Positions 1 to 64,000 of a DNA stretch of 64,000 nt are shown piece by piece. Source of the stretch: Echinicola rosea (GTDB lineage Bacteria; Bacteroidota; Bacteroidia; Cytophagales; Cyclobacteriaceae); NCBI RefSeq assembly GCF_005281475.1, contig NZ_CP040106.1, positions 4,306,501-4,370,500 on the forward strand, given 5' to 3'. How positions within the stretch are numbered: the stretch's first letter is position 1; each line of letters begins with the position of its first letter. The notes below the pieces were generated by a model, which did not search any database, was not told the DNA's origin, and saw only the letters and a list, made by a program, of their open reading frames with translations. Made by a program: the position numbers and the translations under genes.

Positions 1-48
1 TCAATTCATGACAATACGAACAATGATGAAGACCTCGAAGATTGGTAA
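1..48 (+). CDS. C-terminal end of an upstream gene (partial)
   Basis: Reading frame 1 is open from the window edge to a TAA at 46-48 and gives a short acidic, Asn/Asp/Glu-rich tail ending in DLEDW. Acidic C-termini of this kind are common, but fifteen residues do not allow a family call. It is reported only because the next gene starts well downstream and the frame is open to the edge. It could also be chance. Confidence 0.4.
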   Translation, partial: SIHDNTNNDEDLEDW

Positions 49-191
49 TAATGAATTCCGATGGATTTTGTCGCCATTATTTATAAATTGTTACAGAAAC
101 GATGCCTGTAAAAACGACATTTGTCAGGTTTGAATGATAATTTTACTGGATAAGGTTAAAATCTTTTCATACCATCCAAAACCAACGAAGC

Positions 192-1628
192 ATGAAATCA
201 TTTGTCATGGCATCGCTAATCTTGAGCTTTTTTTGTCTCAAGACATTTGGCCAAAGCAATCACTATTGGACCAGAAATTATGGGAGTGAATCCATGTTGC
301 TGAACGGCTCTGTCATTGGCGGTGTCACTGATCTGGGAGCGGTATATTACAATCCCGCCAGACTGGCCCTTACCGAAAACCCCGCCTTCATCATCAGTGC
401 TGATGTCTATGAGTTAAACTCTTATAAAATCGAGGATGCCATTGGCAACAGAAAAGACCTGACACAATCTTCCTTTGGAGGCGCCCCTTCCCTAGCTGCT
501 GGAACGGTGGACATGAAAGAAAACTCAAGATCAACTTTTGCCTACGCTATATTATTACGGTACAACAATGATTTTGGCTTTTCATATCGTGATGAAGTGA
601 CGAGAAATATACTGCCAAACGTCCCAGGAGATGAATTATTCGAAGGTGAACTAAACGTGACCAATAACCTAAAAGATCATTGGTTTGGCGGAAGCTGGGC
701 CTATACACTCAAAGATAATTTCAGTATTGGAGTTTCCTTATTTGGTTCTCGTGCAGAAGCCTCTAAGGGAAATGTGTTTGACATGACCGCATTGGATGCA
801 AATTCGGACATCAGCAAGTATGATTATAATCGTGGATATTCATTTCAGAGTTATGGCGTGCTGGCCAAGCTTGGTGCAGCCTATTCCACCGGAAAAATGG
901 ATTTGGGCATGACCATTACCACACCAAGGGCACATCTATTCGGATCAGGAACCTACAACTACAATTTGTACTTCGCCGCGCCGGATGAAAGTGGTATCGA
1001 AGACATTTATGCCAACAGCTACCAGAGTGACCTGGAAATTAACCTCAAGTCCCCCTTGTCCATTGGGCTTGGTGCCAGTTACCATATCGCAAAAAATAAG
1101 GTCATCCATTTCAGTGGGGAGTATTTTGGAAATGTGAAAAGTTATAGCATCCTGGAGGCTGCCCCCCATGAAATGCAAAGCAAGCCTGACTCAACAATCT
1201 ATTTCAATCTTACGGATAGTCGCAAGAGCATAGCCAATGCAGGCCTCGGCGTGGAATGGTTTCTGAGCGAAAAAGTAAGCTTTTATGGTGGATTCAGCAC
1301 CGACTTTAACGCCGCTGCAGAAAATACCGTGAGTTTTGTCACCCAAGAGCCCACGGCTACCAATATATCCTTTGATGCCAATTTTTACCATGTAGCAGGT
1401 GGGGTATTGCTGAAATTTAAAGGTGCAGAATTTACCCTTGGTGCTACCCATACCAGTGGCAAAACGGATTTTGATAAACCTATCAATTTCCCTACCGACA
1501 ATGACCCTTCAATAGTGGATATTGCGAATGACGGAAGGATGCTCTGGGACCGTTGGCAATTCATCGTTTCTGTCTCTGTCCCCTTCCTCAAGGACTATGT
1601 AGATAAGCTCGAGGACAAGATATTTTAA
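192..1628 (+). CDS. outer membrane beta-barrel protein, FadL/OmpP1-like
   Basis: The 478-residue protein begins with a hydrophobic signal peptide of about 20 residues ending at KTFGQ, followed by an N-terminal stretch with the Asn-Pro-Ala motif near residues 54-56 (YYNPARLAL) that is typical of FadL/OmpP1 and PorV-like barrels. The rest alternates polar and hydrophobic residues with many aromatic and Gly positions, as expected for antiparallel membrane strands (for example FGGSWAYTL, LGLGASYHI). It most likely sits in the outer membrane, either as a channel for hydrophobic compounds or as a barrel of unknown cargo. It stands alone on the plus strand ahead of the tRNA-Thr genes, so context does not narrow the role. 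Confidence 0.75.
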   Translation: MKSFVMASLILSFFCLKTFGQSNHYWTRNYGSESMLLNGSVIGGVTDLGAVYYNPARLALTENPAFIISADVYELNSYKIEDAIGNRKDLTQSSFGGAPSLAAGTVDMKENSRSTFAYAILLRYNNDFGFSYRDEVTRNILPNVPGDELFEGELNVTNNLKDHWFGGSWAYTLKDNFSIGVSLFGSRAEASKGNVFDMTALDANSDISKYDYNRGYSFQSYGVLAKLGAAYSTGKMDLGMTITTPRAHLFGSGTYNYNLYFAAPDESGIEDIYANSYQSDLEINLKSPLSIGLGASYHIAKNKVIHFSGEYFGNVKSYSILEAAPHEMQSKPDSTIYFNLTDSRKSIANAGLGVEWFLSEKVSFYGGFSTDFNAAAENTVSFVTQEPTATNISFDANFYHVAGGVLLKFKGAEFTLGATHTSGKTDFDKPINFPTDNDPSIVDIANDGRMLWDRWQFIVSVSVPFLKDYVDKLEDKIF

Positions 1629-1681
1629 ACCGCTAGTTCTTAACAGGATAAGAAACTTTCTTCATTTTTTTCTTAAGATCG

Positions 1682-1713
1682 TTTGGGTTGGTAATCCTAT
1701 CCATATATATTTG
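1682..1713 (+). promoter_or_regulatory. candidate distal promoter of the tRNA-Thr pair
   Basis: TTTG at 1682-1685 and an exact TATATTTG at 1706-1713 are separated by 20 bases. This matches the Bacteroidota primary-sigma consensus TTTG-N19-21-TAnnTTTG. It lies about 100 bases ahead of the first tRNA. Confidence 0.5.
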
Positions 1714-1744
1714 CACTCGCAATACGGGGAAAAGCCTCGCTATT

Positions 1745-1779
1745 TTTGACAAACATGGAGTAGTAAACCCATATTTTTG
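1745..1779 (+). promoter_or_regulatory. candidate proximal promoter of the tRNA-Thr pair
   Basis: TTTG at 1745-1748 is followed by TATTTTTG at 1772-1779, with a spacer of 23 bases, slightly long for the consensus. Transcription from here would start about 35 bases before the first tRNA. It may act together with the distal element. Confidence 0.4.
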
Positions 1780-1819
1780 TACATAAAAATTGGTTTTACA
1801 TATCCATTTAGAAAGAAAT

Positions 1820-1892
<73 letters not shown>

Positions 1893-1939
1893 CAAAAATT
1901 ATGGAAAAGCCATAATTTAATGATTTACAATTTTAAAAC

Positions 1940-2012
<73 letters not shown>

Positions 2013-2013
2013 C

Positions 2014-2045
2014 AAAGGCAACCAAAATTTGGTTGCCTTTTTTTT
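2014..2045 (+). terminator. Rho-independent terminator after tRNA-Thr
   Basis: A perfect 10-bp stem AAAGGCAACC/GGTTGCCTTT with loop AAAATTT is followed by a T run. It ends the tRNA-Thr transcript. Confidence 0.9.
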
Positions 2046-2098
2046 ATGGATTATACATTACCCCAATGGATTCTGGGGTCAAGATATATTTCTTTGGG

Positions 2099-2636
2099 CA
2101 ATAAGTTGCTGTGTTTATCGGACTAGTGATCAGCCACTAAGGCTCTAAGTCACTAAGCAATCATAAATCCCTTCAATTCCAGCTTATAGCATCCACTTGG
2201 TGTATTGGAGACTAAGTATCATTTTTATTTATTCGTGGTCTTGTCATTTAGTAAACTTCCAGTCCACGACTTTGCCGCTTGATGTGGTGAGAATCAAGCA
2301 ATTTATTGTGAGGAAATGAATTTTGACATGGTCTCATTGAGGAAAATTTAAGGCCGCTAAAACGATGGCCATCCTACATCCACACAAATGGGTTTTAGCA
2401 AGAGTTTGTGGGGAATAGGGAAAGAAATGTGGCTAAAACGGAAAACGTTGGATGGCCAATTTATCATGGCCTTCACCCAAGGTTATGAATGTGTCGCCCC
2501 CCTCTGGGCTAGCTTTCGAGTGTAAACTTTCAACGCAGTTCAAACATGCACTTGGTGCCTTCGGGACCTTTATGGCATTTTTTTAATGGTGGTTTTGCCA
2601 TTAAGAAAGCTGGCAGTCCGCAACTTTTCCGTTTGA
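2099..2636 (+). repeat. family A repeat, tandem copy 1 (about 538 bp, non-coding)
   Basis: This copy begins CAATAAGTTGCTGTG and ends CCGTTTGAT. The same sequence follows immediately at 2637 with scattered substitutions and small indels. It contains no open frame worth calling. Inside the unit, two segments near 2190-2285 and 2545-2636 also resemble each other: both hold CACTTGGTG, an ATTTTT stretch, a CAGTCC-AC core and a CGnTTGAT end, so the unit itself looks like an older duplication. The downstream strand bias and coding potential give no hint of function. Confidence 0.85.
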
Positions 2637-3173
2637 TCAATAAGTTGCTGTGTTTATCGAACTAGTGATCAGCCACTAAGGCTCTAAGTCACTACGCAAT
2701 CATAAATTCCTTCAATTCCAGCTTATAGCATCCACTTGGTCTATTGGAGACTAAGTATCATTTTTATTTATTCGTGGTCTTGTCATTTAGTAAACTTCCA
2801 GTCCACGACTTTGCCGCTTGATTGGGTGAGAATCAAGCAATTTTTTCTGAGGGAATGAATTTTGACATGGTCTCATTAAGGAAAATTTAAGGCCGCTAAA
2901 ACGATGGCCATCCTACATCCACACAAATGGGTTTTAGCAAGAGTTTGTGGGGAATAGGGAAAGAAATGGGCTAAAACGGTAAGCGTTGGATGGCCAATTT
3001 ACCATGGCCTTCACCCATGGTTATGAATGTGTTGCCCCCTCTGGGCTAGCCTTCGAGTGTAATCTTTCAACGCAGTTCAAACATGCACTTGGTGCCTTCG
3101 GGACCTTTATGGCATTTTTTTAACGGTGCTTTTGCCATTCAGAAAGCTGGCAGTCCACAACTATTCCGTTTGA
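2637..3173 (+). repeat. family A repeat, tandem copy 2
   Basis: This is the second tandem unit, offset 537-539 bases from the first. It differs at scattered positions and by small indels (for example AAATGTGGC in copy 1 against AAATGGGC here). The scatter of differences means the duplication is not recent. More diverged relatives lie at about 16845-17010 and 36490-36560 on the plus strand, and at about 51838-53045 on the minus strand. Confidence 0.85.
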
Positions 3174-3281
3174 CCCTATAAAATCAGGAACTCACGCGAA
3201 GGGGATTTGCAATCCGAATAAAAACTAATACCTACTCTCCTCCAAACATTTGCTTGAGTGCAGTATTCCGTTTAGCCAAAC

Positions 3282-3318
3282 AAAAAAAAAGAGGCTGATT
3301 TATACCAGCCTCTTTTTT
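3282..3318 (-). terminator. terminator of the DUF349 gene
   Basis: The stem GAGGCTG/CAGCCTC with an 8-base loop is flanked by A9 on the left and T6 on the right, so it can act in both directions. It lies 20 bases past the stop of the minus-strand gene. Confidence 0.85.
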
Positions 3319-3338
3319 ATCGTTTCAGAAAATATCTC

Positions 3339-5216
3339 TTAAAATTCTCTCAGAATAGATAATTTTTTCTTGAGCTTATCGATTTCTTCTTCCGCTTTTT
3401 CAATTTTCTCATCAAATTGATTTTTCAACTTATCTGCTGTCTTGGAAGAAGCAAAAAACTCAAGGTTATTTTTCCAAAGTGTAATATTGTTTTCGAGGTC
3501 AGAAATCTGCTTCCGGATACCATGTTCCTTTTTATTAAAGACTCGATCACTGTTGGGATCACCTTGAATCTTGTTGAGGTTTAGCCTGAACAGGAACTCT
3601 TCCCTGTTTTCACCATCTGTATCCAGTTTTTCGACACAAGTCTCCACTGCTTCATTGAATTTAGCGGCTATTTCCTTGATGTTTTTGCGCGGAACAAAAC
3701 CAATAGCATTATATTCTGCTACAAACTTCTCAAGATTTTCGACAGTAAATTCTTCACTCTCCGGCAGTGCCTTTATCTTTTCGCAGACAGCTTCCTTAAG
3801 CTCTAAATTTTTATCAAACTCTTTATTGATTTCTTTATTGGCCTCCCTCCTGTTGTCGAAAAACGTATCGCAAGCCGTCTTAAATCTTTTATAAAGATCA
3901 TCCCTGACTTTTTCAGGTGTTGGACCAAGCTTTTTCCAATCCTGTTGGAGCTTGATAAGGGCATTGGAGGTATTCTGCCAATCCGTGCTGTCTTTGAGGG
4001 ATTCTGCTACCTTTATGAGCTCCTCGGCTTTCTCTTTATTGATCCTTCTGATTTCATCAAGTTCTTTAAAGAAAAGGTTTTTATTATGGAAAAACTGCTT
4101 AAATGCGCCCCAAAAGCCTCTGTTTATCTCTCTTCCACATTCTCTTGGCACTGGACCAATGGCCTCCCACTCCTTTTGGATCGATAGAATTTCCTTGGTT
4201 TTTACATTCCATTCCTTAATACGATTGGCTTTGAAATCTTTAAAATCGTCAAGTTTATGGATCAGTTCCTCTTTCTTCGTTTGGTTTTCCTTGAATACTT
4301 CTTTCTGGCTTTCGTAATAGGCCTTTCTTTTTGCATAAATCGCATCTGAAGCAGCCTTAAACCGCTGCCATACCGTCTCCTGCTCTTCCCTCGGCACCGG
4401 ACCTATATGTTTAAACTCCTCATGGAGTTCATTTAAGGCCCTGATCGCTGTCCGTAAATCTCCCTCACTATCCAGGGCTTCGGCTTTTTCGCACAACTCC
4501 AGCTTACCTTCCAGGTTCTTTTTCCGATCGAGCTCTTTTAACTCGAAATAAATACTCCTATTGTCATAAAAGCGATCCATTAATGCATTATAGGATGCCC
4601 AAAGGTTCTTGTTTTGTGCTCCAGGAACTGGACCGATATCTTTCCATTCCTGTTGTATTTCCTTGATGGTACTGATGCTATGTGTGGTTTCTTCACCATC
4701 TACTAGCTCTCTAAGCCTTTCGAGAATCTGGTTCTTAGCGTAAAGGTTTTTCTCCTTCTCTTCCTCTTGTTCTTTTATTTTTGAGCTCCGGCGGTTTTTA
4801 AACTCCCCATATAGCGCAAAAAACATCTTATCATCTTCACTTTGCTTATAGAAAAAGTCATCCTCGGCACCACCATCCCTAACGAAATCCTTTAGCGCTT
4901 CTTCTTTCTCTTTATTAAAGTGATCCTCTTCAAAATGGGCTTTGATATCATTGGCTACATGATCATCCTTTATATATCTGCCTTTTTCTATCAACTCCTT
5001 AAGTGCTGATAACAGCTGTTTCTTACTGAAACTACCGTAATCTACATGATGCTCCTCCTCATGATGATCGTCTTGATCATGATGGTCCTCCTCATGTTGC
5101 TCCTCGGTTTCTTGACTCGATTCACTTTTCGGTTCACTCTGATTACCCAAATCGGTATTTTCTACCGGTTGTTGGGTCACCTTGTTTTCTTCTGATATTT
5201 CCTTATCGTTCTCCAT
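3339..5216 (-). CDS. DUF349 repeat protein
   Basis: The 625-residue, highly charged cytoplasmic protein carries five copies of the DUF349 signature at about 78-residue spacing: WKDIGPVP near 191, FKHIGPVP near 269, WEAIGPVP near 350, WKKLGPTP near 427 and YNAIGFVP near 502. The repeats alternate with long Lys/Glu-rich helices and the C-terminus is predicted coiled coil. Residues 40-58 form an unusual run of His, Asp and Glu that could bind metal. DUF349 proteins are widespread in Bacteroidota, but their molecular role is not firmly known; no enzyme residues can be proposed. The gene is separated from yqgE upstream by about 55 bases and may share its transcript. Confidence 0.9.
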   Translation of the reverse strand: MENDKEISEENKVTQQPVENTDLGNQSEPKSESSQETEEQHEEDHHDQDDHHEEEHHVDYGSFSKKQLLSALKELIEKGRYIKDDHVANDIKAHFEEDHFNKEKEEALKDFVRDGGAEDDFFYKQSEDDKMFFALYGEFKNRRSSKIKEQEEEKEKNLYAKNQILERLRELVDGEETTHSISTIKEIQQEWKDIGPVPGAQNKNLWASYNALMDRFYDNRSIYFELKELDRKKNLEGKLELCEKAEALDSEGDLRTAIRALNELHEEFKHIGPVPREEQETVWQRFKAASDAIYAKRKAYYESQKEVFKENQTKKEELIHKLDDFKDFKANRIKEWNVKTKEILSIQKEWEAIGPVPRECGREINRGFWGAFKQFFHNKNLFFKELDEIRRINKEKAEELIKVAESLKDSTDWQNTSNALIKLQQDWKKLGPTPEKVRDDLYKRFKTACDTFFDNRREANKEINKEFDKNLELKEAVCEKIKALPESEEFTVENLEKFVAEYNAIGFVPRKNIKEIAAKFNEAVETCVEKLDTDGENREEFLFRLNLNKIQGDPNSDRVFNKKEHGIRKQISDLENNITLWKNNLEFFASSKTADKLKNQFDEKIEKAEEEIDKLKKKLSILREF

Positions 5217-5271
5217 AATATCCTATGAGTACTTCTTTCCAAATATGCTATAAACAAAAGTAATAAATAAT

Positions 5272-5841
5272 TTAATTTAATCTTGGGTCAATAGGATAAT
5301 TTGCCAACACTTGGAAATCACCGCCCATATTCCTCAACGCCACCCGCCAAAGATCATCGGGTGCAGAACTGAATATAGCCTCTGCATCAATGTCTTCACA
5401 TATTATCCAAGTCTTTTCGGCCAACTCTTCCTCCAGCTGACCACTGGACCATCCGGAATACCCAATGAAAAACCGAAAATGGTCTAAGTTTATTTGACCA
5501 GCTTTATATTTCATTATAAACTCTTCAAAATTCCCTCCCCAATACAAATCTTTGGTCAACTCTACACTACCCTCAATCACTGCATCTCCCCAATAAATAA
5601 AGTGAAGAGTGTTTTGCTCCACGGGACCGCCCACAAACACATCCATGTCCAAAAACTCAAGGTCATCAAGTAAGTCCTTAATCCTCAGAATAGAAAGTTT
5701 GTTCAACACAAGACCAAAAGATCCATTTTCATTGCATTCACATAACAATACAACAGACCTCACAAAATTCTCATCTTGCAAAAATGGCTCTGATATGAGC
5801 AACTGTCCAGACTTGGGGTTTATGTGCTTTTTTTCCTCCAT
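5272..5841 (-). CDS. YqgE/AlgH family protein (UPF0301)
   Basis: The 189-residue protein has the family hallmarks: an N-terminal SGQLLISEPFL, an FGLVLNK segment, VFVGGPV in the middle, and YSGWSSGQLEEEL toward the C-terminus. The length matches the family norm of about 185-190. The fold is known structurally but the cellular role is not settled; AlgH was linked to alginate regulation in Pseudomonas, which cannot be carried over here. It is oriented with the DUF349 gene and divergent from pdxH. Confidence 0.92.
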   Translation of the reverse strand: MEEKKHINPKSGQLLISEPFLQDENFVRSVVLLCECNENGSFGLVLNKLSILRIKDLLDDLEFLDMDVFVGGPVEQNTLHFIYWGDAVIEGSVELTKDLYWGGNFEEFIMKYKAGQINLDHFRFFIGYSGWSSGQLEEELAEKTWIICEDIDAEAIFSSAPDDLWRVALRNMGGDFQVLANYPIDPRLN

Positions 5842-5937
5842 TAAAATTTTCTTGGTATCCGACTTTTAATATAGGTCAAAATTTCATAAATGCAATTAGT
5901 AATAGTACTTTTATGATTATAATATTCTTATTTTATT

Positions 5938-6573
5938 ATGGATTTAGCATCGATTAGAACCGAGTATTTACTTAAGTCTTTAGATGTCAATAAACTGGAG
6001 ACATCCCCGCTGGATCAATTTCAGCTATGGTTTGATGAAGCGATAAATGCAAAAGTAAACGAACCCAACGCCATGAATTTGGCTACGGTAAATGCTGAAA
6101 ACCGGCCAAGTGCCAGAGTGGTGCTGCTAAAGGGAATAGACACGGGCTTCGTTTTTTTTACGAACTATGCTAGCAATAAAGGACGTGAGTTGACCCAAAA
6201 CAATGGGGCTGCATTGACCTTCTTTTGGCCTGAGCTACAGCGTCAGATACGAATAGAAGGGCTTGTAGAAAGAATCAGTGAAACGATGTCGGACGAATAC
6301 TTCCTTTCTCGACCAAAAGGAAGCCAAATCGGAGCTTGGGCCTCTCCCCAAAGCCAACAGATTCCAGACCGGGATTTTTTAGCGTCGCAAGAAAAGAAAA
6401 TGCTGGAACGATTTGCTCATGAACCGCTAAGTCGGCCACCTCACTGGGGCGGTTATCGTGTGGTTCCTGATCGAGTGGAATTTTGGCAAGGAAGGCAATC
6501 CCGCCTCCATGACCGAATTGTCTATACCCTTGATAGCGCAGAAAACTGGGTAAAAAACAGATTGGCACCCTAA
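5938..6573 (+). CDS. pdxH: pyridoxamine/pyridoxine 5'-phosphate oxidase
   Basis: PdxH oxidises pyridoxamine or pyridoxine phosphate to pyridoxal 5'-phosphate using FMN and oxygen. The 211 residues match the usual length and show the family signatures: MNLATVN and RPSARVVLLKG in the FMN-binding split barrel, FFTNYASNKGREL, FWPELQRQIRIEG, and the C-terminal PPHWGGYRV followed by WQGRQSRLHDR and a terminal RLAP. The ATG at 5938 gives the standard N-terminus IRTEY found in homologues. It is a single gene, convergent with bshB1, with a mobile repeat right behind its stop. Confidence 0.96.
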   Translation: MDLASIRTEYLLKSLDVNKLETSPLDQFQLWFDEAINAKVNEPNAMNLATVNAENRPSARVVLLKGIDTGFVFFTNYASNKGRELTQNNGAALTFFWPELQRQIRIEGLVERISETMSDEYFLSRPKGSQIGAWASPQSQQIPDRDFLASQEKKMLERFAHEPLSRPPHWGGYRVVPDRVEFWQGRQSRLHDRIVYTLDSAENWVKNRLAP

Positions 6574-6574
6574 G

Positions 6575-6685
6575 AACCTCAATTCGATTATAAAATCGTC
6601 ACTGCGAGGCTTAGAGGGAGATTTGAGGGTTGGAAAAGGGTTCGCTATGACGCTTTTAATACTAAAATTAAGTCGAGCTCAGGTT
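6575..6685 (+). repeat. family B MITE-like repeat, short form (B1)
   Basis: This 111-bp element starts AACCTCAATTCGA and ends TCGAGCTCAGGTT, which are imperfect terminal inverted repeats. It is flanked on both sides by AAG. Inside, CGTCACTGCGA and TCGCTATGACG form a second inverted pair. It fills the space between the convergent pdxH and bshB1 genes. Confidence 0.8.
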
Positions 6686-6742
6686 AAGAGATTGTCCTCT
6701 CCTCTTGAATGCCAATCTAATGGTTTTTAAACCAACTTACGT

Positions 6743-7459
6743 TTATTTCAAGTCGAACAGGTTCTTGACCCCGATCGTTTTTTCTACGGTAAACCCTTCA
6801 CCATATTTCACATTGATCATGTGGCCAAATTCCCGTGCGCGGGCTTCCACAAAATCAAAGTACTCTCTACTACTGATGAAGCTTTCTGGCTCGTCACTGT
6901 TGGGATCATAGAACTGTGATTTAAACGCCTTGATGCTCGCCAGCTTGTCTTCCCAGAAATCGGTAATATCTACTACAAAATCAGGCTTGATATAATTATT
7001 TTGAATGTAATGGTAAACATACTGTGGCCGCCAAGGCTCTTGGTTTTTACCATCAAGGGATGTTTCTACTTTTCGCAAGCCGCTGATAAAGCAGGCCTTG
7101 GAAGTCAATGCTCCTCCTTTACCATGATCAGGGTGACGATCGCTGATGGCATTGGCAAGTACAATGTCTGGCTGATATTTTCGGATCACCTTTACCACTT
7201 CCAAATGATGGGCTTCATCATCTTTGAAAAAGGCATCCCTAAAGCCGAGGTTTTCCCTAGCTGACAACTGTAATAACTCAGCGGCCTTGGTGGATTCTTC
7301 CAATCTGATTTCGGGTGTTCCTCGGGTTCCCATTTCTCCTTGGGTAAAATCCAAAACACCTACTTTATACCCGGCTTTGATATGGGCCGCAATGGTTCCT
7401 GAACAAGACAACTCTGCGTCATCTGGGTGAGCTGCTATCGCCAGTATATCTAATTTCAT
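6743..7459 (-). CDS. bshB1: bacillithiol biosynthesis deacetylase BshB1
   Basis: BshB1 is a zinc-dependent LmbE/PIG-L deacetylase that removes acetate from GlcNAc-malate, the second step of bacillithiol synthesis. The 238-residue protein starts with the zinc motif AAHPDDAELSCSG (residues 9-21) and carries the second metal site HPDHG near residue 110. The segments TQGEMGTRGTPEIR and ENLGFRD are characteristic of the BshB1 branch. The fit of length and motifs is close. The other bsh genes are not in the window. The start lies about 60 bases after the peptidase gene on the same strand, so co-transcription is possible. Confidence 0.94.
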   Translation of the reverse strand: MKLDILAIAAHPDDAELSCSGTIAAHIKAGYKVGVLDFTQGEMGTRGTPEIRLEESTKAAELLQLSARENLGFRDAFFKDDEAHHLEVVKVIRKYQPDIVLANAISDRHPDHGKGGALTSKACFISGLRKVETSLDGKNQEPWRPQYVYHYIQNNYIKPDFVVDITDFWEDKLASIKAFKSQFYDPNSDEPESFISSREYFDFVEARAREFGHMINVKYGEGFTVEKTIGVKNLFDLK

Positions 7460-7522
7460 GCTTAATTTATAAGGTTTATCACTTGAAAACTGTATTGAAA
7501 CACCAAAACCTATCCAAAAAGT

Positions 7523-8554
7523 TTACCTGATCCGCAATCTTTGTCCCACACGGAGTATAGACTTGGAAGAAATATTGTTTAACCGCGTAATACTCCGCAC
7601 CGATGTCCGATAGCGATTGGCAATCACACTTAGGTTTTCACCACTCCTTACCCGGTGGTAAACAGCTTGTCGCATTTTAATAATGTGTTCAAAACTATTC
7701 GATGTCACGGTATAGACGGAGTTTTTAAGTCTTCCCACAGAAAAATCAAATAACTCGGTAGGATTGATGGACAAACCTTGATAACGCACCTCAAAGTGAA
7801 GGTGGGGTCCCGTACTCCTTCCCGTACTTCCACCATATGCAATCACCTCACCTGCCTTTACTTCTTGCCCTATTTCCACATTGTATTTGGACAAATGACC
7901 ATATAGTGTCTCCAAGCCATTCTTATGCCGCACCACCACGTAATAGCCATAGCCATAGCGATCGTATGAACGCATCCTCACAATACCGTCAAACACACTG
8001 TAAACAGGATCTCCCCTGTTCAGGTCCAGGTCTGTGCCGTGATGCCAGCGATACCTTCTAAAACCAAATTCAGAATTGATCTTCGTCTCTTTTAACGGAC
8101 TGCTCCAATTGGTGCCGTGAAATGGATCAAAAAGCTTGATCAACACCGTATCCTTGAATCCCTTCGGATCAAATCCATAACTGTCTATTCGCTGGCTGTC
8201 CCAAGAAGAATAGTATTCGTAGGCTGTGATCCAAATACTGTCGATCTGTATTTTTTCCGATACTTGGGCGAGTTGGTGCGTCGGCGCCCATATCAAGGTA
8301 AGCGTATCTTCACTCACAGCCGATAGCCTTCGGCGAAGGTCCACTCGGTCTTGGTATATCAGGGAATCTGTCCCCTTACGTAAATTATAGAGGTATTCCT
8401 CTACATCAAAAGTCTGTAAATTACGGGCATCTGGCACCTTGACTGGAGGTGTCTTGTCCTTTTTGATGATTTTGGGGAAAATCTGTGCGCAAGCTTCTGA
8501 GAAGCCCACGCACAGGTTTAATGTCACTATTAAAATGATTATTCTGATGCCCAT
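7523..8554 (-). CDS. M23 family peptidase with C-terminal LysM
   Basis: This is a secreted peptidoglycan endopeptidase of the LytM/M23 type. The 343-residue protein has an N-terminal signal peptide ending near SEACAQ, a middle region of unknown fold, and an M23 domain around residues 155-270 with the zinc ligands visible in HHGTDLDL and in the GPHLHFEV motif. The C-terminal 45 residues form a LysM module (YHRVRSGENLSVIANRY). Family members cut cross-links in the cell wall. The gene begins six bases after trxB and is probably co-transcribed with it, though no functional link is obvious. Confidence 0.93.
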   Translation of the reverse strand: MGIRIIILIVTLNLCVGFSEACAQIFPKIIKKDKTPPVKVPDARNLQTFDVEEYLYNLRKGTDSLIYQDRVDLRRRLSAVSEDTLTLIWAPTHQLAQVSEKIQIDSIWITAYEYYSSWDSQRIDSYGFDPKGFKDTVLIKLFDPFHGTNWSSPLKETKINSEFGFRRYRWHHGTDLDLNRGDPVYSVFDGIVRMRSYDRYGYGYYVVVRHKNGLETLYGHLSKYNVEIGQEVKAGEVIAYGGSTGRSTGPHLHFEVRYQGLSINPTELFDFSVGRLKNSVYTVTSNSFEHIIKMRQAVYHRVRSGENLSVIANRYRTSVRSITRLNNISSKSILRVGQRLRIR

Positions 8555-8560
8555 TATGCT

Positions 8561-9505
8561 CTATGCCAACTCTTTTTCTGCGAGAAAACGCTCCGCATCC
8601 AGTGCTGACATGCATCCTGTACCTGCAGCGGTTACGGCTTGTCGATAAACATGATCTTGGGCATCTCCACAGGCAAAAACGCCTTCTATATTTGTTTTGG
8701 TACTACCAGGCAAAGTATTGATATACCCGGCTTCATTCATATCCAAGTAATCCTTGAAAATATCGGTATTCGGTTTATGGCCGATGGCCACAAAAAAACC
8801 TGTCACATCCAATTCTTGCTCTTCACCAGTTTGGTTATTCTTTACGCGAACTCCCGTCACTTCTTCTTCTCCCAAAATTTCCTCTGTTTCGGTATTCCAA
8901 AGGATTTCAATTTTCGGATTGGAGGTTACCCGCTTCTGCATTATTTGTGAAGCCCTCATTTCATCCCTACGAACGAGCATGTAAACTTTTTCACAAATAT
9001 TGGCCAAATAAGAAGCCTCTTCACAGGCGGTATCTCCTGCACCGACAATGGCCACCTTTTGGTTACGGAAGAAAAAACCGTCGCAAACAGCACAAGCAGA
9101 TACTCCCTTGCCGTTCAGCTTGGTTTCACTTTCAAGTCCCAGCCATTTAGCCGACGCACCGGTAGATATGATCACTGTATCCGCCAAAATCTCATCTTTA
9201 TCGTCCACAATTACTTTATGAGGACGCGTGGAAAAGTCCACTGCAGTCACCAAGCCGTAACGTACATCAGTGCCGAATCGCTCAGCTTGCTTTTTGAAAT
9301 CTTCCATCATCTGAGGGCCCATTACACCATCTGGATAACCTGGGTAATTTTCCACGTCATTAGTGATGGTCAGCTGGCCACCTGGCTGGCCACCTGTGTA
9401 AAGTACTGGGCTCAGCCCAGCTCTAGAGGCGTATATGGCTGCTGTATATCCAGCAGGACCAGATCCTACAATTAGAACTTTGATTTTTTCTGCTTCTTTA
9501 TTCAT
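8561..9505 (-). CDS. trxB: thioredoxin-disulfide reductase
   Basis: This FAD enzyme passes electrons from NADPH to thioredoxin. The 314-residue protein shows the N-terminal FAD dinucleotide fold GSGPAGYTAAIYAS, the redox-active CAVCDG pair, the NADPH fold GAGDTACEEA, and the C-terminal FAD motif GVFACGDAQDHVYRQA. Length and all key residues match the low-molecular-weight TrxB class. It heads a small minus-strand unit with the M23 peptidase and possibly bshB1. Confidence 0.96.
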   Translation of the reverse strand: MNKEAEKIKVLIVGSGPAGYTAAIYASRAGLSPVLYTGGQPGGQLTITNDVENYPGYPDGVMGPQMMEDFKKQAERFGTDVRYGLVTAVDFSTRPHKVIVDDKDEILADTVIISTGASAKWLGLESETKLNGKGVSACAVCDGFFFRNQKVAIVGAGDTACEEASYLANICEKVYMLVRRDEMRASQIMQKRVTSNPKIEILWNTETEEILGEEEVTGVRVKNNQTGEEQELDVTGFFVAIGHKPNTDIFKDYLDMNEAGYINTLPGSTKTNIEGVFACGDAQDHVYRQAVTAAGTGCMSALDAERFLAEKELA

Positions 9506-9652
9506 TGACCAATGGTTTTTTGGTTGGCAAATTTTAGAATTTTAATGTTTTTAACAAAGCTTCGTCATGTTAAAATTCCCTAAAAGGGAAATAAAATGAC
9601 TGCAAGGAATTACCACGATGCTTGGGTGACTGGAGGTGGGCAGTATGATGCA

Positions 9653-9681
9653 CAAAAAAAAAGGGGCTTTTGCCCCTTTTT
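9653..9681 (-). terminator. terminator of rpoD
   Basis: The stem AAAAAGGGGC/GCCCCTTTTT with loop TTTT lies 18 bases after the sigma gene. The A run on the left becomes the U tract on the minus strand. Confidence 0.9.
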
Positions 9682-9698
9682 GTTATGCTTGTTGTTTT

Positions 9699-10562
9699 CT
9701 ATCCCAAATAAGGTTTCAACGTCTTGCTTCTTGAAGTATGCCTCAACCTTCGGATAGCTTTTTCCTTTATCTGACGTACACGCTCCCTGGTAAGGTTAAA
9801 TTTCTCACCGATTTCTTCTAGGGTCATCGCATGTTCTCCGTTGAGTCCAAAGTATAGTGTGATCACATCGGCTTCTCTTTGGGTAAGGGTAGAGAGTGCA
9901 CGCTGTACTTCTTTCCTCAAGGAATCGTTCATCAAGCCATCATCCGGCTTCTCCTCTCCGTCATTTTCCAACACGTCCAACAAACTGTTTTCCTCTCCTT
10001 GCACAAAAGGAGCATCCATGGAGACATGTCGGCCGGAAATTTTCATTGTATCCACTACTTCACCGGCAGTCACCTCCAGTACTTCGGCCAATTCCTCCGG
10101 CGATGGTTCCCGCTCGAAGCGCTGTTCCAGTTCACTGAAAGTCTTGCTGATCTTGTTGAGGGATCCCACACGGTTAAGTGGAAGCCTTACAATTCTGGAT
10201 TGTTCCGCCAATGCTTGCAAAATGGACTGTCGAATCCACCATACGGCGTAAGAGATAAATTTAAAGCCCCTGGTCTCATCAAAACGCTGTGCCGCCTTGA
10301 TAAGTCCCAAGTTTCCTTCATTGATTAGATCACCTAATGACAAACCTTGGTTTTGATATTGCTTGGCCACAGATACCACAAACCTCAAGTTTGCTTTTGT
10401 TAATTTCTCAAGAGCAAGCTGATCACCTTCACGGATTCTCTTGGCAAGTACCACTTCTTCATCTGCTGTAAGAAGATCTACTTTACCAATCTCTTGTAGA
10501 TATTTATCGAGAGATTGACTCTCTCGGTTTGTGATCTGTTTGCTAATTTTAAGCTGCCTCAT
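9699..10562 (-). CDS. rpoD: primary RNA polymerase sigma factor (SigA/RpoD)
   Basis: The 287-residue protein is the short primary sigma factor typical of Bacteroidota, without region 1.1. Region 1.2 starts at [10 protein letters not shown]; region 2 contains [33 protein letters not shown] and the promoter-melting segment [15 protein letters not shown]; region 3 follows; region 4.2 is [24 protein letters not shown] with the helix-turn-helix that reads the -33 element. It directs housekeeping transcription from TTTG/TAnnTTTG promoters such as those ahead of the tRNAs here. It lies downstream of pnp on the same strand, with its own terminator. Confidence 0.96.
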
Positions 10563-10645
10563 TCAGGAATTTCTTTTTTTGTTAGGACTTACTTATAACA
10601 GATTTTTATCTTAAATAAGTTCAATTTAACAATTGACTTGATAAT

Positions 10646-12787
10646 TTAATCTTTTTTTCCAGAATTTTCTGGTTTTGGCAATAAAGCCTTTCTGGATAAT
10701 TTAAATTTACCAGTCTTTTTATCGACATCGATAAGCTTCACCATAATTTCTTCGCCTGGCTCTAGCACACCATCCATGTTTTCAAGTCTTTCCCACTTGA
10801 TTTCAGAAATGTGCAACAGCCCATCTTTACCTGGCATGAATTCTATAAACGCACCAAACGGCATAATGTTTTTCACCTTACCGGTATAAGTCTCGCCTAT
10901 TTCAGGTTGTGCCACGATCGCCTTGATACGACTGATAGCGCTGTCCATGGACTCTTGGTTGTTGGAGAATATGTTGATCTTACCTGAATTGTCCACTTCT
11001 TCGATGACAATCGTCGCTCCTGTGTCTTTTTGGATTTCCTGGATCACTTTCCCACCTGGGCCGATCACCGCACCGATCAATTCCTTAGGAATGGTCATAT
11101 TGTAAGACCTTGGTGTATGTGGCTTCAGATCAGGTTTAGGAGCAGCAAGGGTTTTGCTGATTTCTTCCAAAATGTACAGCCTACCATCTTTCGCTTGGTA
11201 CAAAGCTTCCTTAAGAACATTGTAATCCAGTCCTTCCACCTTAAGGTCCATCTGGCATGCCGTGATACCTTTTTCGGTACCGGTCACTTTAAAGTCCATA
11301 TCTCCCAGGTGATCTTCATCGCCAAGGATATCGGACAGAATCGCGTATTTTCCTGTCTCCGCATCAGAAATCATCCCCATCGCGATCCCTGTTACAGGAG
11401 CTTTGATCGGAATTCCGGCATCCATCATGGCAAGTGAGCCTGCGCACACAGTGGCCATTGAAGAGGAACCGTTTGATTCCAATATATCTGATACGACACG
11501 AATGGTATAGGGGTTTTGGTCTTCACCAGGAAGCACTTTTTTCAGGGCTCTCATGGCTAAGTTTCCATGCCCCACTTCTCTCCTTCCAGGACCTCTGTTA
11601 GGCCTTACCTCTCCGGTAGAAAATGCGGGGAAATTATAGTGAAGGAAGAATTTATTGTAACCAGAGATCACAGCCCCGTCCACCATCTGCTCATCAAGCT
11701 TGGTACCTAGTGTACAGGTAGTTACGGACTGGGTTTCTCCCCTGGTAAATACAGCAGATCCATGCGCTGAAGGCAGGTAATCTACCACAGACCAAATCGG
11801 TCTAACTTCATCAAGCTTTCTCCCATCCAAACGCTTCTTCTCATCCAATGTGAGGTTTCGGGCAGCTTCTTTATGGATTTTCTTAAAATATGGTCCAATA
11901 AGATCTTCTTCGTATTCATGCTCTTCGCCCAAGCTTTCGACAAAAGCTTCTTTGATCGCATCTATGGCCTCGCTTCTTTCTGATTTGTTGGGAACTTGCT
12001 TTCTAACTGCTTCATAGCACTTGTCGTAAAGAGCTGCTCTCATTTTTTCAAAAAGTGCCTTGTCTTCTTTTTCGTGACAGTATTCACGCTTTTGCTCTTT
12101 ACCAACAAGTTTGGTAAGCTCATTTTGCACTTGGCAGTGCTTCTTGATTTCTTCATGTGCAAACTGCATCGCCTCTACCATCTCATCTTCTGAGATTTCG
12201 TCGGCTTCACCTTCCACCATTAGGATATAGTCCAAGGAACCGGCCACGATAAATTCCAGAGAGGCATTCTCTAGTGCAGCTGGCGATGGATTGATGACCA
12301 ATTTTCCTTCGATCTTCGCTACCCTAACTTCAGAAATAGGGCCATTGAACGGGATATCCGAAACGGCCAAAGCAGCAGAAGCTGCAAGCCCTGCCAAACA
12401 ATCCGGAAGTACTTCTGTGTCTGATGACATCAGAGTGATCATGATCTGGGTGTCAGCATGATAATCATCTGGGAATATCGGCCGAATAGCCCTGTCCACG
12501 ATACGGCTGATCAGGATCTCATAATCGGAAAGTCTTCCTTCACGTTTTAAAAATCCCCCGGGAATTTTTCCTGATGCCGCAAATTTTTCTTGGTAGTCAA
12601 CTGACATCGGGAGGAAATCCACCCCTTCACCAGCTTCTTTCTTTGAAACAACGGTCGCCAATAGCATTGCATTGCCCATTTTTACAACGACGGATCCGTC
12701 TGCTTGCTTGGCCAATGCACCGGTTTCAATAATGATTTCTCTACCATCCTCAAGGGTGATAGTTTTTGAAATTACATTTGGTAACAT
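10646..12787 (-). CDS. pnp: polyribonucleotide nucleotidyltransferase (PNPase)
   Basis: PNPase degrades RNA from the 3' end with phosphate, giving nucleoside diphosphates. The 713-residue protein has two RNase PH-like domains separated by an alpha-helical linker; the second holds [29 protein letters not shown]. Near residue 555 a KH domain appears ([17 protein letters not shown]), followed by an S1 RNA-binding domain ([17 protein letters not shown]). The order rpsO then pnp is the classic arrangement seen in many bacteria. The upstream terminator suggests partial read-through or a separate pnp promoter in the 109-base gap. Confidence 0.97.
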
Positions 12788-12853
12788 ACGTTCTCTTTAA
12801 GAATAAATCTTTTGATAAGTTATAAAAGTAAGGTTTAAATAAAGGGGGAAATC

Positions 12854-12890
12854 AAAAAAAAGTAAGGTTCCTAATTAAAGGAACCTCACG
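12854..12890 (-). terminator. terminator between rpsO and pnp
   Basis: On the minus strand the stem GTGAGGTTCC/GGAACCTTAC (one wobble) is followed by eight T. It lies directly behind rpsO and would make pnp expression depend on read-through or its own promoter. Confidence 0.85.
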
Positions 12891-12896
12891 TTAAGC

Positions 12897-13172
12897 TTAT
12901 TTACGTAATCCTAAGTCAGCGATGATCGCCCTGTATCTTTCAATGTCATTCTTGTAAAGATAATTCAATAGGGATCTGCGCTTACCTACTAGTTTCAAAA
13001 GACCCAATCTTGTAGAGTGATCTTTTTTGTTGCTCTTTAGGTGATCGGTCAGGTGTTTGATTCTGTAAGTGAATAGCGCAATCTGAGACTCAGGAGATCC
13101 TGTGTCTTTCTCAGATTTTAACCGACCATGATTCTTGAACAGCTCTTCTTTTTTCTCTGTAGTTAAATACAT
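12897..13172 (-). CDS. rpsO: 30S ribosomal protein S15
   Basis: The 91-residue protein matches S15 over its full length, with the conserved [15 protein letters not shown] and the [23 protein letters not shown] block that contacts 16S rRNA helices 20-22. The usual length is 88-91 residues. It precedes pnp, as in many genomes. Confidence 0.97.
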
Positions 13173-13255
13173 GCTTAGCTAAAATTAGTTATATTTATGA
13201 ATATTTAAAGCAGCTACAAAGATAGAAGGATTATTTTTAATAGTAAAATCCCTCA

Positions 13256-15064
13256 TCACTTTTTACGTGATTTTATGTTAAAACGACGCTTTATACGCTC
13301 TAAAAAAGCATAATAGACATCGGATTCGAATATCCGCGCATCTTTTCGCGCTTGGCGCAAAAAGAAAAAGCCAATGGGCAATAGGGTCAGGTTAGAAAAC
13401 CATGTTCCAAACAGCGGATTGGTGATTCCCTCTTTGGCCCATTTTTCTCCTGTCATAGTCAAAATATAAAAAATGATAAAGAAAATGATTGAAACCAAAA
13501 CGGGCATTCCCAGTCCACCTTTCTTAATGATAGCCCCTAGTGGAGCCCCAATCATAAACATCACAATACAAGCGAATGCCTGAGTGTATTTTTGATACCA
13601 AGAAACTTGGAACCTTCTCTTCTCCCGGGAAAGGTTTTCTACATTTCCTTGGTTGCTGCTAAAGTTATTTTTAAGTGTCCTCGCACTTTGCAAACCGATG
13701 GTAGCCGCCCTGTTCATATAGTTCCCTGCTACCAGTACGGAATCGATTTTGGCTATTTGTATATCCGTAAACTTCTTATAGGCCGTTTTAATAGCTTCGT
13801 CCCGCTCCTTCTTTTCTGCAATCAGCTTTGCTGCTTCTTTTTTGGCAGTACTGTCTATCTGAGGTGCTTGCTCGGATGTTCGTTGTTCTTCAGCAACTGA
13901 TCTTTCGGGCATTTCCTGATAGGCATTGCCCACATCTATAGTATCCTCTACACCTATATCCTCCGCATCATTGACCGTCATCTCCCGCTCATCTGGATTA
14001 CGCTCATCCTCTTGACCATTTTCTGCTTCGGGCGAGGACGACAGCCGGGACAATCCTCCCCTCTCCCGTTCACGCGCTCTTTTTTCCTCCCACTGAACGG
14101 TTTTCAGGGAGTCCACTATCGCCTTTTTTTCCTGAATATCCTCCGGTACTCCGATTTCCCTTTGCTTCGTGAAAAATGAATAGGCTGACTTTAGCTGCGC
14201 ATAGTTGTAATATTGATAATTTACCAACTGATTGGACATGCTGTCCACGTCCATTTTGATCTCGCTGATGTTCTTGATAGACCTGTTTGAGCTCCATAGT
14301 TTTTCAGGGGTCCTGTTCATCTCAAAAGCATCAAGGCTAAAGACAATTTCATTGACATCAAACTTTGTCCTGGTAAACGGTGCAGGCTTGCCCCGGATGC
14401 CCCTCCTTGGATTTTCTTCATTATAATTATACCCATTGTAAAGGGTAAGCTTCATATACCGGTCATTAAAAAACGGCTCCATCCTGCCCGAATCAGCAAG
14501 AATGAGGGAATTGTTTCCACTATTTGCAGTATGATCATAAATAATGACATCCCGTAGTCTTACGTCATCGATTTTTTCATTTACCTTGATACTATAGCCT
14601 GGCATTCCATTGTAAAAGACGCCTTCCTTGATGTCCAAGGCTGGTGATTTCATCCTGATGTCGTAGAGTAAGCTAAAGGTTTTTAAGTTTACTTTGGGCA
14701 CCAAATAGTTGTTCGAATAGAATGCGCCGAAAGAAAGTACTAGGACAAACACACCAATGGGCAATAAGGCCCTCAAAAGCGATATTCCGCTGCTTTTTAT
14801 GGCCGTCAACTCAAAGTGCTCTCCCAGGTTGCCAAAAGTCATCAACGCAGAAAGCAAAACGGCCAAGGGCAATGCCATTGGAGATATGGAAATGACAAAA
14901 TAACTGATCAACTCCATATATACCCCGAACCCCAATCCTTTACCAAAGATCTCGTCGAAATATTTGAGCATGTTGACCGTCAGCAGAATAAAATCTACTA
15001 CAATGAATGTTAATAAAAATGGGCCAATAAAAGACCCTAAAATCAATTTATCTAATTTTTTCAT
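13256..15064 (-). CDS. LptF/LptG family permease
   Basis: This is an inner-membrane subunit of the LPS export ABC transporter (LptBFG), YjgP/YjgQ family. The N-terminus (MKKLDKLILGSFIGPFLLTF) and the first three membrane segments are typical, as is PMALPLAVLLSALMTFGNLGEH near residues 58-80. Three further membrane helices lie at the C-terminus. At 602 residues it is longer than the family norm of about 360-480. The excess is a low-complexity, Glu/Arg-rich stretch around residues 320-425 in the periplasmic loop, which is probably disordered. Bacteroidota often carry such fused or enlarged forms. It follows the START-like gene and precedes rpsO on the same strand. Confidence 0.9.
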   Translation of the reverse strand: MKKLDKLILGSFIGPFLLTFIVVDFILLTVNMLKYFDEIFGKGLGFGVYMELISYFVISISPMALPLAVLLSALMTFGNLGEHFELTAIKSSGISLLRALLPIGVFVLVLSFGAFYSNNYLVPKVNLKTFSLLYDIRMKSPALDIKEGVFYNGMPGYSIKVNEKIDDVRLRDVIIYDHTANSGNNSLILADSGRMEPFFNDRYMKLTLYNGYNYNEENPRRGIRGKPAPFTRTKFDVNEIVFSLDAFEMNRTPEKLWSSNRSIKNISEIKMDVDSMSNQLVNYQYYNYAQLKSAYSFFTKQREIGVPEDIQEKKAIVDSLKTVQWEEKRARERERGGLSRLSSSPEAENGQEDERNPDEREMTVNDAEDIGVEDTIDVGNAYQEMPERSVAEEQRTSEQAPQIDSTAKKEAAKLIAEKKERDEAIKTAYKKFTDIQIAKIDSVLVAGNYMNRAATIGLQSARTLKNNFSSNQGNVENLSREKRRFQVSWYQKYTQAFACIVMFMIGAPLGAIIKKGGLGMPVLVSIIFFIIFYILTMTGEKWAKEGITNPLFGTWFSNLTLLPIGFFFLRQARKDARIFESDVYYAFLERIKRRFNIKSRKK

Positions 15065-15148
15065 GAGGCGTATAAACCACCAATATTCACGTAATATGAA
15101 ACCACTAAGTTCATCATATTAAATGAAAAATGATAATGATCGCTCCAA

Positions 15149-15544
15149 TTATCCACCGATAATTTCCTTAAGGGTCATGATGAGTCCCTCCCAAATTTTT
15201 TCCTGCTCATCATCATCGTACCCATCGCTATAATCGATCACTTTCAAAAACAGGGTTTGGGTAAGCTCATTCTCCTCAAGCCTGAATTCGACAAAGGAAT
15301 GGTCTTCTTCTTCCGGCATATTAGGATCGAAGAATTCAAACTTGACCGAATGATTGGTCCTGATGGCTATGATCCTTGCATAATGATCCACACCATCATA
15401 CTCGATATGGAAATTCTTATCCTGGTCGATGCTAACATCATCAGCAAACCACTCCGAAAGCCCGCTTGCGGTACTTATATAAGGGAAAATTATTTTTTTT
15501 GAAGCATTTATCTGATAGTCAGCTACAAACTTATTCTTAACCAT
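15149..15544 (-). CDS. START-like domain protein (SRPBCC superfamily)
   Basis: The 131-residue acidic protein has the N-terminal strand KKIIFPYISTASGLSEWFADDV and the pattern of the Bacteroidota START-like family related to Aha1/SRPBCC folds. Such folds form a hydrophobic pocket, but no ligand is known for this branch. It has no signal peptide and should be cytoplasmic. It lies 84 bases ahead of the LptF/G gene on the same strand; the pairing does not reveal a function. Confidence 0.85.
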   Translation of the reverse strand: MVKNKFVADYQINASKKIIFPYISTASGLSEWFADDVSIDQDKNFHIEYDGVDHYARIIAIRTNHSVKFEFFDPNMPEEEDHSFVEFRLEENELTQTLFLKVIDYSDGYDDDEQEKIWEGLIMTLKEIIGG

Positions 15545-15594
15545 AACTTTACAATTTAATTCTATAAAAAGTTAACTTTTTTCATCCTTAACAC

Positions 15595-15625
15595 TTGCAT
15601 TTAAGCATATAACCCTACATATTTG
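15595..15625 (+). promoter_or_regulatory. candidate promoter of tRNA-Met
   Basis: TTG at 15595-15597 and CATATTTG at 15618-15625 are 20 bases apart; the -7 element has one mismatch to TAnnTTTG. The predicted start lies about 70 bases before the tRNA. Confidence 0.4.
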
Positions 15626-15704
15626 CATTCCCATTCAGCAAGGGGATAGCCCTTAACCACGGCTTTCCATTACTTGTTTGAAGACAACTCATTAAGAGTT
15701 TTAT

Positions 15705-15778
15705 GGCGAGGTAGCTCAGTTGGTTAGAGCGCAGGATTCATAACCCTGAGGTCACGGGTTCAACTCCCGTCCTCGCTA
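15705..15778 (+). tRNA. tRNA-Met (CAT)
   Basis: The cloverleaf is complete: acceptor GGCGAGG/CCTCGCT (first pair G-T), D-arm GCTC/GAGC, anticodon arm with loop TTCATAA, and T-arm ACGGG-TTCAACT-CCCGT with discriminator A. The anticodon CAT fits elongator Met; an Ile gene with modified C34 is possible but less likely from the overall resemblance. The variable loop is AGGTC. Its 3' half is repeated at 16198-16223 and 16643-16668 in the array that follows. Confidence 0.93.
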
Positions 15779-15841
15779 CAAAATGTGCAGGATTCCTATC
15801 CACCGCGAATGTATCAGATGATACCGCCGCACCAAACTCAT

Positions 15842-15871
15842 GCAAGGCTACCATTTTGGGAGCCTTTTTTC
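15842..15871 (+). terminator. terminator behind tRNA-Met, repeated in each unit
   Basis: AAGGCTACC/GGGAGCCTT with loop ATTTT and a T run forms a hairpin 64 bases after the tRNA. The same hairpin occurs in unit 2 (about 16287-16316) and unit 3 (about 16732-16761). The TTG that could start a longer nuclease frame lies inside this hairpin, which argues against that start. Confidence 0.8.
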
Positions 15872-15900
15872 TTTTGTTCTTCTTTTTTATCTTTTCTGAC

Positions 15901-16167
15901 ATGACTCCGCTTTTTTCAGTTTACGTTTTATTCTCTCCCTCCTATGGGAAAACCTATACCGGAATGACTTCCGACTTGATCAATCGCTTCCATTCGCATA
16001 ATTCCTTTGCCAAAAAAGGGTTTACCGTCAAGTACAGGCCCTGGATAATGATCCATGTGGAATACTTCCACCATAAATCCAATGCATTGCGTCGTGAAAA
16101 GGAACTTAAATCCGGCAAAGGCAGGGAATGGATTAAACAACACATCCTACCATTATACACGAATTAA
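15901..16167 (+). CDS. GIY-YIG nuclease family protein, copy 1
   Basis: The 88-residue protein is a stand-alone GIY-YIG (URI-type) domain. The motif strands read VYVLF and YTGMT, followed by the conserved Arg in LINRFHSHN, a Glu in MIHVEYF, and the KELKSGKGREWI helix. The family cuts DNA through a single metal ion; single-domain members of this size are common in Bacteroidota and their role is unclear. The ATG at 15901 is chosen because the only longer start is a TTG inside a terminator hairpin followed by poly-Phe. There is no obvious promoter apart from read-through from tRNA-Met. The second copy at 16346 is identical. Confidence 0.85.
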   Translation: MTPLFSVYVLFSPSYGKTYTGMTSDLINRFHSHNSFAKKGFTVKYRPWIMIHVEYFHHKSNALRREKELKSGKGREWIKQHILPLYTN

Positions 16168-16183
16168 CGCTGCAGGATTCATA

Positions 16184-16197
16184 TCCGCCGCGGCGGA
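16184..16197. repeat. GC palindrome TCCGCCGCGGCGGA in unit 1
   Basis: This perfect 14-base palindrome replaces the anticodon-stem and variable-loop bases of the tRNA-like fragment. The same palindrome occurs at 16629-16642 and, extended to 16 bases, at 52880-52895. Confidence 0.8.
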
Positions 16198-16223
16198 CAC
16201 GGGTTCAACTCCCGTCCTCGCTA

Positions 16224-16668
16224 CAAAATGTGCAGGATTCCTATACACCGCGAATGTATCAGATGATACCGCCGCACCAAACTCATGCAAGGCTACCATT
16301 TTGGGAGCCTTTTTTCTTTTGTTCTTCTTTTTTATCTTTTCTGACATGACTCCGCTTTTTTCAGTTTACGTTTTATTCTCTCCCTCCTATGGGAAAACCT
16401 ATACCGGAATGACTTCCGACTTGATCAATCGCTTCCATTCGCATAATTCCTTTGCCAAAAAAGGGTTTACCGTCAAGTACAGGCCCTGGATAATGATCCA
16501 TGTGGAATACTTCCACCATAAATCCAATGCATTGCGTCGTGAAAAGGAACTTAAATCCGGCAAAGGCAGGGAATGGATTAAACAACACATCCTACCATTA
16601 TACACGAATTAACGCTGCAGGATTCATATCCGCCGCGGCGGACACGGGTTCAACTCCCGTCCTCGCTA
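16224..16668 (+). repeat. 445-bp tandem unit 2
   Basis: This is the second complete unit, with the same order of elements as unit 1 and one base difference noticed (A at 16245). It ends with the same 26-base tRNA-Met 3' segment. The near-identity points to recent duplication or gene conversion. Confidence 0.92.
16346..16612 (+). CDS. GIY-YIG nuclease family protein, copy 2
   Basis: This gene encodes the same 88 residues as copy 1, with no base difference seen in the frame. The longer frame that can be drawn from 16055 through unit 1 into this gene reads the tRNA fragment and terminator as protein and is rejected. Context and function are as for copy 1: a single-domain GIY-YIG nuclease sitting between tRNA-Met fragments. 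Identical copies suggest very recent amplification or ongoing homogenisation. Confidence 0.85.
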   Translation: MTPLFSVYVLFSPSYGKTYTGMTSDLINRFHSHNSFAKKGFTVKYRPWIMIHVEYFHHKSNALRREKELKSGKGREWIKQHILPLYTN

Positions 16669-16767
16669 CAAAATGTGCAGGATTCCTATCCACCGCGAAT
16701 GTATCAGATGATACCGCCGCACCAAACTCATGCAAGGCTACCATTTTGGGAGCCTTTTTTCTTTTGT
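16669..16767 (+). repeat. tandem unit 3, truncated
   Basis: The third unit starts like the others and keeps the anticodon-arm fragment and terminator hairpin, but identity ends at 16767 within the T-rich stretch behind the terminator. No nuclease gene follows; the next bases are unrelated. It marks the right boundary of the array. Confidence 0.88.
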
Positions 16768-17280
16768 ACATCTTGTTATCGTTTATTGGCATGGTGCAAT
16801 TGGTTACATTTTACTGGATCAAGCCATAATTCTGGGGAGCGATGAATTTCTTTATTTATCGGGAAATTGATACGTCAACAAAGCTCACAGGTGCAAAGCA
16901 ATTATAAATTCCTTTCAGTGCAGATTCAACATGCACGGGTGCCTTTGGGACTTAATGGTATTTTTATTCATCCATGGTTTTACCATAAGGAAAATTCGCT
17001 GTCCCCAACGTTCAGGTCCCAATTCATACGCTAAAATATGATTGTTCAAACAACACAAAACAATAAGCTTTATCTTACAGTACTGGCCAGCTACTGGTGA
17101 TTAAATGATGCTTACCTTCTATCAATCCCATAAAAATGGAACTGTACCTAAAGCTTTATCTTACAGTGTGTTTCGCCTTATTCACCTCTCAAATAAGCGA
17201 AACTGACGATTATTTTATTTTCTGTTGCTTGTAATATAGTGAAATTTAGCATATCACCATGCCTCATCAAAAAAATATTG
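16768..17280. other. gene-free spacer with a diverged family A copy
   Basis: No coding frame is supported. The stretch around 16845-17010 matches family A in pieces: TTTATCGG, then GCAATTATAAATTCCTTTCA, then ATGCACGGGTGCCTTTGGGAC, then TTTTACCATAAGGAAAA and GCTGTCC. The segment AAGCTTTATCTTACAGT occurs twice (about 17071 and 17150). No promoter or RNA gene is recognised in the rest. Confidence 0.5.
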
Positions 17281-17284
17281 AACA

Positions 17285-17313
17285 AACAAAAAGCCCCTCG
17301 ATCGAGGGGCTTT
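17285..17313 (-). terminator. terminator of the thrS-infC-rpmI-rplT operon
   Basis: A perfect 24-base palindrome (AAAGCCCCTCGA and its complement) at 17290-17313, with an A-rich left flank that becomes the U tract on the minus strand, lies 25 bases behind rplT. Confidence 0.88.
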
Positions 17314-17337
17314 GGTGTAATGTAAGTTAAGTGCTCC

Positions 17338-17682
17338 TTACTTTACTTTTTCAACTACAGCTTTAAATGCCTCAGGATGGTTCATCGCAAGGTCGGCCAA
17401 TACTTTTCTGTTTAGCTCAACTTCTGCTTTTTTCAACATCCCCATTAATTGTGAATAAGAAATGCCATGTTCTCTGGCACCGGCATTGATACGCTGGATC
17501 CAAAGCTTTCTGAATTCTCTCTTCTTAGCTTTTCTATCCCTGTACGCGTACTGTAAACCTTTTTCGTATTTGTTTTTCGCTACTGTCCATACGTTGCTAC
17601 CTCTTCCGAAATAACCCCTAGTAGCTTTTAATACTTTCTTTCTTCTTGCTCTTGACGCTACTGCGTTTACTGATCTTGGCAT
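17338..17682 (-). CDS. rplT: 50S ribosomal protein L20
   Basis: The 114-residue protein matches L20 throughout: [19 protein letters not shown] at the basic N-terminal extension, then [25 protein letters not shown] and the [17 protein letters not shown] block that binds 23S rRNA. It is the last gene of the translation operon and is followed by the operon terminator. Confidence 0.97.
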
Positions 17683-17788
17683 AATTTGATGATTTTTTGA
17701 CTCTTGGTGGCATTAGAATTTCTTCTTCCGCACTTTTTAAAGACCAAGTATCTGGTGAATAAATAACCTTAATTTAATTTGTCGAAAA

Positions 17789-17983
17789 TTAGATTCTCAA
17801 CATGTCTTTTACTCTGTTCACATCTGACTCATGAACCTCGCCCATTTTAGTAAGATTTCTCTTTCTTTTGGTCGCTTTCTTGGTTAGGATGTGGCTTTTG
17901 TAAGCATGCTTCCTTCTGATTTTCCCTGATCCAGTTAATTTGAATCGTTTTTTTGCACTTGATTTAGTTTTTACTTTAGGCAT
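17789..17983 (-). CDS. rpmI: 50S ribosomal protein L35
   Basis: The 64-residue basic protein has the L35 pattern [20 protein letters not shown] followed by [22 protein letters not shown]. Length and position between infC and rplT are standard. Confidence 0.97.
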
Positions 17984-18007
17984 AACACTGTATTATATTT
18001 GTTGAAA

Positions 18008-18562
18008 TTATTTCTTACTTGCTTTGGGAGCAACAAACATATTCATCCGTTTACCTTCCATTTTGGGCAGCTGTTCTACCTGTCCATATTCCTCCAGTGA
18101 CTGTGCAAACTTCAATAACAGCATCTCTCCCCTTTCCTTAAAGACAATCGAACGGCCCACAAAGTGTACATATGCCTTAACTTTGGCCCCATCTTTCAGG
18201 AAGTTGATCGCATGTTTTAATTTAAAGTCAAAATCGTGGTCGTCCGTATTGGGACCAAACCTGATTTCTTTCAGAACAGTCTTGGCAGCATTGGCTTTGA
18301 TTTCCTTCTGCTTTTTCTTCTGCTCGTATTTAAATTTTGCATAATCGATCACCTTACATACAGGTGGATTAGCGTTTGGAGAAATTTCGACGAGATCCAG
18401 ATCTTGCTGCTGGGCTATCTTGATAGCTTCATCTGTAGACATGACTACGTTGCCCCCTTCTACAAAATCCCCTACTACCCTAACCTCTCTGGCGCGGATC
18501 TTTTGGTTTACTTTATATGGTTCTTCTCGTCTCGGTTTAAACGGTTTTCTTCCTCTCAAAAT
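18008..18562 (-). CDS. infC: translation initiation factor IF-3
   Basis: IF-3 binds the 30S subunit, prevents subunit joining and checks the start codon. The protein of about 184 residues shows the N-terminal domain ([15 protein letters not shown]), the Lys-rich linker ([16 protein letters not shown]) and the C-terminal domain ([28 protein letters not shown]). No ATG exists in frame ahead of the conserved region. The first candidates are ATT at 18562-18560 and TTG at 18559-18557, directly adjacent. AUU is the classic infC start in other bacteria and allows IF-3 to repress itself; ATT is therefore chosen, with TTG as the alternative. The gene lies 25 bases ahead of rpmI. Confidence 0.93.
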
Positions 18563-18648
18563 AGTTATGGTTGATTGAATGAATTTGACTGCAAATATCG
18601 GATATTTTTTTAATTATTAAAATACCGATTCTTTTTTAGCTTTTATTT

Positions 18649-20598
18649 TTATTTACTCAGCGATTCCGAAATAATATTTTTGAAGTACTTCACGAAATCT
18701 GCTGGTGTAAAACTTCCCAAATCTCCTTCACCATGCTTACGTACGGATACTTTGCCTTCTTCTTCCTCTTTTTCACCTACTATGAGCATAAAAGGCACTT
18801 TTTTCACTTCCGAGTCTCTTATTTTTCTACCGATTTTCTCGTCTCGGTTGTCTATCGAACCAGCTATGTCGTTCTCATCCAATAGCGCACGAACGGTATT
18901 GGCATAGTCAATGAATTTTTCGGAAATTGGCAAAATATTTATTTGCTCCGGTGAAAGCCAAAGCGGGAAATTACCTGCACAGTGCTCGATAAGCACCGCA
19001 ACAAATCGTTCCAATGATCCAAAAGGTGCCCTGTGAATCATCACTGGACGATGCTTCTGGTTATCCGATCCCACATATTCCAATTGGAAACGGTCAGGCA
19101 ATTGGTAGTCCACCTGGATCGTTCCCAGCTGCCAACTTCTGCCAAGCGCATCTTTGACCATAAAGTCAAGCTTAGGCCCGTAGAAGGCTGCCTCACCCAG
19201 TTCAGTTACTGTCTCCAGTCCTTTTTCCTGAGCAGCTTCAACAATCGCTGCCTCAGCTTTGTTCCATGCATCATCGCCTCCAATGTATTTTTCCTTTTTT
19301 TCCGGATCCCTCAGGGAAATCTGTGCGGTGTAATCATCAAAACCCAATGCCTTAAACACATAAAGCACCAAGTCGATTACTTTGATAAACTCCTCTTTCA
19401 CCTGATCGGGACGGCAGAAAATGTGCGCATCATCCTGTGTAAAGCCCCTTACCCTGGTCAAGCCGTGCAATTCACCACTTTGCTCATACCGATATACCGT
19501 ACCAAATTCAGCATAACGAATCGGAAGATCCTTGTATGAACGGGGCTTGTGCTTATAGATTTCACAATGGTGAGGACAATTCATGGGCTTCAGCAAAAAC
19601 TCCTCTCCATCATGCGGAGTGGCGATCGGCTGAAACGAGTCTTTTCCATATTTCTCATAATGGCCTGATGTTTCATAAAGAGCTTTATGGCCAATATGTG
19701 GAGTTACCACTTGTTGGTAACCTGATTTATCTTGTGCTTTCTTCAAAAAGCTTACCAATCTCTCTCGCAACAAAGTTCCTTTCGGCAACCATAGTGGCAA
19801 TCCCATCCCCACTTTTTCGGAAAAGGTAAACAGCTCCAGTTCACGGCCCAGTTTTCTGTGATCACGTTTTTTGGCTTCCTCGACCATGGCCAGGTATTCT
19901 TTCAGCTCCTTGGCTTTAGGAAATGACACCCCATAAATACGGGTAAGCATCTTATTGTTTTCATCACCCCGCCAATAGGCACCCGCAATGTTCATCAGCT
20001 TTACGGCTTTGATAAACCCGGTATTGGGCACGTGTGGCCCTCGACAAAGGTCCACGAAGTTACCTTGCTCATAAAAGGTGATCTTGCCATCTTCCAGGCC
20101 ATCGATCAGATCAAGCTTATATTCGTCGCCTTTTTCCTTAAAATAGGCGACAGCATCTTGCTTGGAAATTTCCTTTCGGATGTATTCATTTTTTTGCTTG
20201 GCCAGCTCTGCCATCTTTTTCTCAATGGCCTCTAGCTCACTGCCATCGATCTGCCTTTCGCCAAAATCCACATCATAATAGAATCCGGTGTCTATGGACG
20301 GACCGATACCGAATTTGACTCCTGGATAAAGTGCCTCCAATGCCTCTGCCAATAGGTGGGCAGACGAATGCCAGAAAGTAGATTTTCCATCTTTGTCATT
20401 CCAGGTTAATAATTGCACCGCTGCATCTTCGGAAATAGGACGCGTAGCATCCCAAACTTCTCCATTTACTTTGGCCGCCAGGACATTCCGTGCCAATCCC
20501 TCACTGATACTAAGCGCGATTTGTAAGCCGGAAGTGCCTTTTTCGTACTGCCTTACTGACCCATCAGGCAGTGTAATGTTAATCAAGTTGTCAGACAT
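18649..20598 (-). CDS. thrS: threonine-tRNA ligase
   Basis: ThrRS charges tRNA-Thr; its substrate genes are at 1820 and 1940. The 649-residue protein starts with a TGS domain (residues 1-62), continues with the editing domain containing [11 protein letters not shown], and has the class II catalytic core with [23 protein letters not shown] (motif 2) and [11 protein letters not shown] (motif 3), followed by a C-terminal anticodon-binding domain. It heads the operon thrS-infC-rpmI-rplT, a common order. The upstream region has a -7-like CATATTTG on the minus strand and a leader hairpin. Confidence 0.97.
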
Positions 20599-20628
20599 TT
20601 AAAATTCTTAATACTAATATGAAACAAA

Positions 20629-20648
20629 GCACCTTTACAAACAGGTGC
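20629..20648 (-). promoter_or_regulatory. thrS leader hairpin
   Basis: On the minus strand GCACCT-(8 bases)-AGGTGC lies 30 bases ahead of the thrS start and is followed by TTTGTTT. It could be an attenuator or translational control element, or simply a small 5' stem. A -7-like CATATTTG lies just upstream of it. Confidence 0.3.
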
Positions 20649-20792
20649 ATTAAGAATGCAAATATGCAAATTCAGATACGTAATTGAAAAAAATTGTCCT
20701 TACAATATGGTAGCACGGAAAATAAAAACGGTTCTAATGGATTTACTAAGTGTAACTTTACGTTGCTCTTGTCAAATTTTAGCTTGCCTTTC

Positions 20793-20960
20793 ATCCATTG
20801 CCTTGTTATTTTTTTCCTTCAGGTGAAAAATGTAACCAAAACCTGTCCGCAGGTGTTGGCCGCCCGCTACGGTGAGCTACATGACTAAAATCAAAGCCAG
20901 CACTTGCGCAGGCAAACTCCTCCTGTCCGAAAGCTTAGTAGCCCTAAAGGAAACCAGGAA
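20793..20960 (+). repeat. family D repeat, copy 1
   Basis: This stretch matches the minus strand at about 52560-52755. Shared blocks include TTCAGGTnAAAAA, AACCAAAACCTGTCCGC and GCAGGCAAACTCCTCCTGTC. Translated, both copies give a similar short peptide around FLLQVKKVTQTCP. No complete gene is present in either copy. The remainder of the spacer from 20599 holds only the thrS promoter region. Confidence 0.65.
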
Positions 20961-20998
20961 AACCATTTGAACAGCATACTAAATTTATGGCTATTGGC

Positions 20999-22639
20999 TT
21001 ACCAAGGCTGACCCGTCCCCTGTAACAACCAGAATTTGGACCAAGGGCTATTGGCTTCATCTGCTTGGGAATAGGGTGTCGCTTCAAGCCTATCCAGTGC
21101 CGCTGAGGCATTTAAAGTATTGATGCTTAATTCTTCCTGCATGTAGTAAAAACGCAATGGAAGGACCGATCTTACGGCAAATTGACCTGCAGTCAGCTCA
21201 GGCTGTCCCGTTCTTCTATAATCAAACCACGCTTCTGTAGCGGCCGTCCAGCTTGCAATCCATTTTTGTTCGATAATTTGAGCAAGTGAACCCTCAAAAG
21301 CCGCGGGACCGCTAATGTAATCCTCAAAGGACGATTCCAATCCCCATGCTGCTAGGGATTGTTTTACACCTGCTTGGTAATATCCTGCTGCCTCTCCTCC
21401 AATCCAGCCTTTCAATGCTGCCTCCGCCAGGTCAAACTGAACTTCCGCTGCAGACAAAAGTCGGCATTTCAAAAAGTCTCCGGAAGGCTCGGTGTACATT
21501 TCACTTAGAAATGAAACGTGCGGATTGTAAGATTGCTGTCCAGGTGTAGGATTGAGATTATACTCGCTGGGAAGATTGGAGACGGACGGAGGAATTCCGA
21601 CATATTCTGGATCGGTGTCCACTGGCTTTCCTTCTGCGACATCAGAAGCAATATACCGAACTCCGTCAACGACTTCGTCTGACCCAGCAGGTAAATCGGG
21701 GTCGATCACCATCGGTACCTCAACCCTTTCAGCCCATACTCCCAGTCTGGCATCATCCAACTCCTGTAGCCTGTCCACTAAGGTAGCACACATTTTTATC
21801 CGACGGTAATTGCTGCCATTACTTCCATCAAAAACTGTATTGGATGGCCAAGAAGTCCCTGAGGATACACCAGGAAACGGTAAAGCTGCTTCATCAGATT
21901 CGGCCAATATCAATGGATACTGGCCGGGATCATTTACGATGGCCTGCATCCCCGCACTCCCAAAATCAGGCATTTTTTCCGAAACCCGCAAATAATACCG
22001 AAGCATGAGGGAATTGGCAAATTGCCTCCATTTCATCACATCCCCTTGGTACAGCACATCTTGTGGGACGGTAGTATCATTGGTAAGACCCTGTAAGGTG
22101 ATATTTGCTTCTTGCAACATCGCAATGACTCCCTTATAGATTTCCTGCTGGGTGTCAAAATTGGGCAAAAGATATTGATCTCCACCAAGATCACCCTTCA
22201 GCGCATCGGTAAACGGAGCATCGCCCCACAAATCTGCGATCCTTCCAAAATTATAGGCATTTATCACCTTGGCGACAGCCACATAAAAAGGTAGCCCCAA
22301 GTCCAGGGCACGTTCTTCCATTAGTCGAGCGTTTTCCAGGATGTTATAATATCCAGACCAGCTCTGATTGGACCAGTCGTAGTTATTGTGGTCTTCAAAC
22401 CAAGCATCCTTTTGGGTGTGCTGCATCACCCCTGCGATATCCCCAAAACCTAAACCGAGCTCTCGCGTGGCCGTTTCGGTGACCACGGTACTGATCAGAA
22501 GATTGGGATGTACCGTTTCGGGATCAATTCCATTGGGATTGACATTAAGGTCGGTAAGGTCCTGGCAGGATGACCATAGGAGCATGAAAACTATTCCCAA
22601 ACCCAAAGATCGGCATACTCTGTTTTTAATGTTTTTCAT
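20999..22639 (-). CDS. SusD/RagB-like outer membrane lipoprotein (SusD-like_2 type)
   Basis: This is the glycan-binding lid partner of the SusC transporter encoded just upstream. The 546-residue protein has a lipoprotein signal with the lipid-bearing Cys near residue 25 (LLWSSCQDL), followed by DLNVNPNGIDPE, a segment typical of the SusD-like_2 branch, and helical TPR-like repeats (AKVINAYNFGRIADLWGDAPFTDAL). The C-terminal WFDYRRTGQPEL is a family landmark. The start lies 33 bases after the SusC stop, so the two are co-expressed. Ligand specificity cannot be read from sequence; enzymes upstream in the locus suggest a host or algal glycan with modified or acidic sugars. Confidence 0.93.
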   Translation of the reverse strand: MKNIKNRVCRSLGLGIVFMLLWSSCQDLTDLNVNPNGIDPETVHPNLLISTVVTETATRELGLGFGDIAGVMQHTQKDAWFEDHNNYDWSNQSWSGYYNILENARLMEERALDLGLPFYVAVAKVINAYNFGRIADLWGDAPFTDALKGDLGGDQYLLPNFDTQQEIYKGVIAMLQEANITLQGLTNDTTVPQDVLYQGDVMKWRQFANSLMLRYYLRVSEKMPDFGSAGMQAIVNDPGQYPLILAESDEAALPFPGVSSGTSWPSNTVFDGSNGSNYRRIKMCATLVDRLQELDDARLGVWAERVEVPMVIDPDLPAGSDEVVDGVRYIASDVAEGKPVDTDPEYVGIPPSVSNLPSEYNLNPTPGQQSYNPHVSFLSEMYTEPSGDFLKCRLLSAAEVQFDLAEAALKGWIGGEAAGYYQAGVKQSLAAWGLESSFEDYISGPAAFEGSLAQIIEQKWIASWTAATEAWFDYRRTGQPELTAGQFAVRSVLPLRFYYMQEELSINTLNASAALDRLEATPYSQADEANSPWSKFWLLQGTGQPW

Positions 22640-22672
22640 GATATCATCTCTTTTCTTTTTGCTCCAGGTTCA

Positions 22673-25600
22673 TCAAAATTTAGCGTTTAGCCTAAAGCCA
22701 ATGGGAATCACCCAAGGGTTGACATTGTACCGTTCGATCCCCTGTTTGAAAGTGCCGTCACTTTCTGGCTGGAAGGCATTCTCCGGATCGATTCCGATTT
22801 TGGCTTTGGTCCAGAGCATAATGTTACTGGTGTACAGCCCTATATTGATGGATTGCATTTTGAGTTTTTGGGCTGTTTCGGCAGGCACGCTGTAGTTAAG
22901 AGTAGCATCCCTGAGCTTGATATAGGAAGCATCAAACATTGCTGGCTTAAAAAAATCCCAAGGATAATTATCCGCATAAGGAATGATTTTGGTACCGTCT
23001 TCCCCTAGGTTTTCCTGATAGCCCGTAAGCTCCCCTGCGTCGTTGTAAACGGCAATCACACCCGGATTGAATACCCCATCATTTAGTGTCACGGCATATT
23101 CAAATGGGAAGCCTCCACTTGCTGCTGTTGGTCCCCCTACAATATTGATTCCATCGGTAATGTGGCTATCTTGGTTGGCCACCAACCAGTCCCTAAGCTC
23201 CCTTCCGCTCAGGCCATTGGGGCTAATGATTTCATCCAAAAAACGCTCGGTTTTAAGGTCGGATTCGGAATAGCGGAAGGTCTGTGATACGAAATCCCCT
23301 CCTTTTCGCCAGTCAAACGTGAGGCTAAGACTCCAGTTTTTATAGCTCAAGCTTGCCTGCATTCCAGCAATAAAATCCGGGTTAAAGTTTCCGATTTTGT
23401 TTTTGGCATTGGCTTGGTTGATCGCTTGCCAACTGCCGTCCTCATCGAGTATGGGGTAGCCGTAGTACGGGGATTCCGAATCTTCGACCGTGACCAGTTT
23501 TCGATCGTAGATACTGCCAATCTCATCTCCCACATAGGACCATGCTCCGCCCCTGGAATCGCTCCAAAGGTAAAAGACCTCCACTTCGTCCGTCAACTCC
23601 TCAATGGTACTTCTGTACTTCGATACATTGAAGTTTAGGTCTAGCACGAAGTCATTGTCAACCGGCGTAAACCCTAAAACCACTTCCCAACCTTTGCTGT
23701 TGACCAAACCCGCATTGACAAACTTGCTGGTAAAACCAGAAGATGGCGGAAGGGTTACGGGTAAAATCTGGTTTTTGTTATCGGTATTAAAATAAGTAAC
23801 GTCAACTCTCAACCTGTTGCTGAACGCCGCTGCTTCCAATCCAAACTCGTAGGAAGTAGCGATTTCTGGCTTGAGGTCGGGGGTTTTGAGGCCATCAGGA
23901 ACCGAAAGCCGTGTCTGGCCGTCCCATTCTTCTGTGTTGGATAATGTAGGAAGCAGATTATAAGGTCCTGTATCGTTCCCTACTTGTGCCCAGCCTGCCC
24001 GAAGCTTGATCATATCCACATGATTGCCCATGGTCAGCATATCACTGATGATGGCGCTCAGCGAGGCGGAAGGATAAAAATAGGAACGATTGGCTGCAGG
24101 CAATGTGCTGGACCAGTCATTTCTCGCAGTAAGGTCCAGGTAAAGGAGGTCTTTATAACCTAAGTTTGCCAAGCCATAAACACTGTAAACAGCCTTTTCA
24201 GAAATGCTACTGTTGTACACCAAATTATCCGAAAGGGTATTGCTCAATGTGTACACGCCTGGCACGATCAACCCAGACCCCTCGGCTTTTGTGGCATTTT
24301 GGGCAGTATTGCCGCGGTTATAGCGTAAGTTGCCACCGGCCGAATAAGTCATACTAAAATCATTGAGCTCCTTTTTGTAAGTTGCCAGCACCTCTATATT
24401 ACGTTCATAACGATCCAGGTTCACGATACCATAGCCACCATTGGGATCCTCTGTATAGCTCATTGGAATCTTGGATTCACGTCTTTCGGCATACATGTCC
24501 AGCATGTACTTTCCTTGTAGGGAAAATTCATCGGTAACCTGATAATTCAACCCGATATTGCCATAAACCCTGTTTCTGTCAAAACTATTATTAACCTCGT
24601 AAGCAAGGAAATAAGGGTTGTTGTAATCCCCAATAGCCTGAGAACGCTGTTGGATCCCTTCCTGTCCCGGCATCCAGTAATCTTTCAATTCATGGATATC
24701 AATGTGCGGTGAAAGCTTATAGGCCCATTCCAGTGGATTGGCACCGCGATTTCCCGCGGGCCTGTTGTCCGAGCCGGTTTTGCTTATGTTGATACTGCTG
24801 CTTAGCCGCAGTTTATCAGAAATGGCCAAATCAGAATTTATGGACAAGTTGTTTCGGTTAAAATCAGAATTGGGAATGATCCCCCAATTGTTGAGGTTGG
24901 TATAGCCAATCCTATAATTCATCTTTTCAGTGTTATTGGATACCGAGACTCCGTTGGTGGTAGTCACACCATTTCGCACAAAATTGGCCACGTTATCTGG
25001 GCTTGATACCAAAGGCAATGGAACAAAATTTCCATTTTCATCTCGCGGGCTGTTCCACTGAATAGCTTCATATCCCCTGTCCAGTTCGGGTCCAGCTCCT
25101 GCCGACGAACCTTCTTCGATGGTCAGGACACCTCCCGGATAAGGGTTGTTGTCAGGAGTGTATGGCCGTATCCCCGTGGCAAATCGGCTGTGCATCGGTA
25201 AGTATTTGAATGGGACTTCCACCAAGGTGTTGGAGGAAACACTGACCGTTACTTTATCGACATTTTTGCCGGATTTGGTAGTGATCAGAACGACACCATT
25301 GCCCGCCCGGGAACCGTAAAGGGCTGCGGCACTTGGCCCCTTCAGCACAGAAACACTTTCAATGTCCTCCGGATTGATATCGGACATGGCATTGCCGTAA
25401 TCCACTTTGTTATCATTTCCGATTTGACTGACATTATTAAGGGAATTGATCACTGGTACACCATCTACCACAAACAACGGCTGATTATCTCCACTCAGTG
25501 ATGTAATCCCCCTGATGATCATGCTCACAGAAGAACCCGTGCCACCGGTGGAATTGATACTGACACCCGGCACCCTACCGGCAAGGGATTTTAGCATATT

Positions 25601-26296
25601 GTCCTGTCCTCCACGCTCAAATTCCTTTCCTGATACTTCTGAGACTGCATATCCTAATGAACGCTCTTCCCTCCTGATGCCCAAGGCCGTTACCACTGCT
25701 CCTTCTAAATTTTGATAGGCTCCCTGCAAGGTTATCCGTAGATTGGTTTGGTTACCAACCTGGATTTCCCTGGAATGAAAACCTACATAACTGATCACTA
25801 TTACGGCCACCTGGTCAGGAACCTCCAAGCTGAATTTACCATCCAGATCGGTCACGGTACCGCTCGTGGCGCCCTTGATTTTCACGGTAGCTCCAGCCAA
25901 GGGTGTACCTTCTTCATCGAAGACCACTCCATCTATCTGTACCCGCACTGCTATCGGTGATTTTTGACGGATTAATATGGTCTTTCCGGCTTTGCGGAAT
26001 TCCAGTTTGCTCTTCGCATTGAGCATGCTCAACAGCTCATTTAACGGGGCTTTTTGGGTGAGCATCACTTCCTTATCCAGTGCCTTGGATATTTCTTCGT
26101 CGTACAAAAATTTAAACGCTGTCTGTTCTTCTACACTAAAAATAAATTGCTTTACCGTTACGTTAGGTTTGGGAAGGCGGATTTCTTGGTCTTCCGCAGC
26201 ATTAGCCTCTTCGCCCAGCAAAATTACCATCGCCAAGAGCAGCATCCGCTGTAGCCAATAACTCCAAAGGTTTCTTTTTGCAATTTTAATTTTCAT
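22673..26296 (-). CDS. SusC/RagA-type TonB-linked outer membrane protein with STN domain
   Basis: The 1207-residue protein imports oligosaccharides through the outer membrane with energy from TonB. After the signal peptide comes an STN domain at about residues 42-110 (VTVKQFIFSVEEQTAFKFLYD), then a carboxypeptidase-like regulatory domain (about 115-205, SGTVTDLDGKFSLEVPD), the plug domain with GRVPGVSINSTGG and SVLKGPSAAALYGSRAGNGVVLIT, and a 22-strand barrel. The STN domain marks a transducer that talks to an anti-sigma factor, and a FecR gene lies directly upstream. It forms a pair with the SusD gene downstream. Confidence 0.95.
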   Translation of the reverse strand: MKIKIAKRNLWSYWLQRMLLLAMVILLGEEANAAEDQEIRLPKPNVTVKQFIFSVEEQTAFKFLYDEEISKALDKEVMLTQKAPLNELLSMLNAKSKLEFRKAGKTILIRQKSPIAVRVQIDGVVFDEEGTPLAGATVKIKGATSGTVTDLDGKFSLEVPDQVAVIVISYVGFHSREIQVGNQTNLRITLQGAYQNLEGAVVTALGIRREERSLGYAVSEVSGKEFERGGQDNMLKSLAGRVPGVSINSTGGTGSSVSMIIRGITSLSGDNQPLFVVDGVPVINSLNNVSQIGNDNKVDYGNAMSDINPEDIESVSVLKGPSAAALYGSRAGNGVVLITTKSGKNVDKVTVSVSSNTLVEVPFKYLPMHSRFATGIRPYTPDNNPYPGGVLTIEEGSSAGAGPELDRGYEAIQWNSPRDENGNFVPLPLVSSPDNVANFVRNGVTTTNGVSVSNNTEKMNYRIGYTNLNNWGIIPNSDFNRNNLSINSDLAISDKLRLSSSINISKTGSDNRPAGNRGANPLEWAYKLSPHIDIHELKDYWMPGQEGIQQRSQAIGDYNNPYFLAYEVNNSFDRNRVYGNIGLNYQVTDEFSLQGKYMLDMYAERRESKIPMSYTEDPNGGYGIVNLDRYERNIEVLATYKKELNDFSMTYSAGGNLRYNRGNTAQNATKAEGSGLIVPGVYTLSNTLSDNLVYNSSISEKAVYSVYGLANLGYKDLLYLDLTARNDWSSTLPAANRSYFYPSASLSAIISDMLTMGNHVDMIKLRAGWAQVGNDTGPYNLLPTLSNTEEWDGQTRLSVPDGLKTPDLKPEIATSYEFGLEAAAFSNRLRVDVTYFNTDNKNQILPVTLPPSSGFTSKFVNAGLVNSKGWEVVLGFTPVDNDFVLDLNFNVSKYRSTIEELTDEVEVFYLWSDSRGGAWSYVGDEIGSIYDRKLVTVEDSESPYYGYPILDEDGSWQAINQANAKNKIGNFNPDFIAGMQASLSYKNWSLSLTFDWRKGGDFVSQTFRYSESDLKTERFLDEIISPNGLSGRELRDWLVANQDSHITDGINIVGGPTAASGGFPFEYAVTLNDGVFNPGVIAVYNDAGELTGYQENLGEDGTKIIPYADNYPWDFFKPAMFDASYIKLRDATLNYSVPAETAQKLKMQSINIGLYTSNIMLWTKAKIGIDPENAFQPESDGTFKQGIERYNVNPWVIPIGFRLNAKF

Positions 26297-26388
26297 GCTT
26301 TATTAAAATTATGGGTGGCTAAAGTTCTGTATGGACCTGACAGCCTAGAGCCATTCACCAAAGCAGGGCTCCACGCATTTTTTTGAGT

Positions 26389-27330
26389 TTAGCGGCTTGG
26401 ATGATGCTTCATAGGCAAAGGATTGACCTGTATGAGTTGGGGATTGCTTGTGTGCTCTTTATTGGCCAGGAAGGCGATCGCACGGATCATTTCGTGCACA
26501 TCCTTATTGGCAAAACGACCGTTTAGTGTTAGTTGGTGAAGTGAGGAGTCCATCACTTCCAGGTCCACTCCATACCAACGCTCCATTTTTCGTATCACTT
26601 GGTCAAATGGTGTTTTGTCGAAAGCCAGGATCCGTTCTTTCCAAAGGATTTCTTGGGCGCTTTCCATCTCGTAGTTGCCATTTGCTCTATTAAAAACGAT
26701 TGATTGACCTGCAGTCAGTTTTTGTTCAATATCAGGATTACTATTATTGATGGCGACTATTCCTTCAGTGACGGTCACCTTGATGACATCTTCTTCTGGA
26801 TAAGCCTCTACGTTAAACGCTGTTCCCAACACCCGAATATCCATCTCTCCACTGTGAATGATAAAGGGACGTGATTCATCTCTAGCTATGTCAAAAAATG
26901 CCTCCCCAGATAGCGTGACCTCTCGGTCCTTTTGTGACCCAAAGCCTTCAAATGCCAGCGTACTTCCCGCATTCAAGTAAACATGACTGCTGTCTTCCAG
27001 CAAAAAATCGGATTGCTCACCGTACGCTGTATCATAGGTAATGTATTCAGGAGCATTTTGATGTGTGACCAGTATGAGTATTGTCACTACCCCTAGCACC
27101 AATAAAACAGATGCTGCAATGGCCCACCAAGGGGATCCCAGTTGTCGGTTAGGCTTCTGCTCCGGATGGTGCTCCTCCATCACCTGCTCAAAGTGACGCT
27201 GCAGTACTTCCTCCACTTCCTGATTTCCAGAGGAAAACTCTTCCAGCATCACTTCAAATTCCTCCCTACTGATTTCTCCTCTCAGGTACCGTTCCGTAAG
27301 TCCCTTGATATTTTTATTCGAATTTGGCAT
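26389..27330 (-). CDS. FecR family anti-sigma factor
   Basis: The 313-residue inner-membrane protein has an N-terminal cytoplasmic sigma-binding part, one membrane helix near residues 69-87 (WWAIAASVLLVLGVVTILI), a periplasmic FecR domain (DSSHVYLNAGSTLAFE and GEAFFDIARDESRPFIIHSG), and a C-terminal DUF4974-like region ending near residue 300. In the usual set-up it holds an ECF sigma factor until the STN domain of the SusC partner signals ligand. The SusC transducer follows 92 bases downstream. No sigma gene lies beside it; the nearest is at 35931 on the opposite strand. Confidence 0.94.
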   Translation of the reverse strand: MPNSNKNIKGLTERYLRGEISREEFEVMLEEFSSGNQEVEEVLQRHFEQVMEEHHPEQKPNRQLGSPWWAIAASVLLVLGVVTILILVTHQNAPEYITYDTAYGEQSDFLLEDSSHVYLNAGSTLAFEGFGSQKDREVTLSGEAFFDIARDESRPFIIHSGEMDIRVLGTAFNVEAYPEEDVIKVTVTEGIVAINNSNPDIEQKLTAGQSIVFNRANGNYEMESAQEILWKERILAFDKTPFDQVIRKMERWYGVDLEVMDSSLHQLTLNGRFANKDVHEMIRAIAFLANKEHTSNPQLIQVNPLPMKHHPSR

Positions 27331-27560
27331 ATAGCTGATCTTTACATAGAGTCTATCCGCTTAGCATGGCAGATAAACTGCTTATGCATAAAGACTCCAA
27401 AAGGATAAAAACAGACTACTTCGGTAAGATTAACTTTTTATTAAGAACTCTTGCACACCGGTAACAGCCATATCAGCATCATTCAAGTCGTCCTTCATCC
27501 TTCAAACTTCCGACTCCATGCTTTCTTAAGTCTTTTGTCTAAAATCTCATGGCATATACC

Positions 27561-29819
27561 TCAATACTGATTTTTGACATTCGCTTCAGGTCCACTGATC
27601 AGCCCCAAATACCTTCCCATCCAGTACGGCAATAACCAAATATCACCGGCGCTGTATTCAGCTTTTCCTTCTCCTCCGCCATCCAATGCAAAACGGTTGG
27701 CATTATGCCTGCGGATTCGAAGCTCATCTGGTGGCAGTACTTTGGCGGTAGCTTGTTCTCTGAAGTTCTTGTCCAGGATAACAATGTCCTTTCGGTGGCT
27801 ATTGACCATCGTCCAGTCGATCAGGTCCATAGGGTATTGCTTCAGGTACCAAATGGCTTCCTCCTGATCGTAGTCGTTTGGTGAAACCAAGGCACTAAAA
27901 ATATTCCACAAACCATCCTTTTCAGGGCGTTCGGCTTCCCAGTGATCCTTTATGGCAGAACCATATTGGGTTTTCAGAGAATCATTGAATGCATAGCGAT
28001 AAAGTCCCCAATAACCCAAAAAGTACATTTCATCATCAGAATGGTTCCAACTTTGGGATAACATCGCCGCCCATTCATCTGAGCCGTCCTCTGCCTTACC
28101 TATGTTTTCCATCGGCACCATCAGGTTTTGGAGATAGCCATGGTCTTGCATTAGCTCAAAGGCCTTGTCCTTGTAGATTTCCTTTTGGGTAAAATGATAG
28201 GCCGTTTGGAGCATCGCAATGATATTGGAAGAATTCAGCTTTCGATCACCTACCATAGGTGGAAAACCGTTTACATAATCAGGGTTCCATTTTCCCCAAA
28301 GCGTAGGGTTACCATCATAATCGACAAGGTAAAAATCATGGTCCACGACATGCTGCATCAAGGCATCCAACAGCTGAATGGCCTTTTTTCTGATAGCCGG
28401 TTCATCGACCACTTCTGCGAGTACCCCAAAAGCAAACACATGCCCTATCGCCTCATCACTGCTGGTAGTTGCTTTCCAATCCCATTCGGGATGATCTGAC
28501 CGTTGCCATCGCTCGGGATCAGCGAGGTGCTTTTCGTAACCGGATCGATTAAAAGAACGTGATGGAAACCCCTCTACCGGATTAATGGTATAGAGCCTTT
28601 CCATGGCATCAAGGGATTCTCGGCAGTTTTCAAGGGCTTCATCATCCCCATTGACACCATACCTAAAAGCCTGTCCCGCCAAATACATTGCCGTCCACAG
28701 GCCATCATTGTCAGAATCCTTGAGCATTCCGGAAGCTACATTACCCTTTTCCATATTGCCCAAGGAAGCATTGAAGCCGAACCGTATATGACGATTTCGT
28801 ACTTGATCTTCAAAATACATCGCCTTTTCATAAAGGGTATGTGTATCAAATTCCAGCTTGGAAAGTCCCTGGTCTGTCAGGAATAACACTTCACCATGCG
28901 GTCCTTTGGCAATGTCTATGACCTCCTGGCCTACCAACCACCGCTCTCCAAAGTAATAATCATAACTTCCGTCCTTTCTTTCTCTAAAAGCCCCCTTCTC
29001 AGATCCTATCCAAAGTGAACCGTCGATGTTCTTGATCGAAGTGATGGCCGGACATGGAAGCTGGGAATTTTTGGTGGATGCCTTGTTTGTGCTCAGGTCA
29101 AAAATAAAATAGCCATCCTCAGTTCCCACAGCGATCTTTTGGCCTTCATCGATAAAATCGAAACAGGTCAAGCCATTTCCACTGTACAGATTGGTCAAGG
29201 CTCCCTCTTCTTCATCCAAACTGAAAATGGCGGTTTTTGAAAGTACATAATGGGTCTTGGAAGCAGGATGATATTTTACCATAAGGAGCTCTTTAGGAGT
29301 GCTGGTTTCCCATAAGATATCATTTGATCTTATCCCTCGGATTAGGTCATCTCCGGCCACCAAAAAAGTAAACCGCTCTGAAGGACAGACGATCTTCGCA
29401 CCCGCCACTCCATGGAGGTCAAATAGCTTCCCTGCCCAAGCATTTGACAAGACCGCCACGCTATCCAAATAAACCAATTGCTCTTGGTAAAGCACCAAAT
29501 CGCGTAAGGTCTTGTCGCCTAACGCCCGGTATGTCTGATCCTTTACAAGTCTTCCCGGATATAAAAAAGCTCCTCCATAAGTCCTAAACAGCCCCTCCTC
29601 AGTAAGCACCTGGATGACACCATTCCTATCTGCACGCACCTTCAAGGCTTCTTTTGGCCCTTCGAAGGGATATTTGACACTTACTTCCTGCTCGAAAGGA
29701 ACGTCCTGATAGGCCGCTGCTTTGCTGACGTTACCATCCGCACCTTTGGTCTGGCAAGCATTAATGATCAAAGCTATAACGAGGCACAACATTAAGAAAT
29801 TTGTATGGAATTTTGGCAT
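27561..29819 (-). CDS. lipoprotein with beta-propeller-like N-terminus and six-hairpin C-terminus
   Basis: The 752-residue protein has a lipoprotein signal (Cys near residue 22, IINACQTKG). Residues about 45-340 contain repeated short strands with WIGSEKGAFR and VGTEDGYFIFDL patterns, like a seven-bladed propeller of the kind found in two-component regulator repeats. Residues about 345-745 are helical, with EGFPSRSFNRSGYE, WKATTSSDEAIGHVFAFGV and SQSWNHSDDEMYFLGYWGLYRYA, which resembles the (alpha/alpha)6 six-hairpin fold of glycosidases and lyases. No CAZy family can be assigned by eye. Its place between a sialidase-like gene and the FecR/SusCD set points to glycan degradation at the cell surface. 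Confidence 0.6.
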   Translation of the reverse strand: MPKFHTNFLMLCLVIALIINACQTKGADGNVSKAAAYQDVPFEQEVSVKYPFEGPKEALKVRADRNGVIQVLTEEGLFRTYGGAFLYPGRLVKDQTYRALGDKTLRDLVLYQEQLVYLDSVAVLSNAWAGKLFDLHGVAGAKIVCPSERFTFLVAGDDLIRGIRSNDILWETSTPKELLMVKYHPASKTHYVLSKTAIFSLDEEEGALTNLYSGNGLTCFDFIDEGQKIAVGTEDGYFIFDLSTNKASTKNSQLPCPAITSIKNIDGSLWIGSEKGAFRERKDGSYDYYFGERWLVGQEVIDIAKGPHGEVLFLTDQGLSKLEFDTHTLYEKAMYFEDQVRNRHIRFGFNASLGNMEKGNVASGMLKDSDNDGLWTAMYLAGQAFRYGVNGDDEALENCRESLDAMERLYTINPVEGFPSRSFNRSGYEKHLADPERWQRSDHPEWDWKATTSSDEAIGHVFAFGVLAEVVDEPAIRKKAIQLLDALMQHVVDHDFYLVDYDGNPTLWGKWNPDYVNGFPPMVGDRKLNSSNIIAMLQTAYHFTQKEIYKDKAFELMQDHGYLQNLMVPMENIGKAEDGSDEWAAMLSQSWNHSDDEMYFLGYWGLYRYAFNDSLKTQYGSAIKDHWEAERPEKDGLWNIFSALVSPNDYDQEEAIWYLKQYPMDLIDWTMVNSHRKDIVILDKNFREQATAKVLPPDELRIRRHNANRFALDGGGEGKAEYSAGDIWLLPYWMGRYLGLISGPEANVKNQY

Positions 29820-29896
29820 GGTTATACGAAGTTGATAGAAATAAAACTGAACTGTTTAACTGATAGGATTACGCGATGTCGGCCGAATCAGGCTAT

Positions 29897-31135
29897 TCAA
29901 AAAAGCAACTCTGGATCCAAGACCACGTATTTTATGGACTTCTCATCATCAGGGAGGTGGTATGAATAGGTAATATGCAACTGATCGTCCGTACCACGTA
30001 GCATACTGGGATAGGAGAACCTCCCTTTTTTGGTGCTATCTTCTTCTATCTTTGCCAAGGCCCTCCAGGCATCCCCCTCGTCTTCAGAAATGTACAGGGT
30101 CAATTGGTAGCGTCCATCGATGATGTCATTTCCCAATAACAGCCAATGCCCCTCATCCCACTTGATCATTTCCACACTTGCGGTATTGGGAATAGCTGTC
30201 TTGGTAGAGGCTGTCCAAGTGTGTCCATTGTCCTTGGAAATGCTCTTGTGCACACGTGCAGGCGCATCGCCACTATCCCGCATCAACGCCAAAATATCTC
30301 CATTCTGCCTTCTGGCCAAAGCTGGCTGGATCGGCCCCCTTCCTACCAACGGCAAACTTGGCCTCCAAGTCCTACCATGATCTTCCGAGATGGCCATCAT
30401 CGAAAAATTGAACCCATCTGAATATAGCGGCAAAATAATCCTGCCACCTTCTACCAGTGGCTTTATCCGTGTCATCCAACCTATGCCGCGCTTGGAGGGA
30501 TCCTTAGCTGCCGACTTGATCTGTTCGTCATATGGGCGTGCATATTCTGCCCATCCAGCGGTACTTTGGGGAAGGGAAGAAAGCCTTAAATCCACCTCTT
30601 GGGCAAATTCCTCCCCCGGTTTTAAAAAGATATTGTCCTGCCAGCTCCACTTTGGTGCTCCATTTCCGGTGTACTTCTCGGCAGTTTTGACCCTGAGCAC
30701 TGATTGCTCCCAGCGATTGGCAAGTACAGCGATCCATATAAGAAACAGTTTCCCGCGGTCATTCAGAAACACCACGGGATTACAATCGGGAATGCCTGGT
30801 GTGTCCGCCATGACAAAAGGCTCGCTCCATTGGTCTTGTCCGTTTTGGCGGGTCGCGCCCATGATCTTTACGTCATCAGCGGTTCTTTCTCCCGAACCTT
30901 GGAACCACACTGCCAACCAATGACCGCCAGCAACTTCCACCAAGCTGCTGCCATGCACATGCATTTTCTGCAACGGAAAGATCAAGGCTGATTCGCTGAC
31001 TGCCTTTTCCAAACGCTCCTGTCCTTGGGCACCCACCTCCGCAATACAGCAAAAAGTCAAAAACACGACATAGGGGAAGCATAGATAGCTGCTAGTTTTT
31101 GCTTTTACAAGAGCAGGTAGATTTATAAGTCTCAT
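29897..31135 (-). CDS. sialidase-like protein (BNR repeats)
   Basis: The 412-residue protein has a signal peptide and a six-bladed propeller marked by Asp boxes SEDHGRTW, SKDNGHTW and SEDEGDAW. The C-terminal FSYPSMLRGTDDQLHITYSYH is typical of the BNR_2/sialidase superfamily. The superfamily includes true exo-sialidases but also other glycosidases and lyases acting on plant or algal glycans, so the substrate is not fixed by these motifs. It is the first gene of the minus-strand locus and diverges from the ROK operon across a 152-base promoter region. Confidence 0.85.
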   Translation of the reverse strand: MRLINLPALVKAKTSSYLCFPYVVFLTFCCIAEVGAQGQERLEKAVSESALIFPLQKMHVHGSSLVEVAGGHWLAVWFQGSGERTADDVKIMGATRQNGQDQWSEPFVMADTPGIPDCNPVVFLNDRGKLFLIWIAVLANRWEQSVLRVKTAEKYTGNGAPKWSWQDNIFLKPGEEFAQEVDLRLSSLPQSTAGWAEYARPYDEQIKSAAKDPSKRGIGWMTRIKPLVEGGRIILPLYSDGFNFSMMAISEDHGRTWRPSLPLVGRGPIQPALARRQNGDILALMRDSGDAPARVHKSISKDNGHTWTASTKTAIPNTASVEMIKWDEGHWLLLGNDIIDGRYQLTLYISEDEGDAWRALAKIEEDSTKKGRFSYPSMLRGTDDQLHITYSYHLPDDEKSIKYVVLDPELLF

Positions 31136-31243
31136 AGTTAACTGATTTTTAATAAGATGACTGCACTATGGTTAAAAAAGGCTAGTTTAACTTCATTTAC
31201 ATGGCGGCTTGTCCACAGAAAACAACACTTTTGCCCAATAGCC

Positions 31244-31251
31244 TATGTTTG
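31244..31251 (+). promoter_or_regulatory. candidate -7 element of the ROK operon
   Basis: TATGTTTG matches TAnnTTTG exactly. No good -33 element is seen at the right distance, as expected for an activator-dependent promoter. The predicted start at about 31257 falls within the adjacent palindrome. Confidence 0.4.
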
Positions 31252-31252
31252 A

Positions 31253-31273
31253 TGGTTTGGAGTATATAAACCA
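31253..31273. promoter_or_regulatory. candidate operator ahead of the ROK operon
   Basis: TGGTTT and AAACCA form a perfect inverted pair with a 9-base spacer, 15 bases ahead of the ROK start and overlapping the likely transcription start. The XylR/AraC-type regulator encoded third in the operon is the natural candidate to bind it. It could also control the divergent sialidase-like gene. Confidence 0.4.
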
Positions 31274-31287
31274 ATACAATATATTTT

Positions 31288-32133
31288 ATGATGAGAATAG
31301 GGATTGATTTAGGTGGTACCAAAGTTCAGATTGGCTTGGAAGAAAATGGGGTCATTGTGCGACACCAAAAGGAATTTTTGACCAAAAAGACTGACCTCGA
31401 AGCTTCTTTGACACAGCTTAAGGACTTTATCAGGCCTTTTATTGCTCCTGAGGTAACGGGCATAGGCATCGGTGTTCCTTCCGTCGTGGATACCGCCAGC
31501 GGGATCGTGTATAACGTCACCAATATTCCAGCTTGGGAGAAGGTCCATTTAAAGGATATCCTGGAAGCCGAATTCCAGCTCCCTGTAATGGTCAATAATG
31601 ATGTCAACTGTTTTGTGCTGGGGGAACACCGTTTTGGCATAGGCAAGTCCTTTCGCAATATCGTGGGCATATGCATTGGTACGGGACTGGGAGCGGGCCT
31701 CATAGTGGATGGTCAGCTCTATATGGGGCATAATTGTGGCGCTGGCGAAATCGGCCTTGTCCCTTATCTCGACCAGAACATTGAATATTACGCCAGTGGA
31801 AACTTCTTCAGTGCACTTTATAACACCACTGCTCTGGCAGCCTTTCATGCTGCCAGAGCGGGCGATCTACAGGCCTGCAGGCAATGGGAAGAATTTGGAC
31901 ACCACTTTGGCAAAGCCATTTTGGCCGTCCTATACGCATATGATCCAGAAGCCATTATCGTTGGCGGTTCCATTTCCAAGGCATATCCCCTCTTTAGCCA
32001 ATCACTTCAAAAAACATTGACAGAATTTATCTATCCCGAATCATTTAAACGGTTAAAAATATTAATTTCAGAAAACGAAAACATTCCCATGTTGGGAGCT
32101 GCTGCTTTAACCCACTTGAATTTATCAGTTTGA
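31288..32133 (+). CDS. ROK family sugar kinase
   Basis: The 281-residue cytoplasmic protein has the phosphate-binding GIDLGGTKVQIG at the N-terminus, the substrate region NNDVNCFVLGEHRFG with catalytic Asp, the adenosine motif GICIGTGLGAGLIVDG, and a C-terminal IIVGGSISKA. ROK kinases phosphorylate glucose, N-acetylglucosamine, N-acetylmannosamine or related sugars. The usual Zn-binding Cys cluster (CxCGxxGCxE) and the His of GEIGH are missing; here the segment reads GAGEIGLVPYLDQNIEYYASG. This is a deletion in an otherwise intact gene and may indicate altered substrate choice. Two ATGs are adjacent; the first is used. It is one base from the MFS gene. Confidence 0.9.
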   Translation: MMRIGIDLGGTKVQIGLEENGVIVRHQKEFLTKKTDLEASLTQLKDFIRPFIAPEVTGIGIGVPSVVDTASGIVYNVTNIPAWEKVHLKDILEAEFQLPVMVNNDVNCFVLGEHRFGIGKSFRNIVGICIGTGLGAGLIVDGQLYMGHNCGAGEIGLVPYLDQNIEYYASGNFFSALYNTTALAAFHAARAGDLQACRQWEEFGHHFGKAILAVLYAYDPEAIIVGGSISKAYPLFSQSLQKTLTEFIYPESFKRLKILISENENIPMLGAAALTHLNLSV

Positions 32134-32134
32134 T

Positions 32135-33394
32135 ATGAAAAGAAATCCACTCATAGTTCTTTTAATACTGCTCATTTTCTTCGTCATATCTTTTTTAACC
32201 AACATCCTTGGTCCGATCATCCCTGACATTATCGATAGCTTTGACCTGAGCCTTGCTTTGGCCGGTTTTCTGCCTTTCTCATTTTTTGTTGCTTACGGAG
32301 TAATGTCCATTCCGGCTGGACTGATGGTGGAAAAATACCGTGAGAAAAAAGTGCTCCTAGCTGCGTTTATGATGGCATTTATCGGGGCATTGATTTTTGC
32401 CCTTTACACTGGTTTTGCCATAGCGCTGCTGTCGCTTTTCATTATCGGTATTGGCATGGCCATGCTCCAAGTGGTGATCAATCCCCTATTGCGAACAGCC
32501 GGCGGGGAAACTCATTTTGCGTTTAATTCTGTGTTGGGCCAGTTGGCATTTGGTGCAGCGTCCTTTCTCAGTCCTCAATTGTATAGCTATCTGGTCACCA
32601 ATATCCATAAAGCGGAAAATTCACCCCTCATCATACTACTCAATCCATTAGTACCTGATGATATGAGCTGGGTTTCATTGTATTGGGTATTTGCGTTCAT
32701 CGCACTGGTAATGGTCATCATATTGTCCTTAGTCAAGTTTCCTAAAGTCGATTTGGCCGAGGACGAAAAAATAAACATTCATGGAGCCTTTAAGGAGTTG
32801 ATCGCCAATAAAACTGTCCATCTCTACTTCCTTGGGATATTCTGCTATGTGGGCACCGAACAGGGAATAGCCAACTGGATTTCCAAATTCCTTCAAACTT
32901 ATCATCACCTTGACCCAGCGGTCGAAGGAGCCCGCACCATATCTTATTTCTGGGGATTACTCACCATTGGTTGCCTTTTGGGATTGATCCTGCTGAAGGT
33001 GATGGACAGTAAAAAAGTCCTTTGGCTTTTCACTTCCGGTGCCATTATCTCCCTTTTGTTAGCCCTGTTTGGTCCTGCCGAGGTGGCCTTGATAGCCTTT
33101 CCACTGACCGGCTTTTTTGCTTCGGTCATGTGGTCGGTGATCGTTTCCTTGGCCTTAAATTCGGTACCGCGCCACCATGGAACATTTTCGGGCTTGCTCT
33201 GCACCGGTATTGTGGGTGGAGCGGTGGTACCACTTATCATCGGTGGACTGGCAGAGCTAATTGGCCTGCGGTTGGCGATGCTTTTTTTGTTGGTTACCTT
33301 GGGCTATGTCCTAAGCATTGGGATATGGGCCAAGCCGCTGGTCAAAAATGCAACCGTTACCTCTTTAAAGGACCTATTTTATCGGCAAAACTAG
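32135..33394 (+). CDS. MFS sugar transporter (FHS/FucP-like)
   Basis: The 419-residue protein has about twelve hydrophobic segments. The N-terminal half includes GVMSIPAGLMVEKYREKKVLL, the loop 2-3 motif of the superfamily, and GIGMAMLQVVINPLLR, which resembles the conserved helix of fucose/glucose/galactose:H+ symporters. It probably brings a monosaccharide across the inner membrane for the ROK kinase encoded just before it. The gap to ROK is one base and to the regulator four bases, so the three genes form one operon. Confidence 0.9.
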   Translation: MKRNPLIVLLILLIFFVISFLTNILGPIIPDIIDSFDLSLALAGFLPFSFFVAYGVMSIPAGLMVEKYREKKVLLAAFMMAFIGALIFALYTGFAIALLSLFIIGIGMAMLQVVINPLLRTAGGETHFAFNSVLGQLAFGAASFLSPQLYSYLVTNIHKAENSPLIILLNPLVPDDMSWVSLYWVFAFIALVMVIILSLVKFPKVDLAEDEKINIHGAFKELIANKTVHLYFLGIFCYVGTEQGIANWISKFLQTYHHLDPAVEGARTISYFWGLLTIGCLLGLILLKVMDSKKVLWLFTSGAIISLLLALFGPAEVALIAFPLTGFFASVMWSVIVSLALNSVPRHHGTFSGLLCTGIVGGAVVPLIIGGLAELIGLRLAMLFLLVTLGYVLSIGIWAKPLVKNATVTSLKDLFYRQN

Positions 33395-33398
33395 CGCT

Positions 33399-34562
33399 AT
33401 GTACAAAGTGATTCTACTACTGGATTTTGCTGAGGAATATAGTAAAAGTTTACTCAAGGGCATTTCCAAATATGCTTCTGAACATGGTCGATGGACTTTT
33501 TGTCGTATGCCACTTTACTATCGAGAGACCAAAGGGATGGGAGGTATCTTGGATTGGGCAAAGGAATGGGGAGCCGATGGGATCATTGGCCAGCTGTACA
33601 ATGATATGGATCTCCAGCAAATCCTCGATTCTGACATCCCTGTGATCGCACAGGATTTTAAGGAGCGCTTCAATGTCTTGCCCAACATCACCGGTGACTA
33701 CCTAAAAATGGGCCAGTTGGGTGCAGATTATTTTCTGAAAAAAGGATTTAAGCATTTTGCCTTTTATGGCTTCAACAACATCGTCTGGTCACGCGAACGT
33801 GCAGAAGGATTCGAACAACGGATCACCGAGCATGGATATGAAGTCCATTATTTTGAGCATCGCAAAGCGAGATCTACAGATATCTGGTACTACAAAAGCA
33901 GCTCTCTGAGCAATTGGCTACTCTCTTTGCCCAAACCGATCGCACTGATGACCTGTGACGACAACCAGGGGCTTCACATCACTGAAGTCTGCCGACAAAA
34001 CAATATCCGCATCCCTGAAGAAGTGGCCGTACTGGGCGTGGACAATGACGTCATGCTCTGCGAACTCTCCGATCCACCGCTTTCCAGTATCGCCATGGAC
34101 ATCGAAAAAGGCGGCTATGACGCTGCCGCGCTTTTGAAACACATGATCATCAATGGAAACCGTGCTTATTATGACATTATTGTAGAAGCGACACAAATCA
34201 TTACCAGGCAATCTACCGACATCTATGCCACCAACGACGAGAACATCGCTTCCACACTAAAATACATCCATCAACATATTGAAAGCAATTTACATGTGGA
34301 CGATGTGGTCAGGCAGGTACCACTCTCCAGGCGATCGCTAGAAAAGCGTTTTCTGCAAATCACCGGTTATCCCATTTACAAATACATATTTAATCTTCGA
34401 ATCGAAAAGTTTACCCAAAAACTATTGGAAACCGATATGACCGTATTTGAAATTGCTTTGGATATGGGACTTACGGACAGCAAAAACATCGCCCGTCAAT
34501 TCAGGCAGGTTAAAGGCTGCAATCCCATCGAATACCGCAAAAAATACCTTGCGGGAAAGTAG
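33399..34562 (+). CDS. XylR-type AraC-family transcriptional regulator
   Basis: The 387-residue protein joins a LacI-like periplasmic-binding fold (about 1-275, with MTCDDNQGLHITEVCRQNNIRIPEEVAVLGVDND and the LSSIAMD strand) to a C-terminal AraC double helix-turn-helix (about 285-387, VPLSRRSLEKRF and IALDMGLTDSKNIARQFRQVKG). XylR of E. coli has this layout and activates sugar genes when bound to its monosaccharide. The effector here is probably the sugar carried by the MFS transporter upstream in the operon. A palindrome ahead of the ROK gene is the likely binding site. Confidence 0.93.
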   Translation: MYKVILLLDFAEEYSKSLLKGISKYASEHGRWTFCRMPLYYRETKGMGGILDWAKEWGADGIIGQLYNDMDLQQILDSDIPVIAQDFKERFNVLPNITGDYLKMGQLGADYFLKKGFKHFAFYGFNNIVWSRERAEGFEQRITEHGYEVHYFEHRKARSTDIWYYKSSSLSNWLLSLPKPIALMTCDDNQGLHITEVCRQNNIRIPEEVAVLGVDNDVMLCELSDPPLSSIAMDIEKGGYDAAALLKHMIINGNRAYYDIIVEATQIITRQSTDIYATNDENIASTLKYIHQHIESNLHVDDVVRQVPLSRRSLEKRFLQITGYPIYKYIFNLRIEKFTQKLLETDMTVFEIALDMGLTDSKNIARQFRQVKGCNPIEYRKKYLAGK

Positions 34563-34592
34563 CCGAAAACATGTATTACCTATCCTTTTACA

Positions 34593-35690
34593 TCACAGCT
34601 TGATAAACACCCCTTTTCGATAAAGCAGCCAAGCTGGGATATAATTAATGGCCACAAAACACATTGCAAAGACCATACTGGCGATCTTGTCCATCATGCC
34701 AAGGTGGATGGCGCCATGCATAAAATGTTCACTGATGCTTTTCTCACCCAACGGTAGCTGGTAGAAGACCAAAGAAAGCAAATCAGCCAGCACATAAACC
34801 GTGATGGCATTGGAACCGAAAATGACCCAAGGCCTGGTCCCCTGCTTATGTCCCTTGATGTCTATCCAATAATAAAGGGCACCCAAAAAGCTAAATGCCA
34901 CCCCTCCCGTCACTAACACAAAAGAACTTGTCCAAAGGTTTTTATTGATGGGAAAAAACCAAGCCCAGCCTACTCCCCAAAGCGTCAAAATCAATCCCAC
35001 AATCATCAGGTTGTTGGCCTTGTCAGTATCTTTTAAGTTGCATTTCAACAGTTGTCCAGCCAACATGCCCAAAATCCCCGTGGCCACCGCTGGAAAGGTG
35101 CTAAAAAGACCTTCCGGATCCCAATCGCCCTGCCACATTTTCCCAGGAAGCAATTGCTGGTCAATCCATGCCGCTAAGTTGCGGCCTGGCTCCAGCACCA
35201 CTTCGCCCAATCCGGGGGTGGGGATCAGGGTCATTGCAAGCCAATAGCCGACGAGCAATATCAACGCCAAATAGGCCTGCCGCTTCCATCCTAGATTGAT
35301 AAACAAAATCGTACATACGACAAATACCACTGCAATCCGCTGTAACACACCAGCCACTCTGATTGCGGAAAAATCAAACGCTGGAATCATCCCAAGTAAA
35401 ATTCCCAATAGGAAGATTTTTGCGCCACGGAAAAACACCTTCCTATACATGCTTCCCTTTGCCCCTGGCCCATCCAGTCTTCCCGAATAAGCCATGACGA
35501 TGGACACACCCACAATAAATAAAAAGAAGGGAAAAATAAAATCGGTCGGTGTGATACCATTCCAGTGTGCGTGATGCAGCGGAGGAAAAACATGATCCCA
35601 ACTTCCAGGAAAATTCACTAAGATCATCGCAGCAATGGTGATTCCCCTCAGGGCATCCAACGAAATTAATCTTTTGCTTTTGTTGGCCAT
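34593..35690 (-). CDS. NagX-like acyltransferase (DUF5009/heparan-alpha-glucosaminide N-acetyltransferase family)
   Basis: The 365-residue integral membrane protein has about ten helices. It opens with RLISLDALRGITIAAMILVN and continues with WNGITPTDFIFPFFLFIVGVSIVM, the diagnostic region of the COG4299 family that includes the human lysosomal heparan acetyltransferase and bacterial NagX. A His that would carry the acyl group is plausible in the HHAHWNG segment. Bacterial members often lie in amino-sugar or glycan loci, which fits the ROK kinase and MFS neighbours. It is convergent with the regulator and divergent from the ECF sigma gene. Confidence 0.88.
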   Translation of the reverse strand: MANKSKRLISLDALRGITIAAMILVNFPGSWDHVFPPLHHAHWNGITPTDFIFPFFLFIVGVSIVMAYSGRLDGPGAKGSMYRKVFFRGAKIFLLGILLGMIPAFDFSAIRVAGVLQRIAVVFVVCTILFINLGWKRQAYLALILLVGYWLAMTLIPTPGLGEVVLEPGRNLAAWIDQQLLPGKMWQGDWDPEGLFSTFPAVATGILGMLAGQLLKCNLKDTDKANNLMIVGLILTLWGVGWAWFFPINKNLWTSSFVLVTGGVAFSFLGALYYWIDIKGHKQGTRPWVIFGSNAITVYVLADLLSLVFYQLPLGEKSISEHFMHGAIHLGMMDKIASMVFAMCFVAINYIPAWLLYRKGVFIKL

Positions 35691-35930
35691 TATCTATCGT
35701 TTTTGGTTTATACGAACGCCTTAAATACTTCATTTTTCTGCAACAGGCTATTCCTATTGTCAAGCAATTATTAACAGCCTACCGAATATTTAACAAAAGC
35801 TTAATCAACTAAAAATCAATCGGTAACAAGAAAAAATGAAGCGCAAAATGAGGTTTTTAATACGCGTTTTACGAAAAAAATTACCGTTTAAAGCATGAAA
35901 TTTAGTCTGTGGAGATAAAATTATTGTATT

Positions 35931-36458
35931 ATGAACCAGCCCGACAAACAAATTTTATTGCAATTTATCCAAGGAGATCAAGACGCTACGGATTATATCT
36001 ATAGGTATTACCGAACCCCAGTGCTCCGATTTGCCATTTCTATTTTAAAAGATGAAATAGAAGCAGAAAACATCTTTCAAGAGGTCTTTACCAAGATCAT
36101 TTGCAGACATGAACGGATCAATCCGGACATGAATTTCAGCTCTTATATTTTTACGGCCGTCAAAAACGAAATTTTTGATTATTTCAAAGCCGTAAAAAAG
36201 GACAGCAAACTCAAGGAACAGTTTTGGGTAAATGTACAGACGGCCAGTAAGGAGGAAAAAGAAGAGCAGGAAGTTCAACTGGAAAAACTGGAAGGGCTCA
36301 TCGGGCAGCTTTCACCAAAAAGAAAACAAGTACTTCACATGAACATTTTTGAGAAAAAGTCCTATCAGCAAATTGCCGAAGAGCTGACCATATCGGTCAA
36401 TACCGTCAAAAATCAATTGATCAAGGCAAAAGCCATGATCAGACAGGAAATGAATTAA
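35931..36458 (+). CDS. ECF sigma factor (Bacteroidota sigma-70 expansion family)
   Basis: The 175-residue protein has sigma region 2 (about 10-90, with YRTPVLRFAISILKDEIEAENIFQEVF) and region 4 (about 115-170, LSPKRKQVLHMNIFEKKSYQQIAEELTISVNTVKNQLIKAKAMIR). Such factors are normally encoded next to a FecR anti-sigma factor and drive SusCD genes. Here the only FecR in the window lies at 26389-27330 on the other strand, about 8.6 kb away. Pairing the two is an inference from the absence of any other partner. A strong hairpin follows the stop. Confidence 0.93.
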   Translation: MNQPDKQILLQFIQGDQDATDYIYRYYRTPVLRFAISILKDEIEAENIFQEVFTKIICRHERINPDMNFSSYIFTAVKNEIFDYFKAVKKDSKLKEQFWVNVQTASKEEKEEQEVQLEKLEGLIGQLSPKRKQVLHMNIFEKKSYQQIAEELTISVNTVKNQLIKAKAMIRQEMN

Positions 36459-36459
36459 T

Positions 36460-36499
36460 AATAGCACCAGCGATGAAATATCTTCATGCCGGTGCTATT
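36460..36499 (+). terminator. hairpin behind the ECF sigma gene
   Basis: AATAGCACC and GGTGCTATT close a long stem that continues through GATGAA/TTCAT. There is no strong T run, so termination may be inefficient. Family A-like sequence follows. Confidence 0.55.
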
Positions 36500-36565
36500 C
36501 ATTACCCGGTTATTTTTGCGATTTATTCATTCATTAAGAAATCTGCCAGTCCCCAACTTATACAC
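36490..36565 (+). repeat. fragment of family A
   Basis: TATTTTTGCGATTTATTCA followed by ATTAAGAAATCTGCCAGTCC and CCAACTT matches the 3' end of the family A unit (ATTAAGAAAGCTGGCAGTCC, GCAACTT). Only this terminal part is recognisable. Confidence 0.45.
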
Positions 36566-36604
36566 TTGCCCCCTAACCTCCGTTATTCACCACCGCAGCT
36601 AATA

Positions 36605-38062
<1,458 letters not shown>

Positions 38063-38097
38063 TTAAACGGATTTCTTAGGGCTTTATCTTACCCCCC

Positions 38098-40161
38098 TTA
38101 TCGGTACCATGCTCCTGCAGGCACTTCCTCTTTGTTTCCTTCCTGATCCGTCCAGAAAAGCTCCAAGGATGGAGTTTGAGTTTCCTTCAAATAATAGATT
38201 TTTACTGGATGCAGTCCTTTTTCGAGTTGGACACTGCCTATGGGAGAATGGTCCGTAGCATAGTTTCCGTCCAATACACTTATATCATGGATCCTCATAA
38301 AAAAGTGACTTTCGCCCCTATTGGCCGAAAAGGTATATTTTCCATCTTCCGGAACGTCCAAATATCCTTGCCACATCACCAAGTTGCCTTTCGCGGGCGC
38401 CTCCTGAACAGCCAAGCGATTGACTTTCTTATTGGCAATAGCCTTCTGCGATAATTTAGGAATCCAGGGACTGTTGATGTCATAGGTTTTGGCGATCAGT
38501 CCTTTTTTAGGTTTCCTGATTTCCAGCGATGGTACCAAGGCTTCATCATAAGGTCGAGGGGCCTGCGCATCGGCTACCCGAAGGCGTAATGCCGCGGCTT
38601 TGAAGCTAGCCTGTAATGCCTCACGATCAGATGAAAGATCAGTTCCCTGCTGTGGATCTTTGGTCACATCATAAAGCTCAAAGTCATCCTCCTGCCCTTG
38701 GATATTATACCGAACACCGACCATTTCTCCCTGTCTGATCATCTGCATCTGTCCCCTTAATTTGCCTTGATGTGACTCCAGAAATTCTGCATATTTAGGG
38801 ATTTTTCCTCCTTGTGCATATTCCACGTAAACCTGGCTAGGTTCCTGTTTTCCCTTTCCAGTCAAAGACGGTAACAGCGAAACACCATCCGTCCTGACTG
38901 GCACAGGAGCTCCTGCAGCATCTGCAAAGGTCGCCATCCAATCGTATGAAATACTGGGCGAATTTACCACAGTGCCCGCTTTGATGTGTATCGGCCAGTG
39001 AGCGATAGTGGCCGTTCTCAGTCCACCCTCATATACATCCCTTTTGATACCATCAAAATGGGCAAAGTTGTTGAAAAATTCAGGCGTATAAGCTACATAT
39101 TCTTCTGGCAGATAGGATTCCCTAGAGGGGCCATTGTCAGAAGTAAATACGACCAAGGTATTCTCAGAAATTTCCAAATCCTCCAACAATTGCATCAAAT
39201 CTCCCACTTGATCATCTATCCTCCTATTGACGGTCGCGTATCGTTTGTATGTATCCGGCCACGCTACTTCTGGCGTGGCCTCGTTCTTATCATGATCATA
39301 GGTGGCATTTGCAAATTCGGGATAGACAAAAGAGTCCACTTCCCCAGAAGCAGTATTGATCATCTTTCCTGCGTTTCCGAGCCACTGGATGCCTCCATTG
39401 AGCCCTCCACCGGCAGGATAATCCTGCGTGGGAAGTTCTAATACCGCATGCGGGGTATCATATGCCAAATACATAAAAAATGGTTGCTGGGAATCTTTCG
39501 CTTGGTGCTTGATGATAAAGTCCTTCGCCTTTGCCGTAAATAGGTCCCCGGTATAGCACTTATCCAATCCCTGTACGGTTTCATAGTTTTGATATACCTC
39601 CTTACTTCCACGGTACACGCCCTCTACGGGATAATGCTCATGACCATCTCGGTGCCTGATATACCCAAAGTATTGGTCAAAACCCACTTTCAGCGGATGG
39701 GTAGGCCAATCCGGCCCCTCTCCCTTGCCTTGCAGCCCCCATTTTCCTACGGCTACGGTCGTATAACGGGCAGACCGCAACACTTCGGCCATCGTGTGGT
39801 TTTTACCGATTTCTTTGTCAAATTGATTATCACGTACATGTGCATGTCCTTGGTTTACGCCCATCAATATAGAAGCCCGGGAAGGAGCACATACTGGCGC
39901 TGCTGCGTAATGATCGGTCATCATCGCACCTTGCATTGCCATTTTATCCAATTGGGGCGTCATAATCCAAGGCTCACTCCTATCATTTAGGGATTTTCGT
40001 TCATTTTGGAAAAACACTCCAATATCACCATACCCCAGATCATCTACCAAGATGAAGATGATATTTGGCTGTGAATCAGATTGGCCTTTTGCTGGCAAAT
40101 TCCATATAAACGCCACAAAAAAAAACAGCAAGGAAATTCTCATTTTGGGGATTCGAATCAT
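38098..40161 (-). CDS. sulfatase (S1 family) with C-terminal PA14 domain
   Basis: The 687-residue exported protein carries the metal-binding Asp pair at residues 40-41 (FILVDDLGYGDIG) and the formylglycine motif CAPSR at residues 91-95, in which Cys is converted to the catalytic aldehyde. The central part has TSDNGPSRE and the C-terminal 130 residues form a PA14-like sandwich (VMWQGYLDVPEDGKYTFSANRG), which may bind carbohydrate. Substrates of S1 sulfatases are sulfated glycans. A second start six codons in gives a cleaner signal peptide (MRISLLFFFVAF). It is not in an obvious operon; no maturation enzyme is encoded nearby. Confidence 0.92.
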   Translation of the reverse strand: MIRIPKMRISLLFFFVAFIWNLPAKGQSDSQPNIIFILVDDLGYGDIGVFFQNERKSLNDRSEPWIMTPQLDKMAMQGAMMTDHYAAAPVCAPSRASILMGVNQGHAHVRDNQFDKEIGKNHTMAEVLRSARYTTVAVGKWGLQGKGEGPDWPTHPLKVGFDQYFGYIRHRDGHEHYPVEGVYRGSKEVYQNYETVQGLDKCYTGDLFTAKAKDFIIKHQAKDSQQPFFMYLAYDTPHAVLELPTQDYPAGGGLNGGIQWLGNAGKMINTASGEVDSFVYPEFANATYDHDKNEATPEVAWPDTYKRYATVNRRIDDQVGDLMQLLEDLEISENTLVVFTSDNGPSRESYLPEEYVAYTPEFFNNFAHFDGIKRDVYEGGLRTATIAHWPIHIKAGTVVNSPSISYDWMATFADAAGAPVPVRTDGVSLLPSLTGKGKQEPSQVYVEYAQGGKIPKYAEFLESHQGKLRGQMQMIRQGEMVGVRYNIQGQEDDFELYDVTKDPQQGTDLSSDREALQASFKAAALRLRVADAQAPRPYDEALVPSLEIRKPKKGLIAKTYDINSPWIPKLSQKAIANKKVNRLAVQEAPAKGNLVMWQGYLDVPEDGKYTFSANRGESHFFMRIHDISVLDGNYATDHSPIGSVQLEKGLHPVKIYYLKETQTPSLELFWTDQEGNKEEVPAGAWYR

Positions 40162-40632
40162 GATATTGATGATATGTTTTATGAATTGACAAATCTATAT
40201 TCCGTCAGAATCCGAAGATAAAAAAATTTCGCAATCTTATCATTTAAAGTGAGATTAAAAAAGCAATGCGCTCTGCGGTTCACCTGCCATCAGCCAATTA
40301 CTTTCCTGCTTTTGCCACATCATGAAAATGATCACTAACAAAGCGGTTTCATTTTTGAAAATCATTAAATAACTTAACCCACTAAACCTCAAATCGCAAA
40401 GGAAAGCCAATCGGAATCACAAATATATTTCTAACACAATATTGTACTAAAAAATGGATTGAATCTCGTGGTAAATCAACTTTTTTATTACATCTTGAAT
40501 ATTGAGTAATAAACAGTGTGCCAAAGATTTAAAATAAAAACATTCATTCCACCAGATGAAAACATTTTACCAACCCATATATAACCATTCAAAGGGTTCT
40601 TTCCGGAATAGCATGTAAACCGTAAGAATTGA
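40162..40632. other. 471-bp spacer without recognised features
   Basis: The region separates the divergent sulfatase and histidine kinase genes. It is AT-rich and probably holds both promoters, but no exact TAnnTTTG pair, repeat or RNA could be supported. Confidence 0.4.
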
Positions 40633-41763
40633 ATGAGCGAAAAAAACTTTAATCAGCAAAATAAAACCGATAAACTGAAGCTCCTATCTCTGGTAAGCCA
40701 TGAGATAAGAACGCCTCTTCATGGTATAATCGGTCTAACAGAGCAGCTCCAGGACACTCCGCTTTCCGAAGATCAAAAATCCCTTGTGGACCACCTGATC
40801 CACACGGAGCGAATTTTGATGAACTTGATCAATGATGTACTGGATTATTCCAAACTTAAAAGTTCTGCTTTTGACATTCGACTTAAACCGGCCAGCATCC
40901 CCACCATTCTTGATGAACTAAAAACTCTTTTTGCCCCTTTGGCCGCTCAAAAATCACTGGATTTGGAAGTTTCCGTGGATGTGGACCCCGGGTATGTGAG
41001 GGTGGATATCCTAAGGCTGAAGCAAGTACTTTCCAATTTAATCAATAATGCTTTGAAGTTTACTGATGCTGGTTATATCCGGCTCAAATGCCAACAAATT
41101 ACCTCTCCAAAAGAAAAAGAACTTCCCACGTATCGATTTACTGTAGAAGATTCTGGATCCGGAATACCTAAAGGAAAGGAATCGAGTATTTTCGAAGCGT
41201 ACGGGCATTCCTCAAAGGTCAACAACCAAAACGGAACAGGACTTGGGCTGACCATTTCCAATATGATCTTGAATAATTTGGACAGTGAACTACAGTTGTC
41301 AAGACCTCCTGCTCCGGGTACGGGGGCCATTTTTTATTTTGACCTTGTATTGGAGCCCACAGAAACGGTTCCAAATACCGAGAAGAAGCAGTTGACGCAT
41401 CAGTTTGGAGGTAAGCGTGCTCTTTTGGTGGATGATGACCCACTCGTTCAGAAAATTACTGCAAACATGCTAGAAAAAGAGGACATTTCTGTAAAAACCT
41501 CCTCCTCATTTAAAAATGCCATAAACATCCTTTCCCAACTCCAACCTGAGCTGGTCTTCATAGATTTGGTTTTAGGAGAAAACGACGGAGGAGAGCTGCT
41601 TAGGCATCTTAAAGAAGAAGGCATCTATTCGGGCCTATCCGTATGCATGACCGCATCCGAAAACAGCAAAGGTGAAATCCTGAAACTGGGTTTTGATGCA
41701 GTGCTCAGAAAACCTTTCAATCGTAGGGCCCTCGCCAGGGTACTCTCCGAACTCTCGAAATAG
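40633..41763 (+). CDS. soluble hybrid histidine kinase/response regulator
   Basis: The 376-residue protein has a HisKA domain starting right at the N-terminus (phospho-acceptor His23 in SHEIRTPLHGI), an ATPase domain with the N box (NLINNALKFTDAG), G1 (VEDSGSGIP) and G2 (GTGLGLTI), and a C-terminal receiver domain (about 258-376) with Asp311 as phospho-site, acidic DDD near 267-269, Thr340 and Lys360. There is no sensor domain, membrane helix or output domain. It should act in the cytosol, possibly receiving signals from a protein encoded elsewhere or passing phosphate on to a phosphotransfer protein. It stands alone. Confidence 0.93.
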   Translation: MSEKNFNQQNKTDKLKLLSLVSHEIRTPLHGIIGLTEQLQDTPLSEDQKSLVDHLIHTERILMNLINDVLDYSKLKSSAFDIRLKPASIPTILDELKTLFAPLAAQKSLDLEVSVDVDPGYVRVDILRLKQVLSNLINNALKFTDAGYIRLKCQQITSPKEKELPTYRFTVEDSGSGIPKGKESSIFEAYGHSSKVNNQNGTGLGLTISNMILNNLDSELQLSRPPAPGTGAIFYFDLVLEPTETVPNTEKKQLTHQFGGKRALLVDDDPLVQKITANMLEKEDISVKTSSSFKNAINILSQLQPELVFIDLVLGENDGGELLRHLKEEGIYSGLSVCMTASENSKGEILKLGFDAVLRKPFNRRALARVLSELSK

Positions 41764-41823
41764 CCGTCATTTGGAATGGATTAAGCCAGGCACCTACCAC
41801 TAAATCAACTGTTTTGACCAATA

Positions 41824-41994
41824 AACCTCAGTTCGATTATAAAACCGTCACTGCGAGGCTTAGAGGGAGGTCTGAGCGGGTGGAAGCCGTGGCAGCTCGC
41901 CGCGGCGAGTTGCCACACCCTTTTCCAACCCACATCCACCTAAAAAGGGTTCGCTATGAAGCTTTTAATGCTAAAAATAAGTCGAGCTCAGGTC
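41824..41994 (+). repeat. family B MITE-like repeat, long form (B2)
   Basis: This 171-bp element has the same ends as the short form (AACCTCAGTTCGA, TCGAGCTCAGGTC) and is flanked by AATA on both sides. An extra internal segment holds a 28-base palindrome at 41889-41916 centred on CCGCGG with one G-T pair. The spacer beyond it to 42143 contains a half copy of that palindrome at 42069-42085 and no gene. Confidence 0.8.
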
Positions 41995-42143
41995 AATAGG
42001 ATTTCGGTTATGAAACCGGTAGCCATTCATTGCAAGCTATTTTATAATGAATGGAGCGTCGGAAATGGCCGCGGCGAGTTGCCACAAATCGCATCCAACG
42101 CGTCTCGAAGCGACGGTTTTCAAATCAAATGCAGGTTACCGGC

Positions 42144-42189
42144 AAAAAAATCCCCGCAAGCCTACTGTTTTAGTACGCTAGCGGGGTTG
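42144..42189 (-). terminator. terminator of the DUF4198 gene
   Basis: On the minus strand CCCCGC/GCGGGG closes a stem-loop followed by seven T. It lies about 33 bases past the stop. Confidence 0.75.
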
Positions 42190-42221
42190 CTATTAGTCAG
42201 TCAGATAAAAAAATTACAAAC

Positions 42222-42935
42222 CTATTTTTTGATACTTTGTGTGGCACAGCGCCAGATAAATTCATAGGGAGCTCCAAAGTGCTCACCGGACGTTTCTTCA
42301 GTATCCACCGCCTCTACGATGTATTGTCCTTTCCAAGGTGTTTCTACTTCGATTTCACCATTGGCATCTGTAGTATATTCCTTGGACCAACCCGTGGGGC
42401 CATCTACGGCTACGGTGACGCCTTCTTTTGCTTCACCTTTGAACAGGACTTTGAAGTGAAGTGGATTTTTAAGTCCTCCTTTATCAGGAGACGTCATCAC
42501 CAGAGCCAAATCCGTCTTGGGGCCTTCCAGCGTAGTTTCTTTGGCTTTTCCGACCCACACTTGCGTGGCAGTATTAAACTGATAAACGTACTCACCACCG
42601 AGATCCTTTGCAGAATGACCGACTTGCAGACGATAGACACCGTCCATATTTGGGGTGAAACTGGCCGTGAAAAACGCTGCAGAAGCAGTGGTTTCCAATT
42701 GCGTTTTATTTCCCTGGGGATCGATGAGCCATAGCTCAAAGTCTTTTACGTCGGAATACCAGTCTTCCACTTTTTCAATCATTCCTTCTCCGTATTCACC
42801 ATAATAGATCTTTACTTGCTGCTCCTGGCCCTTTTTGCCAGAGGTTTCCGTTTCGATCCAAAGAGCATGCGCCATCGCACATCCAAGATTGGCAAATAGT
42901 GCCAAAACAAATAATAAACTGAACTTTGTCTTCAT
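42222..42935 (-). CDS. DUF4198 domain protein (periplasmic)
   Basis: The 237-residue protein has a signal peptide ending near CAMAHA and begins its mature part with HALWIETETSG, a hallmark of DUF4198. The domain is a beta-sandwich; some members accompany metal transporters and have been annotated as nickel- or cobalt-uptake components, but binding residues are not clear here. The C-terminal half has a TTDANGEIEVETPWKGQYIVEA repeat typical of carboxypeptidase-like folds. It is the last of three minus-strand genes behind the TonB receptor, 20 bases after the small zinc-finger gene, which suggests a role in metal acquisition. Confidence 0.82.
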   Translation of the reverse strand: MKTKFSLLFVLALFANLGCAMAHALWIETETSGKKGQEQQVKIYYGEYGEGMIEKVEDWYSDVKDFELWLIDPQGNKTQLETTASAAFFTASFTPNMDGVYRLQVGHSAKDLGGEYVYQFNTATQVWVGKAKETTLEGPKTDLALVMTSPDKGGLKNPLHFKVLFKGEAKEGVTVAVDGPTGWSKEYTTDANGEIEVETPWKGQYIVEAVDTEETSGEHFGAPYEFIWRCATQSIKK

Positions 42936-42955
42936 TTTTTTATTGTCTATGTGAG

Positions 42956-43282
42956 TTATTTTCTCAGTAAATCATCAATCTGAAGTTGCATTTGAGCTTC
43001 GTTTAGGCTACCCTTTAGCCGGTAAAATTCCTCTTCTTTCAGTGTAAACTGGATGTCCATGTGATAGGTTTCGATCACGATCCGGTCCACTTCATCATAG
43101 AAGGGGCTATGGTCACTTTCGAAGGTCAGGTCCTCTATATAGCGACAAAACCCTCTAAAATCCACCTTACTAAAGCTCAACATGCACTGGCCATACATCA
43201 ATCCTATCCTGCCGCAATGTTCACACCTTGTCAAGATAAAATTGTCCTTCATCATAATGACTTCTGGATTACAGTAATTCAT
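42956..43282 (-). CDS. small CxxC protein (DUF6686-like)
   Basis: The protein of about 98-108 residues has an N-terminal RCEHCG pair that may bind zinc, a further Cys in YGQCMLSF and one in FRGFCRYI, and a hydrophilic helical C-terminus. It resembles the DUF6686 family of Bacteroidota; no activity is known. The first Met at 43282 gives ten extra residues; the tandem Mets at residues 10-11 are an equally good start and would leave MKDNFILTRCEHCG. It lies between the TonB receptor and the DUF4198 gene on the same strand. Confidence 0.65.
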   Translation of the reverse strand: MNYCNPEVIMMKDNFILTRCEHCGRIGLMYGQCMLSFSKVDFRGFCRYIEDLTFESDHSPFYDEVDRIVIETYHMDIQFTLKEEEFYRLKGSLNEAQMQLQIDDLLRK

Positions 43283-43405
43283 GCCACCTTCAGTTTGATT
43301 TCACAAATAATTGGTGCCTGCAATGGAAGTGTTCACAAGTTACTTGCATGTACCCGATTGCGCAGAACGTATCCATACAGGACTTAATATCTTTGTATAT
43401 ATTTT

Positions 43406-43444
43406 CCTTGGTGTCAGGGCAGTAATTTAGCCCTGTCACCAAGG
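43406..43444. promoter_or_regulatory. strong hairpin between the TonB receptor and the downstream genes
   Basis: A 15-bp stem with one mismatch (CCTTGGTGTCAGGGC against GCCCTGTCACCAAGG) and a 9-base loop lies just behind the receptor gene. It has no T run on the minus strand, so it is more likely an RNA stability or processing element than a full terminator. Confidence 0.6.
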
Positions 43445-43450
43445 TGATCA

Positions 43451-45811
43451 TTAAAATTTAAATCCTACACTCAGACGGGCATTTCGAGGAGCCTCTGCCT
43501 GATAATAGTAATAAGTAGCATATGCCGATCCAGAGTACAGGTACTCGTTTAGGAGATTGAACACATTGGCGCGAATGGTCAGATTGTCATTTTGCCACGA
43601 TAGCCCACCGTCCAGCTTGAAGTAGTTTGGAAGAGACAACTGGTTTTCGGCGGCCCAAGTCCAAGTACTTCGATCACCCATAAAAGTAAATCCGGCAGAA
43701 AGTCCAAATCCTTCAAGCGCTCCATTTTGAATGGAATAGGTCAGCCACGCATTGGCCACATGTTTTGAAAAACCGGAAACGGGATTCCCCACTTGCGAAA
43801 ACTGCTCTGGCCTTCCATCTTCGGTAATTTCAGAATCTGTATAGGCATAATTGGCAGTGACCACGAATCCAGGAAGAATCTCTCCCCTTGCATCAAACTC
43901 CACTCCCTGCGTGGTCGTCTGCGTCAGATAGGACAACTGTGATGTCGGGTTCTCTGGATCAGAAACCATTTGGTTATTTTTGAAGATTCTGTACAGTGAA
44001 AGTCCAGTGCTCCACTTGCCATTGAAGAAGTTACGCTTAAGGCCAAACTCCACGTTGTTTCCCGACAGTGGATCGACAGGTTCCCCTGTAATGGTCAAGC
44101 CCGTTTGTGGCACGAAGGTTTTGTCATACAATGCATATGCGGAGGTATTGTCATCAATGGAATAACTCAAGCCCACTCGTGGTGTCACTTTGCTGTCCTC
44201 GTCCACAGCACCATAGGAGCTCTGTGTGACATAGGTGTACCTCCCTGCCAAGGTCAGCCTTAAAGCGTTGTCGAAGAAACCAAGTTCGTCCTGCACATAA
44301 AATCCACTATAGGATTGTGTAATCGAAGTGGTATTGGCCCTTTGCCTTAGACTTCTGCTTCTGTCAAACTGCGGCAGCCCATTCACTGGAGCCCCATACA
44401 CAGGGTTGTTCATATTAAAAAATCCCCCATTCGCGGAGTCCAATTGGTGGGACTGATTCCAGTCTGCGATGTATTCTTTGGTTCCCATATCAAACCCTGC
44501 CAAGATCCTATGGTTAACGGCACCGGTCTCTACCTCTCCGTTTACGAATACCTGACCAAAAGTATTTTGGTTTAGCGCATCCCATATGGAAACATATCGA
44601 AGCAAATTAGCATCGTCATCCACTGCGTTCAGCCACATGGAAGCCCCTTCCTGCTGGTAGTTGAAATGAGACAACTGGGCTGTTACTTTCCAGTTTTCAT
44701 TAATCTGGTGTTGAAGGTTTGCTGTGATGTTATGGTCATCGATGACCGTTGGGTCCAGGCCTGGCTCTGCTATGGTGAAGCTTTGATCATAGATGCCATA
44801 TCCTTCAGTCGAAAATACATAGGCAGCACCTACATTTGACATGTTTACATGCTGATAAATATACTCCAATGTCAACTTGGTTTTTTCGTCCAGTTGATAG
44901 CTTACGACCGGGGCTACGCTGTAGCGGTCAGTGAATGTATAATCCTGGAATGAATTCTGGGTCTGTCCCATGACATTAAGTCTATAAAGGAGCTTTCCAT
45001 CCTGACTCAATTGACCATCTAGGTCTAACGTTCCCCTGTACAGGTCAAAACTACCAGTGGTAAGGTTCACTTCTCCACGGGTTACGCCTGTTGGCTTTTT
45101 GGTCACGACATTGTAGATACCACTTGGCTCGCCATTGGACATCATAAAGCCTGCTGGTCCTTTTACAAATTCAATCGATTCTACAAAGCTCATATCTTCA
45201 TTAAGTGGCCCCCAATTGGACGTAATGTTCATGCCGTTTCTGAAGGCACCAGCACGAGATCCCCGCATGTTTACCCTAGCGTACAAGTTACCCCAGTGCT
45301 CTAGGCGGGTAGCGCCACTCACGTTTCTCAACACACCATCACTCATGTCTATAATTTGCTGATCCTCAAGTGACTGAGCGGTAATCACCTGGATATTCTG
45401 CGGCACTTCGATCAATTCTTCGTTTAGACGAAGGCTCCCTGACGGTTCATCGACCTTATATTCACTCCTGTCTCCAGTCACGGTCACTTCTCCAAGCTCT
45501 GATTCACGTTCCTGCAATACCACTGTGCCAATATTAGTGGTCTGGCCACTTCGCACGGTTATACGCTTGTTTACGGTATGATATCCAATTTCTGAAATGA
45601 TTAAAGTATAATTTCCTTCAGGGGCATTGAATTCAAATGCTCCTTCTTCGTCAGATGCTACCCCAAAATTGGTTCCTTTTAGGATCACGGAAGCATATGA
45701 TAGTGCTTCTCCTGCCTCATTCTTGACATTCCCGGCAATCTTCCCTGTGGATTCGGCCATGGTAATATTACCTATCGCCACTAAAACCAGTATTAGTAAA
45801 ATTTTCTTCAT
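43451..45811 (-). CDS. TonB-dependent siderophore-type receptor
   Basis: The 786-residue outer-membrane protein has a signal peptide, an N-terminal carboxypeptidase-like regulatory domain (about 22-105, GKIAGNVKNEAGEALSYASV), a plug domain (VPQNIQVITAQSLEDQQIIDMSDGVLRNVSGA and FVKGPAGFMMSNGEPSGIYNVVTKKP) and a barrel ending in a terminal Phe (LSVGFKF). The plug signature is that of the ferrisiderophore (FhuA/FpvA) class rather than SusC. It should import an iron chelate with TonB energy. A Fur-like palindrome lies 65 bases upstream. The two small downstream genes may belong to the same uptake system. Confidence 0.93.
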   Translation of the reverse strand: MKKILLILVLVAIGNITMAESTGKIAGNVKNEAGEALSYASVILKGTNFGVASDEEGAFEFNAPEGNYTLIISEIGYHTVNKRITVRSGQTTNIGTVVLQERESELGEVTVTGDRSEYKVDEPSGSLRLNEELIEVPQNIQVITAQSLEDQQIIDMSDGVLRNVSGATRLEHWGNLYARVNMRGSRAGAFRNGMNITSNWGPLNEDMSFVESIEFVKGPAGFMMSNGEPSGIYNVVTKKPTGVTRGEVNLTTGSFDLYRGTLDLDGQLSQDGKLLYRLNVMGQTQNSFQDYTFTDRYSVAPVVSYQLDEKTKLTLEYIYQHVNMSNVGAAYVFSTEGYGIYDQSFTIAEPGLDPTVIDDHNITANLQHQINENWKVTAQLSHFNYQQEGASMWLNAVDDDANLLRYVSIWDALNQNTFGQVFVNGEVETGAVNHRILAGFDMGTKEYIADWNQSHQLDSANGGFFNMNNPVYGAPVNGLPQFDRSRSLRQRANTTSITQSYSGFYVQDELGFFDNALRLTLAGRYTYVTQSSYGAVDEDSKVTPRVGLSYSIDDNTSAYALYDKTFVPQTGLTITGEPVDPLSGNNVEFGLKRNFFNGKWSTGLSLYRIFKNNQMVSDPENPTSQLSYLTQTTTQGVEFDARGEILPGFVVTANYAYTDSEITEDGRPEQFSQVGNPVSGFSKHVANAWLTYSIQNGALEGFGLSAGFTFMGDRSTWTWAAENQLSLPNYFKLDGGLSWQNDNLTIRANVFNLLNEYLYSGSAYATYYYYQAEAPRNARLSVGFKF

Positions 45812-45876
45812 TGATTTTATTTAGATTGATTTTAATTAAGAGCAAAAGTAAGCTGCAAAACCGTAACATCTAAATT

Positions 45877-45895
45877 ATTTAGAATGATTTTAAAT
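45877..45895 (-). promoter_or_regulatory. Fur-like operator ahead of the TonB receptor
   Basis: ATTTAGAATGATTTTAAAT is a 9-1-9 palindrome with one mismatch, the shape of a Fur box. A similar but weaker copy, ATTTAGATTGATTTTAATT, lies at about 45819-45837. AGAATGATT also pairs with AATCATTCT at 45906-45914. Confidence 0.5.
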
Positions 45896-46001
45896 CTATT
45901 TTATCAATCATTCTAAAAAAATGATTGATGCTAACTATAGGACACATCAGCATCAAAACCTAAAATTTCCGGGAACCCGCTATGCTGCACTCCCCCTTTT
46001 T

Positions 46002-46112
46002 AACCTCAGTTCGATTATAAAATCGTCACTGCGAGGCTTAGAGGGAGATATGAGGGTTGGAAAAGGGTTTGCAATGACGCTTTTAATACTAAAATTATGT
46101 CGAGCTCAGGTT
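46002..46112 (+). repeat. family B MITE-like repeat, short form (B3)
   Basis: This 111-bp copy, with ends AACCTCAGTTCGA and TCGAGCTCAGGTT, is flanked by TTT on both sides. It carries the same inner pair CGTCACTGCGA and TTGCAATGACG. It lies between the TonB receptor promoter and the end of the pectate lyase gene. Confidence 0.8.
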
Positions 46113-46158
46113 TTTAAGTACATAAAACCAGAAAACTTTTCTTCCACTCGTCTTGATC

Positions 46159-46195
46159 CAAAAAAAGCCAGTCCACTACAGCAGACCGGCTTTTT
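46159..46195 (-). terminator. terminator of the multidomain pectate lyase gene
   Basis: AAAGCCGGTC/GACTGGCTTT (one G-T pair) forms a stem followed on the minus strand by a T run. It lies about 40 bases behind the stop. Confidence 0.85.
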
Positions 46196-46232
46196 CCTTA
46201 ATCTTAAACCATTAACTTCCTCAATTCCTCTC

Positions 46233-49200
46233 CTACTCCTTTATCACCTTATGCACTGTCCGTAATCCGGACTGGTTGATATATATAAAGTAGATGCCAG
46301 CTGCATAACTGCTGATGTCCCAATCAGAGGTGGACTCCTTCAGGGTCCTGGTGACCATCAACACGCCATTCGCATCATAAATTCTCACTTCGACAGGCTT
46401 TTCTGCTGAGGCAGCTACTTCCATTTGAAGTTTTCCTTGGGTAGGATTAGGGAATACGTTTACTGAGGTAGGTTCTGCCGATTGGTCTTCCCTATTGGAA
46501 TTTTCTTCATTGGCAATCGTAGTCCTTTGCGCAGCAGAGGCATCATTTGCACTATCGGGGGCTACCCCAAACAACAGCCTTCCATTATAGTAAACTGCCA
46601 TTTGCTCTTGTCGGATCCACCCGCTTTCGGTATGATTCGAATAATCGTTTGCCTGATCAAAATCCACCCAATCCGACTTCGTTATCCTTACTTTTAGTTC
46701 CTCGGTTTCACTCAATGGAGCTAACTGGCCTAGTGAGGCGTCAAAGGTAATATCCACATAATGGTCGGCGGTGGCAGTGGGTGCGCCAATTTTCATAAAA
46801 GTGCCTTGCAAGTTGTCCTTCCCTAGTGCTGCATAATCCTTCCAAAACTTCAGGTCTCCACCACCGTCTTTGGTAAACCAATAGCGAATATGAAGACCTT
46901 CATAATCCAACGGTACATTTCCGGTGTTTATAAGGTTAAACTCCTTCTTAATGGTATTGTCATTGGAAGCATTATTTCTGGCCATGACCACTACGGCTTG
47001 TTCCAAGGCAACGGGCTGGGGCTCTTCTCCCCAAATCAGCTTGCCGTCTGCATATAAGGTGATCTTATCATGCACGATATAGCTGGAGGCAGCTGACATG
47101 GAATAGTCGTTGGTCTCCTCCATAGCTGACCAGTCAGCATCATGGATGGCAGATTTGATCTCTCCTGAATTACCATCACTTGCTATTACATTTCCCTCTG
47201 CAAAACCATATTCCACATACCCAAAAGCATTTTCCCTAGGCTCATCGAGCATGACATATGCCATGGTTACTTCCTCATTGCCCATGCTGGCATAATCTAC
47301 CCTCGTTTGGATATCGGTTAGCTGTTCTGCTGTCAGCCAATATCGGGCTGTAATATTTCCCAAATCAACAGCCATCGTATCCTTATTCACTAATGTTAGA
47401 TATGGCTTTATTTGGCTATTGGAAGCAGTAGCAACATCACCGTTTTTATAATGTACTTCGAGTTTTGGAAAGGCATGGTATAGGGCAGCGATTTCAGTTT
47501 CATCCAGGGCATAATTATATAGCCTTACATCATCCATCAAGTCGCGGTATGGTTTGTTTTCATCCGAATTCCCCAACCGTAATGGACTGGATTTTCCTAT
47601 TTTACCCGTGGAATAACCCGTTTCTGCTGTCCTCTCACCATTGAAATAAAACCTGATTTCGCCTTCGTCTTTGTCCCTTATGGCTACCAAGTGCACCCAC
47701 TCATCCGTGAAGAGCGGATGGGAAGTGCTATTGCCTACTGAAGTAGTCACGGTCGTCTTGGTGCGATCGTCGTCAATCCCGAAAGTCAACCGACCATCTC
47801 GAAGTTGAATACCGTACCAATTATCCGAAAAACTGCCCTTATGGATCAAATAACAATCTTTTCCCTCTCCATACCGATAAGTATCTTCTGCGATTTTTAC
47901 CCACATGGAGATGGTAAAGGAACTCTCGTCAAACAGCAGGTGATCATCATGTGGAATGTCAATAGAGGCCGTCGCAGATGGCGTATCAAATAAATAAGCC
48001 TGTCCGAATTTGCCCGGTACGCGGGCTGTAGATTGGAAGCCCTGTGACTGACCATCTTGCTCGTATTTGCTATCATCTTCCACCAAGGTTCCCGAAGTAT
48101 CGTCCATTTTCCAATGGCCCACCAATCCAGCTGGTGCTGCTGCGTTGAAAGACCATAGGTCCCCTTGGGTGGTTCCTTTAGCACCGATGGCATCGACCCG
48201 CCAAAAATAGGTAGTTTGTCCTTGCAAATCCTCCAGTTCATATTGTGGCGTTTCTACTGACACGGTATCCAATAAAGCTAAACTATCGGGATGTGTCCCC
48301 AGGAAAACTTCGTAGGATGTGGTATTGACCCCTCCATTCCACGAAACCTGTACGGAATCGCCAAAACCCTCCAAGACATCTCCCTCATCCAGTGAAGGAG
48401 CAAAAGCCTTCATGGGTGTGGGAAGTGTATGATAAAGCTCAAGGATTTCCTGCTGGGTCAAACTTTTATTATACAGCTTTACTTCGTCTATGTTTCCTCT
48501 AAAAGGGGTCCCAAAGCCATTGGAATTACCGATAATAATGGGTTCTTCTTGTCCAATGGTCAACTCGGTTCCGTCATTGACTTCCTTGATTTCTTCACCA
48601 TTGATATACAACCTCAACACATCCTCTTCAATGTCCCTCACAGCTACCAAATGTACCCATTCGCCCGTAAATATGGGTGAGGCACTTGTCGAGAGCTGTG
48701 TCTTGTCATGATTATCATCAATAGCAAAACGCAGGTCTCCATCCTTGATTTCTATTCCGTACCACTGTCCTGTTCCACCTGTAGATTCATTGGCCGAGAA
48801 GGTGCCTTTGTGGATGAGGTAGGACTGGGATGAACCATCCGTGGACTTAAGCCACATGGAGATGGCAAAGGAATGGGTATCAAAATACAGTTGGTCAGCA
48901 TGGGGAATAAACACATGGGAAGGATTTTCGGCATTGGTCATGTCCAAGGCATTGTTGACTTTTCCGGTTACCCAAGAATAATCATTGAGCTCATTCACTT
49001 CACCATCATTGCCAAAATCGGTACTGTCTGCCACCAAGGTTCCCTCTGAAGCATCCATTAACCAAGCGCCTACTAAACCCATGGGAATATAAGGCCTGGT
49101 CTTAAAACGCCACACTTGCCCTTCGGTAAGCCCCAGTTCATTGCCGGCATCCACTCTCCAATAATAATCGGTATCTGATTGCAATCCTTCCCATTCGTAT

Positions 49201-50966
49201 GCGGTGGTTTCCAATGAATCAAGTAAAAGAAGGTTCGCTGGATCTTCACCGGCATAGAGCACATAATAATCCGTGTTTTCACTTCCTGACCAAGTCAATT
49301 GAATGGAAGTGGTATCTGCAAAATTCCCCTCGTGCTCCGGAAAGCCATTGACCGGTTCGGAAGGTGCTGAAGGCACCGGAACAGTCTTAAAAGCCGAGGA
49401 GACGGCCGTGATCGCTTCCAAATTGGATTGATATGCTTTAAGTGCCAATCTATAACTGGTATTGGGAGCGAGATCAAGGACCTCATATTCCGTGACATTA
49501 CCATCAAGGCTATCCAAAAACGTAAAATCACCTTCTTCCTCTGCTATTGACAATACGATCCCCTCATAGGTACTTTCATTATTGGTCCAGTTTACCGTCA
49601 TAGATGAACTGGTAATATCACCGGCATCGATCGCTGTTACCGGCTTGAGAAAAGCAGGTGGTGCCTGGTCGGGCAAGCCATTGATATAATGCTCGATATT
49701 GGCATAGCCGTCAGCAGCGATCTGCATGGCATCAGACGGGTCGGCAGGATCCAATCCGTTAGCTATTTCCCAATCATCAGGAATACCGTCCCGGTCACCA
49801 TCAGGTCGGGCAGGTGCCCCAAATAGTTGTCCAGGGCCTCCCATCGGCAACTCCCTTTCATTGGCAATAAGCTTGCCATCCAGCCCGAGACTGGTCAATT
49901 CAGTCATCAAAAACTCATCCACTTCATCCCTCCGCGGATAGTTGGCCCCTACTTGCTCCAAAACATAATCATAACTTTCCTGGGCTGTCATGACGTTGGC
50001 TGGAAAGGGATAATCATATGGTTCATCTGCAAAAGTGGTGATGCCTTCATAAGCAGAGAGCGGCACGAGCTCCCCGTCCAAAGATCCGTTGAGGTTACCG
50101 TCATGGTAATTTCCCGAAACATAAGGGATAAAGCTTTCTGTACCGCGTGAAAAAGGCCTGATGGAAGTACTTGGTCCATCGATATAGTAATTGTTCACGA
50201 TATTCACCCGGGATTCGGCCGTAGATCCGCCCATGATGTATCCGCCTCCTCTACCCCAATTATACACGACGTTATTGACGAATTGATTGCGGTTTTTCAC
50301 CTTGGGATTTCTCGTGTTATTATCGATATATAGATTCCTGAAAAGACTGATCAAGCCAGACGGTTCCAGCAAACCGCCACAAGAGTGCGTCTCCAGCCCT
50401 TGGGAGATGATGCTGTTCTGAATGGTAATGCTGTCCGCATGCCCTGTAATGGAAAAGGTCTCATCTCTTCCCCAGCTCGCCGAAACATGATCAAAAATCA
50501 GGTTTTTGGCATCGTCGGTCATGGTCATCGCATCCGCACCACTGGTACCGTACCTTCCCATTCTCACCCGGAGATAGCGGACGATGGTGTTACTCGCTTG
50601 GGTAAAGGTAATCCCGTCACCATAGAGCACCACTCCGTCTCCTGGAGCAGTCTGACCCGCAATAGTCACATTCCTGGCCACAACTACCCTGGAATTGAGC
50701 TGAATGACCCCTCCCACTTCGAAGACTACAATCCTATTGGGCTGGCTTACGGCATCGCGAAAGGAGCCAGAACCGGAATCATTAAGGTTGGTCACGATGT
50801 ACACTTCACCATACCGGCCTCCTTCTGCCATCCTTCCGGCACCCTCTGCTCCTGGAAAGGCTATGGTCTGTGCTCTACTTGGTAAAATCAGTCCTCCCGA
50901 AAACAGAAGAACCATGAGACATCTGTATCCTGTCTTGAAAATGAATTTGGTAAAAATTTGCTGCAT
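46233..50966 (-). CDS. secreted multidomain pectate lyase (PL1, FN3, LamG, CBM3-like, T9SS)
   Basis: The 1577-residue exported protein begins with a signal peptide (to about residue 32) and a right-handed beta-helix pectate lyase domain at about 35-365 (FPGAEGAGR, TIAGQTAPGDG, DHVSASWGRDETF, NNTRNPKVKNRNQFVNNVVYNWG). A TSP3-like calcium segment follows (DGDRDGIPDDWE, about 389-420), then two FN3-like domains (443-528, 535-622), LamG (630-845), FN3 (850-940), LamG (945-1165), two related CBM3-like domains (1168-1315, 1320-1470), and a type IX secretion C-terminal domain (1500-1577, VNVFPNPTQGKLQMEV). It should cleave polygalacturonate by beta-elimination at the cell surface or outside, with the CBMs holding cell-wall polysaccharide. 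It is transcribed alone. Confidence 0.92.
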   Translation of the reverse strand: MQQIFTKFIFKTGYRCLMVLLFSGGLILPSRAQTIAFPGAEGAGRMAEGGRYGEVYIVTNLNDSGSGSFRDAVSQPNRIVVFEVGGVIQLNSRVVVARNVTIAGQTAPGDGVVLYGDGITFTQASNTIVRYLRVRMGRYGTSGADAMTMTDDAKNLIFDHVSASWGRDETFSITGHADSITIQNSIISQGLETHSCGGLLEPSGLISLFRNLYIDNNTRNPKVKNRNQFVNNVVYNWGRGGGYIMGGSTAESRVNIVNNYYIDGPSTSIRPFSRGTESFIPYVSGNYHDGNLNGSLDGELVPLSAYEGITTFADEPYDYPFPANVMTAQESYDYVLEQVGANYPRRDEVDEFLMTELTSLGLDGKLIANERELPMGGPGQLFGAPARPDGDRDGIPDDWEIANGLDPADPSDAMQIAADGYANIEHYINGLPDQAPPAFLKPVTAIDAGDITSSSMTVNWTNNESTYEGIVLSIAEEEGDFTFLDSLDGNVTEYEVLDLAPNTSYRLALKAYQSNLEAITAVSSAFKTVPVPSAPSEPVNGFPEHEGNFADTTSIQLTWSGSENTDYYVLYAGEDPANLLLLDSLETTAYEWEGLQSDTDYYWRVDAGNELGLTEGQVWRFKTRPYIPMGLVGAWLMDASEGTLVADSTDFGNDGEVNELNDYSWVTGKVNNALDMTNAENPSHVFIPHADQLYFDTHSFAISMWLKSTDGSSQSYLIHKGTFSANESTGGTGQWYGIEIKDGDLRFAIDDNHDKTQLSTSASPIFTGEWVHLVAVRDIEEDVLRLYINGEEIKEVNDGTELTIGQEEPIIIGNSNGFGTPFRGNIDEVKLYNKSLTQQEILELYHTLPTPMKAFAPSLDEGDVLEGFGDSVQVSWNGGVNTTSYEVFLGTHPDSLALLDTVSVETPQYELEDLQGQTTYFWRVDAIGAKGTTQGDLWSFNAAAPAGLVGHWKMDDTSGTLVEDDSKYEQDGQSQGFQSTARVPGKFGQAYLFDTPSATASIDIPHDDHLLFDESSFTISMWVKIAEDTYRYGEGKDCYLIHKGSFSDNWYGIQLRDGRLTFGIDDDRTKTTVTTSVGNSTSHPLFTDEWVHLVAIRDKDEGEIRFYFNGERTAETGYSTGKIGKSSPLRLGNSDENKPYRDLMDDVRLYNYALDETEIAALYHAFPKLEVHYKNGDVATASNSQIKPYLTLVNKDTMAVDLGNITARYWLTAEQLTDIQTRVDYASMGNEEVTMAYVMLDEPRENAFGYVEYGFAEGNVIASDGNSGEIKSAIHDADWSAMEETNDYSMSAASSYIVHDKITLYADGKLIWGEEPQPVALEQAVVVMARNNASNDNTIKKEFNLINTGNVPLDYEGLHIRYWFTKDGGGDLKFWKDYAALGKDNLQGTFMKIGAPTATADHYVDITFDASLGQLAPLSETEELKVRITKSDWVDFDQANDYSNHTESGWIRQEQMAVYYNGRLLFGVAPDSANDASAAQRTTIANEENSNREDQSAEPTSVNVFPNPTQGKLQMEVAASAEKPVEVRIYDANGVLMVTRTLKESTSDWDISSYAAGIYFIYINQSGLRTVHKVIKE

Positions 50967-51285
50967 GTTAGTAAGGTTACTTTGGTTATCATTTCTTCAC
51001 TAACACCAGGGGTTTGAAAAATTAATCAATATCCTAAAGCTCCTAAAAAATTGAAGGAAAACTATACTGGTCTATCCTGAGATTGACTTAAAAAAAGACA
51101 AAAAGGCAAAACAAAGAATGAATTTAAATTCCATTTTTACATTAAAAATTTATTTCATCATATTTCTATAAAAAGTAGCCCTAACATTAAAAAATAAAAT
51201 TAAATCAAATCCATAATAAAACAGCAGTTTGGATCGTCATTTAAGTAATTAATATTTCAATCGTAAGCAGAAAGATTATTTTAAG

Positions 51286-51316
51286 AAAAAAAATACCCCT
51301 AAATGGGTATTTTTTA
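51286..51316. terminator. bidirectional hairpin in a divergent spacer
   Basis: AAAATACCC and GGGTATTTT with a 6-base loop are flanked by A and T runs. It lies ahead of both neighbouring genes rather than behind one, so it may end an unannotated short RNA or insulate the promoter that follows. The 413-base spacer 50967-51379 holds nothing else recognised. Confidence 0.65.
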
Positions 51317-51332
51317 TTGGGCAATCGTGAAT

Positions 51333-51340
51333 TAAATTTG
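51333..51340 (+). promoter_or_regulatory. candidate -7 element of the small membrane protein gene
   Basis: TAAATTTG matches TAnnTTTG exactly and lies 40 bases before the start codon. No clear -33 TTTG is present at the right distance. Confidence 0.4.
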
Positions 51341-51379
51341 TCATCACAACACAACCACTTACAATAAACACATAACTAA

Positions 51380-51748
51380 ATGCATTTTTACAAGCCTGAA
51401 GAGTTATTGAAGAAAATCGATCGAAATGGGCAAGGTGCCATTATTTCCAGAGGTGTTGCCACAGCAGTTATTGGGATTTTTATGTTTGCCACTGCCGTGA
51501 CCTTGGATCTACGTTTATTGCTAATATCCATTTTTTGCCTTTCAGTTTGTTGGTTTCTGGAGGCTTATTTTAATGTAAATGAAGTGAAGCACCAACAACT
51601 GTTTGACTTAAATAACAGCGATTTTCAAGGAGACTCCCCAAAAGCAATCGCCAAAAACTGGTTTGGCCAATTATTCCTTTCTCTCAATGGCTTGTTTTAC
51701 TTTTTGGCCATCATATTCCACGGGGCGATATTTATACTTGTGCAGTAA
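51380..51748 (+). CDS. small membrane protein of unknown function
   Basis: The 122-residue protein is not recognised. It has a short basic N-terminus (FYKPEELLKKIDRNGQG), two close hydrophobic stretches at about 24-62 (ATAVIGIFMFATAVTLDL and LLLISIFCLSVCWFL), a hydrophilic loop with VNEVKHQQLFDLNNSDFQG, and a third hydrophobic stretch at about 98-121. This predicts three membrane helices and no catalytic motif. It sits alone between a pectate lyase and a repeat-rich spacer. The hairpin behind the stop and the -7 element before it support a real gene. Confidence 0.7.
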   Translation: MHFYKPEELLKKIDRNGQGAIISRGVATAVIGIFMFATAVTLDLRLLLISIFCLSVCWFLEAYFNVNEVKHQQLFDLNNSDFQGDSPKAIAKNWFGQLFLSLNGLFYFLAIIFHGAIFILVQ

Positions 51749-51777
51749 AACTAAAATAACCACACCCCATAAAAACG

Positions 51778-51816
51778 AAAAGCTCCATCTCTGTGTAAAA
51801 TGAGAATGGAACTTTT
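51778..51816 (+). terminator. terminator of the small membrane protein gene
   Basis: AAAAGCTCCATCTC and GAGAATGGAACTTTT form a long stem with one mismatch and a bulge, 30 bases after the stop. Confidence 0.6.
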
Positions 51817-51894
51817 GCATTTTGGTCATGATATGGGATCAAGCCAAAAAGTTGGGGGCTGCCAGTTTACTTTATGGAGGAAGCCAACCGTTTT

Positions 51895-51904
51895 AACCCG
51901 CATT
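51895..51904 (+). repeat. target site duplication, left
   Basis: AACCCGCATT directly abuts the left inverted end of the 938-bp element and is repeated exactly at 52843-52852 behind the right end. Confidence 0.85.
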
Positions 51905-52270
51905 CAATGCCGTTTAGTTAAGGGGATTTCCTTCTTTTCATATACCTAAAAGTCCTTTTTTTGATTGACTTTGGCTGGGGAAACCTGATCATCCTGGTGG
52001 ATTTTATCCTTTTCCTTTTTCCCTTGATGAAAAAAGAAGGAAAAAAATCCAGGCCGGTGGTATGCCTTTTAAAATGGAACATGGATTTACCCTGCGACGT
52101 GGATCCGTCACCCATTTTAATTTCCACCCGATGGCTACGACCTAAAAGTGAGTGGGTCTCGCTGTTCCACGACGCGAGCCAACTCCCTTTCTTAACGGCC
52201 TCCACCATCGGCTGGAAAACAGGCATACCAAGGGCCGTCAAAAGGAAGCGATAAATTTTTGGGACTTATT

Positions 52271-52439
52271 AACCTCAGTTCGATTTTAAAATCGTCACTG
52301 CGAGGCTTAGAGGGAGATATTAGGGGTGGAAGCCGTGGCAGCTCGCCGCGGCGAGTTGCCACCCCCTTTTCCAACCCACATCCTCCTTAAAAGGGTTCGT
52401 ATGACGATTTTAATACAAAAATTAAGTCGAGCTCAGGTT
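52271..52439 (+). repeat. family B MITE-like repeat, long form (B4)
   Basis: This 169-bp copy runs from AACCTCAGTTCGA to TCGAGCTCAGGTT and is flanked by ATT on both sides. It contains the 28-base CCGCGG-centred palindrome at 52335-52362, as in B2. It sits inside the 938-bp element. Confidence 0.8.
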
Positions 52440-52559
52440 ATTAACTGAATCCGCCTTGCAGGTATTGGGCGTTAAGAAATTAAAAATGCGGGCGGGCAAT
52501 TAGGCAGGCTTGTTTGACGAAATGCTGCCCAAAGAGAATGTTGGCAGCTAAAGAAGGTT

Positions 52560-52755
52560 TACCTGGCTTTTGATAGGCCTGCTTGGCTTTAGACAGGAGG
52601 AGTTTGCCTGCACGAGGAGAGGTTTTAATTTTAGGCCAATAGCTGCACACCGGTGCGCCGTGGCGTAGCGGCGGGGTTTCCACCACCGGCGGACAGGTTT
52701 GGGTTACTTTTTTGACCTGAAGCAAAAAAGTAACAAAGGTAAAGGGATGAAAACC
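52560..52755 (-). repeat. family D repeat, copy 2
   Basis: This minus-strand copy matches 20793-20960. Its translation contains FVTFLLQVKKVTQTCPP, against FFLQVKNVTKTCPQ in the other copy, and later GKLLLS. It is part of an open frame of 123 codons (52480-52851) that runs across the element end, so the frame itself is unlikely to be a gene. Confidence 0.6.
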
Positions 52756-52842
52756 ACCTAGGAATTTAGCTAGAAAAATAACTGCCCAAGGAAAAAATAT
52801 AGAACCCATATTTTCCAGATACACACTAACTAAACGGCATTG

Positions 52843-52852
52843 AACCCGCATT
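52843..52852 (+). repeat. target site duplication, right
   Basis: AACCCGCATT follows the right inverted end of the element and equals the left copy base for base. Confidence 0.85.
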
Positions 52853-53184
52853 ATGCACCAGCCTATCTATTGCGACCTGATCCGCCGCGGCGGATGATTC
52901 AATCTCCAAACAGCCTGATTTTCTTGTAGTTTCAGCTCTCATAACGATTCCTAATGCATAAAGCGGGTTTAACAGCATGAAATTTTCTTTCATTAGACCA
53001 TGTCAACATTCGTCCCCCAAGAAATATTGCTTGATCCATGATATGTAAGTTAAGAAACTAAAGGGGACATTTCACCAGCATAGCTAGCAGAACAACAAGA
53101 ATAGAAGTCAATCCTGTTGATCAGCCCTAATGTACCGTGGGTACCTAGGTGGATACCAGCCTAATATTCCCTCGCCCTGCACCA

Positions 53185-54609
53185 TTACTTTTCATAGTGC
53201 ACTTCTTCGCCATTGATCAGGACATTTTCAAATTTGACATCCTTCATGTGGTTCACGTTAAAAACTTCATCTACTCCGTCAATGCGGCAGTTGATCATCT
53301 GAAAGTTGGTCACTGGAGAACTTTCATAGGCATTGGCCATGACGGCATATTTGCCTCCGTCTTTGACTTGAAGGTTTTCGACGATGACATTTTTGATGGT
53401 AGGGATATGCTCTCCTTCTTCTTCATAGAACATATTAAAGCGCACAGCCGCTTCGCGGTAAGTGCCCACGACCACATCACGCATGTAGATGTTTTCCACG
53501 GTGCCGCCTCTTTTTGATGAAGTTTTGATGCGCAGTACCCGGTCGAGGTTGGGGCTGTCCATTACCAGGTTTTGGGCGAAGACATTCCTTACCCCTCCGG
53601 AAATTTCACTTCCCATCACCACGCCTCCATGGCCCTCTTTCATTTCACAGCCTTCGATGATGATGTTTTCCGATGGAATACCCGGAATCCTTCCGTCCTC
53701 GTTTCGACCAGATTTGATGGCGATGCAGTCATCTCCAGTGTCAAAATAACAATCCTTGATCAGAACATTTTTACAGGCTTCGGGATCACATCCATCATTG
53801 TTCGGCCCCAAAGTTTCTATTTTTACCCGTTCCACGGTAACATTTTCACACAATACCGGATGAAGGTTCCACATGGGAGCATTGATCAACTTTACATCTT
53901 GTATCAGCACATTTTTACATTCAAAAGGCTGCACAAACTGCGGCCGCATATAATGCCCTTCGCCAAAAATCCGCTCCTCCAGCGGTACACGGTCGTGCAC
54001 CATTTCATGCAACAGCTTCCTGGAAGGATTCTGCCTTCCCATACCCTCTTTCCAGCCAAAATGCTTGGCACCACACCATGGCCACCAGTTTTCCATATCT
54101 GCATGACCATCCAGCACGCCCTTACCAGTGATCGCAATGTTCTCTTGCTGATAAGCATAAATGAAAGGAGAATAGTTCATCAGCTCCATGCCCTCCCAAC
54201 GACTTCTTACCAAGGGCAAAAAATCCTTGGGATCACGGCTAAACCGCAAGGTGGCGCCCTCTTCCAGGTGCAGGTTCACATTGCTCAGCAGATGCACCGC
54301 ACCCGTCAAATAAACGCCTTGGGGAATGACCACTCGTCCGCCACCAGCCTCGTTACATGCTTTGATAGCCGCCGCAATGGCTTCTGTATTCAATGCCTTC
54401 CCGCCTTCCTTGGCACCGTATTCGGTAATGTTAAAGTCCTTATCGGGAAATTCCGGTACGGTGATCAAGCCCCGGATAGAATCCAATTGGGACCATGGAC
54501 CAGTCTCCGCTACTGTCTGATCCTCTTTCTTTTCCGATTTTTGGCTGCAGGACGCAACCAACATGGCTACTGCCAAACCTAAAATGTAAAACTTACTGGT
54601 AATGTTCAT
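53185..54609 (-). CDS. polygalacturonase-like glycoside hydrolase, GH28
   Basis: GH28 enzymes hydrolyse galacturonic-acid linkages in pectin or rhamnogalacturonan with inversion. The 474-residue lipoprotein (Cys21 in LVASCSQ) forms a parallel beta-helix. Its four family motifs are present: NNDGCD (Asp272, Asp275), GDDCIAIKSG (Asp293, Asp294), EGHGGVVMGSE (His327) and RIK (Arg360, Lys362). Asp and His positions match the catalytic set. The N-terminal DFNITEYGAKEGGKALNTEAI is the standard opening of the fold. It is the last gene of the minus-strand pectin set, 45 bases after the GH105 gene. Confidence 0.94.
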   Translation of the reverse strand: MNITSKFYILGLAVAMLVASCSQKSEKKEDQTVAETGPWSQLDSIRGLITVPEFPDKDFNITEYGAKEGGKALNTEAIAAAIKACNEAGGGRVVIPQGVYLTGAVHLLSNVNLHLEEGATLRFSRDPKDFLPLVRSRWEGMELMNYSPFIYAYQQENIAITGKGVLDGHADMENWWPWCGAKHFGWKEGMGRQNPSRKLLHEMVHDRVPLEERIFGEGHYMRPQFVQPFECKNVLIQDVKLINAPMWNLHPVLCENVTVERVKIETLGPNNDGCDPEACKNVLIKDCYFDTGDDCIAIKSGRNEDGRIPGIPSENIIIEGCEMKEGHGGVVMGSEISGGVRNVFAQNLVMDSPNLDRVLRIKTSSKRGGTVENIYMRDVVVGTYREAAVRFNMFYEEEGEHIPTIKNVIVENLQVKDGGKYAVMANAYESSPVTNFQMINCRIDGVDEVFNVNHMKDVKFENVLINGEEVHYEK

Positions 54610-54654
54610 TTTATTTATTCGTTATGATCTTTGAAAGCAATCTAAATTTTACAA

Positions 54655-55839
54655 TCATCTCCCCAGCTCAAGGGCCGCCATGATAAATGGTCCTACACCT
54701 TTGGGGTCGTTGGTGCGGATTTTTTCATTGACATAATACTCATAAGTGCCATCACGGTATGGACTTCCGCCAAGCCCGGCTACAGCACAAACCTGTGTCA
54801 GGCTGACTTCTCCATTTTCCTTCACCTCTATCAATTGATCCACCAAGCCATCAAATCCCTTCTCTGCCGTCTGCTTGAAAGATGGGTTTAGATAGCCCCG
54901 GTTCACGCCTTTGGCAAGGGCATAGACAAACATGCTCGAAGCCGATGCTTCCAAATAATTACCTTCCTCTCCACCACGGTCAATCACTTGGTACCACAAG
55001 CCGCTTGCTGGATCTTGATGCTCACGAACAGCCACGGCCAGACGCTGTAAGATGCCCTTCAGCACCACCCGTCCATAATGTTCTTCGGGTAGAAAATCCA
55101 ATGCATCCACCACGGCCATGGCATACCATCCCATTGCCCTGCCCCAGATATTGGGGGACCGGCCAGTTATAGGATCAGACCACGCTTGATATTTACTCTC
55201 GTCCCAACCATGATACAACAGGCCTGTTTCCGGATCGCGCAAATGCTTTTCCATCAGCACCAATTGTAGAACCCCTTCCTCAAATGCTGCGGGATCCTTA
55301 AATTCTCGTGCATACTGCACCAAAAAGGGCGTCCCCATATAGGCCCCGTCCAGCCACATCTGGTTGGTGTAGCGGGCTTTGTGCCAAAATCCTCCTTCGC
55401 TGGTCTTTGGTTGGTATCTCAACTGCTTTCTCAGGGTTTCTATGGCTGTTTTATACTTTTCATCATCCGTTTTATCGTAAAGATTAAATAACAATTTGCC
55501 GGAATTGATCATGTCAATATTGTACGTCTCGTACTTATAGGTTTTGATCTCACCGGAAGAATCGATCAACTTGTCCGCATAAGCTTTGATGTATTCGTAA
55601 TATTTTTCATCACCCGTCTCTTTCCACAGCTCCTCAAAGGCATGCAACATCAATCCCTGTGGATAGCTCCACACCGGCCGGTCCATAAAGTCAACTTGCC
55701 ACGCTTCAGGATTGCGCTTCATCACCGATAATGCCATCCGCTCTGACCAATCCAAGCTTGTGGAAATTGGCCTTTGTTGACCGAAGGTCAGCTGCGCAAA
55801 AAACATTGAGACGATTAGCAGTATGCTTATTTTTTTCAT
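54655..55839 (-). CDS. unsaturated rhamnogalacturonyl/galacturonyl hydrolase, GH105
   Basis: GH105 removes the 4,5-unsaturated uronic acid left at chain ends by pectate or rhamnogalacturonan lyases. The 394-residue protein has a signal peptide ending near LTFGQ and the (alpha/alpha)6-barrel markers WSYPQGLMLHAFEELW, MWLDGAYMGTPFLVQYAREF (catalytic Asp in LDG), SPNIWGRAMGWYAMAVVDALDFLP and EGNYLEASASSMFVYALAKG. The set closely matches YteR-type enzymes. With the lyases in the same locus it would complete the unsaturated arm of pectin breakdown. It shares the strand and spacing of an operon with GH28. Confidence 0.94.
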   Translation of the reverse strand: MKKISILLIVSMFFAQLTFGQQRPISTSLDWSERMALSVMKRNPEAWQVDFMDRPVWSYPQGLMLHAFEELWKETGDEKYYEYIKAYADKLIDSSGEIKTYKYETYNIDMINSGKLLFNLYDKTDDEKYKTAIETLRKQLRYQPKTSEGGFWHKARYTNQMWLDGAYMGTPFLVQYAREFKDPAAFEEGVLQLVLMEKHLRDPETGLLYHGWDESKYQAWSDPITGRSPNIWGRAMGWYAMAVVDALDFLPEEHYGRVVLKGILQRLAVAVREHQDPASGLWYQVIDRGGEEGNYLEASASSMFVYALAKGVNRGYLNPSFKQTAEKGFDGLVDQLIEVKENGEVSLTQVCAVAGLGGSPYRDGTYEYYVNEKIRTNDPKGVGPFIMAALELGR

Positions 55840-55919
55840 GGTAATGGTTCAATTGTTTTGTTAAATGTTTTGAAGGTTGTCAAGTGGTAAGGTTGTAAGG
55901 ATTACAAATCTGGAATAGC

Positions 55920-56173
55920 TTAATTGAGTCAGAGACTCAAAGCTTGCCCGTGCTGGGGCAGAGTCCCAGCACAACCCATAGTACTTTCCTGATTAGTGTT
56001 GACCGAATTAATATTAGTTTTCATTGTCAATTATTGGAATCGCTAGTCATTTACTATAATCCTATTGTGTTTCTCTTTGCTCCAAAATAACCCTACCTAA
56101 CCTCCCCGCCGCGGCGGGGAGGATTTCTCAAGTTTCAGATCTCACATCTCATTACTCAAATCTCATATCTCTC
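55920..56173 (+). repeat. family C spacer repeat, copy 1
   Basis: This region matches 59823-60165: both open with TTAATTGAGTCAGAGACTC, contain a perfect hairpin GTGCTGGG-GCAGAGT-CCCAGCAC, and share the AT-rich block from CCTGATTAGTGTTGACCG to TTTCTCTTTGCTCCA. This copy has a 22-base perfect palindrome at 56101-56122 with a CCGCGG centre. It fills the gap between the GH105 and six-hairpin genes. Confidence 0.8.
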
Positions 56174-58360
56174 CTACGGCATCTCCCTTAATCCTTCCCA
56201 TTTCACGTTCCATTTTCCATTGTCCGGAAATCCGGGATTGGGTCTGTCAGGAGCTCCCTCCCATCCGGCAGCCATCATGGCCACAGTGGTCAGCAGTCCG
56301 CCATTTCCTGGGAGGTAAATCCTAAGCCTTTTATCTTGATAATTATGCCCATTGGGCAAATAGGTGTTTTTCTCTTCGCCCATAAACAACGCATCCAATG
56401 CGGTGTCGGGCATGTTTAACCTGGCCGCATTCATGGCCATCATGGGATAATCCCAGCCCCAGGTAGTTTCCCAGTTCCATATTTCGAGGATTTTCTCCAA
56501 AGTATTTTTCATGATAGTGGTGTCGATCATTTCTGTTTTGGGCAGGATACCATATGCGCCTAGCACGACAGGATGGTCATGTAGGTAGAAATCATCCTCA
56601 TATGCCCTAGGATGGGTACTGCTGGGCAAATAAAGGCTGTCCTTGGTGGCCAAAGGCGCCAAATTATCCAACACTTCTCGCCATTTTTCATTCTCCTCCA
56701 TGCCCAGCCGTTGCTGCCAGTCTAAGGCTACCGTCAATCCATAATGCCAATACGCCAACTCAAAAGGAGGATCATCGGTGGCATTGGCCGGAAACAGTTC
56801 CTGTGCAGGAATCAGCGGTGCGATCAAATGGTATTTGCCATCACCTTTGCTGTCCTTGGCAAAAGATGCCATAAATTCAGCCGTCTCAAAAACCAGTTCT
56901 TTGTACTTCTCCAAGGTTGCGGCCTCAGGTCGTGCCTGATAAATCTGCTCTACAAAATAAAGAATGTGTGGCTGCTGCCAGATCAGGTAAGGTGCAACGC
57001 TAGAAGGACTCTCATCACCATAGGGATCGGTCATCTTTTGCCATCTGGCGCCTTCATACCCTTGGCGCTCTGCGGTGGCCTTTGCTTTCTCCAGCGAATT
57101 AAAGTACCAAGGAAGGCTCTTTTCCATCAAGCCGATGCGGTTCCATAGACCAAAATGGGCACCATGCCACCAATGCATCTCCATGTGGAATTTGCCATAC
57201 CAACTGTTCATGGTCAACCCAGTCTCTTGGGGTGGCAATGAACCTGCGCAGTTTAATTTCGTCAAATATTGCGATAGCACCACCCTTCTTTCCAACTCGT
57301 GGGCACGCTCATCGGTACATTCTGAGAAGTCGATCGCTCCACCCGATTGCCAAAATTCTTCCCAACCTCCTTCACTGCTTTTGGCCGTTGACTCGAAGTC
57401 AGGAATATCGTTTTCTCCTTCTTCGGAAAACACAGCGGTAAATTCCAGGGTTTCATGGCCTTTTTGTGCATTAAGCAAAAAGGTATGCTTCTCGTCAGTT
57501 TCAAAAGCGCCATTTCCTTCCCAACTTACATCGGTCACGTAATTGGTGCTGTCCAGCGTCCTCGAAATCCGTACCTGGCTTGGCTTGATGACTTCCAAAT
57601 AGGATTCATGCTTATCCTCTTGGGTCCAATCGTACCCAGGGCAGACGTGGCATCCTGAGCCGTAGGGAAACCTGAATTTTACTTTTAGTCTTCCACTGGC
57701 TACGAGCGGAGAATGGATCCTCGCAGAAATGCCATCTTTTTCCTGATGACCGTAGAGCTCTACCTTCACAGGCTCGCCTTCTATGCTGTACTCGCTGGTG
57801 ATCTTTCCTTCCCAAAGATCCAATTCCTGGTGGACATCCTGAAGATCGTCCACCACGACTTTGGAGCCATCTTCCTTGGTGATTTCCAGCCCAATAATCC
57901 CCAGGTGCAACCGATGAGGGCTTGTACGAAAATAGTCCGTCACTTTCTTCTTCCTTCCCTCTTTCCACTGAACAGGGAACGAAATCACCTGACCAATGGC
58001 CGATGTGTCATACCGCAAGATCTCTTCCCAGCGGTAGTTGTCAGGATTGGGAAAGGCATGCCAGCCCCATTGGCTTTGGGTGCCGAGCGAAACGCCATTT
58101 TCGTAATATTCCGGAAAACTCTGCAGGCCACTGACATCCACGGTATAAGCAAATTCACCATTCCCCACGCTGAGTGAGGCCAAGGTGTCTGGTTGTTCGA
58201 GCACCACATTATGGCGGTTGACCAAAGCAAACCGGTCAATTCCCTCTTGGGATTCCTTTTCGCTATTTTTATCCGTTTCAGAACAGGCAAAAGCCACCAG
58301 ACTTATTAGTAGTAAAACACACCACGTGTGAAGGGAGGGGTAAGAAGAAAATTTGATCAT
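56174..58360 (-). CDS. six-hairpin glycosidase-like lipoprotein
   Basis: The 728-residue protein has a lipoprotein signal (Cys near residue 26, VAFACSET). An N-terminal beta-sandwich of about 320 residues precedes a helical (alpha/alpha)6 domain with MNSWYGKFHMEMHWWHGAHFGLWNR, PYLIWQQPHILYFVEQIY, FELAYWHYGLTVALDWQQRLG and WNWETTWGWDYPMMAMNAARL. The layout is that of the GH65/GH95-like six-hairpin clan; the exact family is not assignable by eye. Glu and Asp in the EMHWWHGAHF and TWGWDYP segments are possible catalytic residues. Its position between GH105 and the pectate lyase indicates a role on pectin or rhamnogalacturonan side chains. Confidence 0.7.
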   Translation of the reverse strand: MIKFSSYPSLHTWCVLLLISLVAFACSETDKNSEKESQEGIDRFALVNRHNVVLEQPDTLASLSVGNGEFAYTVDVSGLQSFPEYYENGVSLGTQSQWGWHAFPNPDNYRWEEILRYDTSAIGQVISFPVQWKEGRKKKVTDYFRTSPHRLHLGIIGLEITKEDGSKVVVDDLQDVHQELDLWEGKITSEYSIEGEPVKVELYGHQEKDGISARIHSPLVASGRLKVKFRFPYGSGCHVCPGYDWTQEDKHESYLEVIKPSQVRISRTLDSTNYVTDVSWEGNGAFETDEKHTFLLNAQKGHETLEFTAVFSEEGENDIPDFESTAKSSEGGWEEFWQSGGAIDFSECTDERAHELERRVVLSQYLTKLNCAGSLPPQETGLTMNSWYGKFHMEMHWWHGAHFGLWNRIGLMEKSLPWYFNSLEKAKATAERQGYEGARWQKMTDPYGDESPSSVAPYLIWQQPHILYFVEQIYQARPEAATLEKYKELVFETAEFMASFAKDSKGDGKYHLIAPLIPAQELFPANATDDPPFELAYWHYGLTVALDWQQRLGMEENEKWREVLDNLAPLATKDSLYLPSSTHPRAYEDDFYLHDHPVVLGAYGILPKTEMIDTTIMKNTLEKILEIWNWETTWGWDYPMMAMNAARLNMPDTALDALFMGEEKNTYLPNGHNYQDKRLRIYLPGNGGLLTTVAMMAAGWEGAPDRPNPGFPDNGKWNVKWEGLREMP

Positions 58361-58486
58361 GAGGGTACTATTGTCTTTTTGTATCTATTTAAACGTTAGT
58401 CAACCGACAATTCAGTCAATTAAACTCAGTTCAATTAACATCTGTTAACCTTCTAATATTCAATATGATAAACAATATCTTTGATG

Positions 58487-58717
58487 CTATTCATTTAAGG
58501 ATATCGACCGATCATTTACCAAAGTATTAAGATAGTTTTCTAAGGCGGTATAACCATACTTGTCTGTCCGGTTTCTATCAGTTGCATCTTTTGGGTTAAG
58601 GCCGTGTTTCTTTTCATAACGATCAGGCATTCCGTCGCCATCGCTATCTTTGGCTGCCTTACCGCCTTTTACTTTTCCTGGGCCTTTCATGGGTAAATCC
58701 ATCTCATCACTGATGGT
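58487..58717 (-). pseudogene. severed C-terminal tail of the pectate lyase
   Basis: After the TAG at 58720-58718 the same frame continues without a break as TISDEMDLPMKGPGKV and then DSDGDGMPDRYEKKHGLNP, ending at 58487. This aligns position by position with residues about 360-430 of the 1577-residue lyase (ELPMGGPGQ, DGDRDGIPDDWE, NGLDP, YINGL against YLNTL). The 71-codon frame starting at ATG 58702 is therefore a remnant, not an independent gene, unless the stop is read through. Confidence 0.85.
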
Positions 58718-59764
58718 CTAACCTGTTTTCCCAAAAGATAATACATCCTTGATAAGGAATTCATCTACTTCGTCACGGTGCAGGGACGCCCCTACTCCTT
58801 CTACTACTTCTTGGTAAGCTGTCAGTGCAGGTTTTATGGTGACTTGTGGATAGTCAAAAGGCTCTTCCATCCAGCTTACTGGTTCATAGACTGACTTTTC
58901 TACTACCTCACCATCTAGCTTGCCATTAACATTTCCATCATACCAATTGTCGCGGGCATAGATATGGAAATTCTCATTGGAGCGGTTGAATGGTGGCGTA
59001 TCTCCTGTTTCCGGACCGGCGATAAAATAATTTCCAATGACATTGGCATAGGACAATCGTGCAGACCCTCCACCTTGGATATAGCCCGCTACTGCCCAGT
59101 TGTACACCACGTTATTCACGTATTGGTTGGTGCCCTTTACCTTGGGATTGCGGGTGTGGTTATTGATCCAAAGGCAATTCAGAATCGACACACCACCAGA
59201 CGGCTGTATAAGTCCGCCTGTAGAATGCGTCTGGAGGCCTTGACCGATGATGCTGTGCTGTAACGTCACATCTGCCACATCCCCATTTAGGTCAAACGTG
59301 CCGTCCCTTCCCCAGGTAATCGAAACGTGGTCAAAGATCATGTCATGCCCCGTGGCTATGGCGACAGCATCTTTACCTTTATCACCCACTTTGCCCATCC
59401 TGACACGAATATAACGAGTGATGGCATTATTGGCTTCTGTAAAGGAAAGGCCATTGCCATAAATGGTAATGCCATCTCCCGGGGCAGTTTGTCCCGCAAT
59501 GGTAATGTTTTCTTGAACAATGATCCTCGAATGGATCCTGATGACTCCTCCCACCTCAAATATTACCGTGCGATTGGGCTGACTGACGGCGTCACGGAAA
59601 GAACCAGGTCCTGAATCATCAAGATTGGTTACTTTATAGACTTCTCCACCTCTCCCTCCTGTGGCAAATCTCCCAAATCCCTCTGCTCCTGGAAAGGCCA
59701 ACTGTTGAGCATTGGTCATGGTGGTGACCAATAGGGCCAATATAAATGGTACTATTTTGTTCAT
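58718..59764 (-). CDS. pectate lyase, PL1, shortened by an in-frame amber codon
   Basis: This beta-helix lyase cuts polygalacturonate by beta-elimination. The 348-residue protein has a signal peptide ending near TNAQQ and the same landmarks as the large lyase at 46233: FPGAEGFGRFATGGRGGEVY, TIAGQTAPGDGITIYG, DHVSITWGRDGTFDL, NNHTRNPKVKGTNQYVNNVVYNW. The catalytic helix appears complete, ending in RDEVDEFLIKDVLSFGKTG before TAG. The tail that homology predicts lies directly behind the stop in the same frame. Activity may persist, since the missing part is the calcium-type linker. It is on the strand of the SusCD pair and 350 bases from the six-hairpin gene. Confidence 0.88.
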   Translation of the reverse strand: MNKIVPFILALLVTTMTNAQQLAFPGAEGFGRFATGGRGGEVYKVTNLDDSGPGSFRDAVSQPNRTVIFEVGGVIRIHSRIIVQENITIAGQTAPGDGITIYGNGLSFTEANNAITRYIRVRMGKVGDKGKDAVAIATGHDMIFDHVSITWGRDGTFDLNGDVADVTLQHSIIGQGLQTHSTGGLIQPSGGVSILNCLWINNHTRNPKVKGTNQYVNNVVYNWAVAGYIQGGGSARLSYANVIGNYFIAGPETGDTPPFNRSNENFHIYARDNWYDGNVNGKLDGEVVEKSVYEPVSWMEEPFDYPQVTIKPALTAYQEVVEGVGASLHRDEVDEFLIKDVLSFGKTG

Positions 59765-59822
59765 TATCGTTTGAATTTTTAGTTATCAATTCCTTAGTGA
59801 TTGGGTTATTGAGTTAATGGGG

Positions 59823-60165
59823 TTAATTGAGTCAGAGACTCAAAGCTTGCCAGTGCTGGGGCAGAGACCCAGCACAACCCGGGGAGTCAGAGTCTCAATT
59901 CTTCAACGTGTTGGAGCAGAGACCCAGCACACCCCAGTTACCTCCTCACTCCGGCGGGAAGGAATCAATTTTGTACTTCCCTGATTAGTGTTGACCGGAT
60001 TACTATTAGTTTTCATTACCAATTATTGTAATCGCTAGTCATTTACTAAAATCCTATTGTGTTTCTCTTTGCTCCATAATAACCCCAACTAACCTCCCCT
60101 TAAAGGGAGGATTTGTCTCAAGTCTCAATACTCATATCTCACATATCCATACACACATCTCTCTA
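59823..60165 (+). repeat. family C spacer repeat, copy 2
   Basis: This is the second copy of the spacer described at 55920. It has the same hairpin (59853-59875) and an additional degenerate hairpin copy (GTGTTGGA to CCCAGCAC, about 59908-59930). At 60093-60110 the GC palindrome of copy 1 is replaced by CCTCCCCTTAAAGGGAGG. It lies between the susD and pectate lyase genes. Confidence 0.8.
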
Positions 60166-60333
60166 CTAAAAAAGACAAGACCGGGCAAACAATCACCCGA
60201 TCCTGTACTGGATTAACAAACCCCTAGTGTCGAGTCATTTTTCAATGACCGTTCAACTCCGCCCAAATTTAACCAGCGGTCAATCTGGGCGGAACTGATT
60301 TACACCAGCCCTTATAGAGCCTTTGGCTTAATG
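60166..60333. other. gene-free spacer behind susD
   Basis: The stretch has one hairpin, TCCGCCCA (60258-60265) with TGGGCGGA (60286-60293), without a T run on either side. It could slow transcription or protect the susD end. No gene or promoter is recognised. Confidence 0.4.
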
Positions 60334-61980
60334 TTACTGTTTTAAATCATAGTCTATGAACCAGTTTTCGGGCTGCATAAGGAGGTTTCTGATGCTTTCG
60401 CGCTTCCCTGCTGGATATTTGGCACTTACACGGTCTGCCAGCATGCTGGGATCATTCCATCGCTTGGCCATGCGGATCATCGCAAAATAAGACCTGGCCT
60501 CTCCGGCGCTTTCCATACAAGTCTCCTCAAGCAGAAGACTGTCCAGGCCTTTTTTGTATTCTTCGATTTTTTCTGGAGTATCCAGTTCCTCCTTGGCCAA
60601 ACCTTCTGGATATACGGGCCCCAGGTCAATTCGTCTTCTCACTCCCCAGTTGATATTAATGGCGGAATTGTACGTTTCGTTGTCCAAAGGATACTCCAGG
60701 TTACCTTCATTTTTGGAAAGGTAATTTTGAACGCCGTCATTCAGGAATGCCTCAGCCTCCTTGAATTGCTCCATTTGGTTTAGCGCTTCCGCAATAAACA
60801 GGTGGATGTCACCTGCACGATAAAGGACAATGTGCACATCATTTTTATAGATATTATCTGCAGACTCATGGGCGCGGGAAAATTTTCGCACCACCCATTC
60901 ACCGTTCTGACGCCAATAGGTGTAGTTTTCTCCACGGTAATTGTCACCAATCGTGATCCCATCCTGTCTCACCTGCCGTTGGAAACGCTCCATGGCTGCA
61001 TCCGTCGGCCGCAGGTAATATTTATTGGGCTCTGTATTGGAGAAATATTCGATCAGTCTATTGGTCTGCTGGCGCTGATAATCATAAGGAACGATATTGA
61101 TCAGCTCCCGGGTTTTGGTGATCGGATCACGGTAGAAGAATTGAATCCATTCTCCATTGTAATCGTCATTTCCCAGCTTATATCTTCCGCTGCCTTGGTC
61201 ATAAATAAAAGACATTCCCAAACTCACCACTTGCTCGTAATTGCCATTCCAAAGGTAGAGCTCAATAAGAAGCGGTTCAGGAGATGGACAGATCATATTC
61301 CATGTCAGGTCCTGAGCAGAAGTACTCACACCAGGAAACAACAAGTCTGACCAAACCAAAACCTGCTTACCGTTTACGCCATTTACCCCTCCTTCCATTA
61401 GACTGATCAACTGGCCAATAAGCTCCTCGAAACCCATGGTGGGGTACTTTGACAAGTCGCCTTCTTCTGTCAATGGCTCATCCAGATAAACTGCTTCACC
61501 ATAAAGCTTGCCCAGCATCAGGTATGCCCATACCTTAAAGCGGATGGCACCACTCACCAACGGTTCGAAAACAGCATCCTCCACCGCATTGGGATTGGCC
61601 TGTTTGTATTCGAAAGCCTTTTTGATGTAGTTGTTGGCATTGGAAATTACGTCGTAATATCCACTGGGATCTGCCAGCTTATTATCAGGGCTAATGTTGT
61701 GGTTATAGATTTCCCACAGCTCCTGGGGGGCGTTGTCAGTAGGCTCGAGGAAATCCCCTCGCAGCTCCGAAAGGAAGATGGCCTTGTCAGCCACCGTCTG
61801 CACTTTGGCCGCAATCCCCATGTATCCCGAATACAGTTCATTGGTATTTCCAATGTAATTTTCCTCCAAGAGCATATCCTCCGAATCGGTCTCAAAGTAG
61901 CTCTCACAACTACCAAAAGCCAGTAAGCTCAAGAGTAAGGTATATTTATAAAAAGCATTATACTTCATAGCTAATGTCAT
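60334..61980 (-). CDS. SusD/RagB-like outer membrane lipoprotein
   Basis: This glycan-capturing partner of the SusC protein is encoded just upstream. The protein of about 544-548 residues has a lipoprotein signal (LLAFGSCES), the N-terminal SusD-like opening YFETDSEDMLLEENYIGN, and helical repeats (AIRFKVWAYLMLGKLYGEAVYLD). The C-terminal domain has the RRRIDLGP and FAMIRMAKRWNDP markers of the RagB group. The first ATG overlaps the SusC stop (TAATG), which would couple translation; the ATG four codons later gives a more typical signal start MKYNAFYKY. Together with SusC and the lyases it defines a pectin use locus. Confidence 0.93.
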   Translation of the reverse strand: MTLAMKYNAFYKYTLLLSLLAFGSCESYFETDSEDMLLEENYIGNTNELYSGYMGIAAKVQTVADKAIFLSELRGDFLEPTDNAPQELWEIYNHNISPDNKLADPSGYYDVISNANNYIKKAFEYKQANPNAVEDAVFEPLVSGAIRFKVWAYLMLGKLYGEAVYLDEPLTEEGDLSKYPTMGFEELIGQLISLMEGGVNGVNGKQVLVWSDLLFPGVSTSAQDLTWNMICPSPEPLLIELYLWNGNYEQVVSLGMSFIYDQGSGRYKLGNDDYNGEWIQFFYRDPITKTRELINIVPYDYQRQQTNRLIEYFSNTEPNKYYLRPTDAAMERFQRQVRQDGITIGDNYRGENYTYWRQNGEWVVRKFSRAHESADNIYKNDVHIVLYRAGDIHLFIAEALNQMEQFKEAEAFLNDGVQNYLSKNEGNLEYPLDNETYNSAININWGVRRRIDLGPVYPEGLAKEELDTPEKIEEYKKGLDSLLLEETCMESAGEARSYFAMIRMAKRWNDPSMLADRVSAKYPAGKRESIRNLLMQPENWFIDYDLKQ

Positions 61981-64000
61981 TAAAATTGTAGGTTAAAACC
62001 AAATTTCACGGTAGATGGAAGCGGCATCGCACCATAATCTACTCCTTGCCAAGCCGGCTGATAAGCATAGGATACCACTGGATCCAGTCCTAAATAATCG
62101 GTAAATGTCAGGAGGTTTTCACCCGCCAAATACACTTCGCCGCCTTCAAAGAAACTCCACTTGCCCAGCTGATAGCTCAAGGTGACGTTGGTGAGGCGCA
62201 AGAAAGAACCATCTTCTATCCAGCGATCAGAAAAACGGCTGTTGCCCATGGGGTCGCCGTAATTGGCCTTGGGAATATCGGTCTGCTGGCCATCAGTCTG
62301 CCATCTCTTATCTACGGCCAAGGACTGGTTTCTGAAATCACTCAATGATTCCATTTCCCTTCTGACGCCGTTATAAATTTGATTTCCGGAACTAAAGGTA
62401 AACTGAGCGGACAAGGACAATTTCTTATACCGCACTTGTGTAAAGAAGCTACCAAAGAAATCAGGCGATGCATCGCCAATGATGGTCCTGTCCTGATCGT
62501 CAATGATCCCGTCCTGGTTCAAATCCTCAAAGTGTATATCCCCCGCATTGAACTGGTCACCTTTAAAATCCACCAATCCCAATGCGTCGGCTTCTTGCTG
62601 CGTACTGATCACACCGTTGGAGACAAATCCATAGAAATTGTATGGATTTTCACCAGCTGCAGAAGACACGGCCCATTTTCCACCATCCATCTCCCGGATA
62701 ATAGACTCTTCGCCACCTTCCATCGAGGCAATTTTATTTTGGTTTTTATTGATTGTTCCACCGATGCTCCAACTCAGGTCCCTACTGTCAATCAACCGCA
62801 ATTGAAGTGCAGCTTCGATGCCTTTATTTTCCAGTTTGGCACCATTGATGTACATCTGGTCTATGCCGTACACCGAGGAGATCCCCTGTGGAAAAATCAC
62901 ATCAGAAGAAATAGTCTGGTAAACGCTCAAGCTGGCGACTAACCGGCGGTCAAAGAATCCTGCGTCTATGCCAGCATCGAAGTTTTGGTTGCGCTCTCTA
63001 CCAAGACTGGTGTTGGCCACATTACCATTTACAATACCGGCCAACTGTCGGTAAGCCTGGCTCGTGTAAAACTGCCGGCTAAGACCAGTGGGAAACTGGC
63101 TGTTACCGGTGAGGCCATAGCCCACATGAAGGTCCAATTGATTTACCGCTCGGCTATTCTTCAGCCAAGGGCTGTTCTTTGCCTGCCACGTCATCTCCAA
63201 ACCCGGATAAACGCCAAATCTACTGGCATCAGCCCCAGTGGATGAAGCCCCATCGGTGGAAATATTCAAAGAAGCAATCCACTGGTCACCCATGGAGTAT
63301 TTCGCATAGCCATATAGGCTCATCCAATTCCACGAATTATAGTAACCGGAAAAATACCTTCCCTCAGCATCTACATAAGAAAGCGTCTTGTAAAAATCCG
63401 AACTGGTATTTCTACCAAAGCCACCATCAAACTCATGTCTGGTCATAATGCCCTGATAGCCAATCCCGGCCTCCAAGGGATTGCCTCCCAATTCCTCCAC
63501 GATGTCTGCACTGACCTTATAGAATAAATTGGAGACTTTGCCGGTTCCTGCCCTGGCGGTGTTAAGCGCCACACCTTCCTCCTGTGGGGTAATGGTCTGA
63601 TCTGAACGGCCCGGAATGAAGGCCGACTGACGCTTGTAGCCAGAATAGTAGCCAAATACAGCCTGCATCTTGGTATGGTCGTTCACCTCGAAATTTAACC
63701 CGGTATTCAAGAACGCGTCAAAATTGTCCGACTCCATTTTGGTATCATTCACCACTGCCAACGGATTGGACACCCCAAACTGCCTTACCGCATCATATGC
63801 AGGCAGTTGGTTATTATATTCATCTTTCTTGAAAGGGCTAAGAATAGGTGCCTTGTACAGGGCTGCCATCAGCGGATTGGTAGCATCATTCAGTATCTGC
63901 TCGTGCAGTTTGCTATTGCCATAGGTTAAGCCCATGGAAGTCACTAATTGGAACCGTTGACTTAGTTCGATCTGGGCGTTTAGCCGAGTGGTATAGCGAG
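61980..64000 (-). CDS. SusC/RagA-type TonB-linked outer membrane protein (5' part outside the window)
   Basis: The visible 673 residues are the C-terminal half of a SusC transporter: barrel strands such as YSMGDQWIASLNISTDGASSTG, GIDAGFFDRRLVASLSVYQT, the AGDIHFEDLNQDGIIDDQDR turn, and the terminal KFGFNLQF. The frame is open to the window edge through RLNAQIELSQRFQLVTSMGL, so any internal start is artificial. The plug and any signalling domain lie outside. No FecR gene is seen on this side. It imports the oligomers freed by the lyases and precedes its susD with overlapping stop and start codons. Confidence 0.94.
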   Translation of the reverse strand, partial: RYTTRLNAQIELSQRFQLVTSMGLTYGNSKLHEQILNDATNPLMAALYKAPILSPFKKDEYNNQLPAYDAVRQFGVSNPLAVVNDTKMESDNFDAFLNTGLNFEVNDHTKMQAVFGYYSGYKRQSAFIPGRSDQTITPQEEGVALNTARAGTGKVSNLFYKVSADIVEELGGNPLEAGIGYQGIMTRHEFDGGFGRNTSSDFYKTLSYVDAEGRYFSGYYNSWNWMSLYGYAKYSMGDQWIASLNISTDGASSTGADASRFGVYPGLEMTWQAKNSPWLKNSRAVNQLDLHVGYGLTGNSQFPTGLSRQFYTSQAYRQLAGIVNGNVANTSLGRERNQNFDAGIDAGFFDRRLVASLSVYQTISSDVIFPQGISSVYGIDQMYINGAKLENKGIEAALQLRLIDSRDLSWSIGGTINKNQNKIASMEGGEESIIREMDGGKWAVSSAAGENPYNFYGFVSNGVISTQQEADALGLVDFKGDQFNAGDIHFEDLNQDGIIDDQDRTIIGDASPDFFGSFFTQVRYKKLSLSAQFTFSSGNQIYNGVRREMESLSDFRNQSLAVDKRWQTDGQQTDIPKANYGDPMGNSRFSDRWIEDGSFLRLTNVTLSYQLGKWSFFEGGEVYLAGENLLTFTDYLGLDPVVSYAYQPAWQGVDYGAMPLPSTVKFGFNLQF

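What the first reader, a model, noticed from the sequence alone, without database searches (positions are those of the whole stretch)
15705..16767. tRNA-Met followed by a tandem array of GIY-YIG nuclease units that each carry tRNA fragments
Two complete 445-bp units and a truncated third follow tRNA-Met. Each contains a terminator, an 88-codon GIY-YIG gene and, at its end, an anticodon-arm remnant, a 14-base GC palindrome and the last 26 bases of the tRNA (T-arm plus acceptor 3' strand). A second, degenerate anticodon-arm remnant (GCAGGATTCCTATCC) lies at the head of each unit. The two nuclease genes appear identical, so the array is young or being homogenised. The arrangement looks like a small element that uses the tRNA 3' half as its attachment or recombination site and encodes its own nuclease. 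GIY-YIG homing nucleases are established, but a nuclease packaged between tRNA fragments in tandem is not something I recognise as described.
Basis: partly seen in the sequence, partly recalled or inferred. Interest (0 to 1): 0.82.

Follow-up and report, generated by a model that had tools for sequence, protein, structure and literature searches.

The report
tRNA-anchored tandem GIY-YIG nuclease element
Behind a methionine tRNA gene of an Echinicola-type marine bacterium sits a tiny repeating element made of a nuclease gene, a short palindrome and a broken copy of the same tRNA; relatives sit at many kinds of tRNA genes across the phylum, which points to an undescribed family of minimal selfish DNA elements.

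Summary
Two 445-bp units and a truncated third follow the genome's only full-length elongator tRNA-Met. Each full unit holds the tRNA 3' end, a terminator, an identical 88-aa GIY-YIG gene, the tRNA anticodon 5' half and a 14-bp palindrome standing for tRNA positions 38-47. This is neither an assembly artefact nor a local oddity. In 8 genomes of the family, 58 of 65 relatives (26 of 33 loci) lie at tRNA genes (about 2% expected by position). Within the family each nuclease clade keeps to one tRNA isotype (13 labels, 12 changes, the minimum; shuffled 53.6); across the phylum the rule weakens (14 labels, 20 changes). Relatives show arrays of up to 14 units, gene-less mini-units, reversed (5'-side) versions, empty sites and relics. 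Inner palindrome pairs covary. Catalytic residues are invariant; the fold is nearest Slx1 and UPF0213. In one species pair the gene is far more similar (dS 0.02) than its neighbours (0.14-1.26); ten other pairs show no such excess. Best reading: a selfish nuclease-only element anchored in tRNA genes, spreading and amplifying by break repair between tRNA repeats, with the palindrome as nuclease signal. Cleavage is inferred, not shown.

The parts
15705..15779 (+). intact elongator tRNA-Met (CAT), the anchor; only full-length copy in the genome
   Evidence: ARAGORN; Rfam RF00005 70.7 bits; own-genome search
15753..16197 (+). unit 1 (445 bp), counted from tRNA position 48 to the end of the palindrome
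16198..16642 (+). unit 2 (445 bp)
16643..16767 (+). truncated third unit: tRNA 3' end, head remnant and terminator
15787..15801 (+). degenerate anticodon-arm remnant at the head of unit 1 (also 16232-16246 and 16677-16691)
   Evidence: direct repeat family D3
15844..15870 (+). terminator-like hairpin and T run (also about 16289-16315 and 16734-16760)
   Evidence: sequence; stem listed
15901..16167 (+). GIY-YIG nuclease gene, copy 1 (88 aa)
   Evidence: PF01541 3.5e-14; fold
16346..16612 (+). GIY-YIG nuclease gene, copy 2 (identical DNA)
16172..16183 (+). anticodon 5' half of the tRNA up to A37 (also 16617-16628)
16184..16197 (+). palindrome TCCGCCGCGGCGGA in place of tRNA positions 38-47 (also 16629-16642)
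   Evidence: covariation in relatives
16198..16224 (+). last 27 nt of tRNA-Met, copy behind unit 1 (also 16643-16669)

Best explanation
This is a member of a family of minimal selfish DNA elements that live in tRNA genes of Bacteroidota. An element is a small GIY-YIG nuclease gene plus a short palindrome set into an arm of a broken copy of the neighbouring tRNA. Inferred mechanism: the nuclease recognises the cognate tRNA gene and/or the palindrome (as a palindromic site or an extruded cruciform) and breaks DNA there. Recombinational repair, with the duplicated tRNA half and terminator as homology, then copies the element into tRNA genes that lack it and expands or contracts tandem arrays. Because each unit carries the tRNA piece lying beyond the junction, an intact tRNA is left after each event, so even an essential single-copy tRNA can serve as target. 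Units without the gene persist as mini-units, presumably moved in trans. Shown by sequence: anatomy, tRNA anchoring, clade-isotype dedication within the family, constraint on protein and palindrome, array and relic states, one cross-species mosaic. Inferred: DNA cleavage, its site, and the repair route.
For: 58 of 65 relatives in eight genomes lie at tRNA genes (39 tRNAs in the 6.06-Mb window genome, so about 2% expected within 1.5 kb). Clade-isotype match: 12 changes for 13 labels, shuffled mean 53.6. Catalytic-type residues Y8, Y19, R29, H33, E66 invariant in 55; dN/dS 0.03-0.16 in the 5 of 7 pairs where computable. Inner palindrome pairs covary: 17 cells with double changes against 5.2 shuffled. 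The unit's tRNA piece is closer to its own tRNA than to the mean of others in 45 of 46 rows. Arrays, gene-less units, both polarities. Of 12 genomes without a strong Met-type hit, 7 have empty sites and 3 have palindrome or gene relics. Gene dS 0.018 against 0.14-1.26 for four neighbours between G000 and G190 (Fisher 2e-7). Precedent: the GIY-YIG enzyme SegB is needed for tandem amplification of a tRNA-segB segment (PMC13096335, passages).
Against: The intact tRNA, the presumed target, is still present in carriers, so how carriers escape cutting is unexplained. In ten other pairs the blastn alignments show no excess similarity of the element over its flanks. Across the phylum the isotype rule loosens: 20 changes for 14 labels, and only 11 of 24 outside rows have a same-isotype nearest family row. 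No relative of the window's protein was found in the phage or plasmid collections. The nearest fold is Slx1/UPF0213 rather than a proven homing enzyme. Of five covariation measures one (further pair types, 5 against 5.7 shuffled) does not favour the palindrome.
Confidence: 0.52

Rival explanations
1. REP/RAYT-like system: the nuclease is a structure-specific enzyme that acts on palindromes wherever they extrude. tRNA genes are hit only because their arms form hairpins in single-stranded DNA, and the tRNA copies are by-products of palindromes replacing arms. There is no homing.
For: Nearest folds and profiles are Slx1 (branched-DNA nuclease) and UPF0213. A sister clade away from tRNAs lies beside palindromic repeats; one such repeat type occurs 34 times in G190 and 6 times in G000, control 0, though most of the 34 carry another central stem than the copies beside the gene. 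TCCCGA..TCGGGA palindromes exceed the control pattern in all eight genomes (6-64 against 0-6).
Against: The clade-isotype dedication within the family suggests recognition of a particular tRNA sequence; the palindrome's outer bases differ between clades.
Confidence: 0.22
2. RNA-level system: the protein cleaves the cognate tRNA, and the arm-altered pseudo-tRNA is a decoy or RNA antitoxin, as in tandem-repeat type III toxin-antitoxin loci.
For: The alteration falls in the anticodon arm in many loci; a few pseudo-tRNAs are full length (L022, L029); terminators lie between units; isotype dedication fits tRNA recognition.
Against: Most pseudo-tRNAs are half copies that cannot form a tRNA. Nine of 26 aligned Met palindromes are perfect and 19 of 26 have loops of two bases or fewer, more natural for DNA. 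The predicted minimum-energy RNA folds of two Met pseudo-tRNAs do not show the palindrome stem. The protein resembles DNA nucleases.
Confidence: 0.12
3. The nuclease is a hitchhiking host repair protein and the arrays arise by ordinary unequal recombination between tRNA repeats.
For: Similarity to UPF0213, which is not known as a mobile protein; most close pairs look vertical.
Against: tRNA anchoring of 26 of 33 loci, more than one copy at 14 of 26 tRNA loci and at 0 of 7 other loci, and covarying palindromes are not expected from this.
Confidence: 0.1
4. Host-useful guard: arrays of altered tRNA ends lure or block integrases of islands and phages that target tRNA 3' ends.
For: tRNA 3' ends are common integration sites (established knowledge); arrays present many of them; 3 of the 12 sequences of alignment A1 weakly match the PADLOC candidate model PDC-S14.
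Against: Reversed (5'-side) versions hold no extra 3' ends; the window's own protein has no PADLOC match; presence is patchy with decayed copies.
Confidence: 0.04

Closest known systems
Free-standing GIY-YIG homing endonucleases of T-even phages, SegB in particular (PMC13096335, passages read)
   Same: Small intron-less GIY-YIG gene beside tRNA genes; drives tandem amplification of the tRNA plus its own gene by break repair.
   Different: SegB is phage-borne and keeps whole tRNAs. Here the unit carries a broken tRNA copy with a palindrome, clades are dedicated to isotypes, and arrays are fixed in chromosomes. Sequence relation to SegB itself was not tested.
Slx1 and UPF0213 proteins
   Same: Closest by profile (1zg2, 1ywl, 7cq2, 7wme, 6seh) and by fold (4xlg, 7cq2, 1zg2).
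   Different: Slx1 acts with Slx4 on branched DNA as a repair enzyme (titles; recalled); neither is known as an element of this kind.
tRNA-targeted integrative elements with tyrosine integrase (recalled)
   Same: A repeated tRNA 3' end leaves the tRNA whole after insertion.
   Different: The only gene in the unit is the GIY-YIG nuclease; units are about 315-470 bp, tandem, with a palindrome and sometimes in the reversed polarity.
REP/BIME sequences with RAYT transposases (recalled)
   Same: Single nuclease gene with palindromes at its borders and gene-less copies.
   Different: RAYTs are HUH enzymes; here the enzyme is GIY-YIG and the palindromes sit in tRNA copies.
Mitochondrial endonuclease elements that duplicate the end of their host gene, and double-hairpin elements (recalled; only a search listing seen)
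   Same: Host gene kept whole by a carried copy; mobile palindromes in structured RNA genes.
   Different: Organellar, not tRNA-dedicated tandem arrays in bacteria.

Membership tests
GIY-YIG nuclease superfamily | GIY-YIG domain with the catalytic Tyr, Tyr, Arg, His, Glu (positions recalled from I-TevI) | tested here: met
   PF01541 3.5e-14; Y8, Y19, R29, H33, E66 invariant in 55; fold pLDDT 94.2, Slx1/UPF0213 matches
Free-standing homing endonuclease element | nuclease gene lies at the presumed target, without intron or intein | tested here: met
   26 of 33 loci at tRNA genes
Free-standing homing endonuclease element | insertion destroys the recognition site so that carriers are immune | tested here: inconclusive
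   intact tRNA found with 27 of the 29 best family loci; the recognition site is unknown
Free-standing homing endonuclease element | spread into allelic empty sites (mosaic similarity) | tested here: inconclusive
   clear in one pair, not seen in ten others; empty sites exist
Free-standing homing endonuclease element | site-specific double-strand cleavage | not testable with these tools
   needs biochemistry
tRNA-targeted integrative element | repeat of the tRNA 3' end that leaves the tRNA whole | tested here: met
   27-nt repeat plus terminator
tRNA-targeted integrative element | own integrase gene | tested here: not met
   each 445-bp unit has room for only the GIY-YIG gene
RAYT/REP system | HUH-type (Y1) transposase | tested here: not met
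   the only Pfam match is GIY-YIG
RAYT/REP system | palindromes bordering the gene and gene-less copies | tested here: met
   palindrome behind the gene in 24 of 29 Met loci; gene-less units
Type III toxin-antitoxin | toxin inhibited by structured RNA repeats encoded beside it | not testable with these tools
   most pseudo-tRNAs are half copies, which argues against it; expression not measured

The most novel reading that the evidence does not exclude
A previously undescribed class of nuclease-only mobile elements, widespread in Bacteroidota, in which small GIY-YIG enzymes, each lineage dedicated to a tRNA isotype, multiply palindrome-marked broken tRNA copies as tandem arrays on either side of an intact tRNA. 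They exploit the tRNA set without transposase, recombinase or reverse transcriptase. A sister branch does the same with dispersed palindromes, which would make GIY-YIG a second enzyme class behind REP-like repeats.
Probability: 0.4. Interest if true: 0.92.

Novelty: new variant of a known kind. Interest (0 to 1): 0.84.

Why it matters
Small GIY-YIG proteins are common in Bacteroidota (matches in 196 of 296 genomes drawn from the phylum). If this reading holds, many of them are the engines of tRNA-anchored selfish elements. That would explain the broken, palindrome-bearing tRNA copies seen here beside intact tRNA genes, give a testable source for some dispersed palindromes, and supply natural nucleases each tied to a different tRNA gene. 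It also makes directly testable how a selfish element can use an essential single-copy gene as its anchor without killing the host.

Tried and rejected
Assembly artefact: rejected. The window's genome is held as one contig, arrays recur in many genomes, and the 14 copies in G096 differ from one another.

Chance proximity to tRNAs: rejected (26 of 33 loci against about 2%). The 7 exceptions were read: six belong to the ~100-aa 'none' clade and lie beside repeats, most of them visibly palindromic; one is a GIY-YIG stretch inside a long open frame.

Known RNA family: over its own cut-off Rfam gives only the tRNA; weak tmRNA matches (22.3 and 15.9 bits, cut-off 47) fall on the tRNA 3' copies.

Phage or plasmid vehicle: no match of the window's protein in those two collections.

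Transfer as a general rule: not supported; of eleven pairs only G000-G190 stands out (the other ten were judged from blastn alignments, not from synonymous sites). In one search the infC row was taken out of frame and is not used; two of seven dN/dS pairs were saturated.

Isotype rule across the whole phylum: weakened.

Palindrome covariation caveat: the 26 pieces were picked by me from 53 distinct pieces found by a pattern that required TCCG..CGGA, so the four outer pairs are invariant by selection and only the three inner pairs inform. At least one of the 53 (L013_1177) is a chance hit; it stays in the 45-of-46 count.

Tree rows: before the count I left out eleven truncated or decayed copies, all but one of the 14 Asp copies, third and later array copies, and L004, whose open frame runs through the tRNAs. 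Ten loci were labelled by hand where ARAGORN gave no intact tRNA, a pseudo-tRNA, a downstream tRNA or a neighbouring one. In one search one row per locus was used, two more fragments were dropped, and the 24 outside rows were labelled by hand.

Not fitted: one Leu locus (L162) has its palindromes in the D and T arms rather than the anticodon arm.

Literature: ten searches of the open-access library found no description of tRNA-linked small GIY-YIG arrays; subscription journals and preprints were not searchable. Only PMC13096335 was opened (passages).

Full report
Observation. The window carries tRNA-Met(CAT) at 15705-15779, followed by a 445-bp tandem repeat. Unit 1 is 15753-16197, unit 2 is 16198-16642, and a truncated third runs 16643-16767. 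A unit reads: last 27 nt of the tRNA, a degenerate anticodon-arm remnant, a terminator, an 88-aa GIY-YIG gene, GCAGGATTCATA (tRNA to A37) and the palindrome TCCGCCGCGGCGGA; then the next tRNA 3' end begins. The two genes are identical in DNA and units 1 and 2 differ at one base. The tRNA is the only full-length copy in the genome. The genus is probably Echinicola: locus L034 is titled Echinicola shivajiensis and its contig has the same length, 71,202, as that of same-genus genome G111.

The protein. It matches PF01541. Y8, Y19, G21, R29, H33, W48, E66 and K70 are invariant in 55 relatives; both Tyr, the Arg, the His and the Glu are recalled as catalytic positions of I-TevI. By profile the nearest solved structures are UPF0213 proteins, then Slx1, then I-TevI. 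The AlphaFold2 model (mean pLDDT 94.2) matches Slx1 and UPF0213 best, with TM-scores of 0.53-0.69 by query length in the thirteen matches of probability 1.00. In the five of seven pairs where it can be computed, dN/dS is 0.03-0.16.

Where relatives lie. In a draw of 196 genomes of the family, 161 have a match. The 29 best relatives' loci (L005-L033) were examined: 26 have tRNA-Met (elongator or initiator) in the fetched stretch, one more shows it about 2 kb upstream (L166), one has only a full-length pseudo-tRNA carrying the palindrome (L022; nothing more in L064 and L167), and one is at a contig edge (L008). For an unselected count I followed every match in eight genomes: 58 of 65 matches and 26 of 33 loci lie at tRNA genes for Met, Val, Asp, Asn, Ala, Leu, Arg, Thr, Pro or Cys (contig G128:C6 merged with its copy on C1). 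With 39 tRNAs in the 6.06-Mb window genome, about 2% would be expected within 1.5 kb. More than one copy is present at 14 of the 26 tRNA loci and at none of the 7 others. In a draw of 296 genomes from the phylum (8 of them of the window's family) 196 match. Of the 27 fetched loci outside the family, 23 show a tRNA in the first stretch and 24 after refetching; of the other three, one has only a tRNA 3' half, one shows none within the stretch and one is at a contig edge. These loci were ranked by likeness to tRNA-linked sequences, so this count is biased upward.

Dedication. On a tree of 96 proteins (80 different) labelled by tRNA isotype or 'none', 13 labels need 12 changes, the fewest possible; shuffled labels need 53.6 on average (dropped rows and hand-set labels are told under Tried and rejected). 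With phylum rows added, 94 rows and 14 labels need 20 changes (minimum 13, shuffled 53.7). All 7 outside Met rows have a Met row as nearest family row, but over all outside rows this holds for only 11 of 24. So a nuclease lineage keeps its tRNA over long times but can change it.

Palindrome. In 24 of 29 Met-clade family loci a TCCG..CGGA palindrome follows the gene. Across 26 selected distinct pieces the inner pairs change together: pairs 5 and 6 go from C-G to T-A in 2 and 3 pieces with one mismatch in all, and pair 7 shows four pair types with 8 unpaired; 95.1% of cells pair against 88.9% shuffled, and 17 cells show double changes against 5.2, while the number of further pair types is not raised. 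The outer four pairs are invariant by the way pieces were found. Nine of 26 palindromes are perfect and 19 have loops of two bases or fewer. Other isotypes use TCCCGA..TCGGGA, TTCCGA..TCGGAA, TCCTGA..TCAGGA or GGCGC..GCGCC. In a Val copy (L060) and an Ala copy (L141) the palindrome replaces the anticodon arm exactly; T arms, D arms and D loops are altered in others.

Arrays and polarity. Behind tRNA-Asp in G096 there are 14 units of about 346 bp, and in front of it an array of 78-bp gene-less units made of the tRNA 5' half plus palindrome (L057). G121 has the same plan at tRNA-Val (L060), and G120 has 110-bp gene-less units behind tRNA-Met (L030). At Arg, Leu and Ser loci the order can be reversed: broken 5' half, gene, then the intact tRNA (L090, L067, L163, L165). 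The window's own genome has a gene-less 5' unit at tRNA-Ala (C1:2192233 onward) and a nuclease unit at tRNA-Leu (L004).

Dynamics. The tRNA 3' piece in a unit is closer to its own tRNA than to the mean of the other tRNAs in 45 of 46 rows. Twelve complete genomes without a strong Met-type hit (best E 9e-13 or weaker) were inspected: seven show tRNA plus terminator and nothing of the element, three show palindrome or gene relics (L144, L147, L148), two show tRNA copies with altered D loops (L146, L151). Several nuclease genes carry stop codons. Between the window genome and G190 the nuclease gene differs at 2 of 267 bases and 1 of 55 synonymous sites, while four neighbouring genes differ at about 70 of 215 (dS 0.14-1.26; Fisher 2e-7). 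This fits transfer or homing between the two species. In ten other pairs the blastn alignments show no comparable excess.

Relatives away from tRNAs. A sister clade of ~100-aa proteins (8 rows, support 97) lies beside repeats, most of them visibly palindromic. One repeat type, GTCATTGCGA..GAAGCAATC, occurs 34 times in G190 and 6 times in the window's genome against 0 for the control pattern, and not at all in two of the eight genomes. This suggests a wider partnership of these nucleases with palindromes.

Interpretation. The most economical reading is a selfish nuclease-plus-palindrome element anchored in tRNA genes. Carrying the tRNA half beyond the junction keeps the tRNA intact, and the repeated tRNA half plus terminator gives homology for repair after a break, which would produce spread, tandem growth and loss. 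The nearest experimental precedent is phage SegB, a GIY-YIG enzyme needed for tandem amplification of a tRNA-segB segment (PMC13096335, passages read). The main weakness is that the presumed target, the intact tRNA, is still present in carriers, and no biochemistry exists. The rivals (palindrome mobiliser, tRNA-cleaving enzyme with decoy RNAs, passive duplication, guard function) each leave a main feature unexplained.

Novelty. Ten searches of the open-access library found no description of such arrays. I file it as a new variant of nuclease-driven selfish elements rather than a plain homing endonuclease element, because carrier immunity is unresolved and the palindrome-bearing tRNA copies have no counterpart that I know.

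Noticed in passing
L003, L046, L065, L070, L077, L079, L087, L091: Small (~100 aa) GIY-YIG genes away from tRNAs, beside repeats that mostly look palindromic (GTCATTGCGA.., GTCATTCCTG.., CCGGATCAAGTCCGG..); possibly a GIY-YIG counterpart of RAYT/REP.
   Followed up: partly
L039 (G047:C1:414795-415016): A GIY-YIG stretch lies in frame inside a 922-aa open frame whose flanking sequence looks to me (from memory, no search) like a type I restriction R subunit.
   Followed up: no
L151 (G141:C1:3659901-3660623), also L146: tRNA-Met copies with an altered D loop, repeated in tandem at 162-bp spacing behind an intact tRNA-Met, without a nuclease gene nearby: a different kind of arm change.
   Followed up: no
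L141 (G000:C1:2192233-2192377): The window's genome has a gene-less 5' unit with palindrome TCCCGACGGCTGTCGGGA in front of tRNA-Ala.
   Followed up: partly
L004 (G000:C1:1115886-1116116): A second tRNA-anchored nuclease unit in the window's genome, at tRNA-Leu(TAA), with a 68-nt repeat of tRNA 3' end plus terminator.
   Followed up: partly
tRNA-Met T arm in L008, L013, L015: Units behind some tRNA-Met genes keep a T arm (AGCAG..CTGC type) that differs from the functional tRNA (AGGGG..CCCC) but resembles other species' tRNA; the element may have replaced the tRNA 3' half.
   Followed up: no
window 1820-2013: Two tandem tRNA-Thr(TGT) genes.
   Followed up: no
window 59829-59935: A 55-bp tandem repeat (1.9 copies), apparently unrelated.
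   Followed up: no
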